A DNA stretch of 64,000 nucleotides from Anaerobacillus sp. CMMVII (GTDB lineage Bacteria > Bacillota > Bacilli > Bacillales > Anaerobacillaceae): the NCBI RefSeq assembly GCF_025377685.1, contig NZ_JACEHK010000008.1, forward strand, positions 1-64,000, read 5' to 3'. A model generated the notes under the pieces. The model was given only the letters and a program-made list of their open reading frames with translations, was not told the origin of the DNA and did no database searches. Below are positions 1 through 64,000 of the stretch, piece by piece. The position numbers were made by a program, and so were the translations under genes. Position 1 is the first letter of the stretch, and each line of letters opens with the position of its first letter.

Positions 1-876
1 GACATTAAGAAAAATGTCAAAGCAATAGTATTACATAAAATAGGCGGCTTTGCTGTATTTGGAACTGACAACATTATTATTTCAACATTTGTAAGTGTTG
101 TAGCAGTAGGTTTATATTCTAACTATTACATGTTAATGGATATATGTAGAACTTTCATTAACCAGATATTTAATAACATTACTCATAGCGTAGGTAATTT
201 ACTAGCGAAAGAAACTAAACAGAAGATTTACAGTGTTTATAAAGTAACAATGTTTTTAAACTTTTGGATTTATTCTTTCTTTTCTATTTCATTGTATATT
301 ATGTTAGAACCTGTTATTACAATATGGATTGGCACTAATTTTCTATTAGAAAAAATAGTTGTAATAATGTTATTAATAAATTTTTTTATTTCTGGGATGA
401 GACGATCTATCTCAACTGTAAAAGAAACAGCAGGTATTTTTCATGAAGATAGATATGCCCCCTTATTTGAGGCAGCAATAAATCTAGGAGCATCTATTTA
501 TCTAGTACAACACTTTGGAATGATGGGTGTTTTTATGGGGACCTTAATTAGTACTTTACTTATACCATTCTGGGTCGCACCATATTTAGTATATAAAAAG
601 GTTTTTAAAAAACCAGTAATTTATTACTTTATTAGATATTTAATCTATTCTATTGTTGGTCTTGTAACACTATTTGTAACTTATTATCTCTGTGGCTTCG
701 TTACAATGACGGGGATAACTGGTCTATTTATTAAAGGGATAATTTGCATAGTAATTCCGAATTTCTTGTATGTAATTACTTTCTATAAAACTGCTGAATA
801 TAAATATTTAAGAGGTGTATTAAGAGGAATAATACTTAAGAAAGTTAGGAAAGATGAGTCTTCATCAGTAGCTTAA
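1..876 (+). CDS. Polysaccharide flippase (Wzx/MATE-like), 5' partial
   Basis: This is the C-terminal 291 residues of a multi-pass membrane protein. The frame is open from base 1, so the true start lies outside the window; the ATG at 130 is internal. The segment GTDNIIIS followed by VGLYSNYYML is typical of Wzx-type lipid-linked polysaccharide flippases. At least six hydrophobic segments follow, ending in a basic tail. The family moves undecaprenyl-linked sugar repeat units across the membrane. Glycosyltransferase genes follow directly, which fits a capsule or exopolysaccharide locus. The family call is firm; the substrate is unknown. Confidence 0.85.
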   Translation, partial: DIKKNVKAIVLHKIGGFAVFGTDNIIISTFVSVVAVGLYSNYYMLMDICRTFINQIFNNITHSVGNLLAKETKQKIYSVYKVTMFLNFWIYSFFSISLYIMLEPVITIWIGTNFLLEKIVVIMLLINFFISGMRRSISTVKETAGIFHEDRYAPLFEAAINLGASIYLVQHFGMMGVFMGTLISTLLIPFWVAPYLVYKKVFKKPVIYYFIRYLIYSIVGLVTLFVTYYLCGFVTMTGITGLFIKGIICIVIPNFLYVITFYKTAEYKYLRGVLRGIILKKVRKDESSSVA

Positions 877-909
877 ATTCGATTGTTTAGAAAAGAAAGG
901 GAAGTGGAC

Positions 910-1924
910 ATGTTAAGAAGACCAGCAATCTCTATAGTAATACCTATTTATAATGTTGAAAAGTATATTAATACTATTCTGGACTGTATATTAGAGCAAT
1001 CTTTTACAGAATTTGAATTAATCCTTGTGAATGATGGGTCAACTGATAATTGCGGTACTATTTGTGATCATTATGCACAGCATGATAATAGAATTAAGGT
1101 TGTTCATAAGTTGAATGGTGGTCCAAGTAGTGCTAGAAATGCAGGAATAGAATTGCAATAGGGGAGTATATCGTTTTTATTGATCCTGATGATAAAATAA
1201 CTGATGACTATTTAGTCAAATTGTATAGTATTGCTAAAAAAAATATGTGTGATGCTATAGTTAGTGGATATCAAACAGTACCTACTAATAATGTTATTGA
1301 GCCAGGCTTTAAACTTAATCAAGTTATGAACGGCAAAGAGTTTGTTCTCAGTTCGCCAGCAGTTCATTCCAAAAACGATCTTTGTTTTGTATGGAGATAC
1401 ATCTATAAGTTACAGATTATTAATGAAAGTAACATCCGCTTTAATGAACAAGTGTTTATTGGCGAGGATGTTATTTTTAATTTGGAATACTTATTATCGT
1501 CTAAAAGAGTTATGGCAATAGCTGATCAATTATATTTGTACACTGTAGATAATCCAGACAGTTTAATGAGAGTTTCGTATAAACCAAAATTAGAAAGTAG
1601 TTTAGTGCTTCAATATAAAATTAGAAAGGAGTTTTCCAAGAAATATAGTTTATTAGAACATGAACACTATACTAAAGATATTGGTAATTATTATATAAAC
1701 AATATATATTGGATGTTGATTGATAATTGTAAGAATAACGAGAATATAAATTAAAAAGAAAATTACAAAAAATAAGAAACTACCAAATGATAAAAGATAG
1801 TATCAAAGAGATTGGCTTTTCCTATAATTGTAACAATTTTAAGGAATATATCCATTACATAGCATTAAAATATAAAATATATCCTATATTGCTAGTGCTA
1901 ATAAAAAAGAGATATATTCAGTAA
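910..1924 (+). pseudogene. Glycosyltransferase family 2, two frameshifts
   Basis: The start at ATG 910 follows the ribosome binding site GAAAGGGAAG. The N-terminus ISIVIPIYNVEKYI and the later VNDGSTD are the GT-A nucleotide-sugar fold of GT2 enzymes. The frame breaks near 1154: a TAG at 1159-1161 interrupts, and the next frame continues with GEYIVFIDPDD, which carries the second Asp motif. A second break near 1750 ends the frame at 1754, while another frame runs on to a TAA at 1922-1924. Each break is explained by one missing base (G near 1154, A near 1750). Restored, the protein would be about 338 residues, normal for EPS/CPS GT2 enzymes. It may be a real pseudogene or two sequencing errors. 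Confidence 0.8.
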
Positions 1925-1970
1925 TACTTAATTATTAATTCTTTTACAAATTGACTAATAAAGAGGTGTA

Positions 1971-2896
1971 ATGGTGAGTTTTATTTTTAAAAAGAGGGTT
2001 GTAAATCTTTGGAATTTGCTAATTGATTTGAAAATAAAATGCATAAATTCTTTCTTTATCATTAGAGATAAATTTGCTAAATTTTTCTTTAAACCTCCTC
2101 ATGTAAAGACCATAGAACAAACAATTAGTGAAATAATAGAAAACAATAGTTCAGTTTCAAGGTACGGTGATGGAGAGTTTAAATTAATGGTTGGTAAAAA
2201 TATAACTTTTCAGAAGTACGATCGAGTGTTAGCTAGTAGATTAAGGGAGATATTGTTGGTCAAAGATAAAAAAATGCTAGTTTGTTTACCAGATATATTT
2301 GAAGATCTTTCAAGCTTAAGTAAAGAGCCGTATAATTATTGGAAGCTTCATATCTCTAAATTTAGGTTTAAATGGTATAACTATTGGACAATAAAAAGAA
2401 TTATTTTAATTCATTTATATCGCGTTGGTATTATCAGTATAAGGATAAGTCAAACTGTGAAAGCATATTAAGACAATTAAGAATTATTTGGAATAACAAA
2501 GACATTGTTATAATTGAGGGTAGCAAAAGTAGATTAGGGGTCGGTAATGACTTATTTATTGATGCTAAATCAATAGAACGAATATTGGTTCCAGAAGAAA
2601 ATGCCTTTAACTATTACGATGATATTTTGCAGGAAGCTTTAAGAGTTGACAGGGGAAAACTGATTTTATTAGCTATAGGTCCAACTGCTACTGTCCTTTC
2701 TTATGATCTATTTAAGAAGGGCTATCAAGCTATTGATATAGGCCATGTGGATATTGAATATGAATGGTTTCTAATGAAGGCGGTCACTAAAGTTAAAGTA
2801 AAAAACAAGTATGTATGTGAAGCCGGTGCTGGACAAGGAGTCGGTAGTATTAAAGATAAAAAGTATATAAGTCAAATAAAGAAGGAAATAATCTAA
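1971..2896 (+). pseudogene. GT-D fold glycosyltransferase (DUF1792), frameshifted
   Basis: The first part contains SRYGDGEF, the D-x-E metal/UDP-sugar motif of DUF1792 (GT-D fold) glycosyltransferases. The second part, in another frame, holds the matching C-terminal half (IIEGSKSRLGVGNDLF, LILLAIGPTATVL, GHVDIEYEW). The halves join at the run of five A at 2393-2397: one extra A restores a protein of about 308 residues, the usual length. In streptococci such enzymes add glucose to glycoprotein or polysaccharide acceptors; here the substrate is unknown. This is the second broken glycosyltransferase in a row, so either the locus is decaying or the bases are misread. Confidence 0.75.
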
Positions 2897-2941
2897 AAAC
2901 CGTAATAAGGCTTGGTTAATAAAAGTAGACGAATTAAAGGG

Positions 2942-2972
2942 ACATCTCACGAGTTGAGGTGTTTCTTTTTTC
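2942..2972 (+). terminator. Intrinsic terminator before galE
   Basis: An 8-bp stem (ACATCTCA with TGAGGTGT, one G-U pair) is followed by TTTCTTTTTT. It separates the polysaccharide genes from galE. Confidence 0.6.
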
Positions 2973-2994
2973 ATTTTTGAGAGGAGAAAAATTG

Positions 2995-4047
2995 ATGGAA
3001 ATCTTAGTTACAGGCGGTGCAGGCTTCATAGGGTCACATACTTGCGTTGAGTTATTGAATGCAGGTTATGAAGTTGTCGTTGTCGATAATTTAATGAATA
3101 GTAAACAAGAGGCTTTAGACAGAGTAAGAGAAATTACTGGAAAGGAAGTGCTGTTCTATAATATAGACTTATTAGATAAAGATGCACTCAGCAAGGTGTT
3201 CTTAAAACATGAGATAAGGGCTGTTATTCACTTTGCTGGACTTAAAGCAGTAGGGGAATCTGTATCTCTACCATTGAAATACTATCACAATAATATTACT
3301 GGGACACTCAATCTATGTGAAGTGATGGAAGAGTTTGGAGTTCACCAATTGGTTTTTAGTTCATCTGCTACTGTTTATGGACTTCAGGATTGTGTCCCAT
3401 TTCATGAAGAGCTTCCTCTACAAGCAACAAACCCTTATGGGAGAACTAAACTGATGATTGAGGAAATCCTTCGAGATCTTTATGTATCTAATAAAAAGTG
3501 GAGTATCGCCTTGTTACGTTATTTTAACCCTGTAGGTGCTCATCCAAGTGGTCTCATTGGAGAAGATCCAAACGGTATCCCTAATAATCTGGTACCCTAT
3601 ATCACTCAAGTAGCGATAGGTAAACTAGCGAAAATAAGTGTTTTGGGTAACGATTATTCCACTGACGATGGGACAGGGGTCAGAGATTATATTCATGTAC
3701 TTGATTTAGCAGTAGGTCACCTAAAAGCATTAGAGAAAGTATCTTTTACTACTGGAGTAGAGGCATATAATCTTGGTACTGGTCGAGGGTATAGTGTGCT
3801 TGAAATGATCGCTACCTTTGAAAAAGTAACGGGCAATTCTATCCCCTATGAAATAGTAGATCGGAGACCAGGGGATATTGCTGTGAGTTATGCAGACCCA
3901 ACTAAAGCAAAAAATAATCTGAATTGGATATCTCAAAAAGGACTCATTGATATGTGTGAAGATTCATGGCGTTGGCAAATGAACAATCCAAATGGGTTTG
4001 GAGAAGTTGGTCTAATAAAAAGTGGAAATAAAACTTTCATGAAATAG
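2995..4047 (+). CDS. galE: UDP-glucose 4-epimerase
   Basis: Interconverts UDP-glucose and UDP-galactose, supplying galactose for surface polysaccharide. It is an extended short-chain dehydrogenase of 350 residues, the standard GalE length. The NAD-binding TGGAGFIG lies at residues 6-13, FSSSATVYG follows, and the catalytic Tyr148/Lys152 pair sits in NPYGRTK. The sugar-binding region contains LRYFNPVGAH. I chose ATG 2995 because it follows GAGAGGAG; an upstream in-frame start at 2959 lies inside the preceding terminator. The gene stands at the 3' edge of the polysaccharide cluster, behind a terminator and apparently with its own promoter. Confidence 0.95.
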   Translation: MEILVTGGAGFIGSHTCVELLNAGYEVVVVDNLMNSKQEALDRVREITGKEVLFYNIDLLDKDALSKVFLKHEIRAVIHFAGLKAVGESVSLPLKYYHNNITGTLNLCEVMEEFGVHQLVFSSSATVYGLQDCVPFHEELPLQATNPYGRTKLMIEEILRDLYVSNKKWSIALLRYFNPVGAHPSGLIGEDPNGIPNNLVPYITQVAIGKLAKISVLGNDYSTDDGTGVRDYIHVLDLAVGHLKALEKVSFTTGVEAYNLGTGRGYSVLEMIATFEKVTGNSIPYEIVDRRPGDIAVSYADPTKAKNNLNWISQKGLIDMCEDSWRWQMNNPNGFGEVGLIKSGNKTFMK

Positions 4048-4073
4048 TAAATTGTTAAGAAAGGTGACTACTG

Positions 4074-4376
4074 ATGGCTTATTTCTTCATCCTTGCGATT
4101 TTAAATTTGCTTGATGGTTTATTTACGTTTTGGGGTTTGTCAAACAGTTGGATTACGGAAGTAAATCCTTTTATGAATTGGATGTGGATTAAAAGTCCCT
4201 TATTGTTTCTAGGTTTTAAGATGTTTCTTAGTGTGTCTTTAACAGGATTAGCTTTTTATTTTTACCGTTTATCCTACCAAAAGTTATGGCGATGTGTAGT
4301 TATGGTCCTTAACATTGCATACAGTGTAATTTTGTTACTCCACATAAATTGGATTATATATATTGAGATAACATAA
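4074..4376 (+). CDS. Small membrane protein, DUF5658-like
   Basis: A 100-residue protein with three predicted membrane segments. An N-terminal LDGLFTFWGL and then EVNPFMNW match the D...T and E-x-NP-M pattern of DUF5658 proteins. The family function is unknown. It starts 26 bases after galE behind GAAAGGTGA and may be co-transcribed with it. The domain assignment is from memory of the pattern and is moderately sure. Confidence 0.7.
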   Translation: MAYFFILAILNLLDGLFTFWGLSNSWITEVNPFMNWMWIKSPLLFLGFKMFLSVSLTGLAFYFYRLSYQKLWRCVVMVLNIAYSVILLLHINWIIYIEIT

Positions 4377-4478
4377 TCACCTTAATCGAGTTATATCAAG
4401 TGTTTTAATGAAGATTATACGGTTAAATGTTCCTTTTGTTATTGTAAAAAAGTCCGTTGTTGTTAATAGGGGAGAATT

Positions 4479-5462
4479 ATGAAGAAATTAGGTGGTATCC
4501 GTCTTTTTATAGGATTAACGTTATTATTCTGTGTACTTATCATATTTACATTTTGGAATAACAATAGAATAAAAATAGTAGAAGAAGAAGTAAAGGTTTA
4601 TAATCTTCCAATAGACTTAGATGGTTTTACCATTGTTCAATTAAGTGATTTACATGAAAAACAGTTTAGAAAAGATCAAAAAAAATTGATTGATACTGTC
4701 AATTCCCTTCGCTATGATGCGATTGTATTTACTGGGGATATGTTGGATGGGAGAAAAAGCAAGAATTATCAACCATTTTACACATTAATAGAAGGCCTAA
4801 ATAATAAAGAAACAGCGCTGTTTGTACCTGGAAATTCAGACCCTGCAATTTATCGATTAAATCCTTTTCAAAAGTCTGATTTTATCAAAGGTATGGAGGA
4901 GCGAGGAGTAAAGTTACTTGAGTCTGTACATAGCCTTTATGTAGGCAATTCAATGCTGCATTTCGTAGAATTTGAATTATCTATTGAAAATAAGGATTTA
5001 ATGTTGTCTCAGTTAGAGAGAAGACTAAACCGAGAAAATGAACCGCATCCCGAATATTTTCGCCACAGAAAAAAATTATTTGAAGATCTTTCACAAATCG
5101 ATGAATTAGGTTCCGAGGGTGTTTTAATAGCTTTGTCACATTATCCTATTGTAGATAAAAGATTAGATCTCATTGCTTCAGACTCAAGATTTCATTTAAG
5201 GGAATTTGATTTACTCATTGCAGGACATTATCATGGTGGACAGATACGCCTTCCATTCTTTGGTGCACTATTTGTGCCAGAATCTTTTTCAGACAGAAAA
5301 GGATTTTTTCCACCACAAAATAGAGTGAAGGGATTATGGAACTATAAAGGAATTAACCAATATGTGAGTGCGGGTTTGGGTAGTAGTGATGCCATCCCTT
5401 TCTTAAACTTTCGTTTACTTAATCCTCCGGAAGTAAATATAATAATCTTAAAAGCCAAATAG
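4479..5462 (+). CDS. Membrane-anchored metallophosphoesterase
   Basis: A calcineurin-like phosphoesterase of 327 residues with an N-terminal membrane anchor (residues 9-26). The dinuclear-metal motifs appear in order: QLSDLHEKQF (D-x-H), FTGDMLDG (GD), PGNSDP in place of the usual GNHE, ALSHYP, and AGHYHGG (GHxH). It resembles the YkuE/YpbG group of outward-facing phosphoesterases. The Asn of GNSD is kept while the usual His is Ser, which may change catalysis. It starts after GGGGAGAATT. The substrate is unknown. Confidence 0.85.
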   Translation: MKKLGGIRLFIGLTLLFCVLIIFTFWNNNRIKIVEEEVKVYNLPIDLDGFTIVQLSDLHEKQFRKDQKKLIDTVNSLRYDAIVFTGDMLDGRKSKNYQPFYTLIEGLNNKETALFVPGNSDPAIYRLNPFQKSDFIKGMEERGVKLLESVHSLYVGNSMLHFVEFELSIENKDLMLSQLERRLNRENEPHPEYFRHRKKLFEDLSQIDELGSEGVLIALSHYPIVDKRLDLIASDSRFHLREFDLLIAGHYHGGQIRLPFFGALFVPESFSDRKGFFPPQNRVKGLWNYKGINQYVSAGLGSSDAIPFLNFRLLNPPEVNIIILKAK

Positions 5463-5549
5463 TATAAATGTTTTTTATTAATAAAAAATATTCAATTTCG
5501 TGTCAAGTTTTTTATTACGAATTTTTTATGGAAATAAATTAAATAGTAA

Positions 5550-5578
5550 TTGACAGTAAAAACCTAAGATGGTATTTT
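5550..5578 (+). promoter_or_regulatory. Probable SigA promoter of the lasso operon
   Basis: TTGACA at 5550-5555, a 17-base spacer, and TATTTT at 5573-5578. The predicted start near 5585 leaves an untranslated leader of about 150 bases before the cyclase gene. The leader contains two related 16-bp palindromes (5591-5606 and 5672-5687). Confidence 0.6.
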
Positions 5579-5590
5579 AATAGTATAAAC

Positions 5591-5606
5591 GTTCTTAATA
5601 AAGAAC
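5591..5606. promoter_or_regulatory. 16-bp palindrome, operator candidate 1
   Basis: GTTCTTAATAAAGAAC has arms GTTCTT/AAGAAC around a 4-base centre. It lies just downstream of the -10 box, where a bound repressor would block transcription. The same site occurs in reverse orientation at 5672-5687. Confidence 0.5.
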
Positions 5607-5671
5607 TGAACGATTTGACTTAAACTTATTGATAATCCAATAAAAATTTGGTTATATATTTTTAAAATCTT

Positions 5672-5687
5672 GTTCTTTATTAAGAAC
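5672..5687. promoter_or_regulatory. 16-bp palindrome, operator candidate 2
   Basis: GTTCTTTATTAAGAAC is the exact reverse complement of the palindrome at 5591-5606, 81 bases downstream. Two copies of a 16-bp site in one leader suggest a dimeric regulator binding twice, possibly with looping. The regulator is not identifiable in the window. Confidence 0.5.
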
Positions 5688-5735
5688 TTAACTCTTTAAG
5701 GGGAATTATACACTAGTTGATCTCAGGAGGAAATA

Positions 5736-7687
5736 ATGAGTGCAATCGTCGGTATTTATAACACTAATCAAGAACCGGTAGTTCCTGATCATTCCAATAA
5801 ACTTTTACAGTCATTACAACAATTTCCTGCGGACAGCGTTCAAGTTTGGGAAAGTGATAGCATCTTCCTTGGCTGCCATAACCAGTGGATTACCCCAGAA
5901 TCGGTTGGAGAGACGCTACCATACTATGATTATCAAAGACAATTAGCGATAACAGCTGATGCAATAATTGATAATCGAGAAGAACTAATCTTACAGTTAC
6001 ATATAGATCCTTCTGAAGGGAAATACATTTCAGATAGTATGTTAATATTATTAGCTTACGAGAGATGGCAAGAAGATGCTCCTAAACACTTAATTGGTGA
6101 CTTTGCGTTTATGATTTGGGATGAAGGAAAACAAAAAATCTTTGGTGCTAGGGATTTCTCTGGAACTAGAACACTTTACTACTATTCAAATAATAATTGT
6201 TTTGCATTTTCAACTATTATTAAACCATTATTTTCATTACCTTTTGTGAAAAAAGTATTAAACGAACAGTGGCTTGCCGAGTATCTAGCTATTCCAACCT
6301 TAGTAGAAGCAGTAGATATGAACAGTACAGTCTATCATTCGATCTTTCAAGTACCTCCTTCACATAGTATCTCTGTAGCTGATGGAATTGTTACGCTTAG
6401 AAGATATTGTACGATTGAGGTAAATGAAGAATTAAAATACAAATCAGATTTTGAGTATGTAGACGCTTTTAAAGAAATTTTTCAAAAAGCTGTAACTTCA
6501 AGAATTAGGACTTACGGGAGTGTTGGCTCTCATTTAAGTGGAGGACTAGATTCTGGTACCGTTGTTAGTTTTGCTGCAACAGCACTTCGGAAACAAGATA
6601 AACAGTTACATACTTATAGTTATATACCTGAAGAAAATTTCGAAGATTGGACACCGTATTACTATACTCCTAATGAGAGTCTATTTATTAAAGAAACTGT
6701 AAAGTATATTGGAAATATTAATGATCAATTACTGAGCTTTGAAGGGAGAAATCCCTTGTCAGAAGTTGATGAAACTCTAGAACTAATGGAAATGCCGTAT
6801 AAGTTTTTTGATAACTCCTTCTGGTTGAAAGGTATTAATGAAATAGCCCATAAACAAGGAGTTAAGGTACTGTTAAATGGTGCTAGAGGAAATCATTCCA
6901 TTTCGTGGGGGTCATGGAGCTTAACCACTGACTATTATGCGAGACTATTAAAAAAATTTAAATGGATTTCATTGTTTAATGAGTTAAATCACTACACTAG
7001 GGTCTATCAGACTGGAAAATCAAATATCCTTCCGATAATAACAAAAAAAGCATTTCCAATAATTAATCTACATCAAAAGAAAAATGATCAGGATTACCAA
7101 TTTCCCCAATTTATAAGTGATGAATTAGCAATAAAAACAAATGTTTACGAAAAATTACAAGATTATGGAATGGATATATCCGGCAGTGCAGACAAAAGAA
7201 ATTTAAATGAGTATCGTAAAGCATATTATCAGCAACTCTATCCTTGGAATAAGAGTGGTGTTGCAAATACAAACCTCTCACTAAGATATTCAATGTGGGA
7301 TCGTGATCCTACGAACGATCTAGAATTGATTAAATTTTGTTTAGCACTACCAGAGGAGCAGTATGTAAAAGGAGGTCTAGAAAGATCTTTCATAAGAAGA
7401 GCAACCAAAGGCGTTTTACCTGATATGGTTAGATTAAATCAAAAAGCAGGGGGATCCAGGGGGCAGACGTAATTCACCGAATGAAGCCATATTGGCAAGA
7501 ATTCATTGATGAGCTAGAAAATAATAGTAAGGACTCAATATTATCACAATATATAAATCAAGACGTAGTTCAAAATGCAATAAAAAAAATTAGCCGTGAG
7601 CCAAAACCAGAATTAATATTTGGTGACGATTATAAAATTCTAACTAGAAGTTTAATTGTTAGCCGTTTTATTAAAAGATTATCTTGA
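5736..7687 (+). pseudogene. Lasso peptide cyclase (asparagine-synthetase-like, C protein), one frameshift
   Basis: Lasso C proteins adenylate the side-chain carboxylate at core position 7-9 and close the macrolactam onto the core N-terminus. The N-terminus MSAIVGIY keeps the glutaminase-like fold but lacks the catalytic Cys2 of true asparagine synthetases, as is usual for lasso cyclases. The ATP-pyrophosphatase loop SGGLDS lies near residue 268. The frame stops at 7472 after QKAGGSRGQT. Another frame continues with ADVIHRMKPYW, matching the family G-A-D-x-x-HRM block, and ends at 7687. One missing G in the run of five at 7457-7461 explains the break. Restored length is about 650 residues, normal for the family. 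A GGAGG site precedes ATG 5736. If the break is real, the cluster is dead. Confidence 0.88.
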
Positions 7688-7697
7688 AAGGAGGTGA
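7687..7697 (+). promoter_or_regulatory. Unusually strong ribosome binding site of the precursor
   Basis: AAAGGAGGTGA is an 11-base match to the 16S anti-Shine-Dalgarno sequence, starting at the last base of the cyclase stop codon. It predicts much stronger translation of the precursor than of the enzymes, as expected for a ribosomal peptide substrate. Confidence 0.7.
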
Positions 7698-7701
7698 GAA
7701 A

Positions 7702-7857
7702 ATGAAAAAAACATGGAAGTCTCCAACGTTAGATATTTTAACTGTAAGTATGACAATGAACGGTCCAGGAAATGCAAATCCAGATTGTTTTGATGCAGAT
7801 GACGGAAGAAACGAAACTCATGAGGGTCAATCTAATGCAAGTTGCTTAGGAAGTTAA
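7702..7857 (+). CDS. Lasso peptide precursor (A), 51 aa, paeninodin type
   Basis: A short gene between cyclase and kinase. The leader has W-x-x-P-x-L (WKSPTL, residues 5-10), the recognition motif read by the RRE protein, and the conserved Thr at the penultimate leader position (T18, M19). The inferred core is residues 20-51 and begins NGPGNANPD. This aligns with the paeninodin core AGPGTSTPD, placing the ring-closing carboxylate at Asp9 of the core and the N-terminus at Asn1. The 14-residue segment before the end holds QSNASCLGS. Cysteines lie at core positions 10 and 29, both outside the ring, so a disulfide in the loop/tail is possible. The last residue is Ser, the residue phosphorylated in paeninodin. 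Asn at position 1 and a 32-residue core are unusual. AAAGGAGGTGA at 7687-7697 is a perfect Shine-Dalgarno match. Confidence 0.88.
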   Translation: MKKTWKSPTLDILTVSMTMNGPGNANPDCFDADDGRNETHEGQSNASCLGS

Positions 7858-7931
7858 TAAATATAAAAAGTAATGTTAGTTTGATAACGCCGTGAAACAA
7901 GGCTAATGTTATTATCATTTATACCTAATAC

Positions 7932-7966
7932 CCCTTATACCTTAAGCAAGTATAAGGGTCATTATT
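7932..7966 (+). terminator. Leaky terminator/attenuator after the precursor
   Basis: The stem CCCTTATAC-CTT with AAG-TATAAGGG has one bulged C and a 4-base loop, followed by TCATTATTTT. Its place between precursor and kinase suits partial termination, giving more precursor transcript than enzyme transcript. Confidence 0.5.
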
Positions 7967-7987
7967 TTAAAAATGGAGGAAGCATTA

Positions 7988-8923
7988 TTGATTACAAATA
8001 AATTAGTCTACAGGGCTTTTGGGTATAATGTTTTAAGTGATTTTGATCTTCCGGAATTACCTAACAAATATGAAGTTAAAAAAGAGGAAGTAGACATTAC
8101 TATCTCATTCTCCGAATTAAATGGTCAGTGGAAAAATATCTCTAAACAAGAAGACGATTATTTCGTACTCCGAGAAAACCTAATTATGTTTTGCATGCCA
8201 GGCATAGCTATCTTTTCAATTGAAAATGGAGACAAAATCTATGTAACTCCATTGGAGAACTCTCAGGAAGACCATATCCGTCTATATCTTCTCGGAACCT
8301 GCATGGGTGCAATCCTTATGCAACGGAAGATCCTGCCATTGCACGGTAGTGCCGTAGCTATTAATGGAAAGGTGTATGCCATCGTCGGTGACTCAGGTGC
8401 TGGCAAATCGACGCTTGCTTCTGCTTTTTTGCATAGAGGCTATCGGTTACTTAGTGATGATGTTATACCCGTTTCCTTTAACGAAGACAACATTCCTATA
8501 GTAACCCCGGCTTATCCGCAACAGAAGCTGTGGAAGGAAAGTTTAGATGCATATGGAATGCAATCTGACCTTTATAGACCAATTATTGATCGTGAAACGA
8601 AGTTTGCCATTCCAGTTCCGGAGCACTTTGAATATGAGGTTATGCCTTTAGCGGGAATTATTGAATTAACAAAAACTGAAAGTGACGAAATAGATATTAA
8701 ACCTATTAATGACCTTCAACGCTTCCATACTCTGTTTTACCACACTTATCGTAACTTTTTCATTGAGCCTCTTGGTTTAATGGAATGGCATTTTAATACT
8801 TCAGCAAAGATGTTAAATAAGCTTGAAATGTACCAGATTAAGAGACCGATTTCCAGATTTACAGCCCATGATTTGACAGAAGTGATCCTTTCTACTATTA
8901 CTAAGGAGGTAAGTGTTGGATGA
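7988..8923 (+). CDS. Lasso peptide tailoring kinase (HPr kinase-like, K)
   Basis: A 311-residue protein related to HprK. The Walker A loop GDSGAGKST is at residues 134-142, preceded by LHGSAVAING and followed by RLLSDDVIPV, the HprK Mg/phosphate-binding region. Homologues in paeninodin-type clusters (PadeK, ThcoK) phosphorylate the C-terminal Ser of the precursor; the precursor here ends in Ser. I chose TTG 7988 because GGAGGA at 7975-7980 lies 7 bases upstream; an ATG at 7973 would overlap that site. It overlaps the next gene by 4 bases, so translation is coupled. Confidence 0.85.
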   Translation: MITNKLVYRAFGYNVLSDFDLPELPNKYEVKKEEVDITISFSELNGQWKNISKQEDDYFVLRENLIMFCMPGIAIFSIENGDKIYVTPLENSQEDHIRLYLLGTCMGAILMQRKILPLHGSAVAINGKVYAIVGDSGAGKSTLASAFLHRGYRLLSDDVIPVSFNEDNIPIVTPAYPQQKLWKESLDAYGMQSDLYRPIIDRETKFAIPVPEHFEYEVMPLAGIIELTKTESDEIDIKPINDLQRFHTLFYHTYRNFFIEPLGLMEWHFNTSAKMLNKLEMYQIKRPISRFTAHDLTEVILSTITKEVSVG

Positions 8924-9216
8924 TTAAAAATCAAACAGTTTCTTTAAATAATATTGTGCGCCAAGGCACTGGGAATATCGTCAGTGATATGGACGGTGAA
9001 AAAGTGATGTTAAGCATTTCCAAGGGCAAATACTATAATTTAGGTGAAATTGGTGGGGAAATCTGGGAGCTTATTCAAACTCCTATCTTAATTGAAGAGG
9101 TAATAACTACACTTACTTCCCGATATGACGTGGAACAATCAGTTTGCCAAGAGCAAGTATTATCTTTTCTAGGATTATTGGCTAATGAAGGATTAATTGA
9201 AGTAAAAGAATCATAG
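8920..9216 (+). CDS. Lasso RRE protein (PqqD family, B1)
   Basis: A 98-residue winged-helix RiPP recognition element. MLSISKGKYYNLGEIGGEIW is the PqqD-fold core, followed by a helical part ending in LLANEGLIEV. In split lasso systems B1 binds the leader through its YxxP-type motif and presents the peptide to B2 and C. It starts in an ATGA overlap with the kinase and ends 11 bases before B2, so K, B1 and B2 form one translational unit. Confidence 0.9.
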   Translation: MIKNQTVSLNNIVRQGTGNIVSDMDGEKVMLSISKGKYYNLGEIGGEIWELIQTPILIEEVITTLTSRYDVEQSVCQEQVLSFLGLLANEGLIEVKES

Positions 9217-9227
9217 GGGATTTAAAA

Positions 9228-9707
9228 ATGGTAAATAAACTAAAGGTATTTTTCAAGCTTGATAGAAAAACAAAGTTACTGCTAGTAGAAGCTTATCTAT
9301 ATTTAGGGTGGGCCCGTATTCTGAAGGTCCTACCATTTGCAAAGGTTGCCCCTTCATTAGGCATACAAATGGAAGAAACCTCGTTGACACTGAAAAACGC
9401 TAACAAAGAAACGTTGAGAAGTGTCTCACATGCGATCCATGTAATGAGCAAATATACGTTTTGGGAAAGTCAATGTTTAGTAAAAGCGATTGCGGCGATG
9501 AGGATGTTAGAAAAACGAGGTGTGGAAAGTACTCTTTATTTAGGAACAGCAAAAGATACAAAAGGGATATTAATCGCCCATGCATGGCTACGCAGTGGAC
9601 CTTTCTATGTTTCTGGATTTGAGGGAATGGAAAACTTCACGGTTGTTAGTAAATTTGCTAAGAAAATGACAGAGTCACAAACTAAAGGGGTAAACGATAA
9701 TGGTTGA
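9228..9707 (+). CDS. Lasso leader peptidase (transglutaminase-like, B2)
   Basis: A 159-residue cysteine protease that removes the leader after the conserved Thr-x site. The catalytic Cys83 lies in ESQCLVKA and His118 in AHAWLR, the usual B2 spacing. The N-terminal LVEAYLYLGWARI is the family helix. It overlaps the next gene by 8 bases. The third catalytic residue is not obvious in the short C-terminal part, which reads PFYVSGFEG where many relatives carry an acidic residue. Confidence 0.88.
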   Translation: MVNKLKVFFKLDRKTKLLLVEAYLYLGWARILKVLPFAKVAPSLGIQMEETSLTLKNANKETLRSVSHAIHVMSKYTFWESQCLVKAIAAMRMLEKRGVESTLYLGTAKDTKGILIAHAWLRSGPFYVSGFEGMENFTVVSKFAKKMTESQTKGVNDNG

Positions 9708-10869
9708 TAATTTCTCTATTAATACGACTACTGTGACAAAGGAATTATCCCTCATCTTAGCTTTGTTAAAAAATGAAGAAGTCCGTGAGGAAGCCTTCGA
9801 AAGTATCAATTGGGATTTATTGATTGAGCTTGCCTACCATCATCGTCTCTATCCCATTCTCTACTCAAAACTTAAAAAGGTTAATAATTCTATTATTCCA
9901 GAACATGTAATTCAAACGCTAAGTAACCATTATAAGAGGAACACATTTCAAATGCTTCATCTATGTGGAGAAATGGAAACGGTTAGCGAGCTGTTTTTGA
10001 AGCAAGATATTCGTCTTCTGTTTCTAAAGGGTCCAGTACTAGCTCATTATCTGTATGGTGACCTATCACTTCGAACTTCTTGCGATTTAGATTTTCTCAT
10101 TCCCATTGATAAGCTTGGCCAGGCAGAAGCACTTTTAATCGAGTTAGGTTATGTGAAGGATGATTACATAAAAACTGTATTGAACGATTGGCGCTGGCGG
10201 CATCATCACGTTACATACTATCATCCTCAGAAGGGGATTAAATTAGAAATTCACTGGCGTTTACACCCTGGTCCAGGGAAAGAACAGACCTTTGATGAGC
10301 TATGGAAGCACAAAAACACTAGTTCATTAACAACAAAACCGGTTTTTTATTTAGGTAAGGAAGATTTGTTTCTCTTCCTCATTACACATGGTGCCCGTCA
10401 TGGCTGGTCCCGTTTGAGGTGGTTACAGGATATTCATCAGCTTCTACAAAAAGATTTAAACAATCGCCGACTAACTCAATTACTTACGAAATACCATTAT
10501 CAACAAGTGGCAGGGAAAGCAATTATTTTAGCAGCACATTTATTTAATACGAACCTCACTCGAGAAATGAAGCAGCTAATCAATGGTGAGCGTCCTAAGA
10601 AGTTAGCTCAGGATACAATGTTTTATCTCCAAAAAATGGTGAATTTACACACCGATCCTGTTCCTGAAGAGGTTTCACGCTATCATAAAAGGTACTTATT
10701 TTCCTTAATGTCATTTCAGCAAAAAGTACTATTTATTTTAAGTTTTCTTTATCCTTATCCAGAGGATGCGGAGACGTTACCATTACCGAAAAAATTACAT
10801 TTCTTATATTTTCCACTACGTCCTTTTTTATGGGTCTGGAGAAAAACGAGGAAGCATGCGTTATCTTAG
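9700..10869 (+). CDS. Nucleotidyltransferase-family protein of the lasso cluster (N)
   Basis: A 389-residue NTP_transf_5 protein. LFLKGPVLAHYLYGDLSLRT followed by SCDLDFLI shows the G-x-D-x-D metal-binding pattern of the nucleotidyltransferase fold. LEIHWRLHPGP and THGARHGWSRLRWLQDIHQL are typical of the family. Homologues (PadeN and others) occur in Bacillota lasso clusters beside the kinase; their biochemical role is not settled. The overlap with B2 supports operon membership. Confidence 0.8.
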   Translation: MVDNFSINTTTVTKELSLILALLKNEEVREEAFESINWDLLIELAYHHRLYPILYSKLKKVNNSIIPEHVIQTLSNHYKRNTFQMLHLCGEMETVSELFLKQDIRLLFLKGPVLAHYLYGDLSLRTSCDLDFLIPIDKLGQAEALLIELGYVKDDYIKTVLNDWRWRHHHVTYYHPQKGIKLEIHWRLHPGPGKEQTFDELWKHKNTSSLTTKPVFYLGKEDLFLFLITHGARHGWSRLRWLQDIHQLLQKDLNNRRLTQLLTKYHYQQVAGKAIILAAHLFNTNLTREMKQLINGERPKKLAQDTMFYLQKMVNLHTDPVPEEVSRYHKRYLFSLMSFQQKVLFILSFLYPYPEDAETLPLPKKLHFLYFPLRPFLWVWRKTRKHALS

Positions 10870-10881
10870 GAGGCAATAAAA

Positions 10882-12693
10882 TTGAAACACATTGTTTATT
10901 TTTTAAGACAAATCCATGCCTATGCCGGTAAAATTCTTTATATTAACCTCCTAGCGATGCTGTTTATTAGCTTACTAGATGGAGTTGGGATTTTGCTATT
11001 AATCCCGATGATAAGTATGAGTGGGCTTGTTGATATTGATCCTACAGGAACACCATTAGTAGGTATTTTTGATTTTCTTCAGTCAAATCCATTATCAGTA
11101 GGGCTGTCTATCATCCTGGGGTTATTCGTTCTTATAGTTATAGGTCAAAATTTACTCCAACGACAGATAGCCATAAAAGGATCTATTATTCAACACGGTT
11201 TCTTTAGACATCTACGAGTGAAAACCTATGATGCTTTGCTACATGCAGATTGGGGATTTTATATTAAAAATCGAAAGTCTGATCTAATTCATTTAATGAC
11301 TGCTGAAATAGCAAGAGCAGGTGCGGGTACTCATTCGTTCTTACAATTTCTTGCTTCGTTAATTTTTACGTGTATCCAAGTTGTACTAGCTTTTTGGTTG
11401 TCACCAACGATTACAACATTTGTATTAGCTTCTGGCTTAATTCTACTTTTATTTAACCGTAAGTTTTTAAAACTCTCTCTTGAGCTCGGAAATAGGCAAT
11501 TTACGTTAGGGAAGAATTATTTAGGTGGAGTCACTGATCAAATTAACGGAATTAAAGATATTAAAAGTAATACATTAGAAGAGTCAAGAATGCAGTGGTT
11601 TCATAAGGTCACGAAAAGCATGGAAGAAGAACAAATTGAGTATACGAGGTTAAAAACAAAATCACAATTGTACTATAAAATAGCTTCATCTGTTTTAATT
11701 GCAGGTTTTATATTTTTAGCAGTTAACCTGTTTAACGCTCAAGCAGCTCAGCTAATGCTAATTATCGTTATTTTTTCTAGGTTATGGCCAAGAGTGGCTG
11801 GTATTCAAGCATCTTTAGAACAAATTGCTACAACGATCCCAGCATTAAAAGCAGTGATTGCTTTGCAAGAGGAGTGTAGGAATGCTAGAGAATTTACGCT
11901 TGTTAGTGGAGGAGCTGTGCAACCGCTTCAAGTACATCGAGGTATGGAATGCCGTGATGTCTCGTTTCGCTACAATCGTAACGAATCTAAATTTGCTTTA
12001 AAAAGTATCAACGCATTCATCCCAGCCAACCAAATGACCGCAGTCGTTGGTCCTTCTGGAGCAGGGAAGAGTACCCTAATAGATTTATTGATGGGGCTGA
12101 ACCAACTTGAGAGCGGAGAGCTACTCATTGATGGCAAACCATTAACTAGCTCGAATTTGCAATCACTTAGACGTGCAATCTCATACGTACCCCAAGACCC
12201 ATTCCTTTTCAATGAAAGCATTCGCGAGAATTTGCAATTAGTTGCACCGAATGCTAGTGAAGCGGAGATGTGGGAGGCATTGGAATTTTCTTCGGCGGCT
12301 GAATTTGTTCGAAAGCTTCCAGAGGGTTTGGATACGTTAATCGGTGATCGTGGCATTCGCCTATCTGGAGGAGAACGACAGCGGATTGTTTTAGCGCGGG
12401 CGATTTTACGTAAGCCTTCTATTCTTGTATTAGATGAGGCAACGAGTGCGCTTGATACGGAAAATGAGTCGAAGATCCAAGAGGCCTTAGAACGGTTAAA
12501 AGGGAAGATGACAATTGTTGTCATTGCTCATCGACTCTCGACTATTCGAAATGCCGACCAAGTGGTTGTTTTAAATGAAGGTGAGATTATTCAACAGGGT
12601 GGGTTTAACCAGCTTGCCAAAGAAAAGCGAAGTATGTTTAGCAATTTACTTAGTAAACAAATGGAGGTTGTCCATTCACAAACATCTACATAA
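10882..12693 (+). CDS. Lasso peptide ABC exporter (D)
   Basis: A 603-residue half-transporter. About six membrane segments fill residues 15-310. The ATPase domain holds Walker A GPSGAGKST, Q-loop VPQDPFLFNE, signature LSGGERQRI, Walker B ILVLDEATSALD and the switch His of IAHRLST. It exports the mature lasso peptide and gives self-immunity in related systems. It starts at TTG 10882 behind AGGAGG and is the last gene of the operon; its stop codon lies within a strong terminator. Confidence 0.9.
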   Translation: MKHIVYFLRQIHAYAGKILYINLLAMLFISLLDGVGILLLIPMISMSGLVDIDPTGTPLVGIFDFLQSNPLSVGLSIILGLFVLIVIGQNLLQRQIAIKGSIIQHGFFRHLRVKTYDALLHADWGFYIKNRKSDLIHLMTAEIARAGAGTHSFLQFLASLIFTCIQVVLAFWLSPTITTFVLASGLILLLFNRKFLKLSLELGNRQFTLGKNYLGGVTDQINGIKDIKSNTLEESRMQWFHKVTKSMEEEQIEYTRLKTKSQLYYKIASSVLIAGFIFLAVNLFNAQAAQLMLIIVIFSRLWPRVAGIQASLEQIATTIPALKAVIALQEECRNAREFTLVSGGAVQPLQVHRGMECRDVSFRYNRNESKFALKSINAFIPANQMTAVVGPSGAGKSTLIDLLMGLNQLESGELLIDGKPLTSSNLQSLRRAISYVPQDPFLFNESIRENLQLVAPNASEAEMWEALEFSSAAEFVRKLPEGLDTLIGDRGIRLSGGERQRIVLARAILRKPSILVLDEATSALDTENESKIQEALERLKGKMTIVVIAHRLSTIRNADQVVVLNEGEIIQQGGFNQLAKEKRSMFSNLLSKQMEVVHSQTST

Positions 12694-12716
12694 AAATGTA
12701 GGTGTTTGTTTTTTTG
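12680..12716 (+). terminator. Terminator of the lasso operon
   Basis: A 12-bp stem (AAACATCTACAT with ATGTAGGTGTTT, one wobble pair) is followed by a run of seven T. It overlaps the exporter stop codon. Confidence 0.85.
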
Positions 12717-12717
12717 T

Positions 12718-12879
12718 TTAGTATTTCATCTCTTTGCGATGATACGCTGCTTTTTTATAGTATTTAATTCTCGTTTCATTGTCTAAACAGTCTTTATAAA
12801 GATGATAGTTATAAACATATAAACAGCGGTGATAGGTCTCTTTTGTTTTCTTGATCATCGTTTTTGGAAAAGAGAACAT
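12718..12879 (-). CDS. Small basic Tyr-rich protein, 53 aa
   Basis: An unrecognised short reading frame. It starts MFSFPKTMIKKTKETYHRCL and is rich in Lys, Arg and Tyr, with two Cys, no membrane segment and no signal peptide. AGGAGG lies 9 bases upstream of its ATG, a strong site. It converges on the lasso operon and can use the shared terminator. The ribosome binding site and composition suggest a real gene; no function can be offered. Confidence 0.5.
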   Translation of the reverse strand: MFSFPKTMIKKTKETYHRCLYVYNYHLYKDCLDNETRIKYYKKAAYHRKEMKY

Positions 12880-12972
12880 ATGGAAGACCTCCTCTAGTTG
12901 AATGTAAAAGAATGAAATGGAGTAAGTGTTTCTTATATACTATTTATGCGCATTTGTTCGGTAATATCCAAG

Positions 12973-13020
12973 AAAAAAAGCGATGCCGATAAAAACTATC
13001 GACGATCACTTTTGTCTTTT
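12973..13020 (-). terminator. Terminator downstream of the SinI-like gene
   Basis: On the minus strand an imperfect stem (about 15 bp with mismatches, AAAAGTGATCG against CGAT..CGCTTTT) is followed by a run of T. It closes the riboswitch-SinI transcript. Confidence 0.6.
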
Positions 13021-13039
13021 AAAATCTTATGTACGTAAC

Positions 13040-13156
13040 TTATTTGTGTTCTAGAAGAAATTCCATTACTTCATCAATACTAATACCTATACCAATCGCT
13101 TCTTTCATTAATTCTACCCATTCTTGATCAAGGTTTTCACGAACAATATGATCCAA
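13040..13156 (-). CDS. SinI-family anti-repressor microprotein, 38 aa
   Basis: The product begins MDHIVRENLDQEWVELMKEA and ends with IDEVMEFLLEHK. LDQEWVELM is nearly identical to the SinR-binding segment of B. subtilis SinI, and the following I-x-x-x-E-V-x-x-FL matches its second helix. SinI binds the biofilm/motility repressor SinR and blocks DNA binding. The start is TTG with AGGAGG 8 bases upstream. The protein is shorter than SinI (57 aa), keeping only the interaction helices. Its leader carries a GEMM-I riboswitch, so it probably responds to cyclic di-GMP. The SinR-like target lies outside the window. Confidence 0.85.
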   Translation of the reverse strand: MDHIVRENLDQEWVELMKEAIGIGISIDEVMEFLLEHK

Positions 13157-13182
13157 GCAAGATTCCTCCTAAAATACTTTCC

Positions 13183-13280
13183 GTATCTCAAGCAGCCCAG
13201 CCATCATTGTTCGATATCGACCATTAGACCTGTGACTTTGCGTCCTTAATTTTCATTAAGTTTGCCCTTTATTGAAAATT
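13183..13280 (-). promoter_or_regulatory. Cyclic di-GMP-I (GEMM-I) riboswitch
   Basis: Read on the minus strand, the leader contains AGGGCAAAC, then the stem-loop CTTAAT-GAAA-ATTAAG with a GAAA tetraloop, then GGACGCAAAG, AGGTCTAATGG and later GATGGCTGGGCTGC. This is the order of conserved blocks of GEMM-I aptamers: ligand pocket, tetraloop, GACGCAAAG and tetraloop receptor. The G before GCAAAC fits c-di-GMP rather than cGAMP. It ends about 20 bases before the AGGAGG of the SinI-like gene. No strong terminator lies between them, so control may be translational; a weak hairpin ATAC-GGAAA-GTAT sits next to the ribosome binding site. Confidence 0.85.
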
Positions 13281-13681
13281 GCGAAAAATCATTTTGTATT
13301 TATATGACTTTGTTTTCCCTTTTCCTGTAGTATAAGGCTTGATCACAATATCTTGTGTAGAAATATGTAACTAACATAAAATAACAATTTGACAAATAAA
13401 AGTAAAATATTTAAACCTCATGGGTCTATTTACCTATGGTTTCGACATGTGGGAAGAAAGGACTATTAAGGGTTGTCGTGGTAGAACATTTTATCTGTAA
13501 ATATATGTAGGTAAAGCGATTAAAATGTAGAAAACTTATTTTGTTTACAATTCGAAACACAGCTTTTTCCTAACTATTTTTCTTGTTTTTTGTTATCCTA
13601 AGAAAAGCTGTTTATTTTTGAAGGGAGAAGATCAATATTAGTTTCTGGATTTTATTCGTAAGTATTGCACTGTTATTTTTA
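13281..13681. other. Intergenic leader region without a clear gene
   Basis: This AT-rich stretch separates the divergent riboswitch transcript from the MBL lipoprotein. Near 13558-13611 an inverted repeat (ACAGCTTTT with AAAAGCTGT) precedes the ribosome binding site AAGGGAGAAG at 13621-13630. I see no convincing reading frame. Confidence 0.4.
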
Positions 13682-14842
13682 GTGAAAAAGAAAACTTTTT
13701 TTCCCGTTCTATGTCTAAGTTTCATTTTGGTTGGTTGCAGTGAACAACAATCAATAGTACCAATTGAACCGCCGAACGTTGAAGAAGTAGTTGAACAGAT
13801 TGAAGAAGAGGGTGAAGTTGAAGAGGTTGATGAGAAACGGATTGCTGTTACGGGGGAAGCTACGATTCATTTTATTGACGTTGGTCAAGGTGATGCGACG
13901 CTGTTAATGGGGCCAAACTTTACAGTTTTAATTGATGCAGGTAGACATGAACGTAATGATGTGGTTCCTTATTTACAATCTGTAGGAGTAAGCGAGATAG
14001 ACTTAGTTGTGGGAACACATCCTCATGCTGACCATATTGGTCAGATTGATAAAGTGATCGAAGCTTTTACAGTGAAAGAAGTGTGGATGTCTGGTGATGC
14101 TCATACAACCCAAACCTTCGATCGTGTTTTGAGTGCGATCTTAGATCATGATGTCGATTACTACGAACCTAGAGCAGGTGAACAATTTGATATTGGTTCA
14201 CTACGGATTAAGGTAGTAAACCCAAGCAAACTTTCGGGTGACTTTCATGAAGGGAGTATTGGACTCGTAACCACGTTTGGAGAGGTTTCAATTTTGTTTA
14301 CTGGAGATGCTGAAAGACAGACGGAAGAAGCCATGCTTGCAAGAAAAGAACCCGTTCAGGCACAGATTTTTCAGTTGGGGCATCACGGTTCTAGTACATC
14401 AAATATAGATAGGTTTATCAAAGCCGTCAATCCTGAAGTAACGATTTATTCAGCGGGTGTAGATAATTCATATGGGCATCCTCACGCCGAAGTAATTGAA
14501 AGGCTTGTAGCAATGGATATCCCAGTTTATGGTACGCCAGATAATGGGACGATCATTGTGACAACAGATGGTGTTTCCTATACCGTCGATGCACAAGTAA
14601 AAAAAGTAGGGAAAATAGAAAAAGCTGAACCAGTACCGAAAGTTTCAGCGGGTCCGAGTATTGATATTAACACTGCTTCTATAGAAGAGTTGCAACGGAT
14701 CACGAATGTTGGCGAAGAACGTGCTCAGCAAATCCTTCAACTACGTCCTTTTAAGTCGATTGATGACTTAACGCGAGTGAATGGGATTGGGGCTGGGAGG
14801 CTAAAGGAAATTAAGGCTGAAGGTCTGGCATGCGTTAAGTAA
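13682..14842 (+). CDS. Lipoprotein with MBL-fold hydrolase and C-terminal HhH (ComEC/ComEA-like)
   Basis: A 386-residue secreted lipoprotein: basic N-terminus, hydrophobic stretch and lipobox LVGC at residues 16-19. The metallo-beta-lactamase domain has IHFIDVGQGDATLL, the metal motif HPHADH (residues 113-118) and LGHHGSSTSN, as in the ComEC C-terminal nuclease domain. A ComEA-type helix-hairpin-helix (INTASIEELQRITNVGEERA) closes the protein. It probably acts on nucleic acid outside the membrane. The start is uncertain: GTG 13682 has no ribosome binding site, while AAGGGAGAAG lies 50 bases upstream. The frame stays open back to that site and encodes another hydrophobic stretch, so the start may be a rare ATT at 13637 or an ATG lost to a missing base. 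Confidence 0.82.
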   Translation: MKKKTFFPVLCLSFILVGCSEQQSIVPIEPPNVEEVVEQIEEEGEVEEVDEKRIAVTGEATIHFIDVGQGDATLLMGPNFTVLIDAGRHERNDVVPYLQSVGVSEIDLVVGTHPHADHIGQIDKVIEAFTVKEVWMSGDAHTTQTFDRVLSAILDHDVDYYEPRAGEQFDIGSLRIKVVNPSKLSGDFHEGSIGLVTTFGEVSILFTGDAERQTEEAMLARKEPVQAQIFQLGHHGSSTSNIDRFIKAVNPEVTIYSAGVDNSYGHPHAEVIERLVAMDIPVYGTPDNGTIIVTTDGVSYTVDAQVKKVGKIEKAEPVPKVSAGPSIDINTASIEELQRITNVGEERAQQILQLRPFKSIDDLTRVNGIGAGRLKEIKAEGLACVK

Positions 14843-14927
14843 TGTAGAAGATAGAATGTAGAATTGGTTTAGTGATGCTTTGAGCAAAACTAAACTATTT
14901 TACATTCTATATTCTACATTTTTTTTA
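14841..14927 (+). terminator. Long-stem terminator after the MBL lipoprotein gene
   Basis: A long imperfect hairpin (TGTAGAAGATAGAATGTAGA against TACATTCTATATTCTACA, about 30 paired bases) ends in eight T. It overlaps the last bases of the gene. Confidence 0.85.
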
Positions 14928-14980
14928 TCGTAAAGCACATCCTAAACGTATGTATGAATACGTAAGGAGGTCAAAATATC

Positions 14981-16759
14981 ATGCGCCGATTAGCTACATT
15001 GTTTAGTATTGTAATGATAGGTGTGATCGCCATTTGGTATGCGAATGTGCATGAAAATGGTGAGTATCAAGGTCAAAGTCAAATGTCGATGCTCCAGCAG
15101 CAGGCACTAGATGAAGTAATGGCTGAGGATTTATCATTAACAACATCCATGTTTATTGATCAGCTGAAAAATCAGCTTTTACGATGGAGTGAGCAAGATT
15201 TTACAAATGGTGAACTATACGAACAGTTTCAAGAAGAATTGCGAAAGCATAATCACTTTGAAGCTTTTGCTGTAATGAACAATGATAAAGTTGAAAAAAT
15301 GGCAGGGAATATCCACGAAAAAGATCTGCAAAAGCTGACTCATTCATTTAATGGCTTAGATAGCTCTGACCCTTATATGAAAGATGGAAATGAGTACATG
15401 CTTGTCGGTTGTTCTACTGATGAGGGGAAACAGGTGTTAGGAGAAGTGAATTTGTCTTTTGTGAAAAAATATGTGCGTGATTTAGCACATGTTGTTGATG
15501 CCAATGGTAATTTATTCATCGGTGGGGATGAAGCAGAGGTTGAATTTGAAGGTGAAGGAATTCGTCCTTATGGTGCAACGAAGGAAGTTCCTGAGCTAGG
15601 GTGGAAAATCCGCGTTCAATCCGAGGCTAGAGAGCTAGATGATCACGAACACTTTGTAGAACATGAAGCAATTATCAGTTTTGTTGATGGGATCAATGGA
15701 GGTGAATGGATCAAATCTTCGCCACTATCGTTAGTAAAGAATGGTGGTCCTTATTATGTTGTTCGTGATGAGACGAGAACGACGGATCAGCTTGTTCATG
15801 AATTAAGCTTATTGGAAGAGATAGAAACTGTTGAGCCAAATTATTTCTACACAAAACAAGTGAACGAACCATTTTTAAGGCGACATGGTGAAATGGTTCC
15901 TAATGATGAATTTTACGAGCCATACCAATGGAATTTATCGCAAATTTTTGCCGAGATTGGCTGGAACATTACGAGTGGAACGAATGATGTCCCAATCGCC
16001 ATTTTGGATAGTGGTGTCGATCCTGATCACGAAGATCTAGAAGAAAGGATCCTTATGGGGTATAACGCCTTCAAAGACGATGGGGAGTTTTTCGATGAAC
16101 ATGGTCACGGAACTCATGTTGCTGGAATAACGGCAGCTGCTACAAATAATATTATTGGGATTGCTGGTGTTTCGTGGGCGAATCCACTTTTACCGGTAAA
16201 AGTATTAAATGAGAAGGCAGAAGGAACTGCTTTTGAAGTTGCTCAAGGTATTCGCTGGGCGACAGACAATGGTGCAAAGGTTATTAATATGAGCTTAGGC
16301 GATACGTTTAACTCCAAGATTATGCATGATGCGATTAGGTATGCTTACAAAAAAGATGTTGTCTTAATTGCTGCTGCAGGAAATGATAATGTTGAAACAC
16401 CAATGTATCCTGCTGCGTATGAAGAAGTCATTGCTGTTTCAGCTGTCGATAATAACCGACATAAAGCAATTTTCTCTAATTATGGAAACCACGTTGATGT
16501 GACGGCACCAGGTGAACATATCCCGAGCACGTTCCCAGATAATGCCTATGTGATGATGTCAGGAACTTCAATGGCTGCGCCCCACGTTGCTGGGTTAGCT
16601 GGTTTAATTCGCTCGATAAAGCCGGAACTCACCAATACTGACGTAGCTGAAATCATTCGTTCAACGGCTACTGATATTGGTCCACTAGGTTTTGATCCAT
16701 ATTACGGTTACGGTGAAATAAATGTAGTAAAAGCATTACAAGCGTTAAAAAACTATTAG
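14981..16759 (+). CDS. Subtilisin-like serine protease (S8) with long N-terminal region
   Basis: A 592-residue exported protease. A signal or anchor helix (residues 3-20) is followed by about 300 residues without a clear family, ending in an I9-like propeptide segment (VRDETRTTDQLVHELSLLEE). The catalytic domain has Asp343 in ILDSGVDPDHEDL, His376 in HGHGTHVAGI and Ser530 in GTSMAAPHVAGLAG. The triad and oxyanion region are intact, so it is probably active. AAGGAGG precedes ATG 14981. The gene stands alone between two terminators. The first 250 residues look like a sensor or chaperone segment (extracellular PAS/Cache-like is possible, not shown). Confidence 0.9.
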   Translation: MRRLATLFSIVMIGVIAIWYANVHENGEYQGQSQMSMLQQQALDEVMAEDLSLTTSMFIDQLKNQLLRWSEQDFTNGELYEQFQEELRKHNHFEAFAVMNNDKVEKMAGNIHEKDLQKLTHSFNGLDSSDPYMKDGNEYMLVGCSTDEGKQVLGEVNLSFVKKYVRDLAHVVDANGNLFIGGDEAEVEFEGEGIRPYGATKEVPELGWKIRVQSEARELDDHEHFVEHEAIISFVDGINGGEWIKSSPLSLVKNGGPYYVVRDETRTTDQLVHELSLLEEIETVEPNYFYTKQVNEPFLRRHGEMVPNDEFYEPYQWNLSQIFAEIGWNITSGTNDVPIAILDSGVDPDHEDLEERILMGYNAFKDDGEFFDEHGHGTHVAGITAAATNNIIGIAGVSWANPLLPVKVLNEKAEGTAFEVAQGIRWATDNGAKVINMSLGDTFNSKIMHDAIRYAYKKDVVLIAAAGNDNVETPMYPAAYEEVIAVSAVDNNRHKAIFSNYGNHVDVTAPGEHIPSTFPDNAYVMMSGTSMAAPHVAGLAGLIRSIKPELTNTDVAEIIRSTATDIGPLGFDPYYGYGEINVVKALQALKNY

Positions 16760-16802
16760 AAAAGGCTGACTGAGAGTAGTCGACAAAAGTCGTAAAAGAC
16801 AA

Positions 16803-16838
16803 CAAGAAAAATAAGCCTTAGAAGGCTTATTTTTCTTG
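16803..16838. terminator. Bidirectional terminator
   Basis: A perfect stem (CAAGAAAAATAAGCCTT with AAGGCTTATTTTTCTTG) just after the protease gene, with A and T runs on both sides. Confidence 0.8.
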
Positions 16839-17176
16839 AACATGAACTTTTGACATGACTCTCATAGTTCGGTCTTTTTTCATGTGGTTTTGCCGGTGTT
16901 TCAGTAAGTTGAACGCTTCTTTAGGCTTATATTAAATCTTCCTTTGTAAATTCTTGAAAGGTAATTGAAGTTATCCTTTGCTGATTTTACATTGTTACGA
17001 CTTTAGTTTGTTTTCGGTAACTGGCTGGCATATTGATGATCAATTTAGCCCCTATAGTTTTGCGTCACCATTTTTCAATGGCTTTGCCTGTTCGTGCCAA
17101 TCATGTATGGAAGGGGAAGTATCCCTTTCATAACTTTAGCTTTGAAGAAGAACGTTTAAACACAGCAAATTTAGGA
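16839..17176 (+). other. Gene-poor stretch with possible decayed coding remnant
   Basis: No intact gene. On the plus strand between about 17020 and 17200 two frames give protein-like segments (HIDDQFSPYSFASPFF, then RANHVWKGKYPFHNFSFEEE) separated by a shift. They look like a relic of a longer gene, but I cannot name the family. Its 3' end overlaps the minus-strand Spo0E-like gene. Confidence 0.25.
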
Positions 17177-17317
17177 TTAATGCGCGAAATTTTGAACTAG
17201 ATTTAGTAGCTCGTCCAACTCTTGACTACACTTAATCGTCTTCTTCGACGTCATCCCTGTAATACTTGCTAGGTAAATCATTTGCATCCGTTTTTTTTCA
17301 ATTACATGCGCTAACAT
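17177..17317 (-). CDS. Spo0E-like sporulation phosphatase, 46 aa
   Basis: A small helix-turn-helix protein of the Spo0E family. IEKKRMQMIYLASITGMTSK is the first helix and turn; TIKCSQELDELLN carries the signature S-Q-E-L-D. The family dephosphorylates Spo0A~P and so delays sporulation. AAGGAG lies 13 bases upstream of the ATG, slightly far. Length is normal for the short Spo0E-like proteins. It sits in decayed surroundings but is itself intact. Confidence 0.82.
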   Translation of the reverse strand: MLAHVIEKKRMQMIYLASITGMTSKKTIKCSQELDELLNLVQNFAH

Positions 17318-17827
17318 CTTTTTTCAGTCACTCCTTAAATCTGCTGTGTTTATAATTTTGTTAAAGCTGTTCTCGTTATGTTGTTTTTTATTACGCAGTT
17401 TGAATTACCCACCGAGTTTATCATGGGGCAATATGACGTTGTATTAAAACAACAAAGTTACGAAAAAGACTTTGGTTCAGAGACTAGCACTCAGGCCAAT
17501 CTCTAATGGTGCTTTGACACTTGTCGTCTTTTGCAATCTGCATGGAAGACCAAGTTGGTAAAAGCGCCATTCGTGCATGCGCTTGCGCCTTTTGTTACCT
17601 TGTTACCATTATTCAACAAAATCCCTAAAAGTTAAACGGTTTCGCTAAAACTAGTCACCAGTCTTGCAAATTTCTAAAAAACCGTCATTATTTCTTTGGT
17701 TTCGACAAGATTATCATTGGATGTCGACCTCTGCTTTTACTTATTTTGCATAATTACTTTAACCGAGTTAGATCAATCTAAATGTAGTGCGAACATAATA
17801 AATGATGAAATTCATTAGACGTACGAA
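17318..17827. other. Gene-poor stretch, no intact gene
   Basis: About 510 bases without a supported gene. A short plus-strand frame near 17398-17505 (begins QFELPTEFIMGQYDVV, ends TQANL) is protein-like but lacks a start and ribosome binding site, suggesting a relic. The rest shows nothing recognisable. Confidence 0.3.
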
Positions 17828-17971
17828 TTAATATTCAATCTCATCGTAGGCTTTCGGCTGAGGATCGCGTTCTTCAGGCGTGATGATGTCATACTTAATT
17901 TTCACTAGGTTGCTCGTTTTATTGTCTTGAGGTTTTTCATTATTTTTTTTCTGATTTTGTGCATGTTTCAA
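17828..17971 (-). CDS. Possible 47-aa charged protein
   Basis: The frame starts at TTG behind GGGGTG and encodes a hydrophilic protein rich in Lys, Asn and Gln at the N-terminus, ending DPQPKAYDEIEY. There is no membrane segment and no recognised domain. It may be a small real gene or the 3' end of an eroded one. Confidence 0.35.
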   Translation of the reverse strand: MKHAQNQKKNNEKPQDNKTSNLVKIKYDIITPEERDPQPKAYDEIEY

Positions 17972-18214
17972 GTTATTTACACCCCACTTATGATATGATA
18001 TTCCATATTATTTCCTTTTTTATTACATTTCATGTTTAATAAGGCTACTTATGCAAAGATTGTTGTTTTACAATTCTGTAGAATGAGAATACTAACCAAG
18101 TTTGATCCCATCTAACTCATACGTGTTAGAAAAAAAGCAATCTTGGTGGGTATATTCAAACTGCTAAGTTTACGATACATGCCATTAAGGAAACTAGAAT
18201 TGAGGTGACGTCAT

Positions 18215-20143
18215 TTGGAAAGAAACAACAATGAACTAGTCACAGACTGGGTGAAAAGACATAAGCTACTATTGTACAAGCTCGGCTACGTATTTTTAGA
18301 AGTAGAAGAGGTCATCGAAGTGGCTATTAAAAAGACTGTCGAAGTCTTTAAAGATGGCGTCGATTTTTCTGAAGAAGACTTGAAATATGCGTTTGTTAGC
18401 GAATGTTTGAAGCATAGAGTATTCCCCAGCATAAAACCGTTTGAAAACATCCAAGATGCGGTACAGATCCATTGCTTATTCTTCAAATATGTTCTACATA
18501 TGAGTGCAGAAGAAATTGCTCGTTATTTACAAATAACACCTAGTGATGTCGAAAAAAACATAAATCTTGGTTTTGAAGCATTAATTGAAGCAGAAAAACT
18601 TGAGAAGTGTGAAACAACTGTTGAGAAACTAGTAAACTACCATGAAGGTCGGTTAAGTTTTGCGGAATATAAGGAAATAAATCTACTACTAGCAGAAAAC
18701 AATCAATGTAGTGATGTTTTAGAGAGTGTATTAGCCATCATTGATGAACTATACGAGTTAGACAGAAAGCTTGTGCCTACTCCTTATTTTTTAGAAGAAA
18801 ATCGACCGTTAACAGCAGTGCAATTAAAACGAAAAAAACGAAAACAGCAAATTTTTACCACAACTTTTGCACTTGCGCTAATAGTAGGGGTTATTATAAG
18901 TTCAGTTGGAGTAGCAGAAATTCAATACCAATGGAAACTATGGACAAGTGAGCGAGTCGGCTACGGAGAAAGTGTATTTGTTAGCACGATTGATCAAGAT
19001 ATCGAAATCACCATTACCCATGTTGCGGCAGATAGCACGCAAACGATGCTTTTTTATGAGATAAGGGATCTAGAAGATAAATATAATTATAATCTTAATT
19101 CTCACCAAGGGATGATGTTTGAAATCGTCGAAAAAGATATCTTTCAGTCTGTACGCAATGGGTTTTATAGTTCCCCAAGGTATTTTAGAATGAATTACGC
19201 GGAAGAGGTTGTTAATCAAGGGCGCCTAATCTTGCCGCCGATTGCTAATGAACATGAGACGATTACTGTTCATTTTCAGATTCTCCCCCAAGTGGAGAAA
19301 GGAACCGATATGCATGCTTATTATGACTATCAGCAGCGAAACCTAATTAGAGGGGATTGGATCCTAGAGGTGCCTGTTACCAAATATGAACCAAGAACAG
19401 TTGAAATTGATAAAACCATCGATGTCAAAGGGAAAGAAGTGTATCTTTCGCATCTTGAAGTCGCCCCGACGGCTACATTTTTGGTCTATAATTTGGGTTA
19501 TGAGACCAATGAGCAAAGATATGAGTATCACGATTTGCAATTCTCTCATATCAAAGCGAATGGGAAAGAATACTTTCCTGACTATAATCTCGACTTTGGA
19601 AGGTACAAACCAATGGGATCTATTGAGAGATTTTTTCCCTTTGAGTCTATTTATTATTTACAACCGCGAGAATTAGAGCTCGTTTTATCTAGGTTGTATA
19701 GTAACTATGACTATCAACAGGAAGTTCAAATTGATTATGACAATCTTCCAATGGAAATTCCATTTTTGGACAATACCATCACAATAAAAGAGGTGGAAGT
19801 TGGAAATCCGGTGTTCATTAAAATTGAAGAGGAACTTGATTTAGATCGCAGCTATGATAGTTTTCACTTAGACGTCGCTTATCAAAATCGCAATTGGGGA
19901 TATGGTATTTCTTCAGAAGGCATTTGGATTGATGGTGAAGGAAATCAATACAGTAGTTATGAAGAACTTATGGATTTAGATAATATTTTTGATTTACGGT
20001 ATATCAGTACGGAGCAAACGATTGAAATTTATCTTGATGGCGAAGAATTTGACGAGGCGATGTTACCAGAAAAAATTATGATTAATAGCTATTCTAAGAC
20101 GCACCTCCTCACTGACAAGGTGATAAAGCTGGAGCTCCAATAA
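18215..20143 (+). CDS. Sigma-like/anti-sigma fusion membrane protein with DUF4179-type ectodomain
   Basis: A 642-residue protein. Residues 5-65 resemble sigma region 2 of ECF factors (LLYKLGYVFLEVEEVIEVA, then TVEVF). Residues 85-128 resemble region 4 (YVLHMSAEEIARYLQITPSD, then a helix). A helical anti-sigma-like stretch (135-205) leads to one membrane helix (213-233). The outside part (about 245-495) looks like DUF4179 followed by a DUF5643-like beta domain. Most relatives keep sigma and anti-sigma on separate genes, so a one-chain version is unusual. It begins with TTG behind GAGGTGA and stands alone before a strong terminator. The sigma part may be degenerate; domain names are from pattern memory. 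Confidence 0.65.
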   Translation: MERNNNELVTDWVKRHKLLLYKLGYVFLEVEEVIEVAIKKTVEVFKDGVDFSEEDLKYAFVSECLKHRVFPSIKPFENIQDAVQIHCLFFKYVLHMSAEEIARYLQITPSDVEKNINLGFEALIEAEKLEKCETTVEKLVNYHEGRLSFAEYKEINLLLAENNQCSDVLESVLAIIDELYELDRKLVPTPYFLEENRPLTAVQLKRKKRKQQIFTTTFALALIVGVIISSVGVAEIQYQWKLWTSERVGYGESVFVSTIDQDIEITITHVAADSTQTMLFYEIRDLEDKYNYNLNSHQGMMFEIVEKDIFQSVRNGFYSSPRYFRMNYAEEVVNQGRLILPPIANEHETITVHFQILPQVEKGTDMHAYYDYQQRNLIRGDWILEVPVTKYEPRTVEIDKTIDVKGKEVYLSHLEVAPTATFLVYNLGYETNEQRYEYHDLQFSHIKANGKEYFPDYNLDFGRYKPMGSIERFFPFESIYYLQPRELELVLSRLYSNYDYQQEVQIDYDNLPMEIPFLDNTITIKEVEVGNPVFIKIEEELDLDRSYDSFHLDVAYQNRNWGYGISSEGIWIDGEGNQYSSYEELMDLDNIFDLRYISTEQTIEIYLDGEEFDEAMLPEKIMINSYSKTHLLTDKVIKLELQ

Positions 20144-20147
20144 TGAC

Positions 20148-20193
20148 GAAAGAGACTTACATTGTAGATGCTACAGTGTAAGTCTCTTTCTTT
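20148..20193 (+). terminator. Strong intrinsic terminator
   Basis: A near-perfect 20-bp stem (GAAAGAGACTTACATTGTAG with CTACAGTGTAAGTCTCTTTC) with a 3-base loop, directly after the fusion gene. Confidence 0.85.
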
Positions 20194-20358
20194 GAGTTAA
20201 TTAAATCGTCACTTACATACAAAAAGCCTTTAATAATTGCAATAAACTAAGGACATTTTTATCGAGTAGAAAAAAAGTCACGTGAACCGCTTTCTTTTTC
20301 AAACCGAGTAGAGTAAAATGTAGTTGTTTAAGTTATTTAATTGTAGAGGGGGATCATT

Positions 20359-21005
20359 TTGACTCCAATTAAAGCGTGTATATTTGATTTAGATGGTGTG
20401 ATTGTTGATACAGCTAAATTTCATTACTTAGCTTGGCGACGACTAGCCCGTGAATTAGGTTTTGACTTTTCCGAGGAGGATAATGAGAGACTTAAAGGTG
20501 TAAGTAGAATGGACTCTTTGAACATTTTACTTGAGATCGGCGGAGTTGAGTTAGATGAAATGAAGAAAGAAGAACTAGCAAGCAAGAAGAATGAATGGTA
20601 TGTAGAGTTAATCTCCGACATGGATGAAAAGGAAATATTACCGGGTACGAAAGAATTTTAACAACATTGAAAGATGCTGGTATAAAAATTTCGCTTGGTT
20701 CAGCTAGTAAAAATGCAAAAACAATATTAACAAGAATTGGCTTAATTCACATGTTTGATTGCATCGTTGATGGAACTGACATAACAAAAGCAAAGCCAGA
20801 TCCTGAAGTCTTTTTACTTGGTGCGAAAGCACTAAATGTCGATCCAAAAGATTGTGTTGTGTTTGAAGATGCTGTCTCAGGTGTAGAAGCAGCGATTAGT
20901 GCAGGAATGTATGTCATCGGTGTGGGTTCAAAACAAATACTACATAGAGCAAACGACGTGGTGGATTCTCTTGCAGAGATGTCGTTAGATAGGTTAGACA
21001 TGTAA
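20359..21005 (+). pseudogene. pgmB: Beta-phosphoglucomutase, one frameshift
   Basis: A HAD-superfamily enzyme that converts beta-glucose 1-phosphate to glucose 6-phosphate. FDLDGVIVDTA carries the nucleophile and acid Asp (10 and 12), and the cap domain has WRRLARELGFDF. The frame stops at 20661 after PGTKEF. The other frame gives TLKDAGIKISLGSASKNA, KAKPDPEVF and FEDAVSGVEAA, the remaining HAD motifs. One missing A or T near 20655-20660 explains it; restored length is about 215 residues, normal for PgmB. It uses TTG 20359 behind GAGGGGG. It lies just before maltose phosphorylase, which makes its substrate, so the pair forms a maltose-use operon. Confidence 0.88.
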
Positions 21006-21077
21006 CTAACCTTTATTTTAACGACAAATGCGCAAACGGTTGCCTTAAAGTAGTTTGATAGAAGGGATTGAGATAAT

Positions 21078-23384
21078 ATGAAACAATATTTAAAGTTAGA
21101 CGAATGGTCAATCATTGAAGAAGGCTTTGAACCTGAAAACCATGAAGTATCTGAGAGTATTTTTAGTATTGGTAACGGTCACATGGGTCAAAGAGCTAAT
21201 TTTGAAGAGGATTACTCTGGGAAATCACTTCAAGGAAGTTATATGGCAGGTGTTTATTATCCGGATAAAACCCGTGTTGGTTGGTGGAAAAATGGCTATC
21301 CTGAATATTTTGCCAAAGTACTAAATTCAACGAACTGGATTGGATTAACGTTAGAGATCGATGGTGAAAACTTAGACTTAGCAAAAGTCCCAGTGAGAGA
21401 TTTCGTACGAACGTTAAATATGAAAGAGGGCTTTTTGGAAAGATCCTTTATTGCTATCTTACATGATGGCAAAGAGGTTAAGATTCATGCAAAGCGTTTT
21501 GTTAGCATCGTAGACAAAGAAGTAGGGACGATCCGTTATTCAATTACACCCTTAAATTTTAACGGCGAAGTGAAAGTGACTTCATATCTTGATGCTGATG
21601 TGAAAAATAAAGATGCAAATTACGATGAAAAGTTCTGGGATGAAGTTGCTAAAGAAGCGACTACGAATGTTGCCTCAGTGACAGTAGTAACAAAAAAGAC
21701 AGAGTATGTCCTATGTTCAACGATGAAAACAGAGCTTATCCATAATGGTGTAAAAGTTGCCTTTACTCCAGAAGTAACGGAAAGCGAAAAGTTTGTTGCA
21801 CATACGTTTGCGCACGCTCTTGTTGAAGGAAAAGAAACGGTCATCTATAAATACGTTGCCAATGTTACATCACGAGACTATGACAGGTCTGTCTTATCAA
21901 AAATTGCGATGGAGCGTCTTCAAGGAGCTTTAACAAAAGGCTTTGAAACCATGTTAAGCGAGCAAGCACAAGCTTGGGCTGAAAAATGGAAAGAAAGCGA
22001 CATTGTGATTGAAGGTGATGTTGCAGCTCAACAAGGAATTCGTTTTAATATCTTTCAGCTAAATCAAACGTATACAGGGGAAGACGACCGTCTAAACATT
22101 GGGCCGAAAGGGTTTACAGGTGAGAAATACGGAGGAAGTACGTATTGGGATACAGAGGCTTATTGCTTACCATTTTACTTAAGTACTGCAGACCCGAAAA
22201 TTTCAAGAAACTTACTTGTTTATCGCTTTAAGCATTTAGAAAAGGCAATTGAAAATGCAGAGAAACTAGGTTTTACAGACGGTGCTGCACTTTATCCAAT
22301 GGTTACTATGAACGGAGAAGAATCTCATAATGAGTGGGAAATTACCTTTGAGGAAATTCACCGAAATGGGGCCATTGCCTATGGAATATATAATTATGTC
22401 AATTACACTGGTGATAAAGCTTACTTAGGCGAGTATGGTTTGGATGTATTAATTGGGATTTCAAGGTTTTGGGCACAACGTGTAAATTATGTGCCAGCAA
22501 AAAATCAGTACATGATGTTAGGTGTAACCGGTCCAAATGAATACGAAAACAATGTAAATAACAACTGGTATACAAACCGAATTGCATCTTGGACTTTAGA
22601 ATACACCCTGTCAGCTATGGATTTCTTAAAAGATACTGATAAAGCTCGCTACGAAGAGTTAGAGCGGAAGTTAAAAATTTCAACAGAAGAAACTGCGAAA
22701 TGGGTCGACATAATTGAAAAAATGTACTATCCATATGACGAAGAGATGGGAATATACCTACAACAAGACGGGTTCTTAGATAAAGAGTTAATTCATGTGA
22801 AAGATTTAGACCCTAAACATTTGCCATTAAACCAAAATTGGTCTTGGGATCGAATTTTGCGTTCTTGCTTTATTAAACAAGCTGATGTTCTCCAAGGTCT
22901 TTACTTCTTAAATGATGAATTTGATATGGAGACAAAGAAAAAGAACTTTGATTTTTATGAGCCAATGACAGTTCATGAATCATCACTATCACCTTGCGTT
23001 CATTCGATCTTGGCTTGTGAATTGGGGTATAAAGACAAAGCATATGAAATGTATTTAAGAACAGCGCGCCTTGACTTAGACAACTATAACAACGATACCG
23101 AAGATGGATGTCATACAACAAGTATGGCTGGAACTTGGATGAGTGTTGTTCAAGGATTTGGTGGTTTCAAAGTGAAAAATGACCAAGTAATTCTAAATCC
23201 TTTTATCCCTGGTGAGTGGAAGTCATTTTCATTTAAGGTTGTCTTTAGAGGAGCTTTACTAAATATTAAAGTTTCAGCAGATCAAATTTCAATTACGAAC
23301 GAGACAGAAGTTACGATACCAGTGATTATTCATGGGACAAAATACACTGTTAATGGGAATGATACCTTAGCTGTTCATTATTAA
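21078..23384 (+). CDS. Maltose phosphorylase (GH65)
   Basis: A 768-residue cytoplasmic enzyme that splits maltose with phosphate into beta-glucose 1-phosphate and glucose. GH65 marks are YWDTEAYCLPFYL, the EWEITFEEIHRNGAIAYGIY region, and GPNEYENNVNNNWYTN with the catalytic acid Glu. The C-terminal (alpha/alpha)6 barrel ends in HSILACELG and CHTTSMAGTW, followed by a beta-sandwich. Its partner pgmB lies 72 bases upstream. Kojibiose or trehalose phosphorylases are close relatives; pgmB pairing and the motifs favour maltose. Confidence 0.9.
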   Translation: MKQYLKLDEWSIIEEGFEPENHEVSESIFSIGNGHMGQRANFEEDYSGKSLQGSYMAGVYYPDKTRVGWWKNGYPEYFAKVLNSTNWIGLTLEIDGENLDLAKVPVRDFVRTLNMKEGFLERSFIAILHDGKEVKIHAKRFVSIVDKEVGTIRYSITPLNFNGEVKVTSYLDADVKNKDANYDEKFWDEVAKEATTNVASVTVVTKKTEYVLCSTMKTELIHNGVKVAFTPEVTESEKFVAHTFAHALVEGKETVIYKYVANVTSRDYDRSVLSKIAMERLQGALTKGFETMLSEQAQAWAEKWKESDIVIEGDVAAQQGIRFNIFQLNQTYTGEDDRLNIGPKGFTGEKYGGSTYWDTEAYCLPFYLSTADPKISRNLLVYRFKHLEKAIENAEKLGFTDGAALYPMVTMNGEESHNEWEITFEEIHRNGAIAYGIYNYVNYTGDKAYLGEYGLDVLIGISRFWAQRVNYVPAKNQYMMLGVTGPNEYENNVNNNWYTNRIASWTLEYTLSAMDFLKDTDKARYEELERKLKISTEETAKWVDIIEKMYYPYDEEMGIYLQQDGFLDKELIHVKDLDPKHLPLNQNWSWDRILRSCFIKQADVLQGLYFLNDEFDMETKKKNFDFYEPMTVHESSLSPCVHSILACELGYKDKAYEMYLRTARLDLDNYNNDTEDGCHTTSMAGTWMSVVQGFGGFKVKNDQVILNPFIPGEWKSFSFKVVFRGALLNIKVSADQISITNETEVTIPVIIHGTKYTVNGNDTLAVHY

Positions 23385-23400
23385 CTTTCATTTCCACAGC

Positions 23401-23441
23401 AAAAAGAAGCAGTTGACATCATGTCAATCGCTTCTTTTTTG
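23401..23441 (+). terminator. Terminator after maltose phosphorylase
   Basis: Stem AAGAAGCAGTTGACAT with ATGTCAATCGCTTCTT (two mismatches), followed by a T run. Confidence 0.8.
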
Positions 23442-23468
23442 TAGTTTAAGAAAGTATAAAATTTCAAC

Positions 23469-23600
23469 GTAATAACTGTCTAGCTCCAGCGCCCAGCCCC
23501 TCGAGGTCAAATAACCTTCGAGAATAAAAGTGAAAGAGCACACTTTTTTTCTCGAAGAACATTTGCTTGTCGGGGCTAAGCAGGGCGCTTGCGCTTTTCT
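23469..23600 (+). repeat. Intergenic repeat, copy 1
   Basis: Begins GTAATAACTGTCTAGCTCC and contains GCGCCCAGCCCCTCGAGGTC and AAATAACCTTCGAG. It ends with GGGCGCTTGCGCTTTT. A second copy, inverted and longer, lies at 42139-42321. The outer ends (CAGCGCCC, GGGCGCTTG) can pair, so the element is a folded intergenic repeat of the kind scattered through Bacillus-group genomes. Confidence 0.8.
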
Positions 23601-23619
23601 TAGTTAGGTAGGTATAGGG

Positions 23620-23832
23620 CTAGCTAATTAATTGTGGTTTTTTTACTTCGTAATAGAAGTCTGGTTTTTTCGCACCTCTAAGCATTAGTTCACGCATGAG
23701 AGATTTATACTGGCCGATTGTTAAGTGATTATTTAGGTATGATAAAGTGGCAAAATCTAGAAGTTGGTTTACATTTGCAGGTTTATCATTTTTAGCTGAA
23801 ATATACTTTTCAATAAGCATTTTTACGATCAT
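23620..23832 (-). CDS. yppF: YppF-like small protein
   Basis: A 70-residue helical protein. NVNQLLDFATLSYLNNHLTI followed by YKSLMRELMLRGAKKP matches the YppF family of short Bacillaceae proteins of unknown function. A GAGGAGGG site lies 5 bases upstream of its ATG. It has no partner gene nearby. Confidence 0.75.
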   Translation of the reverse strand: MIVKMLIEKYISAKNDKPANVNQLLDFATLSYLNNHLTIGQYKSLMRELMLRGAKKPDFYYEVKKPQLIS

Positions 23833-24190
23833 AGCGCCCTCCTCACAAACCGATGTTTGCTTGTTTTCATTTATCTTAGCATGGAAACTATCATTTTGAT
23901 TTGTTTAGAATTTTTTAACTTCAGACATTTTCTTACATTTTTTTACCTTAACAAACAAATTACCACGTTATCCGAAGGGGGTCTTTTGTAGATTTGATAA
24001 AAAAATGAAATCTTATCGTGAATTATGCGAATTTTCTTTGGGAGTTTTTCTACTTTAGCTTAAATGATGATTTGTGAATTTACCATATTCACCATATTAA
24101 CGATATTAATTCTAGTAATTCATGATTGGTTTTAGGGGGCGTAGGTAAGTATAAACTAGGCTTTACACGATACTTTGCGTGAAGCCAGAA
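23833..24190. other. Intergenic, no gene seen
   Basis: Promoter region of the minus-strand yppF-like gene, then AT-rich sequence. Neither strand shows a convincing frame with a ribosome binding site. Confidence 0.4.
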
Positions 24191-24232
24191 GAAGCCGTAT
24201 TTTGATTTGTCTCAACACGGCTTTCTTTTTAC
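24191..24232. terminator. Terminator for the deacetylase gene
   Basis: AAGCCGT and ACGGCTT form a short stem with an 18-base loop, with a pyrimidine run on the plus side. It lies at the 3' end of the minus-strand deacetylase gene. A modest call. Confidence 0.45.
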
Positions 24233-24248
24233 AAGAAGATAATAAGCG

Positions 24249-25190
24249 TTAATAGCTTATGGTTTTATTTGCGATTCCCCGTTTCATCATTTCCTCTATT
24301 TCTTCAGAAGTAACATCACGAAAGGTACGAAACGTATAGTCTTGTTTTTGATAGTAGTCGATGATTTCGGGTAATAATTGGGCAGTTGCTTTATTTGGTG
24401 CAATATCATGAAATAAAGCAACGATAAAGTTATTGTTCTGAGAACCTTTGATCACTTGCTCAAGCATTTTGTTAGGTTTTTTTGAAATTTTTGTGGCATC
24501 TCCTGAAATGACATTCCAGTCAATATAGGTGTATCCGCGAGCTCTTAGGTCTGACGTTAAGCTAGGCATGAACTGCTTTCCACCAAATTTAATGGAACTT
24601 GGGTTTGAAGACCCGCCTGGAAATCGAAAGATCGTAGGAGATTTAAACCCTAGTATGTCTTCATATACAGTTTCTACCTTAGCAAGATCTTTATAAAACA
24701 TATCGAATGTGGAATAAATTGAATAATTATGAGAATATGAATGTGGTAATACCATATGCCCATTTTCATAGGTTTGCTTTACGATCTCAGGATATTGCTC
24801 CATCATTGTTCCGATTGTAAAAAAAGTTGCTTGGACATTCTTTTTATTTAAAATAGCCAAAATGTCCTTTGTCAGTGGGGAGGGTCCGTCATCAAAGGTT
24901 AAGAAGACCTTTTTGGTAGGTTTTTTCTCAACAGCTAAACGAGAGAGTTCTGATTCTAATTGTTGTATCTTATCATTTAATGTTTTGATCTGGGTCTCAA
25001 GTTCAGCTACTTGTTGTTCTTTTTCTTCAAGTTCATTTTCATTAGGTAGGTTATTCATTTGTTGTTCGAGGATCGTTAATTTTTCGTTTAAAAGTTCTAA
25101 TTGCCGTGATGACTGATTTAGCCCTATGTAATAAGCTGTAAAGATGAAAATGGCAGTTAAGAAAAGTATGCCTAAAAATTTTTGTTTCAT
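24249..25190 (-). CDS. Polysaccharide deacetylase with coiled coil (PdaA-like)
   Basis: A 313-residue protein: N-terminal membrane anchor (5-23), a heptad-rich coiled coil (28-88), then a NodB homology domain. Catalytic motifs are FLTFDDGPSP (Asp100, Asp101), HSYSHN (His150, His154), FRFPGGSS and LFHD (His261). It probably removes N-acetyl groups from peptidoglycan or a similar wall glycan on the outer face. The spacer coiled coil would hold the enzyme away from the membrane. Starts after GGGGGCTTGGG. Confidence 0.88.
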   Translation of the reverse strand: MKQKFLGILFLTAIFIFTAYYIGLNQSSRQLELLNEKLTILEQQMNNLPNENELEEKEQQVAELETQIKTLNDKIQQLESELSRLAVEKKPTKKVFLTFDDGPSPLTKDILAILNKKNVQATFFTIGTMMEQYPEIVKQTYENGHMVLPHSYSHNYSIYSTFDMFYKDLAKVETVYEDILGFKSPTIFRFPGGSSNPSSIKFGGKQFMPSLTSDLRARGYTYIDWNVISGDATKISKKPNKMLEQVIKGSQNNNFIVALFHDIAPNKATAQLLPEIIDYYQKQDYTFRTFRDVTSEEIEEMMKRGIANKTISY

Positions 25191-25309
25191 ATTCCCAAGC
25201 CCCCTTTCATCTTCTTCTAACGTATTTTGTCGATGTGACCTTCTTTATTGTGAACGATTTTATCTAATAAATGTTTATCAAATTTTGGTAAAGAATGGAG
25301 GTTGTATAA

Positions 25310-25462
25310 ATGGAATGGCCAATTCTTTTACTCGTTATTGTGGGGATATTTTTATTCATTAAAGTGATAAGTAAGATTGTAAGAATAATCATTGTTGTTG
25401 CTTTATTGGCAATGATCGTTTATTTTGTTTCATCAATGGATTTTGCGATGATTATGTTTTAA
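25310..25462 (+). CDS. Small two-helix membrane protein, 50 aa
   Basis: A frame with GGAGG 10 bases upstream of ATG. It encodes MEWPILLLVIVGIFLFI, a basic turn (KVISKIVR) and a second helix (IIIVVALLAMIVYFV). No family is recognised. It is divergent from the deacetylase gene and ends 66 bases before fumC. Confidence 0.55.
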   Translation: MEWPILLLVIVGIFLFIKVISKIVRIIIVVALLAMIVYFVSSMDFAMIMF

Positions 25463-25528
25463 CTAGCGGGGGAAACGTAAGAAGGAAGCGAAAATATGGA
25501 AGAAATGATAGTGAGGAGGGGTATTTTA

Positions 25529-26920
25529 TTGTCTTATCGAATCGAAAGAGATACATTAGGAGAAATACAAGTACCTACTGATCGCTGGTGGGGGGCACAA
25601 ACTGAACGGAGTAGACAGAACTTTAAAATTGGTACTGAAAAAATGCCAATTGAGGTAATTGATGCATTTTTGATACTGAAAAGAGCAGCTGCTACAGTAA
25701 ACGAGAAATTAGGGAAGCTTGAAAGTGAAAAAGCGAATGCCATTGTTAAGGCAGTCGACGATATAAGAAAGAATCTTACTACTGAACATTTTCCTCTGGT
25801 CGTTTGGCAAACAGGAAGTGGAACTCAATCTAATATGAATGTTAATGAAGTGATTGCGTATAAGGCGAATGAGATTTTAAGGCAAACAGAGAGTAAGGTC
25901 ATTGTTCACCCGAATGATGATGTAAATAAATCGCAAAGCTCGAACGATACGTTTCCAACTGCGATGCATATTGCCGCTTTGCTTAAGGTAGAAAATGATT
26001 TATTAGAAAGCATAACTACCTTTAAAACAACATTGTCGAACAAGGTAGCCCAATTTGCAACTGTTATCAAGATCGGTCGAACTCACTTACAGGATGCAAC
26101 CCCACTTACCCTCGGTCAAGAAATTAGTGGATGGCATCGAATGATCGAAAAGTGTGAAAAGATGATCCAGACAAGTCTAGAGAACATCCGCGAACTAGCC
26201 ATAGGTGGCACAGCAGTTGGGACAGGAATCAATGCCCACACTAAATTCGGTGAACTCGTTGCTGAGGAAATAAGTAAAATCACAGGAAAAGCGTTTGTTA
26301 CAGCGGAAAACAAATTCCACGCACTGACCAGCCATGATGAACTCGTTCATCTACACGGAGCCCTCAAAGCCTTAGCTGCTGATGCGATGAAAATAGCCAA
26401 TGATGTACGTTGGTTAGCAAGTGGCCCACGCTGTGGAATAGGTGAGATTATGATTCCTGCAAATGAACCTGGAAGTTCAATTATGCCCGGAAAGGTAAAT
26501 CCGACCCAAAGTGAAGCCTTAACCATGGTTGCAGTGCAGGTCATGGGGAATGATGCTACCATTTCGTTTGCTGCAAGCCAAGGAAATTTTGAATTGAATG
26601 TCTTTAAGCCTGTTATTATTTATAATTTTATCCAATCAACAACATTACTTGCTGATGCAATCCGTTCATTTAATGATCATTGCGCAGTTGGTATTGATGC
26701 AAATATTGAAGTAATTGAAAGGCATCTTAAAAATTCATTAATGCTTGTTACAGCGCTTAATCCTCATATCGGTTATGAAAAGGCAGCTATGATTGCAAAG
26801 AGTGCTCACCAGAATGGTATCACCTTGAAAGAAGCCGCCATTAACAGTGGTTTTTTATTAGAAGATGAATATGATTCTATTGTTGATCCAAGCAAAATGA
26901 TCAATCCACAAGATCACTAA
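25529..26920 (+). CDS. fumC: Class II fumarate hydratase
   Basis: Interconverts fumarate and malate in the TCA cycle. The 463-residue length is standard. The superfamily signature [11 protein letters not shown] carries the catalytic Ser loop, and earlier blocks include [14 protein letters not shown] and the [11 protein letters not shown] region. TTG 25529 follows GAGGAGGGG with 7-base spacing; a longer in-frame start at 25496 would place that site inside the gene. Confidence 0.95.
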
Positions 26921-26929
26921 AGGAAACTT

Positions 26930-26962
26930 GAAATCACCCAGACATATTAGAAGGGTGATTTC
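26930..26962 (+). terminator. Weak hairpin after fumC
   Basis: GAAATCACCC pairs with GGGTGATTTC across a 13-base loop, but the T run is poor. Confidence 0.5.
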
Positions 26963-27147
26963 GTTCATATTTGTTAGAAAAGTTCAAAAAGATGTACAAT
27001 ACAGTAGGAGAAATAAACTTTGTCAGATGAAAAAATGGTGTACTTACAGAAATCTTTAGAAGAACACATTTTGTTGAACAATTTATGTAGCTGCTATTTC
27101 ATAGTCTTTTGTTTAGAGTAATAGTAAGGAAAAGGAGGGAATGCAAA

Positions 27148-28071
27148 ATGAAAATCATTGATACGCATTGTGATGCTTTATTAAAGCTCTACGATGATAC
27201 TAATCGTTCTTTTACCAATAGTCCGGATATAGAGACGAACTTTGAAAGACTATCAATAGGTGGTGTGAAGGGGCAGTTATTTGCCATTTTTATCGAGCCC
27301 GAAACACCTTTTGATGAGAAGTATCAGGCTGCCATAAAGCAAATTGAATTATTTCATAGTGAGGTTGTAGGAAAACACCAGCATATCAAAAAAATTGAAC
27401 AGTGGTCTGATTTTTCATTATTGAAGGATGGTGAAATTGGTGCTGTTTTAACACTTGAAGGTTCGGATGCATTTGGAAATGATCTAAATAAGCTGAACCA
27501 TTTTTATGATTTAGGTGTAAAATCACTGGGATTAACATGGAATAATGCGAATCTTGTTGGTGATGGTGTTGGTGAAAGTCGTGCTGCGGGCTTAACTGAT
27601 TTTGGTAAAGAAGTTGTGAAGCTGAATAATTTTAACCAAGTGTTAACGGATGTTTCTCATTTAAGTGTCAGGGGGTTTTGGGATGTCATTGAACTAGCTG
27701 ATTATCCGATTGCCACCCACTCTAATGCATTTGCATTATGTGGGCATAGACGAAATTTGCTTGATGAACAAGCGAAAGCTTTGTTTCAGAAAAATGGCTT
27801 AGTTGGGATCGTTTTTAATCCGCCTTTTTTAACGGAGTCAGGAAAGGCGACTATCACCGATATTGTCCGTCATATTGAGTACTTTTGTTCATTAGGTGGA
27901 GAAAAACATATTTGCTTAGGCTCCGATTTTGATGGGATCTCTGAGTTTGTAGAAGGTCTGGAAAATGCTTCAAAATACCAAATGCTTATGAATGAGCTCT
28001 TGAAGTATTATAGTGAAGCCCAAGTAGCAGGCTTTGCTTCAAAAAACTTCCTGAATTTCATCCCGAAATGA
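27148..28071 (+). CDS. Membrane dipeptidase family protein (peptidase M19)
   Basis: A 307-residue TIM-barrel zinc dipeptidase. DTHCDAL at the N-terminus gives the H-x-D metal ligands, LTLEGSDAF contains the bridging Glu, and THSNA and CLGSDFDG complete the site. No signal peptide is visible, so it is probably cytosolic, as in other Bacillus M19 enzymes; the eukaryotic renal dipeptidase acts outside. ATG 27148 follows AAGGAGGG; the longer in-frame start at 27109 lacks such a site. Confidence 0.9.
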   Translation: MKIIDTHCDALLKLYDDTNRSFTNSPDIETNFERLSIGGVKGQLFAIFIEPETPFDEKYQAAIKQIELFHSEVVGKHQHIKKIEQWSDFSLLKDGEIGAVLTLEGSDAFGNDLNKLNHFYDLGVKSLGLTWNNANLVGDGVGESRAAGLTDFGKEVVKLNNFNQVLTDVSHLSVRGFWDVIELADYPIATHSNAFALCGHRRNLLDEQAKALFQKNGLVGIVFNPPFLTESGKATITDIVRHIEYFCSLGGEKHICLGSDFDGISEFVEGLENASKYQMLMNELLKYYSEAQVAGFASKNFLNFIPK

Positions 28072-28162
28072 GCATCTAAGGAAGAAAAAATTTCAATTTA
28101 ATAAGCGATAATTATGCTATAATAACATATGGAAATATGTTATAAAGCAAGGTGGTGTATAG

Positions 28163-28966
28163 ATGTCTATACGTTATGAGGATTGGTATAAAGTTATCCA
28201 AATTCGTCGTTCTAGAAGAACGTTTGTAACTAAAAAGATTGAAGATGATAAGATCTTGACATTAAACAGTGCGATTAGTGAATTAAATGGCCTTTATGAA
28301 GGAGTACGTATGATTTTCATAGATCAAGCACCAGATACAGTTTTTGTTGGAGCAATTGGACCGTACGGGAAAATCACAGGAGCTCCAGCATATCTGGCAC
28401 TAATTATAAATAATGAGGGTACCTTTCAGTTCGAAAAGGCGGGATTTATAGGTCAAGCAATCGTGTTAGAAGCTGCAAAGCATGGTCTTTCAACCTGTTG
28501 GGTAGGTGGTTATTTCAATCGTGAAGTTTCGGCCCAGCAAGTAGGCATTAGTGATGAGGAAAGTGTGATCGCTATTATTCCTATCGGTCATGCCAGAAAA
28601 AATCTTAGTCTTACAGAGAAGATGATGAACCAGGTAGGGGATTATCATAAGAGAAAGTCTGTCGATGAGATTGTTGAAGGATTAGCTCAAGAAGATTGGC
28701 CGGCGTGGATAAGTTCTAGTGTCCGAGCTGCTAGTCTCTCCCCATCCGCCTATAATCGTCAATCAGTAAGCTTTATAATCGGAAAAGATCATTCCATCTC
28801 TTTAAAGATCAATAATGCCCAAGAAGATACGAATGTACCAAAAGGAATTGACCGTGGAATTGCCATGCTTCATTTGGATGTTGCAATAAAATACCACAAC
28901 GTAGTTGGTCAATGGCGATTTGATCAAGATGATAATTTAGTAGTTTTTGAAAAAGTGGGGTCATAG
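28163..28966 (+). CDS. Nitroreductase-family FMN protein
   Basis: A 267-residue two-lobe nitroreductase-like protein. IQIRRSRRTF is the FMN-phosphate Arg motif at the N-terminus; GFIGQAIVLEAAKHGLSTCW is the core helix; AASLSPSAYNRQSVSF starts the second lobe with the second FMN loop. This layout is the TM1586_NiRdase type, with both halves of the dimer fused in one chain. The electron acceptor is unknown. Confidence 0.8.
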   Translation: MSIRYEDWYKVIQIRRSRRTFVTKKIEDDKILTLNSAISELNGLYEGVRMIFIDQAPDTVFVGAIGPYGKITGAPAYLALIINNEGTFQFEKAGFIGQAIVLEAAKHGLSTCWVGGYFNREVSAQQVGISDEESVIAIIPIGHARKNLSLTEKMMNQVGDYHKRKSVDEIVEGLAQEDWPAWISSSVRAASLSPSAYNRQSVSFIIGKDHSISLKINNAQEDTNVPKGIDRGIAMLHLDVAIKYHNVVGQWRFDQDDNLVVFEKVGS

Positions 28967-28994
28967 TAACATTGCTACATAATAAACAATATGG

Positions 28995-29027
28995 AAAGAC
29001 TGTAGAAATTCTACGGTCTTTTTCTCT
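28995..29027 (+). terminator. Terminator
   Basis: AAAGACTGTAG with CTACGGTCTTT (one G-U pair) followed by TTC. It separates the nitroreductase from the small membrane protein. Confidence 0.7.
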
Positions 29028-29046
29028 AAGCTAAGGAGAGATGTAA

Positions 29047-29250
29047 ATGCACAATAAGATTGCTAGACTCTTGTTTGTGATTGGAATATTAACGATATTC
29101 GTTGGTGGAGCTGTAGGTCTTCTCTTGACAATGCAAGATATCACAGGGCTTATGTTTTTAATTAGTGCAGTTGTTAGTGGCGTTTTTGTCATTGGTTTTT
29201 CTGAAATTATTAAACTGCTAGATGAAATAAAAGAGAAGTTAAACCGTTAA
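29047..29250 (+). CDS. Small two-helix membrane protein
   Basis: A 67-residue protein with two hydrophobic helices (residues 7-27 and 33-54) and a charged amphipathic tail (LLDEIKEKLNR). AAGGAGAG precedes ATG. The plan is the same as in the small protein at 57723, which also ends in a coiled coil, but I see no clear sequence identity. Function unknown. Confidence 0.6.
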   Translation: MHNKIARLLFVIGILTIFVGGAVGLLLTMQDITGLMFLISAVVSGVFVIGFSEIIKLLDEIKEKLNR

Positions 29251-29260
29251 AAAGGCAATA

Positions 29261-29292
29261 GCAACAATCTTTTCGGAAAGATTGTTGCTTGC
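29261..29292. terminator. Hairpin between convergent genes
   Basis: GCAACAATCTTT and AAAGATTGTTGC form a perfect 12-bp stem. There is no clear T run, so termination strength is uncertain. Confidence 0.5.
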
Positions 29293-29316
29293 TATAAGTC
29301 GAATAAAAACTCTAGT

Positions 29317-29802
29317 CTAATCAAATTTTACATCCTGATAGGTATTTTCTGAAATAAGGAATGCCTTTTTTTGTTGAACTTCATTCCAGATGAGGTCAGG
29401 AAATAAAATGGTAGAATTTTTAAGGTAATCATTTTCATATCGAGCTAATAATTGAAGGATAAATGAAAATATCTTTTTAACTTCTTCTGGTAGAGTGGTA
29501 AATGAATCAATTTGAACTTGTCGAATATCGTTTAGTTGCTGGAAAAATCGTTCTTTTTCTTCATTTGAAGCATTCTTTTTAAAATAGCCCCAAATATGCT
29601 CTAACGTGTTAATCATGGCTTTCGTCTTATATGGTACTTCTCGAAGTGTACTGATTTTATGGTATATCAGAGCATAATCCGATATGGTAGTAGCTTGTTT
29701 GAGCATGGTTCTAACTTCAAGATAATGTTCATAACCTTTTGCCATAACTTCATATTTATTTTTTGCCCAAAGTTTCTCGGTTACTATTTTGATGTTTGTC
29801 AT
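29317..29802 (-). CDS. DUF1722 (YbgA-type) protein
   Basis: A 161-residue helical protein. KLWAKNKYEVMAKGYEHYLE is the family opening, LEHIWGYFKK follows, and RYENDYLKNSTILFPD closes it. DUF1722 is found alone or fused to DUF523; its function is unproven, although links to DNA photolyase genes are common. ATG 29802 follows AGGAG. The divergent neighbour at 30055 carries the same domain fused to DUF523, so these are paralogous domains in a head-to-head pair. Confidence 0.78.
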   Translation of the reverse strand: MTNIKIVTEKLWAKNKYEVMAKGYEHYLEVRTMLKQATTISDYALIYHKISTLREVPYKTKAMINTLEHIWGYFKKNASNEEKERFFQQLNDIRQVQIDSFTTLPEEVKKIFSFILQLLARYENDYLKNSTILFPDLIWNEVQQKKAFLISENTYQDVKFD

Positions 29803-30054
29803 ATAATTTACTCCTAAAGGAAATAATGATGAAGACTTTTTCAATTTTGTTTTCGTCTAGATTGTGTTTTTCAATAATGCAGCATGAGATATTTCATCAC
29901 GTTTAGCGGGCATCTTTTCTAACCTGCCATTGGATGGATAACATAAACAATCTTAGCGCTTAAACATTATATCTTAATATAGCCACAAAGTTTACATAAT
30001 GGAAATCAGTTAGTGGTAGTTACTTCTTACATACATCTGTAAATGGGGGACAAT

Positions 30055-31026
30055 ATGGGAGAATTTGTTAAACCAAGGGTGATTGTTAGCAAATGTCTAG
30101 AATTTCAAGGGTGTCGTTATGATGGCGAAATCATTCGAGATCAAACAGTTCATAATTTATTACCTTATGTCGAGTTTATACCTGTTTGTCCAGAGGTAGA
30201 AATAGGTTTAGGTGTACCAAGGGATGTTATTCGAGTCATAGACAATGATGGGATGGATCAGCTTTATCAGCCTGCCAAAAAAATCGACCTAACGAATAAA
30301 ATGAATCAGTTTTCAGAACAGTTCTTAACAGAAGTTGGCGATATCGACGGGTTTATCCTGAAAAATCGATCACCCAGCTGTGGAATAAATGACGTGAAGG
30401 TTTATGCTGGTATCGAAAAAGCTCCTGTTATTCGAACGAGTAGCGGGTTATTTGGTAGCAAGGTTCAAGCTCAATATGGCCACTTAGCAGTAGAGGATGA
30501 AGGTAGGCTAAAAAACTTTACGATCCGAGAGCACTTTTTCACAAAGTTGTTTACTATCGCTTCGTTTAAGAAGTTAAAGAAGGAAGGACTCCTAGCTGAC
30601 CTCGTCGAATATCATGCGAAAAATAAATATTTGTTCATGGCATACCAACCAACAATCCTAAAAAAATTAGGAAACATTGTTGGAAATCATAAAAAGAAAT
30701 CTTTACAGCAAATCTTTGAGGAATATGAAGTAGAGCTTTACCATTTGTTTGCAAAACTACCGAAATATACGTCGAATATAAGCGTAAGTCAGCACTTGTT
30801 TGGCTATTTTTCAAAACAGTTGTCAGCGAAGGAAAAAGAGTTTTTTATTTCCATGATTGATAAATACAAAAAAAAGAAAGTGCCGTTAAGTAGTGTTGCG
30901 AGTCTATTGCATTCTTGGGCAATACGCTTCGACAATGAATATCTTCTTAAACAAACCTATTTTCAACCCTACCCTGAAAAGTTAATTGAAATTAGCGATT
31001 CAGGAAAAGGTCGAGATTATCGGTGA
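30055..31026 (+). CDS. DUF523-DUF1722 fusion protein (YbgA family)
   Basis: A 323-residue protein. The N-terminal DUF523 part (about 1-150) has Cys motifs VSKCLEFQGCRYDG, PVCPEVEIGLGVPR and RSPSCG, suggesting metal or Fe-S binding. The C-terminal DUF1722 part (190-300) starts YHAKNKYLFMAY. Stand-alone DUF523 proteins and fusions are widespread; recent assignments link DUF523 to tRNA thiouridine handling, which I cannot confirm here. ATG 30055 is preferred over 30043, which would sit on the GGGGGA site. Confidence 0.82.
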   Translation: MGEFVKPRVIVSKCLEFQGCRYDGEIIRDQTVHNLLPYVEFIPVCPEVEIGLGVPRDVIRVIDNDGMDQLYQPAKKIDLTNKMNQFSEQFLTEVGDIDGFILKNRSPSCGINDVKVYAGIEKAPVIRTSSGLFGSKVQAQYGHLAVEDEGRLKNFTIREHFFTKLFTIASFKKLKKEGLLADLVEYHAKNKYLFMAYQPTILKKLGNIVGNHKKKSLQQIFEEYEVELYHLFAKLPKYTSNISVSQHLFGYFSKQLSAKEKEFFISMIDKYKKKKVPLSSVASLLHSWAIRFDNEYLLKQTYFQPYPEKLIEISDSGKGRDYR

Positions 31027-31033
31027 TGTGCTG

Positions 31034-31079
31034 AAAGTGTCAGTCAACCTAAGCCAAGGTGACTGACACTTTACTTTTG
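31034..31079 (+). terminator. Terminator after the DUF523-DUF1722 gene
   Basis: AAAGTGTCAGTCA pairs perfectly with TGACTGACACTTT, followed by ACTTTTGG. Confidence 0.7.
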
Positions 31080-31161
31080 GTTAGCTTATTTTTTCACGAC
31101 AGTTTCCATGTTCATGGTAGAATAGAAGATAGTGAGAAAAATGATTTAGGGGGCAATAACT

Positions 31162-32313
31162 TTGAAGTTTATTCATACAGCTGATTGGCACTTAGGTAAA
31201 CTTGTTCATGGAATTCATATGACAGAAGATCAAATGCACATGCTACAACAGTTTGTTCAATTAGTCGCTGAGGAACAACCTGATGCGGTAATAATAGCTG
31301 GTGATTTATATGACCGTTCTGTACCACCTACAGCGGCGGTTGAAGTTCTTCATGACGTTTTTTATAAGATCACAACAGAACTTAATACTCCAATCTTAGC
31401 GATATCAGGAAACCATGATAGTGCTGAAAGAATTCATTTTGGTAATCAACTTTTCCGAAAAAGTAATTTATTTATAGAGGGGAAACCATCTAGCAAGCCG
31501 ACACCTGTTCAACTAAACGGCGTCAACTTTTATCTAATGCCATATGCTGAGCCAGGAACAATCCGATACTTACTTGAAGATCAGACTATCTCTAGCCATG
31601 AAGATGCCATGAAACGAATGGTCGATGTTATTGAGAAAACGTTAAATCCAAACGAGCCAAATGTTTTGGTTGGACACGCCTTTGTCTTAGGTGGAATGCA
31701 ATCAGATTCAGAGAGAAGTTTATCAGTAGGTGGATCTGAGGTCGTGAGTGCAGATGTTTTTGCACCATTTCAATATACGGCCTTAGGGCATCTGCACAGT
31801 CCGAGTGCCATCAAGCATCCTACGGTGTACTATTCAGGATCATTAATGAAATATTCGTTTTCAGAAGCAAAACAGGATAAATCTGTTTCAATTGTTACCA
31901 TTGATGAAAAAGGACAAGTATCTGTAACATATAAGAGCTTAAAGCCAAAATTTGATATGCGTATCATTGAGGGTCACTTAGAAGAGTTATTGGATATCAA
32001 TTACTATCAATCGCAAAAGGTGGAGGATTATCTGAAAATATCCTTACTTGATGAAGGGGCGCTGATTGATCCAATTGGCAAACTCCGAACAATCTATCCA
32101 AATGTACTTCACTTAGAACGAAAAATTGAGCAACGTGACGCCAAGAAAAATAAGCTTTTCCAAATTGATCATAGCAATCAAAAAGGGACATTAGATTTAT
32201 TTGCTGATTTTTATCAAGAAATGACAACAAGTAACTTCACAGCGGAAAAACAAGAGGTTATAACATCGATTGTTGATTCTGTTGTAGGGAAGAAAGGAGT
32301 TGCCTGCAAATGA
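31162..32313 (+). CDS. sbcD: Exonuclease subunit SbcD
   Basis: The Mre11-type nuclease of the SbcCD complex, which opens DNA hairpins and trims protein-blocked ends. Phosphoesterase motifs are in order: HTADWHLGK, AGDLYDRS, SGNHDS, GHAF and LGHLHSP. The C-terminal capping domain brings it to 383 residues, normal for the family. The start is TTG 31162 behind GGGGGC. It overlaps sbcC by 4 bases (ATGA). Confidence 0.95.
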   Translation: MKFIHTADWHLGKLVHGIHMTEDQMHMLQQFVQLVAEEQPDAVIIAGDLYDRSVPPTAAVEVLHDVFYKITTELNTPILAISGNHDSAERIHFGNQLFRKSNLFIEGKPSSKPTPVQLNGVNFYLMPYAEPGTIRYLLEDQTISSHEDAMKRMVDVIEKTLNPNEPNVLVGHAFVLGGMQSDSERSLSVGGSEVVSADVFAPFQYTALGHLHSPSAIKHPTVYYSGSLMKYSFSEAKQDKSVSIVTIDEKGQVSVTYKSLKPKFDMRIIEGHLEELLDINYYQSQKVEDYLKISLLDEGALIDPIGKLRTIYPNVLHLERKIEQRDAKKNKLFQIDHSNQKGTLDLFADFYQEMTTSNFTAEKQEVITSIVDSVVGKKGVACK

Positions 32314-35300
32314 AACCATTAAAACTATCCATGCAAGCTTTTGGCCCATACGCCACGAAACAGGAAGTAGACTTTTCAAAATTAGGAGCAAAGACCATGT
32401 TTGTGGTTTCAGGGCCAACTGGTTCTGGAAAGACGACGATTTTTGATGGTATTAGTTTCGCGATTTATGGAAAGGCAAGTGGCGATGATCGCAGCGGAGT
32501 CGATTTACGCAGTCAATTTACACAGGATGATACAGTGACAGAGGTGTCTCTGACATTTGAATTACGTGGCAAACGCTACTTAATCATAAGAAGCCCTCAA
32601 CAAGAAAAGAAAAAATCTCGTGGTGAGGGAACAACGATTATTGGCGCCAAAGCAGAACTATATGAAATAGGAGAAAATGAGACACTTCTAGCCTCAAATG
32701 TCCGTGAAGTAGATGATAAAATACAGGAAATCATGAAGATCGATTGTCATCAATTCCGTCAGATTATGATGATCCCACAAGGGGAGTTTCGAAAACTTTT
32801 AGTATCTGAGAGTAAGGACAAAGAGAAAATTCTACAAAAGCTGTTCCATACTGAAGTCTATAAAACGATTGAGGAAAAATTAAAAGAAAAATCTGCTCAA
32901 TTAAGGAAGCTAGTAGAACGCAGTGTTTTAGAGCGTAATAGTTTTATTAGTCGAATTCAAGCTCAAGATAACGAAAAGTTACAAGCACTCTTAGCTGAAG
33001 AACATATTAATGTTGTTGAGCTGTTGCAAGAATTAAAACAAGATGTCGCTGAGGATCAAAAAGCGCTTACTGCCTTTGCAGCGAACATTTTCACAAAAGA
33101 AGAACAGCGCGGGTTCATTGAAAAAGAAATCCATCACGGCAATGTTCTGATAGAGCAACTAGAAACAATGGAAAAGTTACTTCTGCAAAAAGAGCAGTTA
33201 GAGGCAAGGCAACCTGAGATTGCGGATGTCGTTAAGGCAATCGATTTAGCGAATAAAGCGGTTATTATTCACCAACAAGAAGAACGTTGTCGTGACGTAT
33301 CAAGACAGGTCGTAACTAAGGAACAAGAATTGAAGAACGCCAGGACCCTTATTACGAATCTAACGTTGGTCTTAAAAGAAAAACAAGCCCACCTTCAAAA
33401 AGAGGAAGCTAAAGCTTCTGAAAAAGAAGCAATTCAAAAGGAAATTAGCCGGTTACAGTTGATGGAAAAAGACGTAAGATCCTTTTCGTCGCTTGAAAAA
33501 ACAGTGGATTCGCTTAATAGATCTCTAGAGACGATAAGAGGGTCTAAAACAAATCTTGAAAAAGAATATACAGCCCTTGAAGAAAAATTAGAAGTTTTAG
33601 CGACTGAAAAAGAAGCGATAAATGAAGCGAAACTTGCGAAGGCAGAACTGGCAGCGAAATTGGCTTCAGAGGAACGAATGTTAGAAAGAGTAACCGACCT
33701 CATGAAAAATAAGAAGTTGTTAATTTCGCTTGAAAACCAATATTCAGAAACTGAAGATGATCGTGCTGACTTGGAAGATGAGTTAGCAGAAAAAAATGAA
33801 CAACTTGAGGAGCTACAAGAAGCCTGGAATAAAGGACAAGCGGGGTTACTAGCGCAACACCTTATCGAAGGCGATTCATGTCCGGTTTGTGGGGCCGTTC
33901 ATCACCTTGAAAAAGCCATCGTTCATGAGGATATGCCGACGGCTGAACAATTAAAATCCGTCCAAAATGAATTGAAGGAAATAGAGAAAGCAAAGTCAAA
34001 AAATGATGCTCTCTACTATGAGGCAAAATCGAAGTTTGAAACACAAATGGACCAAGTAATTAAATTGGCTGATGAATTAAGCATGAACCTTACGTATCAG
34101 CTTCGACAATTCGCCTTAGAAGACCAAGAAGAACACTATCGGCTTCAATGTAAAAATCTTTCAAATGAATTAAAGGCCATCGATGAAAAGCTACTTAAAG
34201 TGACAGAACTAGAACAGGAAGTAAAACAAACGACTGCTAACCTACTATCGGTAAAGGAGCGCTTAGCGAAGAGTCAGGAAGAACATGATAGTCTTTATAC
34301 GTCTTTTGTAGAAAAACGTACCGAGCTTGCTCGATTAAAAGAGACACTTCCAGAACAATTGCGAAATGAAGCTGCGTTCAAGAAGCAATTAACAGTGGAA
34401 CAAGAGCGTTTAAGAGATTTAGAACAAGCCTTAGTACAGGCTCAACAAGCAGTTACTGAAACAACTCAAAACATTGCTGGATTAGAAGGTTCGGTGTCAT
34501 CACTACAAAAAGTCGTAACCGAATTAACTGAACGTCACAAGGAATTCCAAGAAATGTTTAACGATAAATTACATGAACTAGGATTTGCTTCTGTAGAGGA
34601 ATATAGTAGAGTGAGATTGCCAGAAATGGAAATTCGTAAAATGGAAGCAAATGTTCAAGCATATAGAGAGGAGCTTCGCTCTGTTACTGATCGCTACACT
34701 GATTTGGTGACTAGGTTAACAAATATTGAAAAACCAGACCTAGCGAAGCTTTCTGAAAAGCTACAGATGATAAACGATGAAATCTCTGCCCTGCAAGAAA
34801 AACGAAACATTCTTTATCACAAGACGAAAACGAATCATGACATCGTAGAAACTATTGAAAAAATAAATGCACAAATGGCTTCAGTAGAGGAAGAATATAA
34901 AACTGTTGGGGAACTTGCAGAAATTGCCTCTGGGAAAAATACGTACAAAATAACGTTTGAGCGCTTTGTTTTAGCTGCCTTTTTAGATGATATTCTACTA
35001 GCGGCGAATGCTAGACTCAATAAAATGACAAATGGCCGCTACCAACTACAAAGAAAAACTGAACGATCTAAAGGCAATGCGCAAAGTGGACTTGAACTTT
35101 TGGCTTTTGATCAATATACCGGTGGCTCCAGACATGTAAAAACATTATCAGGTGGTGAAAGCTTTAAAGCTTCGCTTGCATTAGCGTTAGGACTAGCAGA
35201 TATTGTTCAAAGCTTTTCGGGTGGGGTTTCAATGGAAACGATGTTCATTGACGAGGGCTTTGGTACGCTAGACCCTGAATCACTAGAAAGTGCAATTGAT

Positions 35301-35450
35301 ACCTTAATCGATATTCAAAGTACTGGTCGACTAGTAGGAATTATCTCACACGTTCCTGAGCTAAAAGAGCGGATTGACGCCCGTTTTGAAGTGATAGCCA
35401 CACAAACTGGAAGTGTTGTAAAATACCATGGCGATACCGCTTCGGTTTAG
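32310..35450 (+). CDS. sbcC: Exonuclease subunit SbcC (Rad50-like ATPase)
   Basis: The SMC-like ATPase partner of SbcD, 1046 residues. Walker A GPTGSGKT lies at residues 35-42. Two long coiled coils flank the zinc hook CPVC (Cys524, Cys527). The C-terminal half carries the signature LSGGESFKASLALALGLAD and Walker B MFIDEGFGTLD. All functional parts are intact. It is translationally coupled to sbcD and ends just before a terminator. Confidence 0.95.
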   Translation: MKPLKLSMQAFGPYATKQEVDFSKLGAKTMFVVSGPTGSGKTTIFDGISFAIYGKASGDDRSGVDLRSQFTQDDTVTEVSLTFELRGKRYLIIRSPQQEKKKSRGEGTTIIGAKAELYEIGENETLLASNVREVDDKIQEIMKIDCHQFRQIMMIPQGEFRKLLVSESKDKEKILQKLFHTEVYKTIEEKLKEKSAQLRKLVERSVLERNSFISRIQAQDNEKLQALLAEEHINVVELLQELKQDVAEDQKALTAFAANIFTKEEQRGFIEKEIHHGNVLIEQLETMEKLLLQKEQLEARQPEIADVVKAIDLANKAVIIHQQEERCRDVSRQVVTKEQELKNARTLITNLTLVLKEKQAHLQKEEAKASEKEAIQKEISRLQLMEKDVRSFSSLEKTVDSLNRSLETIRGSKTNLEKEYTALEEKLEVLATEKEAINEAKLAKAELAAKLASEERMLERVTDLMKNKKLLISLENQYSETEDDRADLEDELAEKNEQLEELQEAWNKGQAGLLAQHLIEGDSCPVCGAVHHLEKAIVHEDMPTAEQLKSVQNELKEIEKAKSKNDALYYEAKSKFETQMDQVIKLADELSMNLTYQLRQFALEDQEEHYRLQCKNLSNELKAIDEKLLKVTELEQEVKQTTANLLSVKERLAKSQEEHDSLYTSFVEKRTELARLKETLPEQLRNEAAFKKQLTVEQERLRDLEQALVQAQQAVTETTQNIAGLEGSVSSLQKVVTELTERHKEFQEMFNDKLHELGFASVEEYSRVRLPEMEIRKMEANVQAYREELRSVTDRYTDLVTRLTNIEKPDLAKLSEKLQMINDEISALQEKRNILYHKTKTNHDIVETIEKINAQMASVEEEYKTVGELAEIASGKNTYKITFERFVLAAFLDDILLAANARLNKMTNGRYQLQRKTERSKGNAQSGLELLAFDQYTGGSRHVKTLSGGESFKASLALALGLADIVQSFSGGVSMETMFIDEGFGTLDPESLESAIDTLIDIQSTGRLVGIISHVPELKERIDARFEVIATQTGSVVKYHGDTASV

Positions 35451-35468
35451 AGTGTAGAGTGTAGAGTT

Positions 35469-35503
35469 GAAAAACCATTGTGAATATTTCACAATGGTTT
35501 TTC
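35469..35503 (+). terminator. Terminator after sbcC
   Basis: GAAAAACCATTGTGAA pairs with TTCACAATGGTTTTTC around a short loop. Confidence 0.75.
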
Positions 35504-35565
35504 ATAACTCATAACTCATAACTCATAACTCATAACTCATAACTCAAAACTCATCATTCATCATT
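35503..35565. repeat. Heptamer tandem repeat
   Basis: Six consecutive copies of CATAACT, then CAAAACT and two copies of CATCATT. It lies between the sbcC terminator and msrA. Such simple repeats grow and shrink by slippage and can differ between isolates. Confidence 0.85.
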
Positions 35566-35643
35566 AACCTATGAGCATTGTTTGGGATAATCAGGGGAAC
35601 AATTGGTATAATTAGCATATCCAAAATGGAAAGGGTGATAAGT

Positions 35644-36180
35644 ATGCCGATTGAGAAAGCAACGTTTGCAGGTGGCTGCTTCTGGTGTATGGTTAAACCG
35701 TTTCACGAGCAGGAAGGAATCCTAGACGTTCTTGTAGGTTATACCGGTGGCCATACAGAAAATCCAACATATAAAGAAGTTTGTAGAGAAGATACAGGTC
35801 ATTACGAAGCGGTCCAAATCACATTCGACTCTTCAATTTACCCATATGAAAAATTATTGAGTTTATTTTGGCAACAAATTGACCCTACGGATCCCGGAGG
35901 GCAATTTGGTGATAGGGGGCAGTCGTATCAAACGGCTATTTTTTACCACACCGATGAGCAACGAGAAAAAGCAGAAACTTCAAAGGTAGAGCTTGAGGCA
36001 AGTGGGCGCTTTTCAAAACCAATAGTAACGCCAATTTTGCCAGCAACTACGTTTTACATTGGTGAAGACTACCATCAAGATTATTACAAGAAAAATCCAA
36101 CCCATTATTCGCTATATAGCGTCGGTTCAGGCAGGGTAGGTTTTATAAAAGCGCATTGGGGGAATACGAACAATGAATGA
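35644..36180 (+). CDS. msrA: Peptide methionine (S)-S-oxide reductase
   Basis: Repairs methionine-S-sulfoxide in proteins. The active-site GGCFWC has the catalytic Cys12. Downstream [12 protein letters not shown] and [12 protein letters not shown] are family blocks. The 178-residue length is standard. ATG 35644 follows AAAGGGTGATA. It overlaps msrB by 8 bases, so both stereoisomer reductases are made together. Confidence 0.95.
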
Positions 36181-36595
36181 TGATCTAAAAAAACGATTAT
36201 CACCAATTCAGTACGAAGTAACACAAAGAAACGGCACAGAACCACCTTTTCAAAATGAATATTGGAACAACAAACAAGAGGGGATTTACGTCGACATTAT
36301 TTCTGGTGAGCCTTTGTTTTCTTCGATCGATAAATATGATTCTGGCTGTGGTTGGCCAAGCTTTACAAAACCTTTGGGTGATGACTTAATCGTCGAAAAA
36401 GCTGATGTCAGTCATTTTATGATTAGAACTGAGGTTAGATCAAAGAAATCAGACTCTCATTTAGGTCATGTTTTTAATGATGGACCACCACCAACAAATC
36501 TTCGCTATTGCATTAATTCTGCGAGTTTAAACTTTATTGCGAAAGAGAAACTTGTGGAAGAGGGATATGGGGAGTATTTAGAGCTTTTTAAATAA
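36173..36595 (+). CDS. msrB: Peptide methionine (R)-S-oxide reductase
   Basis: Reduces methionine-R-sulfoxide. DSGCGWPSF (Cys59) and RYCINSASL (catalytic Cys113) are the SelR motifs, with [17 protein letters not shown] between them. The zinc-binding CxxC pairs of many MsrB proteins are absent, as in B. subtilis MsrB. 140 residues; overlaps msrA. Confidence 0.95.
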
Positions 36596-36602
36596 GTAAT
36601 AA

Positions 36603-36757
36603 AGGCTCTTTTCGTAAACATTGTGGCATTATGGACAATATTCAATAAATAATCGATATTTCTACGTTACCAACACCTTCGAATGGTAGAAAAGATGGCC
36701 TCGAGAACTAGATATATCTTGTCTTTACTATAACAACAATCTTTGAGAAAACAGCCA
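36603..36757. mobile_element. MITE-like element, diverged copy
   Basis: Begins AGGCTCTTTTCGTAAACATT and ends ACAATCTTTGAGAAAACAGCC, imperfect inverted ends shared with the elements at 46870 and 49627. TAATAA flanks it on both sides (36597-36602 and 36758-36763), as expected of a target duplication. It has no coding capacity. Confidence 0.65.
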
Positions 36758-36761
36758 TAAT

Positions 36762-36792
36762 AAAAAACATGCTGAAATTGGCATGTTTTTTG
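36762..36792 (-). terminator. Terminator of the small membrane gene
   Basis: AAAAAACATGC with GCATGTTTTTT around an 8-base loop. It works in either direction but lies at the 3' end of the minus-strand gene at 36796. Confidence 0.7.
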
Positions 36793-36795
36793 TTG

Positions 36796-36927
36796 TTATG
36801 CGATTTTTGGGATCTCAAAGTAGATATTAATAAACACTAAAGAGAGCAATATTCCTCCAAAAAGAAATAGAAAGAGGAATGCTGCTATTATTTCATGTTT
36901 CCCTAACCATTTTATTACTTTTTTCAT
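36796..36927 (-). CDS. Small membrane protein, 43 aa
   Basis: A basic start (MKKVIKWLGKHE) is followed by one long hydrophobic helix (IIAAFLFLFLFGGILLSLVF) and a short tail. A modest site (AGGGTG) precedes the ATG, and a terminator follows the stop. No family recognised. Confidence 0.5.
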   Translation of the reverse strand: MKKVIKWLGKHEIIAAFLFLFLFGGILLSLVFINIYFEIPKIA

Positions 36928-37060
36928 GTTTATCACCCTGAAATTTAGGGTGGATAACTTTTCCTGATTTATACCTATTTTTTAGAAAATAGTAAACTTT
37001 TTTAGAGTATTGTGAAATAACTCTATTGGTTATAGAATTTAGATAGTTAGGAGGAGGCCT

Positions 37061-37786
37061 ATGAGCATTTCGATAGAACCTTTAGGAGATTGCGGTTTAG
37101 TAGTAGTTTTTGGCGAAGCTGTAAGTGAAGAAGTACAGCAAAGGGTCACCGCTTTTTCGAAGTTATTAGCAAATACTTCAATAGAAGGATTTATAGAATA
37201 TATACCTGCCTATACAACGGTTGCGATTATTTATAATCCTCTCTTTTATTTGAAAAATAAATACCAGTCACCATTTGAATCCTGTAAGGAAAAGGTCGAG
37301 CAATTACTTCAAAGCTGCAACTTAGAAAATAGAGAAAAAACAACCCAGCCGACTACGATCGTTCCTGTTTGTTATGGAGGAAAGTATGGCCCAGATTTGG
37401 AAACATTAGCAAGGTTTCATGCTTTAACTCAAGAGGAAGTAATTGAGTTACATCTTGAAGCTGACTATACAGTAGCGATGATCGGCTTTGCACCTGGCTT
37501 TCCGTACCTAAGTGGCTTAAATGAGCGAATCGCGACACAAAGACTTGCAACACCTAGAAAAAAAGTGCCAAAAGGCTCTGTAGGTATTGCAGGGTTACAA
37601 ACAGGGATATACTCAATTGACTCGCCAGGTGGCTGGCAGATCATTGGTTGTACGCCAATTCCTTTATTCGATCATAAAAGATTGGAGCCAAGTCTGTTAA
37701 AGCAAGGTGATAGAGTTCGCTTTGAACGAATGAGCGAAGTGCAATTTGAATCGTGGAGAGGAACGAAAGATGAGTATCTTAGTTAA
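37061..37786 (+). CDS. pxpB: 5-oxoprolinase subunit PxpB
   Basis: Part of the ATP-dependent PxpABC enzyme that opens 5-oxoproline to glutamate. The 241-residue protein has the cyclophilin-like KipI fold, with IGFAPGFPYLSGL and PRKKVPKGSVGIAG as signatures. It overlaps pxpC by 17 bases. In B. subtilis this subunit was first named KipI for its effect on the sporulation kinase KinA. Confidence 0.92.
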   Translation: MSISIEPLGDCGLVVVFGEAVSEEVQQRVTAFSKLLANTSIEGFIEYIPAYTTVAIIYNPLFYLKNKYQSPFESCKEKVEQLLQSCNLENREKTTQPTTIVPVCYGGKYGPDLETLARFHALTQEEVIELHLEADYTVAMIGFAPGFPYLSGLNERIATQRLATPRKKVPKGSVGIAGLQTGIYSIDSPGGWQIIGCTPIPLFDHKRLEPSLLKQGDRVRFERMSEVQFESWRGTKDEYLS

Positions 37787-38738
37787 ACAGGGTGGATTAC
37801 GAACAACAATCCAAGATTTAGGTCGGTATTCTTTTCAAAAATACGGTGTTGTAGTTGGCGGGGCAATGGATTCCTTCTCACATAAATTAGCGAATCTCTT
37901 AGTCGGAAACCAAATCAGTGAGGCAACATTGGAAATAACATTGTTAGGTCCTGAACTTGTTTTTTTGGAAGATACGATTTTTGCCATATGTGGAGGATAC
38001 TTCTTGCCGCAGCTTAATTTTGATGTGGTACCAATGGGAAGACCGATTTTTGTAAAGAAAGGATCGATTTTGAAATTTGGAAACTGTCAAAGCGGCTGTC
38101 GCGCCTATCTGGCTATCAAGGGTGGGATTGACACGCCGCTTGTGATGATGAGTCGTTCAACCTATGAACCGGCAAAATATGGAGGTCTTCATGGTGAGAA
38201 GCTTAAAAAAGGAGATATCATCCCTGTAAAAAGTCAAAAGCTAAAAAATAACTTCATAGTACATAATGACAATTTTTCTACTACCCGTTGGTTCGTTCAT
38301 TCTCTTAAGAAATCGAAGAAAATTCGTGTTACGAGAGGAAGGCAGTATTCAGATTTTACTCTTGAAGCGATAGAGAACTTCTTTGAGAAGGAGTATCAAC
38401 TTTCCTTAGATTCCGATCGAATGGGCTACCGTTTAGAAGGAGAAAAACTAGTAACACTTAATACCGTAGAACAAATTTCAGAAGCGACAGCATTTGGCAC
38501 TGTGCAAGTTCCTGCCGATGGACAACCGATAATTTTAATGGCAGATCGACAACCGACAGGAGGCTATCCAAAACTGGCCAATGTGATCTCAGTTGATTTA
38601 CCTTTATTAGCACAGCTGAAGCCAAGAGATATGGTTCAATTTGAAGAAATTTCATTAGAAGAAGCGCAAGAGTTATATGTCGCACAAGAAAAAGAACTAA
38701 GAAGACTTTCAATCTTATTGAAGCAAATCAGAAGGTAA
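37770..38738 (+). CDS. pxpC: 5-oxoprolinase subunit PxpC
   Basis: The carboxyltransferase-like AHS2 subunit (KipA/urea-amidolyase domain), 322 residues. GLRTTIQDLGRYSFQKYGV opens it; GAMDSFSHKLANLLVGN and ADRQPTGGYPKLANVI are family blocks. ATG 37770 lies inside the end of pxpB behind GGAGAGGAA. Ends 11 bases before pxpA. Confidence 0.92.
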   Translation: MSILVKQGGLRTTIQDLGRYSFQKYGVVVGGAMDSFSHKLANLLVGNQISEATLEITLLGPELVFLEDTIFAICGGYFLPQLNFDVVPMGRPIFVKKGSILKFGNCQSGCRAYLAIKGGIDTPLVMMSRSTYEPAKYGGLHGEKLKKGDIIPVKSQKLKNNFIVHNDNFSTTRWFVHSLKKSKKIRVTRGRQYSDFTLEAIENFFEKEYQLSLDSDRMGYRLEGEKLVTLNTVEQISEATAFGTVQVPADGQPIILMADRQPTGGYPKLANVISVDLPLLAQLKPRDMVQFEEISLEEAQELYVAQEKELRRLSILLKQIRR

Positions 38739-38749
38739 GGAGCAAATAG

Positions 38750-39481
38750 ATGATGGGGAAGATTGACCTAAATTGTGACCTAGGAGAAAGCTTTGGCATT
38801 TATAAGTTAGGTATAGACGAAGAAATATTAAATTACATCACATCTGCAAATATTGCCTGTGGATTTCATGCAGGCGATCCTAATGTCATGAGAAAAACAG
38901 TTGCATCGGCATTGGAAAAGGGTGTGAATGTTGGTGCGCATCCAGGTTTTCAGGACTTGGTAGGTTTTGGAAGAAGAGAAATTGAAATAACTGCTACTGA
39001 AGTGTATAATCTCGTCGTTTATCAAATAGGTGCTCTTCAAGCAATTGTTAAAGTAGAAGGCGGTGTCCTTCACCATGTAAAGCCACACGGAGCATTGTAT
39101 AATATGGCTGCTCGAGATCCTGTGCTTGCCAAGGCAATTGTGAAAGCAATTAAGGATGTAGATGCAGCTTTAATTTTATATGGATTAGCAAATAGTCAGT
39201 TAACAAAGGCTGGAGAAGCTCTTGGGTTGCAAGTATATCATGAAGTTTTTGCTGACAGAACATATCAAGCGGATGGTACGTTGACACCTCGAACTGCGAA
39301 GAACGCCATCATTACTAATGAAAATGAAGCAATAAAGCAAATCTCAACGATGATCAGAGATGGGGCTGTACAATCGCTTCAGGGGGTAAAAGTGCCAATT
39401 AAACCGGACACCATTTGTATTCATGGAGATAATCATCATGCCTTAGCGTTCGCAAAAAAAATAAGCAGTGTCCTCATATAG
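38750..39481 (+). CDS. pxpA: 5-oxoprolinase subunit PxpA (LamB/YcsF)
   Basis: A 243-residue TIM-barrel-like subunit that forms the third part of 5-oxoprolinase. Signatures are [43 protein letters not shown] and [16 protein letters not shown] lies 8 bases before the first of two adjacent ATG codons. The order B-C-A in one operon gives a complete enzyme. Confidence 0.93.
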
Positions 39482-39588
39482 TATCGTCCTTTGTTCTCTC
39501 TCTAGTCATAATCATAATCAGGTATACATATGATTTTCTATACTATTCTTTGTAAGAATGGTGCGATTTTTTTACTAATTGAGTGAAT

Positions 39589-39646
39589 TTCATAATTATC
39601 TAAATCGCCATAGCAACTAACTAATGGCGCAAAAAGAAATTATGAA
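39589..39646. repeat. Nested inverted repeat, possible structured RNA
   Basis: TTCATAATT (39589-39597) pairs with AATTATGAA (39638-39646), and inside it CGCCAT (39606-39611) pairs with ATGGCG (39624-39629). It sits upstream of the 40-residue basic gene and could be its leader structure or the terminator region of pxpA. Confidence 0.45.
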
Positions 39647-39704
39647 GTCATTATATTAGATAACACATGAAAACAAATCTAAAGAAAATGGAGTGTTGTT
39701 ATTC

Positions 39705-39827
39705 ATGGTAAAAAGAAAACGTATTAGAAAGACAATTCGTATGGTGCTGAGAGAAGCTAGGAGAGAACAAAAAGAACAAGTGCAAATTTCCAAAACTAAT
39801 ATTCAACAAAAAGAAAATTTAGAATAG
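39705..39827 (+). CDS. Possible basic 40-aa protein
   Basis: The frame starts MVKRKRIRKTIRMVLREARR and continues with Gln/Lys/Glu-rich helix. GGAG lies 12 bases upstream, a little far. The net positive charge suggests nucleic-acid or ribosome contact. Unrecognised family. Confidence 0.4.
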   Translation: MVKRKRIRKTIRMVLREARREQKEQVQISKTNIQQKENLE

Positions 39828-39984
39828 GTTCAAATATTACTCAAGGCTCTTTTCGTTAACCTAGTTGTTATTGGTTGTATTAACATTTATTTTTTTCAGT
39901 TATTTAGTCTAATTTAGAAAAGATGCCCCGAGATCTTAGTGCTTCAGGTTATAGCTCTCCAATTTAATATGCGAAAAAAACTTA

Positions 39985-40235
39985 ATCAAAAAAAGCCTGT
40001 GTCCAATTGGATACAGGCTTTAACTAACTAAATATTTTCCCCGCTCTGACGTAGCTCCTAGTGTCTCAAAACCCGCTCAAAAGCAGGTGGGTACTCGCAA
40101 TCACTTTTCCAACTTCCAATTAGCTTACTTGGCTTGTTGTCCAAATGACAATTAGAATTCCCGTAAACAATGCATCGGTTTGAGACATCTCAAGCACACG
40201 TTCATCGCAGGATGTTTGTTATGCGTTTTTCTTAT
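39985..40235 (-). ncRNA. Structured ncRNA, 6S-RNA-like
   Basis: A minus-strand unit with a good promoter (TTGTTA at 40265-40270, 17 bases, TAATAT at 40242-40247) and a strong terminator (stem AAAGCCTGTATCC / GGACACAGGCTTT plus T run, 39988-40022). Its 5' part (CCTGCGATGAACGTGTGCTT, then GAGATGTCTCAAA) pairs over about 30 bases with its 3' part (TTTTGAGACACTAGGAGCTA, then CGTCAGAGCGGGG). The middle is less paired. A long rod with closing stem and central bubble is the 6S RNA plan, which mimics an open promoter to hold SigA RNA polymerase. No frame of use is present. The family is inferred from shape, not alignment. Confidence 0.55.
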
Positions 40236-40405
40236 ATTTGTATATTAATATAATTTTCCCTTAGTAACAATAGTGGTTTCTTACCATTAGTGGGAGAAAG
40301 TAAAGAAAGCAGGAATTTGCTACTATTTTGTCTAATATATTTAAATACTACTAGCTATATTTTTAGTTAACAGAATGAACGTAAGATTAAGGAGGAGGAT
40401 ATCAT

Positions 40406-40972
40406 ATGTTTTCATTTGAGACAGATCGGCTATATTTAAGACCGTTTGAGTTATCTGATGGTCAAACAATAAAATCCCTAGCTAACAATCAAGATTTGGC
40501 TCGAACGACTTTACACATACCGTATCCTTACCCAGATGGTTATGCTGAGCAATGGATCGCAAGTTGTTCTGAAAAAATGAAAAAAGGTAGCAGTTACTCC
40601 TTGGCGATTATCCTTAAAGAAACGTTGGAACTTGTTGGTTGTTTAACACTTAACATTGCCTTAAATCATAAACGTGGAGAGCTAGCGTATTGGATCGGAA
40701 AGCCCTATTGGGATAACGGATATGCTACCGAAGCCTCGTTAAAAATGATTGAATTTGCTTTTGGTAAGCTAGACCTAAACCGTGTCTGGGCTTGCGTCAT
40801 GATCAGAAACCATGCCTCTATTGAAGTAATGAAAAAAGCTGGGCTTCATTATGAAGGGACGCTCTCACAGCATGTCCTTAAGTGGGGGAAATATGAAGAT
40901 GTCTCCTATTATGGTCTGCTAAAAGAACAATATCTAACATCATTTTACGAAGATGAAGTCGCAGAAGCATAA
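40406..40972 (+). CDS. GNAT acetyltransferase (RimJ/RimL type)
   Basis: A 188-residue N-acetyltransferase: FETDRLYLRPFELSDG opens it, GELAYWIGKPYWDNGYATEA is the acetyl-CoA pyrophosphate loop region, and VMIRNHASIEVMKKAGLHYEG closes it. Relatives acetylate ribosomal protein N-termini or small amines. The substrate is unknown. AAGGAGGAGG precedes ATG. Confidence 0.87.
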   Translation: MFSFETDRLYLRPFELSDGQTIKSLANNQDLARTTLHIPYPYPDGYAEQWIASCSEKMKKGSSYSLAIILKETLELVGCLTLNIALNHKRGELAYWIGKPYWDNGYATEASLKMIEFAFGKLDLNRVWACVMIRNHASIEVMKKAGLHYEGTLSQHVLKWGKYEDVSYYGLLKEQYLTSFYEDEVAEA

Positions 40973-40978
40973 CCTATT

Positions 40979-41014
40979 AAGTAGTCCTAACTTTTTTTGA
41001 GGGCTACTTTTTTG
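40979..41014 (+). terminator. Terminator after the GNAT gene
   Basis: AGTAGTCCT pairs with AGGGCTACT (G-U allowed), followed by a T run. Confidence 0.65.
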
Positions 41015-41124
41015 TTTTGTTAGTTCGTTAATGATAGGATGCTGCTGAAAGGCAAGTGTTAAAGTGGGTAGTTTTGAAAAAACTGTGGTAAAATGCAAGA
41101 AAGTTATTTGTAGGAGGGTTTTTG

Positions 41125-41472
41125 ATGAATCCAATTAATGTTCAGCTAGTTCAGGCTGAAATAAATAAGTATAAAAATAAACCTATATATCTCCACTTAG
41201 AAACAACAAATGGAGCCTATGCGGCTCATCGAAATGAGGGCATGATGACAGTGAGTGCTTTTATTCGAAATGGGAAAGTAGAATTTTCACAAGGGAAAAT
41301 AACAGGTGATCACCCTTATAGAGTAGGCTTACACTTAGAAGATGGGTGGGTTTATGCTCAAGGACTTACGGATTGGGAAGTAAATGAAGATGGACAATTA
41401 CTTTTAGCTGGTCATGATAGTGAAGGTAAGATTGCTATAGCTCTACAATTAAGTGAGAAACCTTTTATCTAG
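41125..41472 (+). CDS. yojF: YojF-family protein (DUF1806)
   Basis: A 115-residue protein. IYLHLETTNGAYAAHRNEG and GKVEFSQGKITGDHPYRVGL match the DUF1806/YojF family. ATG 41125 follows AGGAGGG; a TTG one codon earlier is also possible. It lies 14 bases before bshB2, the same pairing as yojF-yojG in B. subtilis, suggesting a role near bacillithiol. Confidence 0.85.
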   Translation: MNPINVQLVQAEINKYKNKPIYLHLETTNGAYAAHRNEGMMTVSAFIRNGKVEFSQGKITGDHPYRVGLHLEDGWVYAQGLTDWEVNEDGQLLLAGHDSEGKIAIALQLSEKPFI

Positions 41473-41486
41473 AAAGGAAGAGAGAG

Positions 41487-42137
41487 ATGAATGAAGAACA
41501 TGTGTTAGTTGTATTCCCGCATCCTGATGACGAATCATTTGGTCCCGGAGGAACAATCGCAGAGTATAAAAGATTAGGTGTTAAAGTAACATATGCCTGC
41601 TTAACATTAGGGGAAATGGGGAGGAACATGGGAACTCCGCCCTTTGCTAATCGAGAAACTTTGCCAGCTCTTCGAAAAAAAGAACTAATTGATGCTTGTG
41701 AGATATTAGGGATTGAAGATTTACGAATGTTGGGATTTCGAGATAAAACGATTGAATTTGAAGACGAGGCTAATTTAATTAAAACAATTAAAGAAATTAT
41801 TCTAGAAGTCAAGCCATCATTAATTATTACTCATTATCCAGGGCATGGTGTTCACCCTGACCATGATGCTACTGGACATGCAACAGTGGAAGCCGTGCGA
41901 CAGTTAGCAAAGGAACAACGCCCAAAGGTTTATTGTATGGCAATCACAAAAGAACGGGAAAAAGTATTGGGTAAACCAGATGTTGTACATGATGTCGCCA
42001 ATACCATTGATGTCAAGATTGCAGCCATTAAAGCTCATCGTTCGCAAACAGAAGCTATCTTTAAGCAAAGCAAAGATCAGAAAGCTAGCTTAAGGAAATG
42101 GTTAACAGAAGAACACTTCTGGATTTATCGCTTTTAA
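41487..42137 (+). CDS. bshB2: Bacillithiol biosynthesis deacetylase BshB2
   Basis: A zinc LmbE-like deacetylase that removes acetate from GlcNAc-malate, the second step of bacillithiol synthesis. HPDDESFGPGG (His12, Asp15) and HYPGHGVHPDHDATGHA carry the zinc and catalytic residues. The 216-residue length is normal. It follows yojF closely. Confidence 0.92.
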   Translation: MNEEHVLVVFPHPDDESFGPGGTIAEYKRLGVKVTYACLTLGEMGRNMGTPPFANRETLPALRKKELIDACEILGIEDLRMLGFRDKTIEFEDEANLIKTIKEIILEVKPSLIITHYPGHGVHPDHDATGHATVEAVRQLAKEQRPKVYCMAITKEREKVLGKPDVVHDVANTIDVKIAAIKAHRSQTEAIFKQSKDQKASLRKWLTEEHFWIYRF

Positions 42138-42138
42138 G

Positions 42139-42321
42139 AAAAGCGCAATCTCCCGAGGGAAAAGTGTAGTGCTTTTTCCCATTGAAGCCCCGACATGCAA
42201 ATGTTCTTCTAGAATAAAAGTGTGCTCTTTCACTTTTATTCTAGGAAAAAGGAAGTTCACTTTTTCTTTCGAAGGTTATTTGACCTCGAGGGGCTGGGCG
42301 CTGTAGCTAGACCGTTATTAC
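42139..42321 (-). repeat. Intergenic repeat, copy 2 (inverted, longer)
   Basis: Read on the minus strand it begins GTAATAACGGTCTAGCTAC and shares GCGCCCAGCCCCTCGAGGTC and AAATAACCTTCGA with the copy at 23469-23600. It is about 50 bases longer in the middle (extra copies of the AAAAGTG hairpin arms). Confidence 0.8.
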
Positions 42322-42350
42322 GATAAAATTTCTATAAATTCTATTCTTTT

Positions 42351-42395
42351 AAAAAAGGTAGTACTTTTCGTATCTGAAAAGTACTACCTTTTTTG
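42351..42395. terminator. Strong hairpin
   Basis: AAAAAAGGTAGTACTTTTC and GAAAAGTACTACCTTTTTT form a perfect 19-bp stem, able to terminate in both directions. Confidence 0.85.
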
Positions 42396-42608
42396 AACTG
42401 TGTCATTTGTGTCATTTGGGGTCTGACCCCCGCTAAAGTAAAGCGGTAAAGCGATGAGGTAGAAAAGTTCACCTTCATCAACACAAGATGTAAGTATGAT
42501 TAAATAGCCAACTCAATAAAAGAAAGTGAACTTTCGTGTGAGCTCTACTTATATATTAGACCAAATGAAAGTGCCCTTCCACCGATACATGATGTACATA
42601 TGACAGTT

Positions 42609-42839
42609 CTAGAAATCATCAAAGTTTCCTTTAATCATGGCTAGCAAATCAGAGTATGCCTCTTCATCCTCAAAAAATTTGGGATACCATTGAGTTTCAA
42701 TCCATTGGATTAGTTGTTCTTTATTTTGGAAAACTTCGCCACTAGTATCAGCGTTCCTTAACATGTATCTTCCGTTATCCTCGTCAATAGTTACTAAACA
42801 GGGGATAGCACTATCCTTTGCTTTAATAACGTACTCCAT
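42609..42839 (-). CDS. Hypothetical acidic protein, 76 aa
   Basis: AAAGGAGG precedes the ATG. The product is acidic and soluble, with MEYVIKAKDSAIPCL at the start and a C-terminal acidic helix (FFEDEEAYSDLLAM). No family is recognised. Its 3' end lies in a repeat-rich intergenic stretch. Confidence 0.6.
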   Translation of the reverse strand: MEYVIKAKDSAIPCLVTIDEDNGRYMLRNADTSGEVFQNKEQLIQWIETQWYPKFFEDEEAYSDLLAMIKGNFDDF

Positions 42840-42920
42840 CGCTGTCGGCCTCCTTTAATATTTGCTCATGAATAGCTTTTGTTAAAAACAATGAATTCAT
42901 GAGGGGAGAACCATGCCAAG

Positions 42921-43583
42921 TTAAGAGAGGATTTCCCAATTTCGTTTCGTAGCAATTTCCAAAAGTCTCGGCTCTGGTTTTACAGCTACAGGGTTTCCAA
43001 CAAGTTCTAGGACACTTAGGTCAGAATAACTATCACCATAAGCGTAGCTATTTTGCCAATCTACGTCATGATTGGCAAGTTGCGCAAAGATATTAGCGTT
43101 TTTCCGTTCGCCTTGAATGTGAATGACTGGAGTATGCTTATCAATTTCCTTATTCTTAAAAGGAATACTTGTACCAATAATGCAATCAAAGTCGATATCT
43201 TTTGTAACAGAATAAAGTAAAGGTTCAAATGCTCCAGAAACTAACATAATGTAATACCCGTCTTTACTATGCTGTTTTAGCCTTTGGACTACCGCTTCAC
43301 TTAAATTTTGACTCATTTCGTCACCAAGTTGTGCAAAAAACTGTTGGATATCAATTTTAGATGATCGACCAAATGAGGAAATATAAGAACGCATAGAATA
43401 CTCTTTCATTTTTTGCTCAGGATAAAGTTTGAGTTTATAAGCTAAATATACCGGTAATATTTTTGAGATAAAACGACGATATTTAGGAGCATGGACTGGA
43501 TGAGTTTTTAAATGTCTCATCATCAAAGGAAAAGTTTCTTCTGGAAATAATGTTCCATCAAAGTCAAAAATAGCTACCTTCAC
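42921..43583 (-). CDS. HAD-IB family phosphatase
   Basis: A 220-residue HAD-superfamily IB hydrolase: FDFDGTLFPEE holds the nucleophile Asp, MLVSGAFEPLL the Ser motif, and YGDSYSDLSVLELVG the C-terminal Asp pair. It resembles SerB-like phosphoserine phosphatases and the broader HAD-IB group. It begins with GTG behind GAAAGGAAG. The substrate is unknown. Confidence 0.85.
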   Translation of the reverse strand: MKVAIFDFDGTLFPEETFPLMMRHLKTHPVHAPKYRRFISKILPVYLAYKLKLYPEQKMKEYSMRSYISSFGRSSKIDIQQFFAQLGDEMSQNLSEAVVQRLKQHSKDGYYIMLVSGAFEPLLYSVTKDIDFDCIIGTSIPFKNKEIDKHTPVIHIQGERKNANIFAQLANHDVDWQNSYAYGDSYSDLSVLELVGNPVAVKPEPRLLEIATKRNWEILS

Positions 43584-43717
43584 ATTAAGCTTCCTTTCGA
43601 ATATATATTTTGTTTAATTGTATAATTATGCTAATTAGATTTGCAAGTTAATTTTTCTAGGAAGCAATACCTATCTTCGAAAGGGGTCATACTACTTTTA
43701 AAGGGGGTGTTTAGTTT

Positions 43718-43933
43718 ATGGGCAAAAAAAATAAAACGACTAACAGCAGCAGTAACCAAGTTGCTGAAAATTCATATGATCCTTCTGATTATCAAAGCAA
43801 TAATGAGGTGGATAAAGGACTTGCCTTTACTCATGAGCAAGTTAGTGACACCTATATGGAGGGAACAATCGATGGTGAGATTGATAATTTAGAGGAAGTA
43901 ACAAAGGATTTTCCACGAAAGCAAGGAAAGTAA
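43718..43933 (+). CDS. YozQ-family protein (DUF4025)
   Basis: A 71-residue hydrophilic protein. DYQSNNEVDKGLAFTHEQVS and DTYMEGTID match the DUF4025 (YozQ) pattern. AAGGGGGTG precedes ATG. The family is small, Bacillaceae-restricted and of unknown function. Confidence 0.72.
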   Translation: MGKKNKTTNSSSNQVAENSYDPSDYQSNNEVDKGLAFTHEQVSDTYMEGTIDGEIDNLEEVTKDFPRKQGK

Positions 43934-43960
43934 TACTTAATTAAGGCTCGTTCCTAACTT

Positions 43961-44030
43961 TGCTCCTGCGATTACTCGTCGCATGGTAAAAATATTGCTC
44001 CTGCGATTACTCGTCGCATGGTAAAAATAT
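43961..44030. repeat. Perfect 35-bp tandem duplication
   Basis: TGCTCCTGCGATTACTCGTC followed by GCATGGTAAAAATAT occurs twice without a mismatch (43961-43995 and 43996-44030). A close variant of its first part (GCTCCTGCGGTTACTCGTCG) lies within the MITE-like element near 46890. Preceded by AAGGCTCGTTCC, a possible decayed element end. Confidence 0.85.
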
Positions 44031-44131
44031 GCGATTTGTCGTCAAAAAGTGATTGGTAGTAGGAAGTTAGAAACTTGTCCTTGAGATCTTGTGTTTTCAA
44101 GTATCATATACTTGCAAAAATAGCCTAAAAT

Positions 44132-44167
44132 AAAAAAACGAGTTTGGTTTCCCAAGCTCGTTTTTTA
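44132..44167. terminator. Terminator of the aminopeptidase gene
   Basis: AAAAAACGAG(T)TTGG pairs with CCAAGCTCGTTTTTT. It lies just 3' of the minus-strand aminopeptidase gene. Confidence 0.8.
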
Positions 44168-44181
44168 AAGGCTAAGATTAC

Positions 44182-45414
44182 TTAAAACGCCCAGTTTCCG
44201 TTTTTGAATAATGGTTCACGATTACCATCCTCAGTAATTCCATCAATGTTCATTTCTCCGGAACCGATCATAAAGTCGACATGAGTAATACTTGTGTTTG
44301 CCCCATGCTGTTGAAGTTCTTCTTTTGACATGGTTTTCCCACCTTCAAGGTTGAAGGAATAGGCATTGCCGATCGCTAAATGACTTGAAGCATTTTCGTC
44401 AAATAATGTGTTGTAGAAGATAATGTTTGAATTTGAGATTGGTGAATCGTGTGGTACAAGAGCTACTTCTCCAAGAAAATGTGAACCTTCGTCAGTTTCA
44501 ATTAAACGTTTTAAGGTTTCATATCCAGTTTCGGCAGTGAAGTCAACAATTTTCCCATTCTCAAACGTTAGACTGAAATTATCAATGACGTTACCACTAT
44601 AGTTTAATGGCTTCGTACTTGCAACAACACCATTAACCCCGTCTTTTTTCGGAAGTGTAAATACTTCTTCAGTAGGCATATTCGCCACAAAACTTATTCC
44701 AGATTCGCTCTTACCTCCACCACCAACCCAAAGGTGTTTTTCATGTAGTTCAATTGTTAAATCAGTGCCAGGCCCTTGATAATGCAACTTTTGATATTTT
44801 TTATTATTTAAATAATCAACTTTGCTCAGAAGTTTAGCGTTATGTTCTCTCCAAGCTGCTACTGGGTCATCTAAATCAGCTCGAGTCGCCATGAGAATTG
44901 CTTCCCAAAGTTTAGCAACGCTTTCCTCTTCAGATGTAGTAGGAAAAACCTTTTGCGCCCATTCTTTAGATGGTGCAGCAATGACACACCAGCTTACTTT
45001 GTCAGCTTGAACATAATTACGGTACTTCTCAAGAGCTAGGCCTCTTGCTTTGTTGGCATTTGAAATTCTTTCAGGGTCAACTTCTTTTAAGAGGTCGGGA
45101 TTAGCAGCAACGATACTCATGAAAGCAGCTCCATTTTCAGCCAATTCTTCAAAACCTCTAGCCTTCCAAGCAGGAAACTCAAGGAACGCTTCGTCAGGTG
45201 CTAAAGTATATTTTAGTAAGGTAAGTTCTTCGTCATTCCATTCAATGTGAACATCTTTTGCTCCTGCTTCATAAGCCTTTTTGGCAACAAGGCGAACAAA
45301 GTCCATGTTATTTGTAGGTGCATTTATCACTAACGTTTGTCCCTGTTGAATATTAATTCCAACTTTAACGGCAATTTCAGCATATTTTTCTAGGTGTAGT
45401 TCAAATGTACTCAT
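44182..45414 (-). CDS. Aminopeptidase, M29 family (AmpS/PepS-like)
   Basis: A cytosolic metal aminopeptidase of 410 residues. EVFTLPKKDGVNGVVASTKP and the later HLAIGNAYSF and THVDFMIGS are M29 blocks carrying metal-ligand Glu, His and Asp residues. The start at 45414 (MSTFELHLEKYAEIAVKVG) follows GAGGGG; the longer in-frame start at 45456 lacks a site. It cuts N-terminal residues from peptides. Confidence 0.9.
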   Translation of the reverse strand: MSTFELHLEKYAEIAVKVGINIQQGQTLVINAPTNNMDFVRLVAKKAYEAGAKDVHIEWNDEELTLLKYTLAPDEAFLEFPAWKARGFEELAENGAAFMSIVAANPDLLKEVDPERISNANKARGLALEKYRNYVQADKVSWCVIAAPSKEWAQKVFPTTSEEESVAKLWEAILMATRADLDDPVAAWREHNAKLLSKVDYLNNKKYQKLHYQGPGTDLTIELHEKHLWVGGGGKSESGISFVANMPTEEVFTLPKKDGVNGVVASTKPLNYSGNVIDNFSLTFENGKIVDFTAETGYETLKRLIETDEGSHFLGEVALVPHDSPISNSNIIFYNTLFDENASSHLAIGNAYSFNLEGGKTMSKEELQQHGANTSITHVDFMIGSGEMNIDGITEDGNREPLFKNGNWAF

Positions 45415-45706
45415 GTATACAAACCCCTCACATATGTATTTTTCTTGCAAATTCATTTTACCAAAAGAAAGGACTATAGGAAAAGATTATCTCGTAGGTT
45501 CGATTTTAAAGTAGTTCCTAAGGTAATGCAATCTTGCTTTTCGGAGCGTAGGAAATTAACTTAGTAACGGCCCATTTCTTCAAAAACGAAGCATAATGAA
45601 AAACAACAACTGAGCGAATATCTATTAAAAAAATTGTGAAAACGAAAGAACGTGTTTCATTTTTGGTTCACAAAGGGAAACTACAGAAAAAAAGGAGGGA
45701 AATGGC

Positions 45707-46852
45707 ATGAAGAAGGTGATAAAGAAGATCTTCGTCTATCTTGCGGCTGTATTCTTAATTTTTATAAGCTATGTGATCTTATCGGTTCATTATTGGTCGA
45801 CGACTGACGAAGGAATTTTGCCACCAAAAACTGCCGTCATTCTTCACGCAGTTAACAATAACATTATTACATCAGATATGAAACCACCTAAATTTCTAAT
45901 ACAGCCAAGACCATCGACAATTGCTAGAGAAGATATCATGATCCCTGTGGCAGAAGGTCAAGAAATCGCAGGAAGAGTTTATTATCCCAAAAGCGATGGG
46001 GGGCATCCAGTCCTCATGTATTATCATGGAGGTGCTTTTTTAGATGGTTATGGGAATATCGAAACCCATGATAATATTATTCGAGCTATTGCTGCTAGAA
46101 CAAATAGTGTAGTAATCGCTGTGGGTTATCGAGTAGCACCGCAATATGTTTTTCCAACTGCAGTCGAAGATAGTTATGAAGCATTGCTGTGGGCTTATCA
46201 GCAGGCTGAGAGGTTTAATGGCGATCCAGATCGAATCGCAGTTATAGGGGATAGCGCTGGGGGGAACTTAGCGACAGCTGTTGCCTTAATGTCGCGTGAT
46301 TTTAATGGTCCTCCGTTAACGGCTCAAGCATTGCTCTATCCGCTAACGACGTTCCAAGACGTACCTCTCCAGTCGCGAATTATTTATGACAGTGGATATT
46401 ACTTATTGTCTCGTAATGTCATGTATCGAGCGCGAGAGTTATATACACCAATGGAAGACATGTGGCTAAGTCCTTACACTTCTCCTCTTAATGCAGAAAG
46501 TCTTGAGGCACTGCCACCGACGTTAATAATAACGGCAGAGTATGATCCTTTACGCGATGAAGGTGAACAGTACGCAGAGAGACTAGCGGAAGCAGGAATA
46601 CCTGTTACCCACCTTCATTATGAAGGCGTAATGCATGGATTTATTTCATTTTACGAAGTCATGAATTTAGGAGAACATGGCTTACGTGAAACAGTTTCAT
46701 TTCTTAAGAATGTCTTTTCCGATGAGACAAAATTGGACAGCGGTCTAGAGAAATCCATTGTAAGCAGTCCTCGAGGTAGAGAAGGGATTAGGGAATACCT
46801 CGAAGCCTATGCAATCGCCGCTTTTTTGCTCTATAAAGATATAATTGGGTAA
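45707..46852 (+). CDS. Membrane-anchored alpha/beta hydrolase (HSL-type esterase)
   Basis: A 381-residue protein: N-terminal helix (7-28), then an alpha/beta hydrolase. The oxyanion motif HGGAF is at 107-111, GDSAGGNLA has the nucleophile Ser183, EYDPLRD has Asp280 and VMHGF has His310. This is the hormone-sensitive-lipase (family IV) layout for short-chain esters. A C-terminal extension of about 50 residues follows. AAAGGAGGG precedes ATG. Confidence 0.88.
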   Translation: MKKVIKKIFVYLAAVFLIFISYVILSVHYWSTTDEGILPPKTAVILHAVNNNIITSDMKPPKFLIQPRPSTIAREDIMIPVAEGQEIAGRVYYPKSDGGHPVLMYYHGGAFLDGYGNIETHDNIIRAIAARTNSVVIAVGYRVAPQYVFPTAVEDSYEALLWAYQQAERFNGDPDRIAVIGDSAGGNLATAVALMSRDFNGPPLTAQALLYPLTTFQDVPLQSRIIYDSGYYLLSRNVMYRARELYTPMEDMWLSPYTSPLNAESLEALPPTLIITAEYDPLRDEGEQYAERLAEAGIPVTHLHYEGVMHGFISFYEVMNLGEHGLRETVSFLKNVFSDETKLDSGLEKSIVSSPRGREGIREYLEAYAIAAFLLYKDIIG

Positions 46853-46869
46853 GTTATCTTTTTAATAGA

Positions 46870-47094
46870 AGGCTCTTTTCGTAAACATTGCTCCTGCGGT
46901 TACTCGTCGCACAAAAAAACTTGTTGCTTTGTTACTCTTAAATAATCGAAAAAATACCTTAGATGAAGATATCACCCAATAAATTAATTAAGAAAAGAGC
47001 AATACTTACTAAATAGTGGTGAATTCTTAGTATTTTGTGTAAAAATCCGGCTTTTGGGATTTTTACGAAAGCAACAAACTTTGCGAAAACAGCC
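46870..47094. mobile_element. MITE-like element, full copy
   Basis: The ends AGGCTCTTTTCGTAAACATT and ACAAACTTTGCGAAAACAGCC are imperfect inverted repeats of about 25 bases. The inside holds a short hairpin (AAAAATCC / GGGATTTTT) and no gene. It shares most of its length with the elements at 49627-49990. Short non-coding elements like this are moved by an outside transposase. Confidence 0.7.
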
Positions 47095-47228
47095 ATATAG
47101 AAAAAAACACAAGGTAACTTTTCATTTACCTTGTGTTTCTTAAATTAGTCTGTTTTTTGTTTTTTTAAAATAGGCTATTCTTGATTGACTGGCCATAAAG
47201 TCACACTGTTGCCGAAAAGATCCTTACA

Positions 47229-48611
47229 TTAAGATGATTTTTTCATGACGGGTGGCGTGGTCAGTTTCATCAACTGTCTCTTTTGAACATATTGCAAGCG
47301 GATGAACAAGAAGACCGCTCCTGTTGCAAGTCCTGTAATTAATCCTATCCAGTAGCCAAACGCACCTAATTCAGTAAAGGTAGCTAATGTGTAGCCAAGT
47401 GGTAATCCGATGATCCAAAATGAGAGGACTGCTAGTAGGAAGGTTACATTTACATCCTTATAGCCACGCAGAGCTCCTTGAAGCGGGGCGCCAACAGCAT
47501 CAGACATTTGGAAGAAAATCGCAAAGATTAAAAACTGAGAAATTAACGCTAATACTTCTGGTTCATTTGTATAAAGCATTCCAACTTGCTCGTTGAAGAC
47601 TAGTAATATAACCGAACATAAAATCCCTAGCAATAAACCAAGACCAATCCCCAAGTAACTGTAGCTTTTAGCATCCTTATAACGTTTTGCACCAACTTCA
47701 AAGCCAACCGTAATTGTTAAGGCCATTGAAATACTTAGCGGTAGCATATATAAAAATGAGGCAAAGTTAATTGCTGCTTGATGTGCAGCAATTGTAATTG
47801 TATTATACTGGCTCATTAAAAGCGTGACAGCAGCAAAAATGCTGGTTTCGCAGAAAATTGCTAAACCACTTGGTACTCCAATTTTCAGAAGCTCTTTCCA
47901 AGAATGCAACGATATTTTTGGCCAATCTCTAAAAATGTTGTATTCAGCAAATGGGGTGATTCGGTGAATAAAATAAATTGAAATTAAAAAGATACACCAG
48001 TATGTGATCGAGGACGCAACCCCAGCTCCAATTCCCCCTAGTTGTGGAAAACCAAGCTTACCGAAAATAAGAATATAATTAAAGAAAATATTTATGGGTA
48101 AAGATAAGAGCGTAATAATCATGGTGATCCGGGTATGACCCAAAGCATCGATAAAAGAACGTAAAATGGTGTAGCTAAATAACGGGAATATTCCAAATGC
48201 TAAGGCAATCAAATAATTTTTTGCAATGTTTCTAACTACATCATCTAAGTTCATGAAGTTCAAGATTGGATTTAAAAAGAGTATTCCGATGACAATTACA
48301 ATGATTGCTAATACAATAGACAAGTAAATACCTTGAACAACAGTATAAGGAACTGTTTTTTTATTATTGGCACCAATAAGATGAGCAATAATCGGTGTGG
48401 CTGCCATCAGGATTCCTGACAGACCTGTAAAAATTGGAACCCATAGACTAGAACCAATTGCAACCCCAGCCAAGTCATTCGAGCTGACGTTTCCACTCAT
48501 CATTGTGTCAAAGAAATTCATTGAGAACAAAGCAAATTGAGTGACTAAAATGGGAAGTAAAATATATAGGAAATGCTTTGTTTTTTCTTTAAGGGTAAGG
48601 GTTTGTTTCAT
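47229..48611 (-). CDS. MATE-family multidrug/Na+ efflux pump
   Basis: A 460-residue membrane protein with twelve predicted helices in two related halves. NFFDTMMSGNVSSNDLAGVA opens the first half; PIIAHLIGANNKK is the conserved loop; the second half repeats the fold. It is of the NorM type, exporting cationic drugs in exchange for Na+ or H+. A clean ribosome binding site precedes the ATG. Confidence 0.9.
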   Translation of the reverse strand: MKQTLTLKEKTKHFLYILLPILVTQFALFSMNFFDTMMSGNVSSNDLAGVAIGSSLWVPIFTGLSGILMAATPIIAHLIGANNKKTVPYTVVQGIYLSIVLAIIVIVIGILFLNPILNFMNLDDVVRNIAKNYLIALAFGIFPLFSYTILRSFIDALGHTRITMIITLLSLPINIFFNYILIFGKLGFPQLGGIGAGVASSITYWCIFLISIYFIHRITPFAEYNIFRDWPKISLHSWKELLKIGVPSGLAIFCETSIFAAVTLLMSQYNTITIAAHQAAINFASFLYMLPLSISMALTITVGFEVGAKRYKDAKSYSYLGIGLGLLLGILCSVILLVFNEQVGMLYTNEPEVLALISQFLIFAIFFQMSDAVGAPLQGALRGYKDVNVTFLLAVLSFWIIGLPLGYTLATFTELGAFGYWIGLITGLATGAVFLFIRLQYVQKRQLMKLTTPPVMKKSS

Positions 48612-48704
48612 AGGCCCCCTTCTTTCTAATTTAAGTCATATGAACGAGATTATATCAGAAAAATCCAAGTACGGATAGAACTTTATTTACATAGGGGTGA
48701 AACA

Positions 48705-49579
48705 ATGAAACTGGGCTACGCATGCTTAAATGTTACGCTTGGCTTGAAAATCGAACGTGTCGTCTAAAAACTGTCGAATTAGAGGGGATGGCGAAAGTTA
48801 AGGAATTAACCTTATATAATTTGGAATCTGTGAAAACAATCCTGAAATGGAATAAGGAAAACAATATTAATTTTTTTAGGGTAAGTAGTGATATTGTGCC
48901 TTTTGGCAGCCATGAGATTCTAGATTGGGATTGGTGGATGGATGAGGATGTTTTATCCCTAACTAGTGAGATAAAGACTTTTCAACGAAAGCATGGGATG
49001 AGGTTAACGGTTCATCCAGGGCAATATACGATTATCAATTCGCCTAATGAAAAGGTTGTCGAAAATGCGTTTCGTGACCTTGAGTATCATTATAAGTTTA
49101 TCAATCTGATGGGTGGAACGGATATGGTTATTCATGTTGGTGGGGTCTATGGGGATAAGACAGAGGCTAAAAAACGCTATATTGAAAACTATAAAAAATT
49201 AAGCCCTGAAATCCGAAGTATATTAATTTTAGAAAATGATGATAAATCGTTTCATGTGAAGGATGTCTTAGAAATAAACGAAGAAATTGGTGTACCTGTT
49301 TGTTTCGACATACATCATCATCGTTGTAATCCATATGAAGAAGAGTCCTTAGGGGGATTATTGGACAGAGTCATTAAGACCTGGGAAAACCTCCGTTTAC
49401 CGAAAATGCATATTAGTTCAGGAAAAAATTCCAAGACAGATGCGTCCCATCACGACTTTATTTTAAGGGAAGATTATGACTCGTTTATTGAGTTGTTAGG
49501 TGAGCGAGATGCTGACTTAATGTTTGAAGCAAAGCAAAAAGAATTAGCAGTATTAAGAATTCGAGATGGAGAGCAATAA
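48705..49579 (+). pseudogene. uvsE: UV damage endonuclease UvsE, one frameshift
   Basis: Cuts DNA next to UV photoproducts and starts alternative excision repair. ATG 48705 (MKLGYACLNVTLG) follows AGGGGTG and matches the canonical N-terminus, but the frame ends after 20 residues. The other frame continues ENRTCRLKTVELEGM, SSDIVPFGSHEI, HPGQYTIINSP, HVGGVYGDK and CFDIHHHRCNP, all UvsE metal-site blocks. One missing T or A near 48744-48750 explains the break. Restored length is about 291 residues, standard. It may be a sequencing error. Confidence 0.88.
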
Positions 49580-49626
49580 AAAGTTTCCTATTTTTCCTTG
49601 TTTTTTGCTAAAATACTGTTATTACA

Positions 49627-49990
49627 AGGCTCTTTTCTAAAGGCTCTTTTCTAAAACATTGTTGCTTTCTCAACTAAAATAATTGGAAAAATTCCATAGA
49701 TGGACATATCACCATCTAAATTGAGTGAGAAAAGAGCACGGCTCACTAAATAAGTAGTGAAACCTTAGTATTTTGGTGTAAAAATCCGGCTTCTGGGATT
49801 TTTACGAAAGCAACAAACTTTGCGAAAACAGCCTTTCTAAAACATCGTTGCTTTTTAACCTAAATTAATTGGAAAAATTCTTTAGGATGAAAATATCACC
49901 CAATAAATTAAGTAAGAAAAGAGCAATACTCACTAAATAAGTAGTGAAATCTTAGTATGTACTTAAGCAACAAACTTTGCGAAAACAGCC
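49627..49990. mobile_element. Composite MITE-like element, two tandem units
   Basis: Unit one (49627-49835) has the ends AGGCTCTTTTC and GAAAACAGCC; unit two (49836-49990) follows with a shortened left end. The whole is flanked by the direct repeat TATTACA (49620-49626 and 49991-49997), strong evidence that it inserted as one block. The left end also has a 14-base duplication (AAGGCTCTTTTCTA). No gene inside. Confidence 0.75.
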
Positions 49991-50021
49991 TATTACATAG
50001 GAATACGAAAGGAAGTAACAG

Positions 50022-51176
50022 ATGGAGCATTTAGTCAATAAGCAAGTGCAAAACATTCAAATATCTGGAATTCGCCAGTTTTTTAATATGGTAGCAAGCT
50101 TTCCGGATGCGATTCAGCTTACGATTGGACAACCTGATTTTCCGACACCAACACATATAAAAGAAGCCGGTATAAAAGCTATTGAGGAAAATAAAACGGG
50201 TTATACGAAAAACGCAGGCTTAGACGAGCTTTGTGCAGCTGCTGCTCGTTTTATTGACTCGAAGTATGGACTTCGTTATCAGCCTAAAACGGAAGTCATT
50301 ACAACAATTGGTGCTAGCCAAGGAATAGATATTGCCTTTCGAACAATTCTAGAAGAAGGTGCTGAGGTGATTTTACCAGGACCTGTATATCCAGCGTACG
50401 AACCGATCATTAAAATGTGTGGTGCGATCCCTGTTTATGCGGATACACGAGCTACCGACTTTAAAATAACCGCTGAACAAATAGAAAGCCTTATTACTAG
50501 TAAAACAAGATGCGTGATGCTACCGTACCCATCAAATCCAACAGGATGTATTTTAACGGAAACAGAACTTGCCGCTATTGCAAGTGTTCTAAAAGATCGT
50601 GATATTTTCGTTCTTTCCGACGAAATATATAGTGAATTGGTGTATGGAGATAAACATTGTTCAATCGCCTCCTTTCCTGGAATGAAGGAAAAAACAATCA
50701 TCATTAATGGACTATCAAAGTCACACTCAATGACTGGTTGGAGGATCGGCTTTGTCTTTGCTCCAGAAACGATTGCTAAACATATCATTAAGGTCCATCA
50801 GTACAATGTTAGCTGTGCGAGTTCCATCTCGCAATGGGCTGCAGTGCAGGCTTTAACAGTAGGTGTTGATGATGCTGACTCGATGCGAGTGGAGTACGAA
50901 AAACGTCGTGATTACGTATATGGTCGTTTAGTTGCTATGGGAATCGAGGTAGTCAAACCGAACGGTGCCTTTTATCTATTTCCTTCAATTGAGAAATTTG
51001 GTTTGAGTTCGACTGAGTTTGCGACTCGTCTTTTGCAAGAGGGGAAAGTGGCCTGTGTTCCTGGTTCAGCATTTTCGGATTATGGTGAAGGATATCTGCG
51101 TTTATCCTATGCGTATAGCATGGATATCCTTGAAGAAGGCTGTAATCGTCTTGAAAGGTTTATTTCGAATTTATAA
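50022..51176 (+). CDS. patA: Aminotransferase A (PatA)
   Basis: A 384-residue PLP enzyme that makes N-acetyl-LL-diaminopimelate in the acetylase lysine pathway. Fold-type I class-I features are TIGQPDFPTPTHIK, PGPVYPAYEPII, LPYPSNPTGC and SLSKSHSMTGWRIG with PLP Lys233. The opening MEHLVNKQVQNIQISGIRQF is typical of PatA. GAAAGGAAG precedes ATG. Confidence 0.9.
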   Translation: MEHLVNKQVQNIQISGIRQFFNMVASFPDAIQLTIGQPDFPTPTHIKEAGIKAIEENKTGYTKNAGLDELCAAAARFIDSKYGLRYQPKTEVITTIGASQGIDIAFRTILEEGAEVILPGPVYPAYEPIIKMCGAIPVYADTRATDFKITAEQIESLITSKTRCVMLPYPSNPTGCILTETELAAIASVLKDRDIFVLSDEIYSELVYGDKHCSIASFPGMKEKTIIINGLSKSHSMTGWRIGFVFAPETIAKHIIKVHQYNVSCASSISQWAAVQALTVGVDDADSMRVEYEKRRDYVYGRLVAMGIEVVKPNGAFYLFPSIEKFGLSSTEFATRLLQEGKVACVPGSAFSDYGEGYLRLSYAYSMDILEEGCNRLERFISNL

Positions 51177-51182
51177 AATGGG

Positions 51183-51212
51183 TGCGAATCACTATGTGAT
51201 TCGCATTTTTTT
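51183..51212 (+). terminator. Terminator after patA
   Basis: GCGAATCACT and TATGTGATTCGC form a tight stem with a T run. Confidence 0.85.
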
Positions 51213-51540
51213 GTGTTGGATTTGCAGTTGGGGAGGGGATATCAAAAGGATTAGGAAGTGGAGTTTACAGTTTTTTATAGAGTTGTGTTCCAATTTGGGT
51301 GTTGGAACAAAATCTATACCATTTTCGAGCCGTTTTGGAGTTTCAAGGAGGGTTGTTGGAACCAAATCTTTCCACTTCCGAGCAGTTTCTAGTTCTAATC
51401 AGTTTACAAATTTCGACATATCTATCAAGAGCATGGTGTTTACAGTTATAAAAGATAAATCGCAATTATTACTACTCCTAGTGCATATTAATTGGCGGAT
51501 ATTCCAAAAATAAGCAAAAATGCACTTGAAGGAGCTCCAA
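51213..51540. other. Intergenic, imperfect direct repeats
   Basis: No gene is supported. GTTGGAACAAAATCTATACC near 51301 and GTTGGAACCAAATCTTTCCA near 51356 start two related segments of about 35 bases, 55 bases apart. The last bases carry AAGGAG for the next gene. Confidence 0.35.
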
Positions 51541-52308
51541 ATGGACAACAAGGCAATGACACAAAGTGCTCGGTATTATCGGGCCTACATAAGCTCATAT
51601 AATACAAACATTATCCAGATGAAAAATCCCTGGGTGGCAGTGTGGTGGTCTGCTGCTTTTCCTGGTATGGGCCATTTATTACAAGGGGCATATACGAAGG
51701 GGTTTATCCTCTTCTTTTGGGAATTTGTTATAAATGTAAATTCGAAACTAAACCTAGCAATGGTCTATTCATTTACAGGAAAGTTTGAACTAGCGAAAGA
51801 GGTTATTAATACACGGTGGATCTTAATTTACATACCAGTTTACATTATCTCGATGTGGGATGGCTATCGTAAAACGATTGATATTAACAAATTGTATATA
51901 TTGGCTAATTCTGAAAAGGCCGAAATCGTTCCCTTTAACTTAAGTGCGATGGGCTTGAATTTTTTAGATAAACGACAGCCGTGGGTCGCAATGCTTTGGT
52001 CGATATTAATGCCAGGGATGGGACACTTATATCTAAAAAGAATACCAACAGGTTTCTTTATTTTACTATGCTGGACGATTTGTATATATTTTTCAAACAT
52101 TCTTCCTGCAATTCATTTAACATTGTTAGGTGACTTTGCATCAAGTACCGCTATACTTGATGCACAATGGGCTTTATTTATGCCTTCATTATTCGGATTT
52201 GCAATTTACGAATCATATTCTTTAACCGTTGAGTACAATAAATTGTTTAAAATCCAACAGTCCGAGTATTTAAAAAAAGAATATCAGTCCCTTGAATTAA
52301 ACATCTAA
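51541..52308 (+). CDS. Duplicated-domain membrane protein
   Basis: A 255-residue membrane protein made of two related halves. The first has NPWVAVWWSAAFPGMGHLLQ and the second QPWVAMLWSILMPGMGHLYL, each followed by membrane helices. The W-x-(A/L)-x-x-PG-x-GH-(L/Y) pattern resembles TM2-like or DUF5683-type small membrane domains. ATG 51541 follows AAGGAG. Function unknown. Confidence 0.72.
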   Translation: MDNKAMTQSARYYRAYISSYNTNIIQMKNPWVAVWWSAAFPGMGHLLQGAYTKGFILFFWEFVINVNSKLNLAMVYSFTGKFELAKEVINTRWILIYIPVYIISMWDGYRKTIDINKLYILANSEKAEIVPFNLSAMGLNFLDKRQPWVAMLWSILMPGMGHLYLKRIPTGFFILLCWTICIYFSNILPAIHLTLLGDFASSTAILDAQWALFMPSLFGFAIYESYSLTVEYNKLFKIQQSEYLKKEYQSLELNI

Positions 52309-52332
52309 TAATTCAGTTAAGGTGGTCATTAT

Positions 52333-52794
52333 ATGCTAGTGGTTTCTTCTTTTGAACAATCTGCATCGTTAGAATTAGCGATTATTAATTTGGAGCAAAA
52401 TGGAATAGAAAAAGAGAAAATTTTAGCTGTTCCTTTTGATAAAAGAAGGGAAGAGAGGAAACTTTTTGATACTATTCACCGTTCCGACGGGGTGAGTCTC
52501 TTTGACATCTCCGCAGCCCTTGCGACTGTTTTTTTCAGTCCTTGGGGCAAGTTACGGGTTTATTTTGGTATGGGGACCAATTATTTGGGGGTTAATTGGA
52601 TTTGCATTTGGTGCAATAGTAGGATTTATTATTGATTATTTATATACAAACGAAAAACGAAAGATCGTCAAAAGGTTCCAGCTCAATTTGCAGAAGTAGT
52701 ATTAATTGTTGAATGTGACAAAACCAAAACTCAAATAGTTGAGGAGATTCTCTGGTCGAATCTTGCTTTAGGAGTGGCTATTGTTAAAAAATAA
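52333..52794 (+). pseudogene. Small membrane protein with N-terminal DUF1269-like domain, two frameshifts
   Basis: The first frame (MLVVSSFEQSASLELAIINL) shifts near 52525 in a run of seven T. A second frame carries the glycine-rich helix hairpin SVLGASYGFILVWGPIIWGL and IDYLYTNEKR, and a third picks up near 52680 with AEVVLIVECDKTKTQ to a stop at 52794. One extra T and one missing C explain both changes. The restored 154-residue protein would be an ACT-like domain around a two-helix membrane insert. AAGGTGG precedes ATG. Confidence 0.65.
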
Positions 52795-52802
52795 GTTAGT
52801 GG

Positions 52803-52835
52803 AAGCTAAGGTGCTTACGGCATCTTAGCTTTTTT
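52803..52835 (+). terminator. Terminator before cotJA
   Basis: AAGCTAAGGTGC pairs with GGCATCTTAGCTT, with a T run. Confidence 0.8.
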
Positions 52836-52904
52836 GTTCTACCTACAATTTAAAAAGCATATTCTTTAATGGTGTAAAAAATGGGTAAAGGGAGGAACGA
52901 CTAC

Positions 52905-53141
52905 ATGCAAAATTTCACACCAAGAAAATGTTATACCCCTTATGTCAGTCCATTTGATCCGTGTCCACCGCAGAAGGTTAAGTCTTATGATACGCCACCT
53001 CATTTATATATGGCGTATCAGCCTTATGGGCTTCCGCAGTTTTCACCTCGTGAAGCACTATGTGCCGGAACATTATGGCCAGCTTTGTATAATCCTTATT
53101 TTAGTCCGTATAAACCACATGAAAGGCAGGAGGATGAGTAA
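52905..53141 (+). CDS. cotJA: Spore coat associated protein CotJA
   Basis: A 78-residue coat protein rich in Pro, Tyr and Phe. YVSPFDPCPP, PPHLYMAYQP and LCAGTLWPALYNPY are CotJA features. I chose ATG 52905 behind GGGAGG. The stop codon overlaps the start of cotJB (TAATG). Transcribed in the mother cell (SigE) in B. subtilis; a promoter of that type is not clear here. Confidence 0.9.
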   Translation: MQNFTPRKCYTPYVSPFDPCPPQKVKSYDTPPHLYMAYQPYGLPQFSPREALCAGTLWPALYNPYFSPYKPHERQEDE

Positions 53142-53404
53142 TGCATAAACAACTGCCGAAGGAATTTTATCCGTTAATGGAAGAACTACAAGCTGTCGAC
53201 TTTGTTCTATTAGAGCTAACTTTATATTTAGATACCCATCCTGACGATCAAGAGGCCATCCAGCAATTCAATCAATTTGCGCAAACTAGGCACCAATTAA
53301 GACATCAAGTTGAACAGATTTATGGCCCACTACAACAATACGGCAATAGTTATAGTGGTTACCCTTGGAATTGGAAAGACGGACCATGGCCGTGGCAAAT
53401 ATAG
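53141..53404 (+). CDS. cotJB: Spore coat protein CotJB
   Basis: An 87-residue helical coat protein. ELQAVDFVLLELTLYLDTHP and DDQEAIQQFNQFAQTR are the family core, ending in a Trp/Pro-rich tail (YPWNWKDGPWPW). Sits between cotJA and cotJC in one operon. Confidence 0.92.
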   Translation: MHKQLPKEFYPLMEELQAVDFVLLELTLYLDTHPDDQEAIQQFNQFAQTRHQLRHQVEQIYGPLQQYGNSYSGYPWNWKDGPWPWQI

Positions 53405-53424
53405 AAAAGGGGGGGATAACATAA

Positions 53425-53994
53425 ATGTGGATTTATGAAAAAAAACTACAATATCCAGTTAAGGTAAGTCAATGTAATCCGATGCTCGCGAAATTTTTAG
53501 TGGAGCAGTATGGGGGTGCAGACGGGGAGTTAGCCGCGGCTCTTCGTTACTTAAACCAACGCTATACAATACCTGAGAAGGTCATTGGCTTGTTGACCGA
53601 TATCGGGACTGAGGAGTTTGCGCATTTAGAAATGATCGCAACTATGATCTATAAGCTAACAAAAGATGCAACTCCTGAACAAATGAAAGCAGCCGGATTA
53701 GGCGACCATTACGCCGTTCATGATAAAGCGCTGTTCTATCATAATGCTTCTGGTGTACCATGGACAGCTTCATATATTCAAGCAAAAGGTGACCCAATAG
53801 CAGATTTATACGAGGATATAGCAGCTGAAGAGAAAGCAAGAGCAACATACCAATGGTTAATTGACATGTCTGACGACCCTGATATCAATGATAGCTTACG
53901 CTTTTTAAGAGAACGAGAGATTGTCCATTCGTTAAGATTTAGAGAAGCAGTTGAAATATTAAAAGAAGAACAAGGGAAGAAACAATTCTTTTAA
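53425..53994 (+). CDS. cotJC: Spore coat protein CotJC (manganese catalase)
   Basis: A 189-residue ferritin-like dimanganese catalase of the spore coat. Metal ligands lie in GADGELAAALRYL, GTEEFAHLEMIA and EDIAAEEKARATY with HSLRFREAVE. The gene completes cotJABC, behind AAAGGGGGGG. Confidence 0.95.
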   Translation: MWIYEKKLQYPVKVSQCNPMLAKFLVEQYGGADGELAAALRYLNQRYTIPEKVIGLLTDIGTEEFAHLEMIATMIYKLTKDATPEQMKAAGLGDHYAVHDKALFYHNASGVPWTASYIQAKGDPIADLYEDIAAEEKARATYQWLIDMSDDPDINDSLRFLREREIVHSLRFREAVEILKEEQGKKQFF

Positions 53995-54002
53995 AAAAGT
54001 GG

Positions 54003-54035
54003 GGAGGGCAGTGTCAGACGCTGCCCCTTATTTAT
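54003..54035. terminator. Terminator between convergent cotJC and sbtA-like genes
   Basis: GGGCAG and CTGCCC, extended through GGGGAGGGCAGTGTC / GACGCTGCCCC, form a strong stem used from both sides. Confidence 0.75.
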
Positions 54036-54036
54036 T

Positions 54037-55056
54037 TTAGAAAAACCAGCCCGCGATTGAATAATAAAGTGGAATACCGATCGTTAAATTTATCGGAAAA
54101 GTAATCCCTAAAGCTAAGCCTAAATAAATTGCGGGATCTGCTTCTGGAACTGATGTGCGAAGGGCAGCAGGCGCAGCGATATAAGAAGCACTTGCCGAGA
54201 GAACGCCCATTAACGTGGCTCCTCCTAGCGACAGCCCAACGAAAGAACCAACTAAGACCCCTAATGCTCCATAGAAAATCGGAAAAATAATAGCAAAGCC
54301 TAGGAGTTTTAAGCCATGACGGCGGACGACCGCTAACCGTTTTCCAGCCATTAAGCCCATATTTAGTAAGAATAAAATGAGTACACTTTGATATAAGTCG
54401 AAAAATAAAGGTTGTATGATCGGTAATCCATTTGTTCCTACAGTAAGACCAATTACTAAACTACCAACAAGTAATAAAATGCTTTTGCCAAAAAGACTTT
54501 CCTTTAAAACTTTCTTATCAATAAATGAAAAAGGGTTTTGTGCAACAAAACCAACGTTTCTAGCCGACATTTTTGGTACGGGTGTAGAACTGTTTTTTTC
54601 GATCATGCCTAGTAATAATAATGCTACTAATATTCCGGGGATTTCCATCACGACGACCAAAGCATTCATGAAACCTTCATAGGAAACATTTACATTGTCT
54701 AAAAAGGTAATCGCAGCTCCGTAAGTGACGATACTTACAGATCCGTAGGTTGCCGCTAGACCAACGGAGTTTTTTAAATCTAATTTTAAGAAATGTCGTA
54801 ATACATATAAAGTAATTATTGGGATAAGTGTTCCTAGAAAAATCGTTCCTAGGATGGGCTTTGAAACTGTAGCAAATGAGTAGTTTGATAACTCAATTCC
54901 ACCTTTTAAGCCAATAGCAATTAATAAATAAGCACTTAAACCTTCCCCTAATCCCTTTGGTAAATCAAAATCAGAACTAACGATTGCGGCAATAATACCA
55001 AGGATGAAAAACATAATAGCTGGTGAAAGTAAGTTTTGCAGGACCATATCGAACAT
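54037..55056 (-). CDS. SbtA-like sodium-dependent bicarbonate transporter
   Basis: A 339-residue membrane protein with about ten helices. NLLSPAIMFFILGIIAAIVS, LIAIGLKGGIEL, GLAATYGSVSIVTYGAAITF and LGALGV-type Gly-rich blocks match SbtA (DUF897). In cyanobacteria SbtA takes up HCO3- with Na+. ATG 55056 follows AGGAGGAAATTAAT. A terminator only 36 bases upstream implies read-through control from the DUF2294 gene. Confidence 0.85.
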   Translation of the reverse strand: MFDMVLQNLLSPAIMFFILGIIAAIVSSDFDLPKGLGEGLSAYLLIAIGLKGGIELSNYSFATVSKPILGTIFLGTLIPIITLYVLRHFLKLDLKNSVGLAATYGSVSIVTYGAAITFLDNVNVSYEGFMNALVVVMEIPGILVALLLLGMIEKNSSTPVPKMSARNVGFVAQNPFSFIDKKVLKESLFGKSILLLVGSLVIGLTVGTNGLPIIQPLFFDLYQSVLILFLLNMGLMAGKRLAVVRRHGLKLLGFAIIFPIFYGALGVLVGSFVGLSLGGATLMGVLSASASYIAAPAALRTSVPEADPAIYLGLALGITFPINLTIGIPLYYSIAGWFF

Positions 55057-55090
55057 ATTAATTTCCTCCTTTTGATATGTTTTGATCAAA

Positions 55091-55131
55091 ATAAAAAAGG
55101 CCAACGAAGATGATAAAATCCTCATTGGCCT
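55091..55131 (-). terminator. Terminator/attenuator between DUF2294 and sbtA-like genes
   Basis: On the minus strand AGGCCAATGAGGAT pairs with ATCTTCGTTGGCCT and a T run follows. Only 36 bases remain before the transporter start, containing the palindrome TTTTGATCAAAA and the ribosome binding site. Confidence 0.75.
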
Positions 55132-55180
55132 CTGTTGTACTCACTAAATGTAGTGTTTACTTAAGCAACCTATTATTCTG

Positions 55181-55549
55181 CTAATTTTTTTCTAATTGAT
55201 CCTTTAAGATAAAGACGATAATTCGTTCACCGTTTCTTGTACTTATATCGGTATGGAAGCTTTCGACGGTTTCACCAGTTAAGGTATTAATTATTTCTTT
55301 GAGATGATGGTTGCCAGCTTCAATTAGGTCAGCGCGAATTTTCTTGATTGAAAGAAGTCCTGTATCGGTCTTTGTTAATTCTTTTTCGGCAGGAGTAAGT
55401 ATGCCTTTAAGGTGAACGATAATCATATTTCTCAAGATGTCTGTCTTTACTTGTAACGGACCTCTGCCAAGATACTCTTTTTCCCATTGAGTAATTGATT
55501 TACTGATTTCCGCCTCTAACTGACCTTTTTTTTGAAAAGGTGTTTCCAA
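55181..55549 (-). CDS. DUF2294 family protein
   Basis: A 122-residue protein. GQLEAEISKSITQWEKEYLG and RGPLQVKTDILRNMIIVHLK match DUF2294, often found next to SbtA-type transporters. The start is TTG 55549 behind GAGGGGG, preferred over an upstream GTG. A regulatory role for bicarbonate uptake is an inference from its position. Confidence 0.78.
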   Translation of the reverse strand: METPFQKKGQLEAEISKSITQWEKEYLGRGPLQVKTDILRNMIIVHLKGILTPAEKELTKTDTGLLSIKKIRADLIEAGNHHLKEIINTLTGETVESFHTDISTRNGERIIVFILKDQLEKN

Positions 55550-55576
55550 GCTCGATTCCCCCTCTCTAAAAACCAC

Positions 55577-55958
55577 TTATAAAAAATAAAAAAGTATATT
55601 CCACACCTGTAGATAGATGAGAATATACCGGTTATTTTCATCAATGCAGCTAGTTTCATAAAATTACCCTTGTATCACTACCACGAGAAGGTGGCATTAA
55701 TCTAAGTTTAATTTTTAACTAGGGCATGTATTTCATACACGGTTAATATTTGGTTAATTCCGATTATAGCGAGTAGAGGTTTAACTGTCAATGCTTCGTT
55801 TTTCATAGAAATGTCCTGTATTTTTAGTTCAAGCGCCAAGTATTCTTGTTGTTACAAAAAGGTACTCTTAAAGAACGTAAAATAGTATATGTAGACAAAC
55901 TGTTGTGAATAAAATAAAGTATTATATAATTAAGTGTTTGTTTATGGAGGCAGGAATA
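55577..55958. other. Intergenic between divergent genes
   Basis: Holds the divergent promoters of the DUF2294 and ZIP genes. A hairpin (GCCACCTTCTCGTGGTAG on the minus strand, near 55680) is the only structure noticed. No gene seen. Confidence 0.4.
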
Positions 55959-56687
55959 ATGGAACAATTTATAGTTGCCAGTGTATTATCCGCTTTAGCA
56001 ACAGGTGTAGGTGCGTTACCTGTTTTGTTTTTTCAAAAGGCAACTCATCGTTGGCGCGATGTATTATTAGCTTTTACAGCAGGGGTAATGGTTGCAGCAG
56101 CAACGTTTGAGTTAATCCCTGAAGCAATCGAAATGTCAAATATATTCTTGATGTCAGTGGGTGTTTTAGTAGGTGTCTTAGTTTTAACCATGCTAGAGCG
56201 TACCATACCGCATATCGATTTGAGTCACAATCAGAAAAGGATTAATTTTGATCAAAAGTCGATGTTAATTATTGCTGCTATAACTTTGCATAACTTACCA
56301 GAAGGTTTATCAGTAGGTGTGAGTTATGGGAGTGGGGTTGAGGGGTTAGGTCCAGTAATTGCAATAGCGATCGGCTTGCAAAACGCGCCAGAAGGACTTC
56401 TCATCGCTTTGTTTTTAGTGCAGCAGCAAGTGAACAAATGGAAAGCATTTATTCTTGCGACTTTAACTGGTGCTGTTGAAATTGTGACCGCGTTTATTGG
56501 TTATTTTTTAACTGCTTATGTGTCTGGCCTAGTCCCATTCGGATTAGCGTTTGCAGCAGGATCAATGCTTTACATCGTGTACAAAGAAATCATTCCAGAA
56601 AGTCACGGTGATGGGCATGCGTTAAGTGCGACATACGCATTTGTCTTTGGATTACTAGCGATGATTTTTCTAACGAATATTTTTTAA
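55959..56687 (+). CDS. ZIP-family metal transporter
   Basis: A 242-residue divalent metal transporter (GufA/ZupT-like) with eight helices. HNLPEGLSVGVSYG and GLQNAPEGLLIALF carry the paired metal-site motifs of helices IV and V. A Zn/Mn/Fe import role is known for the family; the ion here is not determined. ATG 55959 follows GGAGG. Confidence 0.9.
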   Translation: MEQFIVASVLSALATGVGALPVLFFQKATHRWRDVLLAFTAGVMVAAATFELIPEAIEMSNIFLMSVGVLVGVLVLTMLERTIPHIDLSHNQKRINFDQKSMLIIAAITLHNLPEGLSVGVSYGSGVEGLGPVIAIAIGLQNAPEGLLIALFLVQQQVNKWKAFILATLTGAVEIVTAFIGYFLTAYVSGLVPFGLAFAAGSMLYIVYKEIIPESHGDGHALSATYAFVFGLLAMIFLTNIF

Positions 56688-56693
56688 GCATAT

Positions 56694-56728
56694 AAAACAC
56701 ATGTTCCTTGGTATCGACATGTGTTTTT
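56694..56728 (+). terminator. Terminator after the ZIP gene
   Basis: AAACACATGT pairs with ACATGTGTTT, with a T run. Confidence 0.75.
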
Positions 56729-56766
56729 AGACATTATCGTAAAATACTGGATTGGTGGAAAAATGC

Positions 56767-57237
56767 ATGGAATCTATAACATTTGAAGAAATTCGCGAAG
56801 ATACATTATATATCGCCCTCGAGTTGGTCAATTCGAATTTAGCATATAATGTATTAGAACATAACAAAGAAACGAGAACCCTTGAAGAGCTCAAGGAAGA
56901 ATTACTAAATGATCAAACGAAAAGCATGTTTATAAAACTTGATGAAACTTACATCGGACTGATTGATTATCTGATGAAAAATCCAAAAGACAATTTTCCT
57001 TGGATCGGCTTATTTCTTATCCATAGTGATTATCAGGGGTATGGTTTTGGGAGCGGCGCCTATTTTCGCTTTGAAAATGAGATTTTAAAACCAGAGACGA
57101 AGATTGTTCGGATAGGAATTCTGAAAGAAAATAAAATAGCGAAAGGTTTCTGGGAGTCACAAGGTTATCAATACGATCAAACCATTGTTACTGAACAGGA
57201 TAAAGTCGTTTTCTGTTATCAAAAAAGCCTTGTGTGA
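56767..57237 (+). CDS. GNAT acetyltransferase
   Basis: A 156-residue N-acetyltransferase. PWIGLFLIHSDYQGYGFGSG is the acetyl-CoA loop (motif A) and LKENKIAKGFWESQGYQ is motif B. I chose ATG 56767 (MESITFEEIRED); the longer frame starts at TTG 56752. Substrate unknown. Confidence 0.8.
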   Translation: MESITFEEIREDTLYIALELVNSNLAYNVLEHNKETRTLEELKEELLNDQTKSMFIKLDETYIGLIDYLMKNPKDNFPWIGLFLIHSDYQGYGFGSGAYFRFENEILKPETKIVRIGILKENKIAKGFWESQGYQYDQTIVTEQDKVVFCYQKSLV

Positions 57238-57253
57238 ACTTAAAGAAATAGAC

Positions 57254-57292
57254 AAAAGCTGAGAATAAGGTAGCTACTTATTCCCAGCTTTT
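57254..57292. terminator. Terminator between convergent genes
   Basis: AAAAGCTGAGAATAAG pairs with CTTATTCCCAGCTTTTT around a six-base loop. Confidence 0.8.
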
Positions 57293-57619
57293 TATTTGTG
57301 ATTTAGCTTGATCTAGTGAGATTAGCATTTTTTGCATAGGCGTTGGACAAAGTGAATTGTACTTTTTAACGAGAATATTAATTTCAGCAATTTCTTGATT
57401 GAGTTGATCTGTTTCAGATGGGGTTTCTAGTAAAAGGATGATTTTGCCTAAACGATCTCTGACATCTTGTTGAATCGCAATCCATTGTGGGACATAGCCG
57501 GCATTTTTTATTGTTCGATCAAGAACATTTCCCTCAAGAACTTCTCTTGATAATGGTTTTCCCATCCCTTTTAACTTCTCATCCCTGTTAATCATATCTC
57601 CTAGCCAGTCTCTAGACAT
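57278..57619 (-). CDS. DUF1992 (DnaJ-family C28-like) protein
   Basis: A 113-residue protein. GKPLSREVLEGNVLDRTIKN and AGYVPQWIAIQQDVRDRL match the DUF1992 domain. ATG 57619 follows AAAGGAGG. The domain occurs in DnaJ homologue C28 of eukaryotes, but no J-domain is present here. Function unknown. Confidence 0.75.
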   Translation of the reverse strand: MSRDWLGDMINRDEKLKGMGKPLSREVLEGNVLDRTIKNAGYVPQWIAIQQDVRDRLGKIILLLETPSETDQLNQEIAEINILVKKYNSLCPTPMQKMLISLDQAKSQIKSWE

Positions 57620-57722
57620 GAGTGGTCCTCCTTTCACGATTTCCATGTTTACTCTATTATACTAGATAATGGTATAATATCAACGAAGCTGGGCACTTGT
57701 AGCCAATCTCATTAGGGGGAAT

Positions 57723-58004
57723 ATGATGAAAAAAGCGAATAGTTATTGTGGTTTATTATTTGGAGTAGGAATTTTTTTGTTAATTATTGGTATTATTAAC
57801 GTGGTTGCTTTTAATATTAATGAATTTTTCGAAGGTTTTAATAAAATAATGCTATATTTCGTCTTTTCAGTTGGTAGTTTGCTATTATTTTTAAGTTTTG
57901 TCATTAGTAAAATTCTTGACAATATCGAGGGAGAGATGACCCAACTAAGGGACCGTGTGTTAGAGCTAGATATAAAGGTTAATGAGCAGAAGAGGAAGTA
58001 TTAG
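57723..58004 (+). CDS. Small membrane protein with coiled-coil tail
   Basis: A 93-residue protein: two hydrophobic helices (about 8-30 and 42-64), then a heptad-like tail (EGEMTQLRDRVLELDIKVNE). GGGGGA precedes two adjacent ATG codons. No family recognised. Confidence 0.6.
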   Translation: MMKKANSYCGLLFGVGIFLLIIGIINVVAFNINEFFEGFNKIMLYFVFSVGSLLLFLSFVISKILDNIEGEMTQLRDRVLELDIKVNEQKRKY

Positions 58005-58035
58005 TTCTTACCTTTGAAAACAAGAAGATAAAAAT

Positions 58036-58083
58036 AGAGGCTGTACCAAAAGTGTCTGACACTTTGTTTTTTGGACAGCCTCA
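58036..58083. terminator. Terminator of the rRNA methyltransferase gene
   Basis: GAGGCTGT..CCAAAA and TTTTGGACAGCCTC pair, with an inner AAAGTGTC/GACACTTT stem. Located at the 3' end of the minus-strand gene. Confidence 0.75.
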
Positions 58084-58088
58084 TTGCA

Positions 58089-59273
58089 TTATTTTCTCGA
58101 AGTAACCTCATAAATTGCAAACTTTAAATAGTCACCTTCATCGGCACCAAGTAATGTGGGGTGATCAATGCCTGCGCCGCTCCAGTGAATTTTCCGTAAG
58201 ATCTTCTGAGCATCAAAAGCTGCATCCTGAACCATTTGGATAAACATATCAGGATGTACGTGATAAGAACAACTTGCTGTGACAAAATAGCCGCCTTCTT
58301 TTACAAGCTTTAAGCCATTAAGGTTTACATCTTTATATCCACTATACGCTTTGTCAACGGTACGTCTTGATTTTGCAAATGCAGGAGGGTCAACGATGAC
58401 AACGTCCCACTTTTTCTCTTGTTGTACTGACTCACGTAAATAATCAAAGGCATTGGCAACAACAAAATCAATATTTTCAGTAAAACCATTTAACTCGGCA
58501 TTACGTTTGGCTGTTTCAATGGCATGTTCAGAAATATCGACGGCAGTCACATGTTTAGCTCCATAAGAATAGGCATTAAGCATAAATGAGCCTGTATGCG
58601 TAAAGCAGTCTAGTACGGTCGCATCAGGTGTAATTAATGGTTTGATAGCAGCACGATTTTCCCGTTGATCAAAGAAAAACCCTGTTTTTTGTCCACCTTC
58701 AATATCAACAACATATTTTACACCATTTTCTTCGATTTCAATTTCAGTAGGAGATTCCCCGTACCAAAATCCTTTTTCTTGTTCTAAGCCTTCTAATTCA
58801 CGAACATAAACATCATTTCGTAGATAAACGGCTTTAGGATTGAAGACTTCAAGAAGTCCTTTTAAGATCCAATCTTTTCGAACTTCCATTCCGAGTGAAA
58901 CGATTTGAACAACAAGGACATCCTCGTATTTATCAACAACGAGTCCAGGTAAAAAATCAGCCTCACCATAAACAGCACGACAAGAACGTACTTCAGGGAT
59001 AAAGCGTTCGCGATGCTGCCACGCCTTGCGAATTTTTTCAATAAAAAATTGCTCGTTAATTTCTTCATCTTGATATGTTAAAAGTCGGACGATCATTTGC
59101 GATTGCGGATTGATATAGCCTTTTCCTAATAAGTGATTTTGGTGGTTATAAACTTCTACGATATCACCAGGCTCGTACTCTCCCTTAATTTTTGCTACTT
59201 CACTTTGATATACCCAAGGATGACCTTCCTCAAGGCGTTTTTTTCTTTGTCTGTTTAAAATAACTTTTGCCAC
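58089..59273 (-). CDS. Class I SAM-dependent rRNA methyltransferase (RlmI-like)
   Basis: A 394-residue protein: N-terminal PUA domain (MAKVILNRQRKKRLEEGHPW), a linker, then a Rossmann methyltransferase. VLDCFTHTGSFML is the SAM loop, DVVIVDPPAFAKS is motif IV, and SCSYHV carries the catalytic Cys. E. coli RlmI makes m5C1962 in 23S rRNA; the site in this organism is inferred. Confidence 0.9.
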   Translation of the reverse strand: MAKVILNRQRKKRLEEGHPWVYQSEVAKIKGEYEPGDIVEVYNHQNHLLGKGYINPQSQMIVRLLTYQDEEINEQFFIEKIRKAWQHRERFIPEVRSCRAVYGEADFLPGLVVDKYEDVLVVQIVSLGMEVRKDWILKGLLEVFNPKAVYLRNDVYVRELEGLEQEKGFWYGESPTEIEIEENGVKYVVDIEGGQKTGFFFDQRENRAAIKPLITPDATVLDCFTHTGSFMLNAYSYGAKHVTAVDISEHAIETAKRNAELNGFTENIDFVVANAFDYLRESVQQEKKWDVVIVDPPAFAKSRRTVDKAYSGYKDVNLNGLKLVKEGGYFVTASCSYHVHPDMFIQMVQDAAFDAQKILRKIHWSGAGIDHPTLLGADEGDYLKFAIYEVTSRK

Positions 59274-59462
59274 ATGCTCAACTCCGTTTATTAATGTAGA
59301 ATGTAGAATAAATTAATTAATCACATTTACTTTGAATTCCTATGTATTTTAGTATAACCCTCTCATCATACAGAAATAAGCATTTGTTGGCAATATTGGT
59401 AGTGTATAATTTGTCCTTCATTTATGGTAAGATAAATAATTATAAAATAGGAGTGGAAAACT

Positions 59463-59663
59463 ATGATTCATGAGAAGTGGTTGAATACACCAACAATTAA
59501 GTCTGTTAAATGTGTACATACAAACGCTAAAAAATATACAGTGAGCTCTGCGTTAACTGTAGGGAAAATGTATGATGTGAAAAATGAAACTGAAGAGTTC
59601 ATCTTTGTCATCGATAACACAGGAAAAGTTGGCGCTTATTACAAGGATTATTTTGAGCTGTAG
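59463..59663 (+). CDS. DUF6501-like small protein
   Basis: A 66-residue soluble protein. MIHEKWLNTPTIKSVKCVHT and VIDNTGKVGAYYKDYFEL suggest the Bacillaceae DUF6501 family, with a small beta-rich fold. ATG follows AGGAGTGG. Function unknown. Confidence 0.65.
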   Translation: MIHEKWLNTPTIKSVKCVHTNAKKYTVSSALTVGKMYDVKNETEEFIFVIDNTGKVGAYYKDYFEL

Positions 59664-59703
59664 GGTGGTGTTTTGCCACCTTTTTTTATAGGAGGACTAA
59701 GGA

Positions 59704-60357
59704 ATGAAAACTGCTTTATTAATTGGAGCTACAGGGTTAGTAGGTAAAGAATTATTACATAAGTTATTGGAATGTGATCAATATGAAAAAGTGATTACAG
59801 TTACCCGAAGACCAATAGAGGTAGTGAATGATAAGCTAGAGCAACTTGTAATTAATTTTGATGATTTAGATAAGTGTAGAAAACTTTTTGAAGTAGACAC
59901 TGTATTCTGTACATTGGGTACTACAATGAAAAAGGCAAAAACGAAGCGGAATTTTGTCAAAGTTGATTTTGATTATCCTGTGAATGCTGCCAAATTAGCT
60001 TTGGACCGTGGCGCTTCCCAATTTTTTATCGTTACCGCCATGGGTGCTAATCAACATTCGCCGTTTTTTTACAATCAAGTCAAAGGAAATGTTGAAGCTG
60101 CCATTGAACAGCTAGGGTTTCCAACCCTCTATATTATTCGCCCTTCCCTGCTAATTGGTCATCGAAATGAGGGACGATTTGGTGAAGATGTTGGGCAGTT
60201 TATCACAAAAGCTTTACCTTTTCTATTTAAAGGACCATTGCAAAAATACCAGCCGAACGAAGCGCGTTCTGTAGCGAGTGCAATGCTCAATCTTTCTTTA
60301 AAAGAACAAACTGGTACATTTATTGTAGAATCAGAATTAATTGAAGAATACAAATAA
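59704..60357 (+). CDS. NAD(P)-dependent oxidoreductase/epimerase-like (atypical SDR)
   Basis: A 217-residue protein. The start MKTALLIGATGLVGKELL is the NAD(P) GxxGxxG loop; VFCTLGTTMKKAKTK and FFIVTAMGANQHSPFFYNQVKG are SDR-a5 blocks similar to human TIP30/HTATIP2. The Tyr-x-x-x-Lys is replaced by YNQVK. AGGAGG precedes ATG. Substrate unknown. Confidence 0.8.
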   Translation: MKTALLIGATGLVGKELLHKLLECDQYEKVITVTRRPIEVVNDKLEQLVINFDDLDKCRKLFEVDTVFCTLGTTMKKAKTKRNFVKVDFDYPVNAAKLALDRGASQFFIVTAMGANQHSPFFYNQVKGNVEAAIEQLGFPTLYIIRPSLLIGHRNEGRFGEDVGQFITKALPFLFKGPLQKYQPNEARSVASAMLNLSLKEQTGTFIVESELIEEYK

Positions 60358-60392
60358 AATGCCAAGCCATGAAAATTTCCAATAGTAATTTT

Positions 60393-60424
60393 AGAAATAG
60401 CAGTTTTGCTATTTCTTTTTTTTA
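60393..60424 (+). terminator. Terminator
   Basis: AGAAATAGCA pairs with TGCTATTTCT, followed by eight T. Confidence 0.8.
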
Positions 60425-60538
60425 TGGAAATTTAATGTTGACAATTTATTCAAGAGAAGTTACGATAAAAGTGTATTAACTGTACTATTTTAATTAGTAC
60501 GGATGATACGCGAGTAAAGGCTGGAGAGGGGTATTTAA

Positions 60539-61243
60539 GTGATAACAATAAATAATTTAAATCATTCTTTTTTCATTGGTAAGAAAAATGAAGAAAATGA
60601 AATGAATGTCTTAAAAAATGTTTCAATGACAATCAAACAAGGTGAGGTTGCTACGATTGTAGGAAGAAGTGGTTCAGGAAAATCAACTTTACTTAATATA
60701 ATTTCAGGCTTTCTAGCGCCTACATCTGGAAACATAAAAATAAATGATATAGATGTTACGAATTTTAACGAAAAAAAATGGGCAAAGTTTCGCCTCGACC
60801 ATTTAGGATTTGTCTTTCAAAGTTTTCAATTGATACCTAGTTTAACGACCTTTGAAAATATTGAGCTACCACTAACGCTTAAAGGAATATCACCTAAAGA
60901 AAGAAAGCAATTAGTCATTAATATGCTTGAAGAAGTTGGCTTGCAAAACCACGGTAACCATTTTCCGAATGAGTTATCTGGTGGACAGCAACAACGTGTA
61001 AGTATCGCCCGTGCCTTAATTACAAATCCTTCAATCATATTGGCTGATGAACCGACTGGTAGTTTAGACTCTGAGACTGAGAGGGATATTCTCCGGTTAA
61101 TCAAAAAGTTAAACCGTGAGAAGGGCATTACGTTTTTTATTATTACTCATGATGATCATGTAGCATCTATTTCAAGTCGAACTTTCCAACTACATGACGG
61201 TGTACTAAGCGAAAACGGAGGCGTTTTATATGAGGCTAAATGA
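60539..61243 (+). CDS. ABC transporter ATPase (MacB/LolD type)
   Basis: A 234-residue ATPase: Walker A GRSGSGKST, Q-loop VFQSFQLIPS, signature LSGGQQQR and Walker B ILADEPTGSLD, all intact. The GSLD after Walker B is typical of MacB/LolD ATPases. GTG 60539 follows GGAGAGGGG. It overlaps the permease gene by 14 bases. Confidence 0.92.
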   Translation: MITINNLNHSFFIGKKNEENEMNVLKNVSMTIKQGEVATIVGRSGSGKSTLLNIISGFLAPTSGNIKINDIDVTNFNEKKWAKFRLDHLGFVFQSFQLIPSLTTFENIELPLTLKGISPKERKQLVINMLEEVGLQNHGNHFPNELSGGQQQRVSIARALITNPSIILADEPTGSLDSETERDILRLIKKLNREKGITFFIITHDDHVASISSRTFQLHDGVLSENGGVLYEAK

Positions 61244-62546
61244 TCAAGTAAAATTTATCCGTAGAAATATGAAAAAAAATAAAATGCGTGTGTTTATGAC
61301 AGTGTTAGCGACGACAATGGGCTGTGCTTTTTTAATCGTACTGGCTTCAGTAGGGTTTGGTGTTCATCAAAGTATTACGAAAGAAATGACCGACTATCAA
61401 ATCTTAACTGAACTTCGTGTGCATGGAAAAGAAGTTGGCGGTGAATTTTCAGGGATAAAAGAAGACGACATTGAAAAGTTGAAAAAATTAGATCAAGTAA
61501 GTGCGGTTGTAAGTAGAGTGCACGTTTATGGGAATTTGAGCGCAGAAGTTGATGGAATATTAACTCAAACGAATACGATATTGACGAATATGGAAGAAGA
61601 AATGAAAGCTAATTTTGAACTCTCAGAAGGGCGAGTTCCACAATCGAAAAATGAAATTATCGTAGGCTCCCATTTTGCAAAAGGGTTGTTAACCGAAGAG
61701 CAAATCAAGCAACAACAACTTTTTTATGAAAAGGGTGAAGGTGAACTCCCTTCAGGCTACACTGGAGATCTTCTTGGGAAAGAACTAACATTTACGATGA
61801 CGAAAGAGGTAGAAGGGAATTTCACAACTGAACAGCTTCAATTTACGATTGTAGGGATCTCCAAACTTCCATCAAGGGACTGGATGGAGGATAGAGCCTT
61901 GTATATAAGCAATGAATATAATCAAGAAATCCTTACGAATACTACTGTAATGGAGGAAGAGTTAGAGCATAGAAAACGCCATCCATTTGATGAAGTAAAG
62001 GTGTATGCTGCGAGTTTGAATGAAATTGAAGATTTGAGTAAATCGTTAAAGGATGACGGTTATCACGTTTACTCAATCTCTGATGAGTTAAAGGGGATTA
62101 ATTTATTTTTTACTGCACTAAAGGCAGGACTAATTTTTGTAGGTACAATTACGGTAATCATCGCCTCGATAGGTATATTTAATACAATGACGATGGCAGT
62201 TACCGAACGTACACAAGACATTGGAATTATGAAAGCGATTGGAGGATGTCCTTCGTTTATTCGTAAAATGTTCTTATTGGAATGTGCGTTTATTGGGATC
62301 CTCGGTTCGATTATAGGTGTAATTATCTCTTATGTAATCAGTTGGGCTGCAAATTTCATAATTCCTCTTATACTAGAAGCTGTTACTGACAGCGGCCCGA
62401 TTGATTTTACGTTTTCAGCTATTCCGCCTAGTCTTGTGTTAATAGCCGCCTCTATTAGTATTGGCGTAGCCATACTATCTGGGTTACGCCCTGCAGTTAA
62501 GGCAACGAATATCAATGTATTATCAGCATTGAGAAGAGAAGTATAG
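61230..62546 (+). CDS. ABC transporter permease (MacB/FtsX type)
   Basis: A 438-residue permease: helix near the N-terminus (20-45), a periplasm-side type domain of about 250 residues, then three helices. MTVLATTMGCAFLIVLASVG and TMTMAVTERTQDIGIMKAIG are FtsX/MacB signatures. Together with the ATPase it probably forms a mechanotransmission or lipoprotein/peptide export complex. The third gene (62551) encodes a likely accessory protein. Confidence 0.9.
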   Translation: MRLNDQVKFIRRNMKKNKMRVFMTVLATTMGCAFLIVLASVGFGVHQSITKEMTDYQILTELRVHGKEVGGEFSGIKEDDIEKLKKLDQVSAVVSRVHVYGNLSAEVDGILTQTNTILTNMEEEMKANFELSEGRVPQSKNEIIVGSHFAKGLLTEEQIKQQQLFYEKGEGELPSGYTGDLLGKELTFTMTKEVEGNFTTEQLQFTIVGISKLPSRDWMEDRALYISNEYNQEILTNTTVMEEELEHRKRHPFDEVKVYAASLNEIEDLSKSLKDDGYHVYSISDELKGINLFFTALKAGLIFVGTITVIIASIGIFNTMTMAVTERTQDIGIMKAIGGCPSFIRKMFLLECAFIGILGSIIGVIISYVISWAANFIIPLILEAVTDSGPIDFTFSAIPPSLVLIAASISIGVAILSGLRPAVKATNINVLSALRREV

Positions 62547-62550
62547 AGAT

Positions 62551-63024
62551 ATGAAATTTAGTAGGAAGGCTATAATTACTAGCATTGTGATTGTAAGTTT
62601 GATCCTTATCTTCGGATTGTTTAAGGAGGACTTGTGGGAAGTAAACGAGGCTTTGTTAAAGAAAGAAGTTCTTTCTATTGATGAAAACATTAAACATATA
62701 AATTTACAAGAGGTTACACCATTTGAGTGGGATGTTATGTATTCCTTTGCCCCATATACGTCGAAGGATCAGATATATGATGTTGTAGGATATAAATGGG
62801 ATAAAATTACGGAAACAGTTAGTGAAGGAATGAACCAAATTGTTTTTTTGAAAGATGGAAAGGTAGTTTGTTATCTTTATGGGTATCCAGAAAATAACGG
62901 ATACGGTATCTATTTTTTAGGGGAAAATTTTAAGGGTGTTGCATCGAAGTTAAGTGTAAAAGAGGATTTGGATTTTCAAGTAACTCGAAGTAATGGTGTC
63001 ATCTATCTGCAGGCAAATAAATAA
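62551..63024 (+). CDS. Membrane-anchored protein of the ABC operon
   Basis: A 157-residue protein with an N-terminal helix (residues 9-24) and an extracellular soluble domain. It lies 4 bases after the permease stop. No Cys lipobox is present, so it is an anchored rather than lipid-modified protein. The family is not recognised; a substrate-binding or accessory role is an inference. Confidence 0.6.
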   Translation: MKFSRKAIITSIVIVSLILIFGLFKEDLWEVNEALLKKEVLSIDENIKHINLQEVTPFEWDVMYSFAPYTSKDQIYDVVGYKWDKITETVSEGMNQIVFLKDGKVVCYLYGYPENNGYGIYFLGENFKGVASKLSVKEDLDFQVTRSNGVIYLQANK

Positions 63025-63073
63025 CTTTAGATGGTAGACACTTGTGAGTTCCCCTACCTTTTTACATTCAATT

Positions 63074-63113
63074 AATAAATGAGCCTAGAGACAATTCTCT
63101 AGGCTCATTTATT
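63074..63113. terminator. Terminator, bidirectional
   Basis: AATAAATGAGCCTAGAG pairs perfectly with CTCTAGGCTCATTTATT around a six-base loop. Confidence 0.85.
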
Positions 63114-63204
63114 GTTTAAGGTGAACAATTTATAAAAGTTAATACGATTTTGTAGTAACAAAAGATACATTAGATAGGATTTTTATCCTCTAAAAGAGAA
63201 TTTA

Positions 63205-63432
63205 TTATTGAAGCAATGCGGCTTTAATGAAACGGTTTTCATCTTCAACGAGTCCGCAGCTAGCACATTGTACCCTTTTATCAGGGCCAGTATATCGTAA
63301 GTGGTAAGGTTCAAGATTATCAATTGGATTGTAACTCCCAGTGTTCGCATCCATTTTCACAGCAGTAACAACTTGATCAATGATGTTAAACCTGCTTCTA
63401 GCTTTACAAGAAGGACAACGATAAGCAGTCAT
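63205..63432 (-). CDS. Zinc-ribbon small protein
   Basis: A 75-residue protein with two Cys pairs, CPSC near the N-terminus and CASC later, a likely four-Cys zinc site. ATG 63432 (MTAYRCPSCKARSR) follows AAAGGAG. Function unknown. Confidence 0.65.
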   Translation of the reverse strand: MTAYRCPSCKARSRFNIIDQVVTAVKMDANTGSYNPIDNLEPYHLRYTGPDKRVQCASCGLVEDENRFIKAALLQ

Positions 63433-63552
63433 AATGGTAACTCCTTTCAATAAGTTGTTATATTTAGTATAACTAACAATATTTACATTATGCGGTGGAA
63501 TGTTTGTACGGTAGACGTTTTAGAGTTGAAAATGATTGAGGAGGAAAATGCT

Positions 63553-63765
63553 ATGCCATATGTAAACATTAAAGTAACGCGGGAAAATGGGAAGGGGATT
63601 ACCATTGAAGAAAAAAAACAACTCATTCTTGGGGCAACAAAACTGCTTCAAGACGTATTAGGGAAAAATCCAGCAACAACAATCGTCATCATTGATGAAA
63701 TTGAAACAGATAATTGGGGTATCGCCGGACAAACCGTAACAGAAAGAAGAAAAGAAGGCAATTGA
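63553..63765 (+). CDS. 4-oxalocrotonate tautomerase family protein
   Basis: A 70-residue tautomerase. MPYVNIKVTRENGKG gives the catalytic Pro at the mature N-terminus, and EEKKQLILGATKLLQDVLGK and VIIDEIETDNWGIAG follow the family pattern. ATG 63553 follows GAGGAGG, preferred over the upstream in-frame start at 63490. Substrate unknown. Confidence 0.85.
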   Translation: MPYVNIKVTRENGKGITIEEKKQLILGATKLLQDVLGKNPATTIVIIDEIETDNWGIAGQTVTERRKEGN

Positions 63766-63886
63766 TCCTTAAAATTGGACAAAAACATTCGAAAATTAGT
63801 AAAGTAGTTTAAGGAAATGACCTATTTACTAAATGTTTTTTAATTTGGAACTTATAGAGGATCATAGAAGGGAAGCTGTTGAAGAG

Positions 63887-64000
63887 ATGAAAAAAGCACT
63901 AATTTTAGGTGGAACAATGTTTTTTGGAAAAAAGCTAGTTAAAAACTTACTAGCAGCTGGAGTAGACGTCACAATTGCAACTCGTGGGAGAACGGATGAC
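63887..64000 (+). CDS. NAD-dependent epimerase/dehydratase, 3' partial
   Basis: The first 38 residues of a Rossmann-fold protein. KKALILGGTMFFGKKLVKN gives the GGTxFxG NAD loop, and TIATRGRTDD follows. The gene runs past the window end. GAAGGGAAG precedes the ATG. Confidence 0.7.
   Translation, partial: MKKALILGGTMFFGKKLVKNLLAAGVDVTIATRGRTDD

Follow-up and report, generated by a model that had tools for sequence, protein, structure and literature searches.

We consider it likely that the operon identified in the 64 kb stretch of DNA analyzed here (the window) encodes a lasso peptide of the paeninodin type, belongs to a conserved subfamily with two cysteines, is controlled by SinR and SinI and gives a disulfide-locked product of the biofilm state. 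What was observed directly for this reading is sequence homology, residue conservation, the grouping of the cyclases in a clade, the sequences of the operators and the gene neighborhood.

Gene content of the operon

The split B1/B2 pair, the cyclase C, the kinase and the exporter are all encoded in one operon, with C frameshifted in the assembly. The gene order C-A-K-B1-B2-N-D given in the original prediction was right, each enzyme and exporter gene having a family match:

5550..5578, + strand: sigma-70-type promoter-like site (TTGACA, 17 nt, TG before TATTTT), 10/12, one of the two best-scoring in 5440-13400
5736..7472, + strand: first piece (578 aa) of the lasso cyclase C; the frame is lost close to its 3' end
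7481..7687, + strand: C, remaining C-terminal piece, 68 aa in another frame, matching the C-terminal end of the relatives' cyclases
7702..7857, + strand: A, precursor, 51 aa (leader 7702-7758, core 7759-7854, stop 7855-7857)
7973..8923, + strand: K, HprK-type peptide kinase, HprK-like region with His, P-loop Lys and Asp-Asp recognized by eye
8920..9216, + strand: B1, RRE (NF033536, 135.9 bits, cut-off 80)
9228..9707, + strand: B2, leader peptidase (NF033537, 107.7 bits, cut-off 33)
9700..10869, + strand: N, nucleotidyltransferase-like protein (PF14907, 203.2 bits)
10882..12693, + strand: D, ABC exporter (family match)
12678..12709, + strand: terminator-like stem (14 pairs) with a T-run behind it; it overlaps the end of D and is the longest stem among three sites

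In the profile search K scored 32.4 bits against PF07475, just under the cut-off of 33.3, and its start codon may lie slightly further in, as most relatives align from about residue 6-13. Promoter-like and terminator-like sites in 5440-13400 were not in excess of shuffled sequences (29 against a mean of 29.1, and 3 against a mean of 4.6, respectively), and the promoter-like site is thus weak evidence when taken alone. The family matches obtained for the cluster genes included no SipW-like signal peptidase.

The cluster had also been called complete, which was not borne out: C is split into two open frames lying in different reading frames. The first piece matched NF033535 with 399.5 bits, below the cut-off of 525, and lacks the RG-x-Q-x-x-D segment that is near-invariant in the cyclases of relatives; the second piece was without a family match. 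The frameshift is probably an assembly error, which was suspected because three other genes within the first 21 kb are apparently split. These are a GT2 gene (883-1754; first piece covering profile positions 1-75 of 168, second recognized by eye only), a GT-D gene (1971-2896; pieces covering profile positions 1-80 and 80-224) and a beta-phosphoglucomutase-like gene (20359 to about 21080; first piece covering profile positions 1-86 of 178, the rest recognized by eye). An asparagine-synthase-like gene on another contig is likewise apparently split.

It is quite unlikely that the frameshift is real and the cluster a decaying pseudo-operon, from which no lasso peptide is made and in which the other genes persist by inertia. 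Such decay would fit the two frames of C, as compared with a cyclase running in one frame through the break site in all 37 relatives (for three of which the compared stretch starts one residue late). It would also fit the absence here of a second C-A module, which is found directly upstream in 26 of the 37 relatives and slightly farther away in L163 and L168, L157 having a whole second cluster. However, A, K, B1, B2, N and D are all open, and the rate of similarly split genes is nearer to that of indel errors than to that of decay. The C frame is nevertheless broken in the assembly, and so the strain itself may make no peptide.

The precursor peptide and its relatives

The precursor was recognized as paeninodin-type (54.0 bits against NF033524, cut-off 27), and the features predicted for it were all recovered: 51 residues, WKSP in the leader, Thr at -2, N1, D9, C10, C29 and a final Ser. 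The core comprises 32 residues (N1...D9-C10...C29...S32), and a ring between N1 and D9 is supported by homology. Both Cys lie outside this putative ring, which ends at D9, and the kinase gene and the C-terminal Ser on which the predicted phosphorylation had been based are both present; the final Ser is found in 44/44 distinct two-Cys cores, the window's included. A core start at Gly2, giving an 8-residue ring, was rejected because Thr would then sit at -3, whereas the family fixes its distance from the leader Trp (129/134 precursors, whatever the first residue). This Trp has been described as near-invariant in the leaders of paeninodin-like precursors in the consulted text of PMC13381572.

The description of the precursor as divergent was wrong, as it is 56-83% identical over the matched stretch to the precursors of 37 relatives, and instead of a single new scaffold we found a subfamily conserved in many Bacillaceae genera. 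All 37 related loci, from Bacillaceae and their neighbors, encode N1, D9, C10, a second Cys and a final Ser, a count that holds partly by construction, as the genome scan used peptide patterns containing NGPGN or DCFD. The enzyme genes recur in most of these loci (K in 36, B1 in 33, B2 in 34, N in 34 and D in 36, counting for L157 a weak 28% match to another exporter).

The sample obtained with the family HMM was the one not selected for Cys. Eight weak matches were left out, and a W/YxxP pattern was applied to 132 loci, 131 of them besides that of the window; after 19 odd frames lacking a Thr at the expected position had been dropped, 134 precursors were left, 128 of them distinct and at the usual spacing. 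Some loci yielded no precursor, for example L080, whose leader without Pro was read separately, and locus counts overstate independent events, as L151 and L153 are near-copies. Residue 1 varied widely in these 128, over A, N, L, K, G, S, I and W. C10 and a second Cys were present in 19 of the 21 Asn1 precursors (the window's included), as compared with two Cys in only 6 of 107 non-Asn1 precursors, and the association of Asn1 with Cys therefore goes beyond chance in this sample.

No precursor family with the N1/D9/C10/C29 pattern was found described in the literature searched, which covered the accessible main texts of papers. Neither a plasmid nor a phage origin was indicated, with no match to plasmids by tblastn of the precursor and none to phages by megablast of 5440-8000.

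Cyclase phylogeny and the cysteine pair

In the cyclase tree (107 rows) each of the 48 two-Cys precursors is paired with a cyclase from a single clade, which has an SH-aLRT support of 100, the tree being of the "quick" kind with SH-aLRT values only. The two-Cys state changes once on this tree, between 48 and 59 rows: exactly two Cys are present in 48/48 rows of the clade and two Cys in 0/59 elsewhere. L015, L041 and L196 were dropped because the cyclase was short or no precursor had been parsed, and identical rows were merged. Five two-Cys cyclases that were fetched later as a test (four G1, one N1) all fell inside the clade; 6 of the 20 regions fetched at that stage gave no cyclase, namely L185 (Asn start, one Cys) and L186-L190 (Lys start). 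The two-Cys cyclases of relatives are 45-68% identical to that of the window.

It is the Cys pair, not Asn1, that marks this lineage. Asn1 was rejected as the defining feature since the clade also serves two-Cys precursors starting with Gly or Leu (residue 1 being N, G or L), and the cyclase of L184, an N1 precursor without Cys, falls outside. For a sign test of N1 against two Cys the independent pairs were too few. That the cluster is an ordinary paeninodin cluster, with Cys pair and Asn1 arising by neutral drift within the family, is highly improbable: although all its enzymes belong to known families and first residues vary widely among the parsed precursors, both Cys pair and ring motif hardly vary across dozens of genomes and are served by a single dedicated cyclase clade.

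We infer a disulfide between the two Cys that would lock the tail, since along the cyclase tree they appear or disappear as a pair and these cores have few candidates for an aromatic plug. From position 12 onward, F, W or Y occurs in 8 of 44 two-Cys cores, compared with 52 of 58 other cores, a scarcity that would fit such a lock. Aromatic loss and Cys gain trace to one branch, and hence are one event and not repeated evidence. The spacing between the Cys is 19 in 34/44 distinct cores, and 2 to 18 residues follow the last Cys in 34 distinct N1 cores. A conserved His at about position 20 could also act as a plug.

An unlikely alternative is that the two Cys carry an attached group or, jointly with conserved Asp, Glu and His residues, bind a metal, and that other residues lock the threading. 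In the segment before and between the Cys (DCFD...ETH.G.SN.SC) conservation extends to far more than the two Cys, which a mere lock would not need, and no oxidoreductase gene was recognized by family matches among the cluster genes of the window; however, the accessible text of PMC9266682 describes the LP2006 and pandonodin clusters as being without extra genes as well. Further against this alternative, the Cys in the clade are strictly paired and never single, and while the first Cys shifts between positions 8, 10 and 12 (Cys8 lying inside the ring in one relative, L183) and the second between 29 and 41, the pair is kept, as for a cross-link.

Putative SinR-type operators

Two inverted sites resembling SinR operators lie ahead of C:

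5591..5606, strand not applicable: SinR-type inverted operator 1, 13/14 consensus positions
5672..5687, strand not applicable: SinR-type inverted operator 2, 13/14, the exact reverse complement of operator 1

The consensus (inverted GTTCTYT) is that of B. subtilis as given in the parts consulted of PMC3163267 and PMC5733473, and the two are the sole sites with at least 13/14 in the 64 kb window. An operator with at least 12/14 was found in the upstream regions of 28/38 loci (100 shuffles: mean 0.27, maximum 2) and was absent at that threshold from 10/38. It was sought ahead of the first cyclase of each locus; in most relatives this cyclase belongs to the second C-A module, the upstream one. 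Within the 4.87 Mb genome the strict motif is found at four places (backwards control: 0): two are those of this operon, a third separates sinI from a divergent HTH gene, after which come Wzz and AAA_31 genes, and the fourth falls inside an open reading frame. Both sinR and sinI are present in the genome, and SinR probably holds the operon off at the two inverted operators; a SinR duplex was bound with a Kd of 300 nM in work on B. subtilis, according to the text consulted (PMC3163267).

The palindromes might instead be operators of another regulator, SlrR-like or a local HTH protein, with the biofilm neighbors incidental, a reading we place on the improbable side. The genome does encode other HTH proteins (e.g., C10:454744), and polysaccharide loci adjoin some such clusters anyway, as stated in the consulted text of PMC13381572. 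Yet the half-site, the inverted arrangement and the 2-bp gap are those of the SinR-bound duplex in the same B. subtilis work (PMC3163267, as far as accessible), three of the four strict sites are found either here or at the eps-like operon next to sinR-sinI, and SinI-type genes occur near the operon in 7/38 loci.

Neighboring genes and RNAs

Further features flank the operon:

2959..4047, + strand: galE
4479..5462, + strand: metallophosphoesterase (PF00149), hydrophobic N-terminus recognized by eye
13040..13156, - strand: SinI-type anti-repressor, 38 aa (PF08671, 43.6 bits, cut-off 31.4), TTG start
13188..13276, - strand: c-di-GMP-I riboswitch aptamer, lying 31 bases ahead of the SinI-like gene

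The riboswitch-SinI gene is located downstream of the operon here and near it in 6/37 relatives, and an epsC (EAR) RNA is found nearby in six other relatives, giving 13/38 loci with one or the other; 25/37 relatives had neither within the stretch examined. The metallophosphoesterase gene recurs beside the cluster in 21/37 relatives, and in 6/37 a galE homologue with at least 69% identity lies upstream, no more than about 5 kb from the first cyclase.

Proposed function

We infer the peptide chemistry, the binding of SinR and the role in biofilms from these features. B1 would bind the WxxP leader and pass the precursor to B2, which would cut after M-1, behind the T-2 signal; the kinase would phosphorylate the C-terminal Ser and, in line with reports on paeninodin and pseudomycoidin, N may lead to a hexose attached to the phosphate. 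The cyclase of the dedicated clade would join N1 to D9, after which the two Cys would oxidize to a disulfide locking the threaded tail where relatives use bulky residues, and D would export the peptide. SinI-type anti-repressors, one of which adjoins the operon behind the c-di-GMP riboswitch, would release the hold of SinR, so that production of the peptide would coincide with the biofilm state.

Extended to the whole lineage the proposal is tentative, and we put it at somewhat short of even: in Bacillaceae the SinR/SinI biofilm regulon would include disulfide-locked, phosphorylated and possibly hexosylated peptides from the dedicated cyclase clade, with c-di-GMP acting through the riboswitch-SinI gene beside the operon, the peptide a product of the biofilm state and a recurrent, probably extracytoplasmic phosphoesterase perhaps processing the phosphate after export.

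We know of no established biological role for paeninodin-type lasso peptides. The operators (28/38 loci) and the riboswitch-SinI gene or eps RNA nearby (13/38) point to the biofilm program as a testable one; these putative SinR-type operators, the downstream riboswitch-SinI gene, the nearby eps RNA and the recurrent phosphoesterase gene are what the sequence comparisons appear to add as new. A cyclase clade tied to the Cys pair and not to residue 1 offers matched enzyme-substrate pairs for studying substrate choice by cyclases, and the same pairs bear on whether a disulfide can replace steric plugs in lasso peptides. Asn1 peptides, with metanodin as the one experimental case found so far, would become a common natural class.

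Comparison with known systems

In paeninodin the ring is closed at residue 9, as predicted here. Paeninodin from Paenibacillus dendritiformis (NF033524), as far as described in the sources consulted, also shares the T-2 leader type, split B1/B2, the HprK-like kinase, the C-terminal Ser and an exporter, but it is listed as class II without a disulfide in the accessible text (PMC9266682), whereas the core here is longer, with Asn1 and a Cys pair, and gene N is added. Pseudomycoidin from Bacillus pseudomycoides (psm cluster) is similar in having a kinase and a nucleotidyltransferase gene, and its product is phosphorylated and hexosylated; unlike here, the same text mentions neither a Cys pair nor Asn1 for it (PMC9266682).

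Linear polyphosphorylated peptide (LPP) clusters, often found beside lasso clusters in Bacillota, share kinase, N, RRE and exporter, but are characterized in the part of the source consulted by YxxP leaders with another motif and by the absence of a cyclase (PMC13381572). An identity with LPP was rejected, the leader here being WxxP and a cyclase gene being present. In Bacillus methanolicus a putative c-di-GMP riboswitch upstream of sinI has the same arrangement, but the accessible text mentions no lasso operon beside the pair (PMC4342826).

The original prediction had held Asn1 to be unusual, and as a first residue it is, but it has one experimental precedent: in metanodin (soil metagenome, Steroidobacterales) Asn is the first ring residue with MS/MS support. 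Metanodin differs in phylum and cluster type, and neither a disulfide nor a phosphate is mentioned for it in the text consulted (PMC12670498). Class IV peptides (LP2006, pandonodin, felipeptins) resemble the peptide predicted here in having two Cys outside the ring, which in their case form one tail-tail disulfide, and pandonodin comprises 33 residues; no kinase-bearing class IV cluster from Bacillota is mentioned in the accessible parts of these sources (PMC13352647, PMC9266682), and here, compared with the class IV peptides, the first Cys directly follows the Asp predicted to close the ring.

Precursor and gene order

Re-reading of the sequence placed the precursor gene (A) at 7702-7857 (51 residues), as in the original prediction, and the leader (19 residues, with WKSP and Thr at -2) and the 32-residue core (N1, D9, C10, C29, terminal Ser) were likewise as described there. 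The precursor scored 54.0 bits against NF033524, the paeninodin family lasso peptide model (cut-off 27). The genes for the HprK-type kinase (K), RRE protein (B1), leader peptidase (B2), PF14907 nucleotidyltransferase-like protein (N) and ABC exporter (D) follow downstream on the same strand, overlapping or separated by at most about 115 bases, and the expected domains were identified in each of them by profile matches.

In the present sequence the cluster is broken, which had been overlooked: the cyclase gene (C) is split into two open frames (5736-7472 and 7481-7687). Against NF033535, whose cut-off is 525, the first piece falls short at 399.5 bits. At the corresponding place the cyclase is unbroken, in one frame, in all 37 related two-Cys loci obtained by the genome scan; a near-invariant RG-x-Q-x-x-D segment is present there, and the gene stops no more than about 35 bases before A or overlaps it. 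The frameshift may be an assembly error, since other genes appear to be split likewise, three within the first 21 kb of the window and a fourth on contig C10 of the same genome (all left unjoined):

883-1754, GT2 gene; first piece covering profile positions 1-75 of 168, second recognized by eye only
1971-2896, GT-D gene; one piece covering profile positions 1-80, the other 80-224
20359 to about 21080, phosphoglucomutase-like gene; first piece covering 1-86 of 178, rest by eye
G000:C10:176262-177982, asparagine-synthase-like gene

These additional, apparently two-frame genes suggest indel errors in the assembly.

Distribution of the two-Cys precursors

A family-HMM search across the order recovered precursors in 89 of 397 genomes, and all 14 control genomes were negative; 132 loci yielded 128 distinct parsed precursors, the window's included. 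Asn1 was found in 21 of the 128, 19 of these with C10 and a second Cys, and at least two Cys in 6 of the 107 precursors not starting with Asn. The alignment of the 19 Asn1 two-Cys precursors had 17 invariant columns, including N1, G2, P3, G4, N5, D9, C10, F11, D12 and an SN-x-SC block around the second Cys. Scanning a genome collection (84,980 species, one genome each) with this alignment gave 37 loci from many genera, mostly Bacillaceae. N1, D9, C10, the second Cys and the final Ser were present in all 37, the scan patterns themselves containing part of this motif; 36 were parsed by script and the last, in which Leu replaces Pro in WxxP, was read individually. Among 34 distinct N1 cores the second Cys was at position 29 in 29, 30 in 3, 32 in 1 and 33 in 1, followed by a tail of 2 to 18 residues. 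The core observation of the original prediction is right, yet less singular than supposed, as the N1/D9/C10/second Cys pattern belongs to a conserved subfamily with 37 relatives.

In the stretch examined, K and D were each found in 36 of the 37 relatives, B2 and N each in 34 and B1 in 33, the D count including one weak match of 28% (L157). Two of the two-Cys clusters (L158, L166) had K, N and D and no B1 or B2 match in that stretch. A second cyclase-precursor pair (C'-A') lies immediately upstream in 26/37 relatives (by script) and is also present, slightly farther upstream, in L163 and L168; its precursors mostly begin with Ala or Leu and lack the Cys pair. With both modules in one operon and served by a single set of K, B1, B2, N and D, two different lasso peptides would come from the same enzymes. 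This second module is absent from the window, which has one C-A module.

In L157 an A1-type complete cluster (1134-7986 of that locus) is succeeded, at 8034-10144, by a two-Cys C-A pair accompanied by nothing more than a phosphoesterase gene; for B1, B2 and K this pair would depend on another cluster. Loci L186-L190 combine paeninodin-type leaders with cores starting with Lys (KGW.., KF..), and no cyclase was matched in the roughly 2.8 kb preceding their precursors; they are perhaps a different peptide class sharing the leader type. The lack of a cyclase match over that distance applies equally to L185, an Asn-started precursor with one Cys.

Cyclase phylogeny

Rows of the cyclase tree were labelled by the state of the partner precursor, and on the 93-row tree the two-Cys state required one change. 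Twenty extra regions fetched afterwards served as a test set; they included four Gly1 and one further Asn1 precursor with two Cys, as well as two Asn1 precursors lacking the pair. Thirteen of the regions supplied 14 usable cyclase rows; from the others, no cyclase was obtained in six cases and no parsed precursor in one. On the 107-row tree all five added two-Cys rows fell inside the clade, and L184, the only Cys-free Asn1 precursor for which a cyclase was available, fell outside. The two-Cys state again required one change (48 rows vs. 59, SH-aLRT 100), a count as low as which was reached in 0/500 label shuffles, and Asn1 required 5. Given one change against 5, the lineage marker is, on the evidence of these trees, the Cys pair rather than Asn1. 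Asn1 is chemically feasible and now has a precedent in metanodin, an Asn1 lasso peptide with MS/MS support (PMC12670498). The cyclase nearest to the window's piece was that of Alkalihalobacillus sp. BA299 (71% over 412 columns). As far as searched, among the literature matches listed, the two-Cys cyclase lineage remains new; public mining sets may list these precursors.

Role of the Cys pair

Exactly two Cys were present in 48/48 clade precursors; the first is at position 8, 10 or 12 and the position of the second ranges from 29 to 41. Outside the clade two Cys occurred in 0/59 and one in 3/59. Phe, Trp or Tyr in the tail is the usual kind of plug, and such a residue at position 12 or beyond was found in 8 of the 44 distinct cores that have the pair vs. 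52 of the 58 that lack it. A putative disulfide in the plug's role would explain both the strict pairing and the scarcity of aromatic residues. Against this reading, Cys gain and aromatic loss fall on one branch and therefore count once, and a conserved His is a possible plug. In L183, a Gly1 relative of the same cyclase clade, Cys8 lies inside the ring and the second Cys is Cys37, and a bridge between them would be of the ring-tail type (class III).

Tailoring and phosphoesterase genes

According to the available text of PMC9266682, PadeK phosphorylates the terminal Ser on the precursor, a His-Lys-Asp-Asp motif characterizes these kinases, and hexosylation of pseudomycoidin depends on PsmN. 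The window's K has His, Lys and Asp-Asp residues matching the motif (by eye) and its N belongs to PF14907, from which, by analogy, phosphorylation and hexosylation of the peptide are inferred. Directly before the operon lies the following gene:

4479-5462, metallophosphoesterase (PF00149), with a hydrophobic N-terminus by eye

Homologs were found in 21/37 relatives (18 past D and co-directional with it, of which 15 are at most 150 bases away; 2 before C; 1 elsewhere). Our guess is that the enzyme acts on the phosphorylated peptide.

SinR-type operators

Two palindromes were identified upstream of C, each the exact reverse complement of the other, and no further site matching at least 13/14 positions occurs anywhere in the 64-kb window:

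5591-5606, SinR-type palindrome, 16 bases, 13/14 consensus positions
5672-5687, SinR-type palindrome, 16 bases, 13/14 consensus positions

Both fit inverted GTTCTYT with a 2-base gap, the consensus being that reported for B. subtilis SinR in the text available (PMC3163267, PMC5733473), which binds a duplex with this inverted arrangement with a Kd of 300 nM (PMC3163267). Genome-wide (4.87 Mb), the strict motif GTTCTTN4AAGAAC has four occurrences, two of them at the lasso operon. The others are C8:88288, inside an open reading frame, and C10:454697, which separates a SinI-type gene from a divergent HTH gene with Wzz and AAA_31 genes after it; there sinR (HTH_3 + SinI domain) adjoins sinI. This contig C10 locus resembles the eps locus of B. 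subtilis.

A site of at least 12/14 was present at most 300 bases upstream of the first cyclase in 28/38 loci, the window included, vs. a mean of 0.27 (maximum 2) in 100 dinucleotide shuffles, and one of at least 13/14 in 18/38 vs. 0.02; in 10/38 no site of at least 12/14 was found within that distance. These putative SinR operators at lasso operons appear to be new, none of the papers searched naming both lasso peptides and SinR. Their presence is consistent with the location of part of these clusters within capsular polysaccharide loci and with the joint stationary-phase rise of the lasso gene pbaB1 and a polysaccharide gene, as described in the portion of PMC13381572 available.

Riboswitch and SinI neighbors

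Downstream of D, on the opposite strand, two further elements were detected:

13040-13156 (-), SinI-type protein, 38 residues (PF08671, 43.6 bits)
13188-13276 (-), c-di-GMP-I riboswitch preceding the SinI-type gene

All 37 relatives were scanned against Rfam. A riboswitch stands directly upstream of a SinI-type gene, about 1 to 5 kb past D, in six (c-di-GMP-I in L161; c-di-GMP-I-GGC in L150, L151, L153, L168 and L179), with sinR also nearby in the near-copies L151 and L153. Six others (L143, L160, L162, L172, L175, L177) have an epsC (EAR) RNA about 1.5 to 1.8 kb past the last operon gene, and two of them, L172 and L177, have genes following D that resemble eps genes by eye; neither arrangement was found in 25/37. 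The window also contains a second c-di-GMP-I riboswitch (17013-17098, -) and a 6S RNA (40034-40216, -).

Comparison with known systems

In the scheme outlined in the accessible text of PMC13352647 and PMC9266682, the putative disulfide would be of class IV (tail-tail). LP2006 and pandonodin, both of class IV, have clusters with no extra disulfide gene, as far as the text of PMC9266682 goes, and none was recognized among the window's cluster genes, so that the absence of such a gene here is no objection to a disulfide. To the extent of the literature matches listed, the proposed connection of the operon with the SinR/c-di-GMP biofilm switch is still new; the riboswitch-SinI arrangement itself is like that in Bacillus methanolicus, for which the available part of PMC4342826 describes a putative c-di-GMP riboswitch upstream of sinI.
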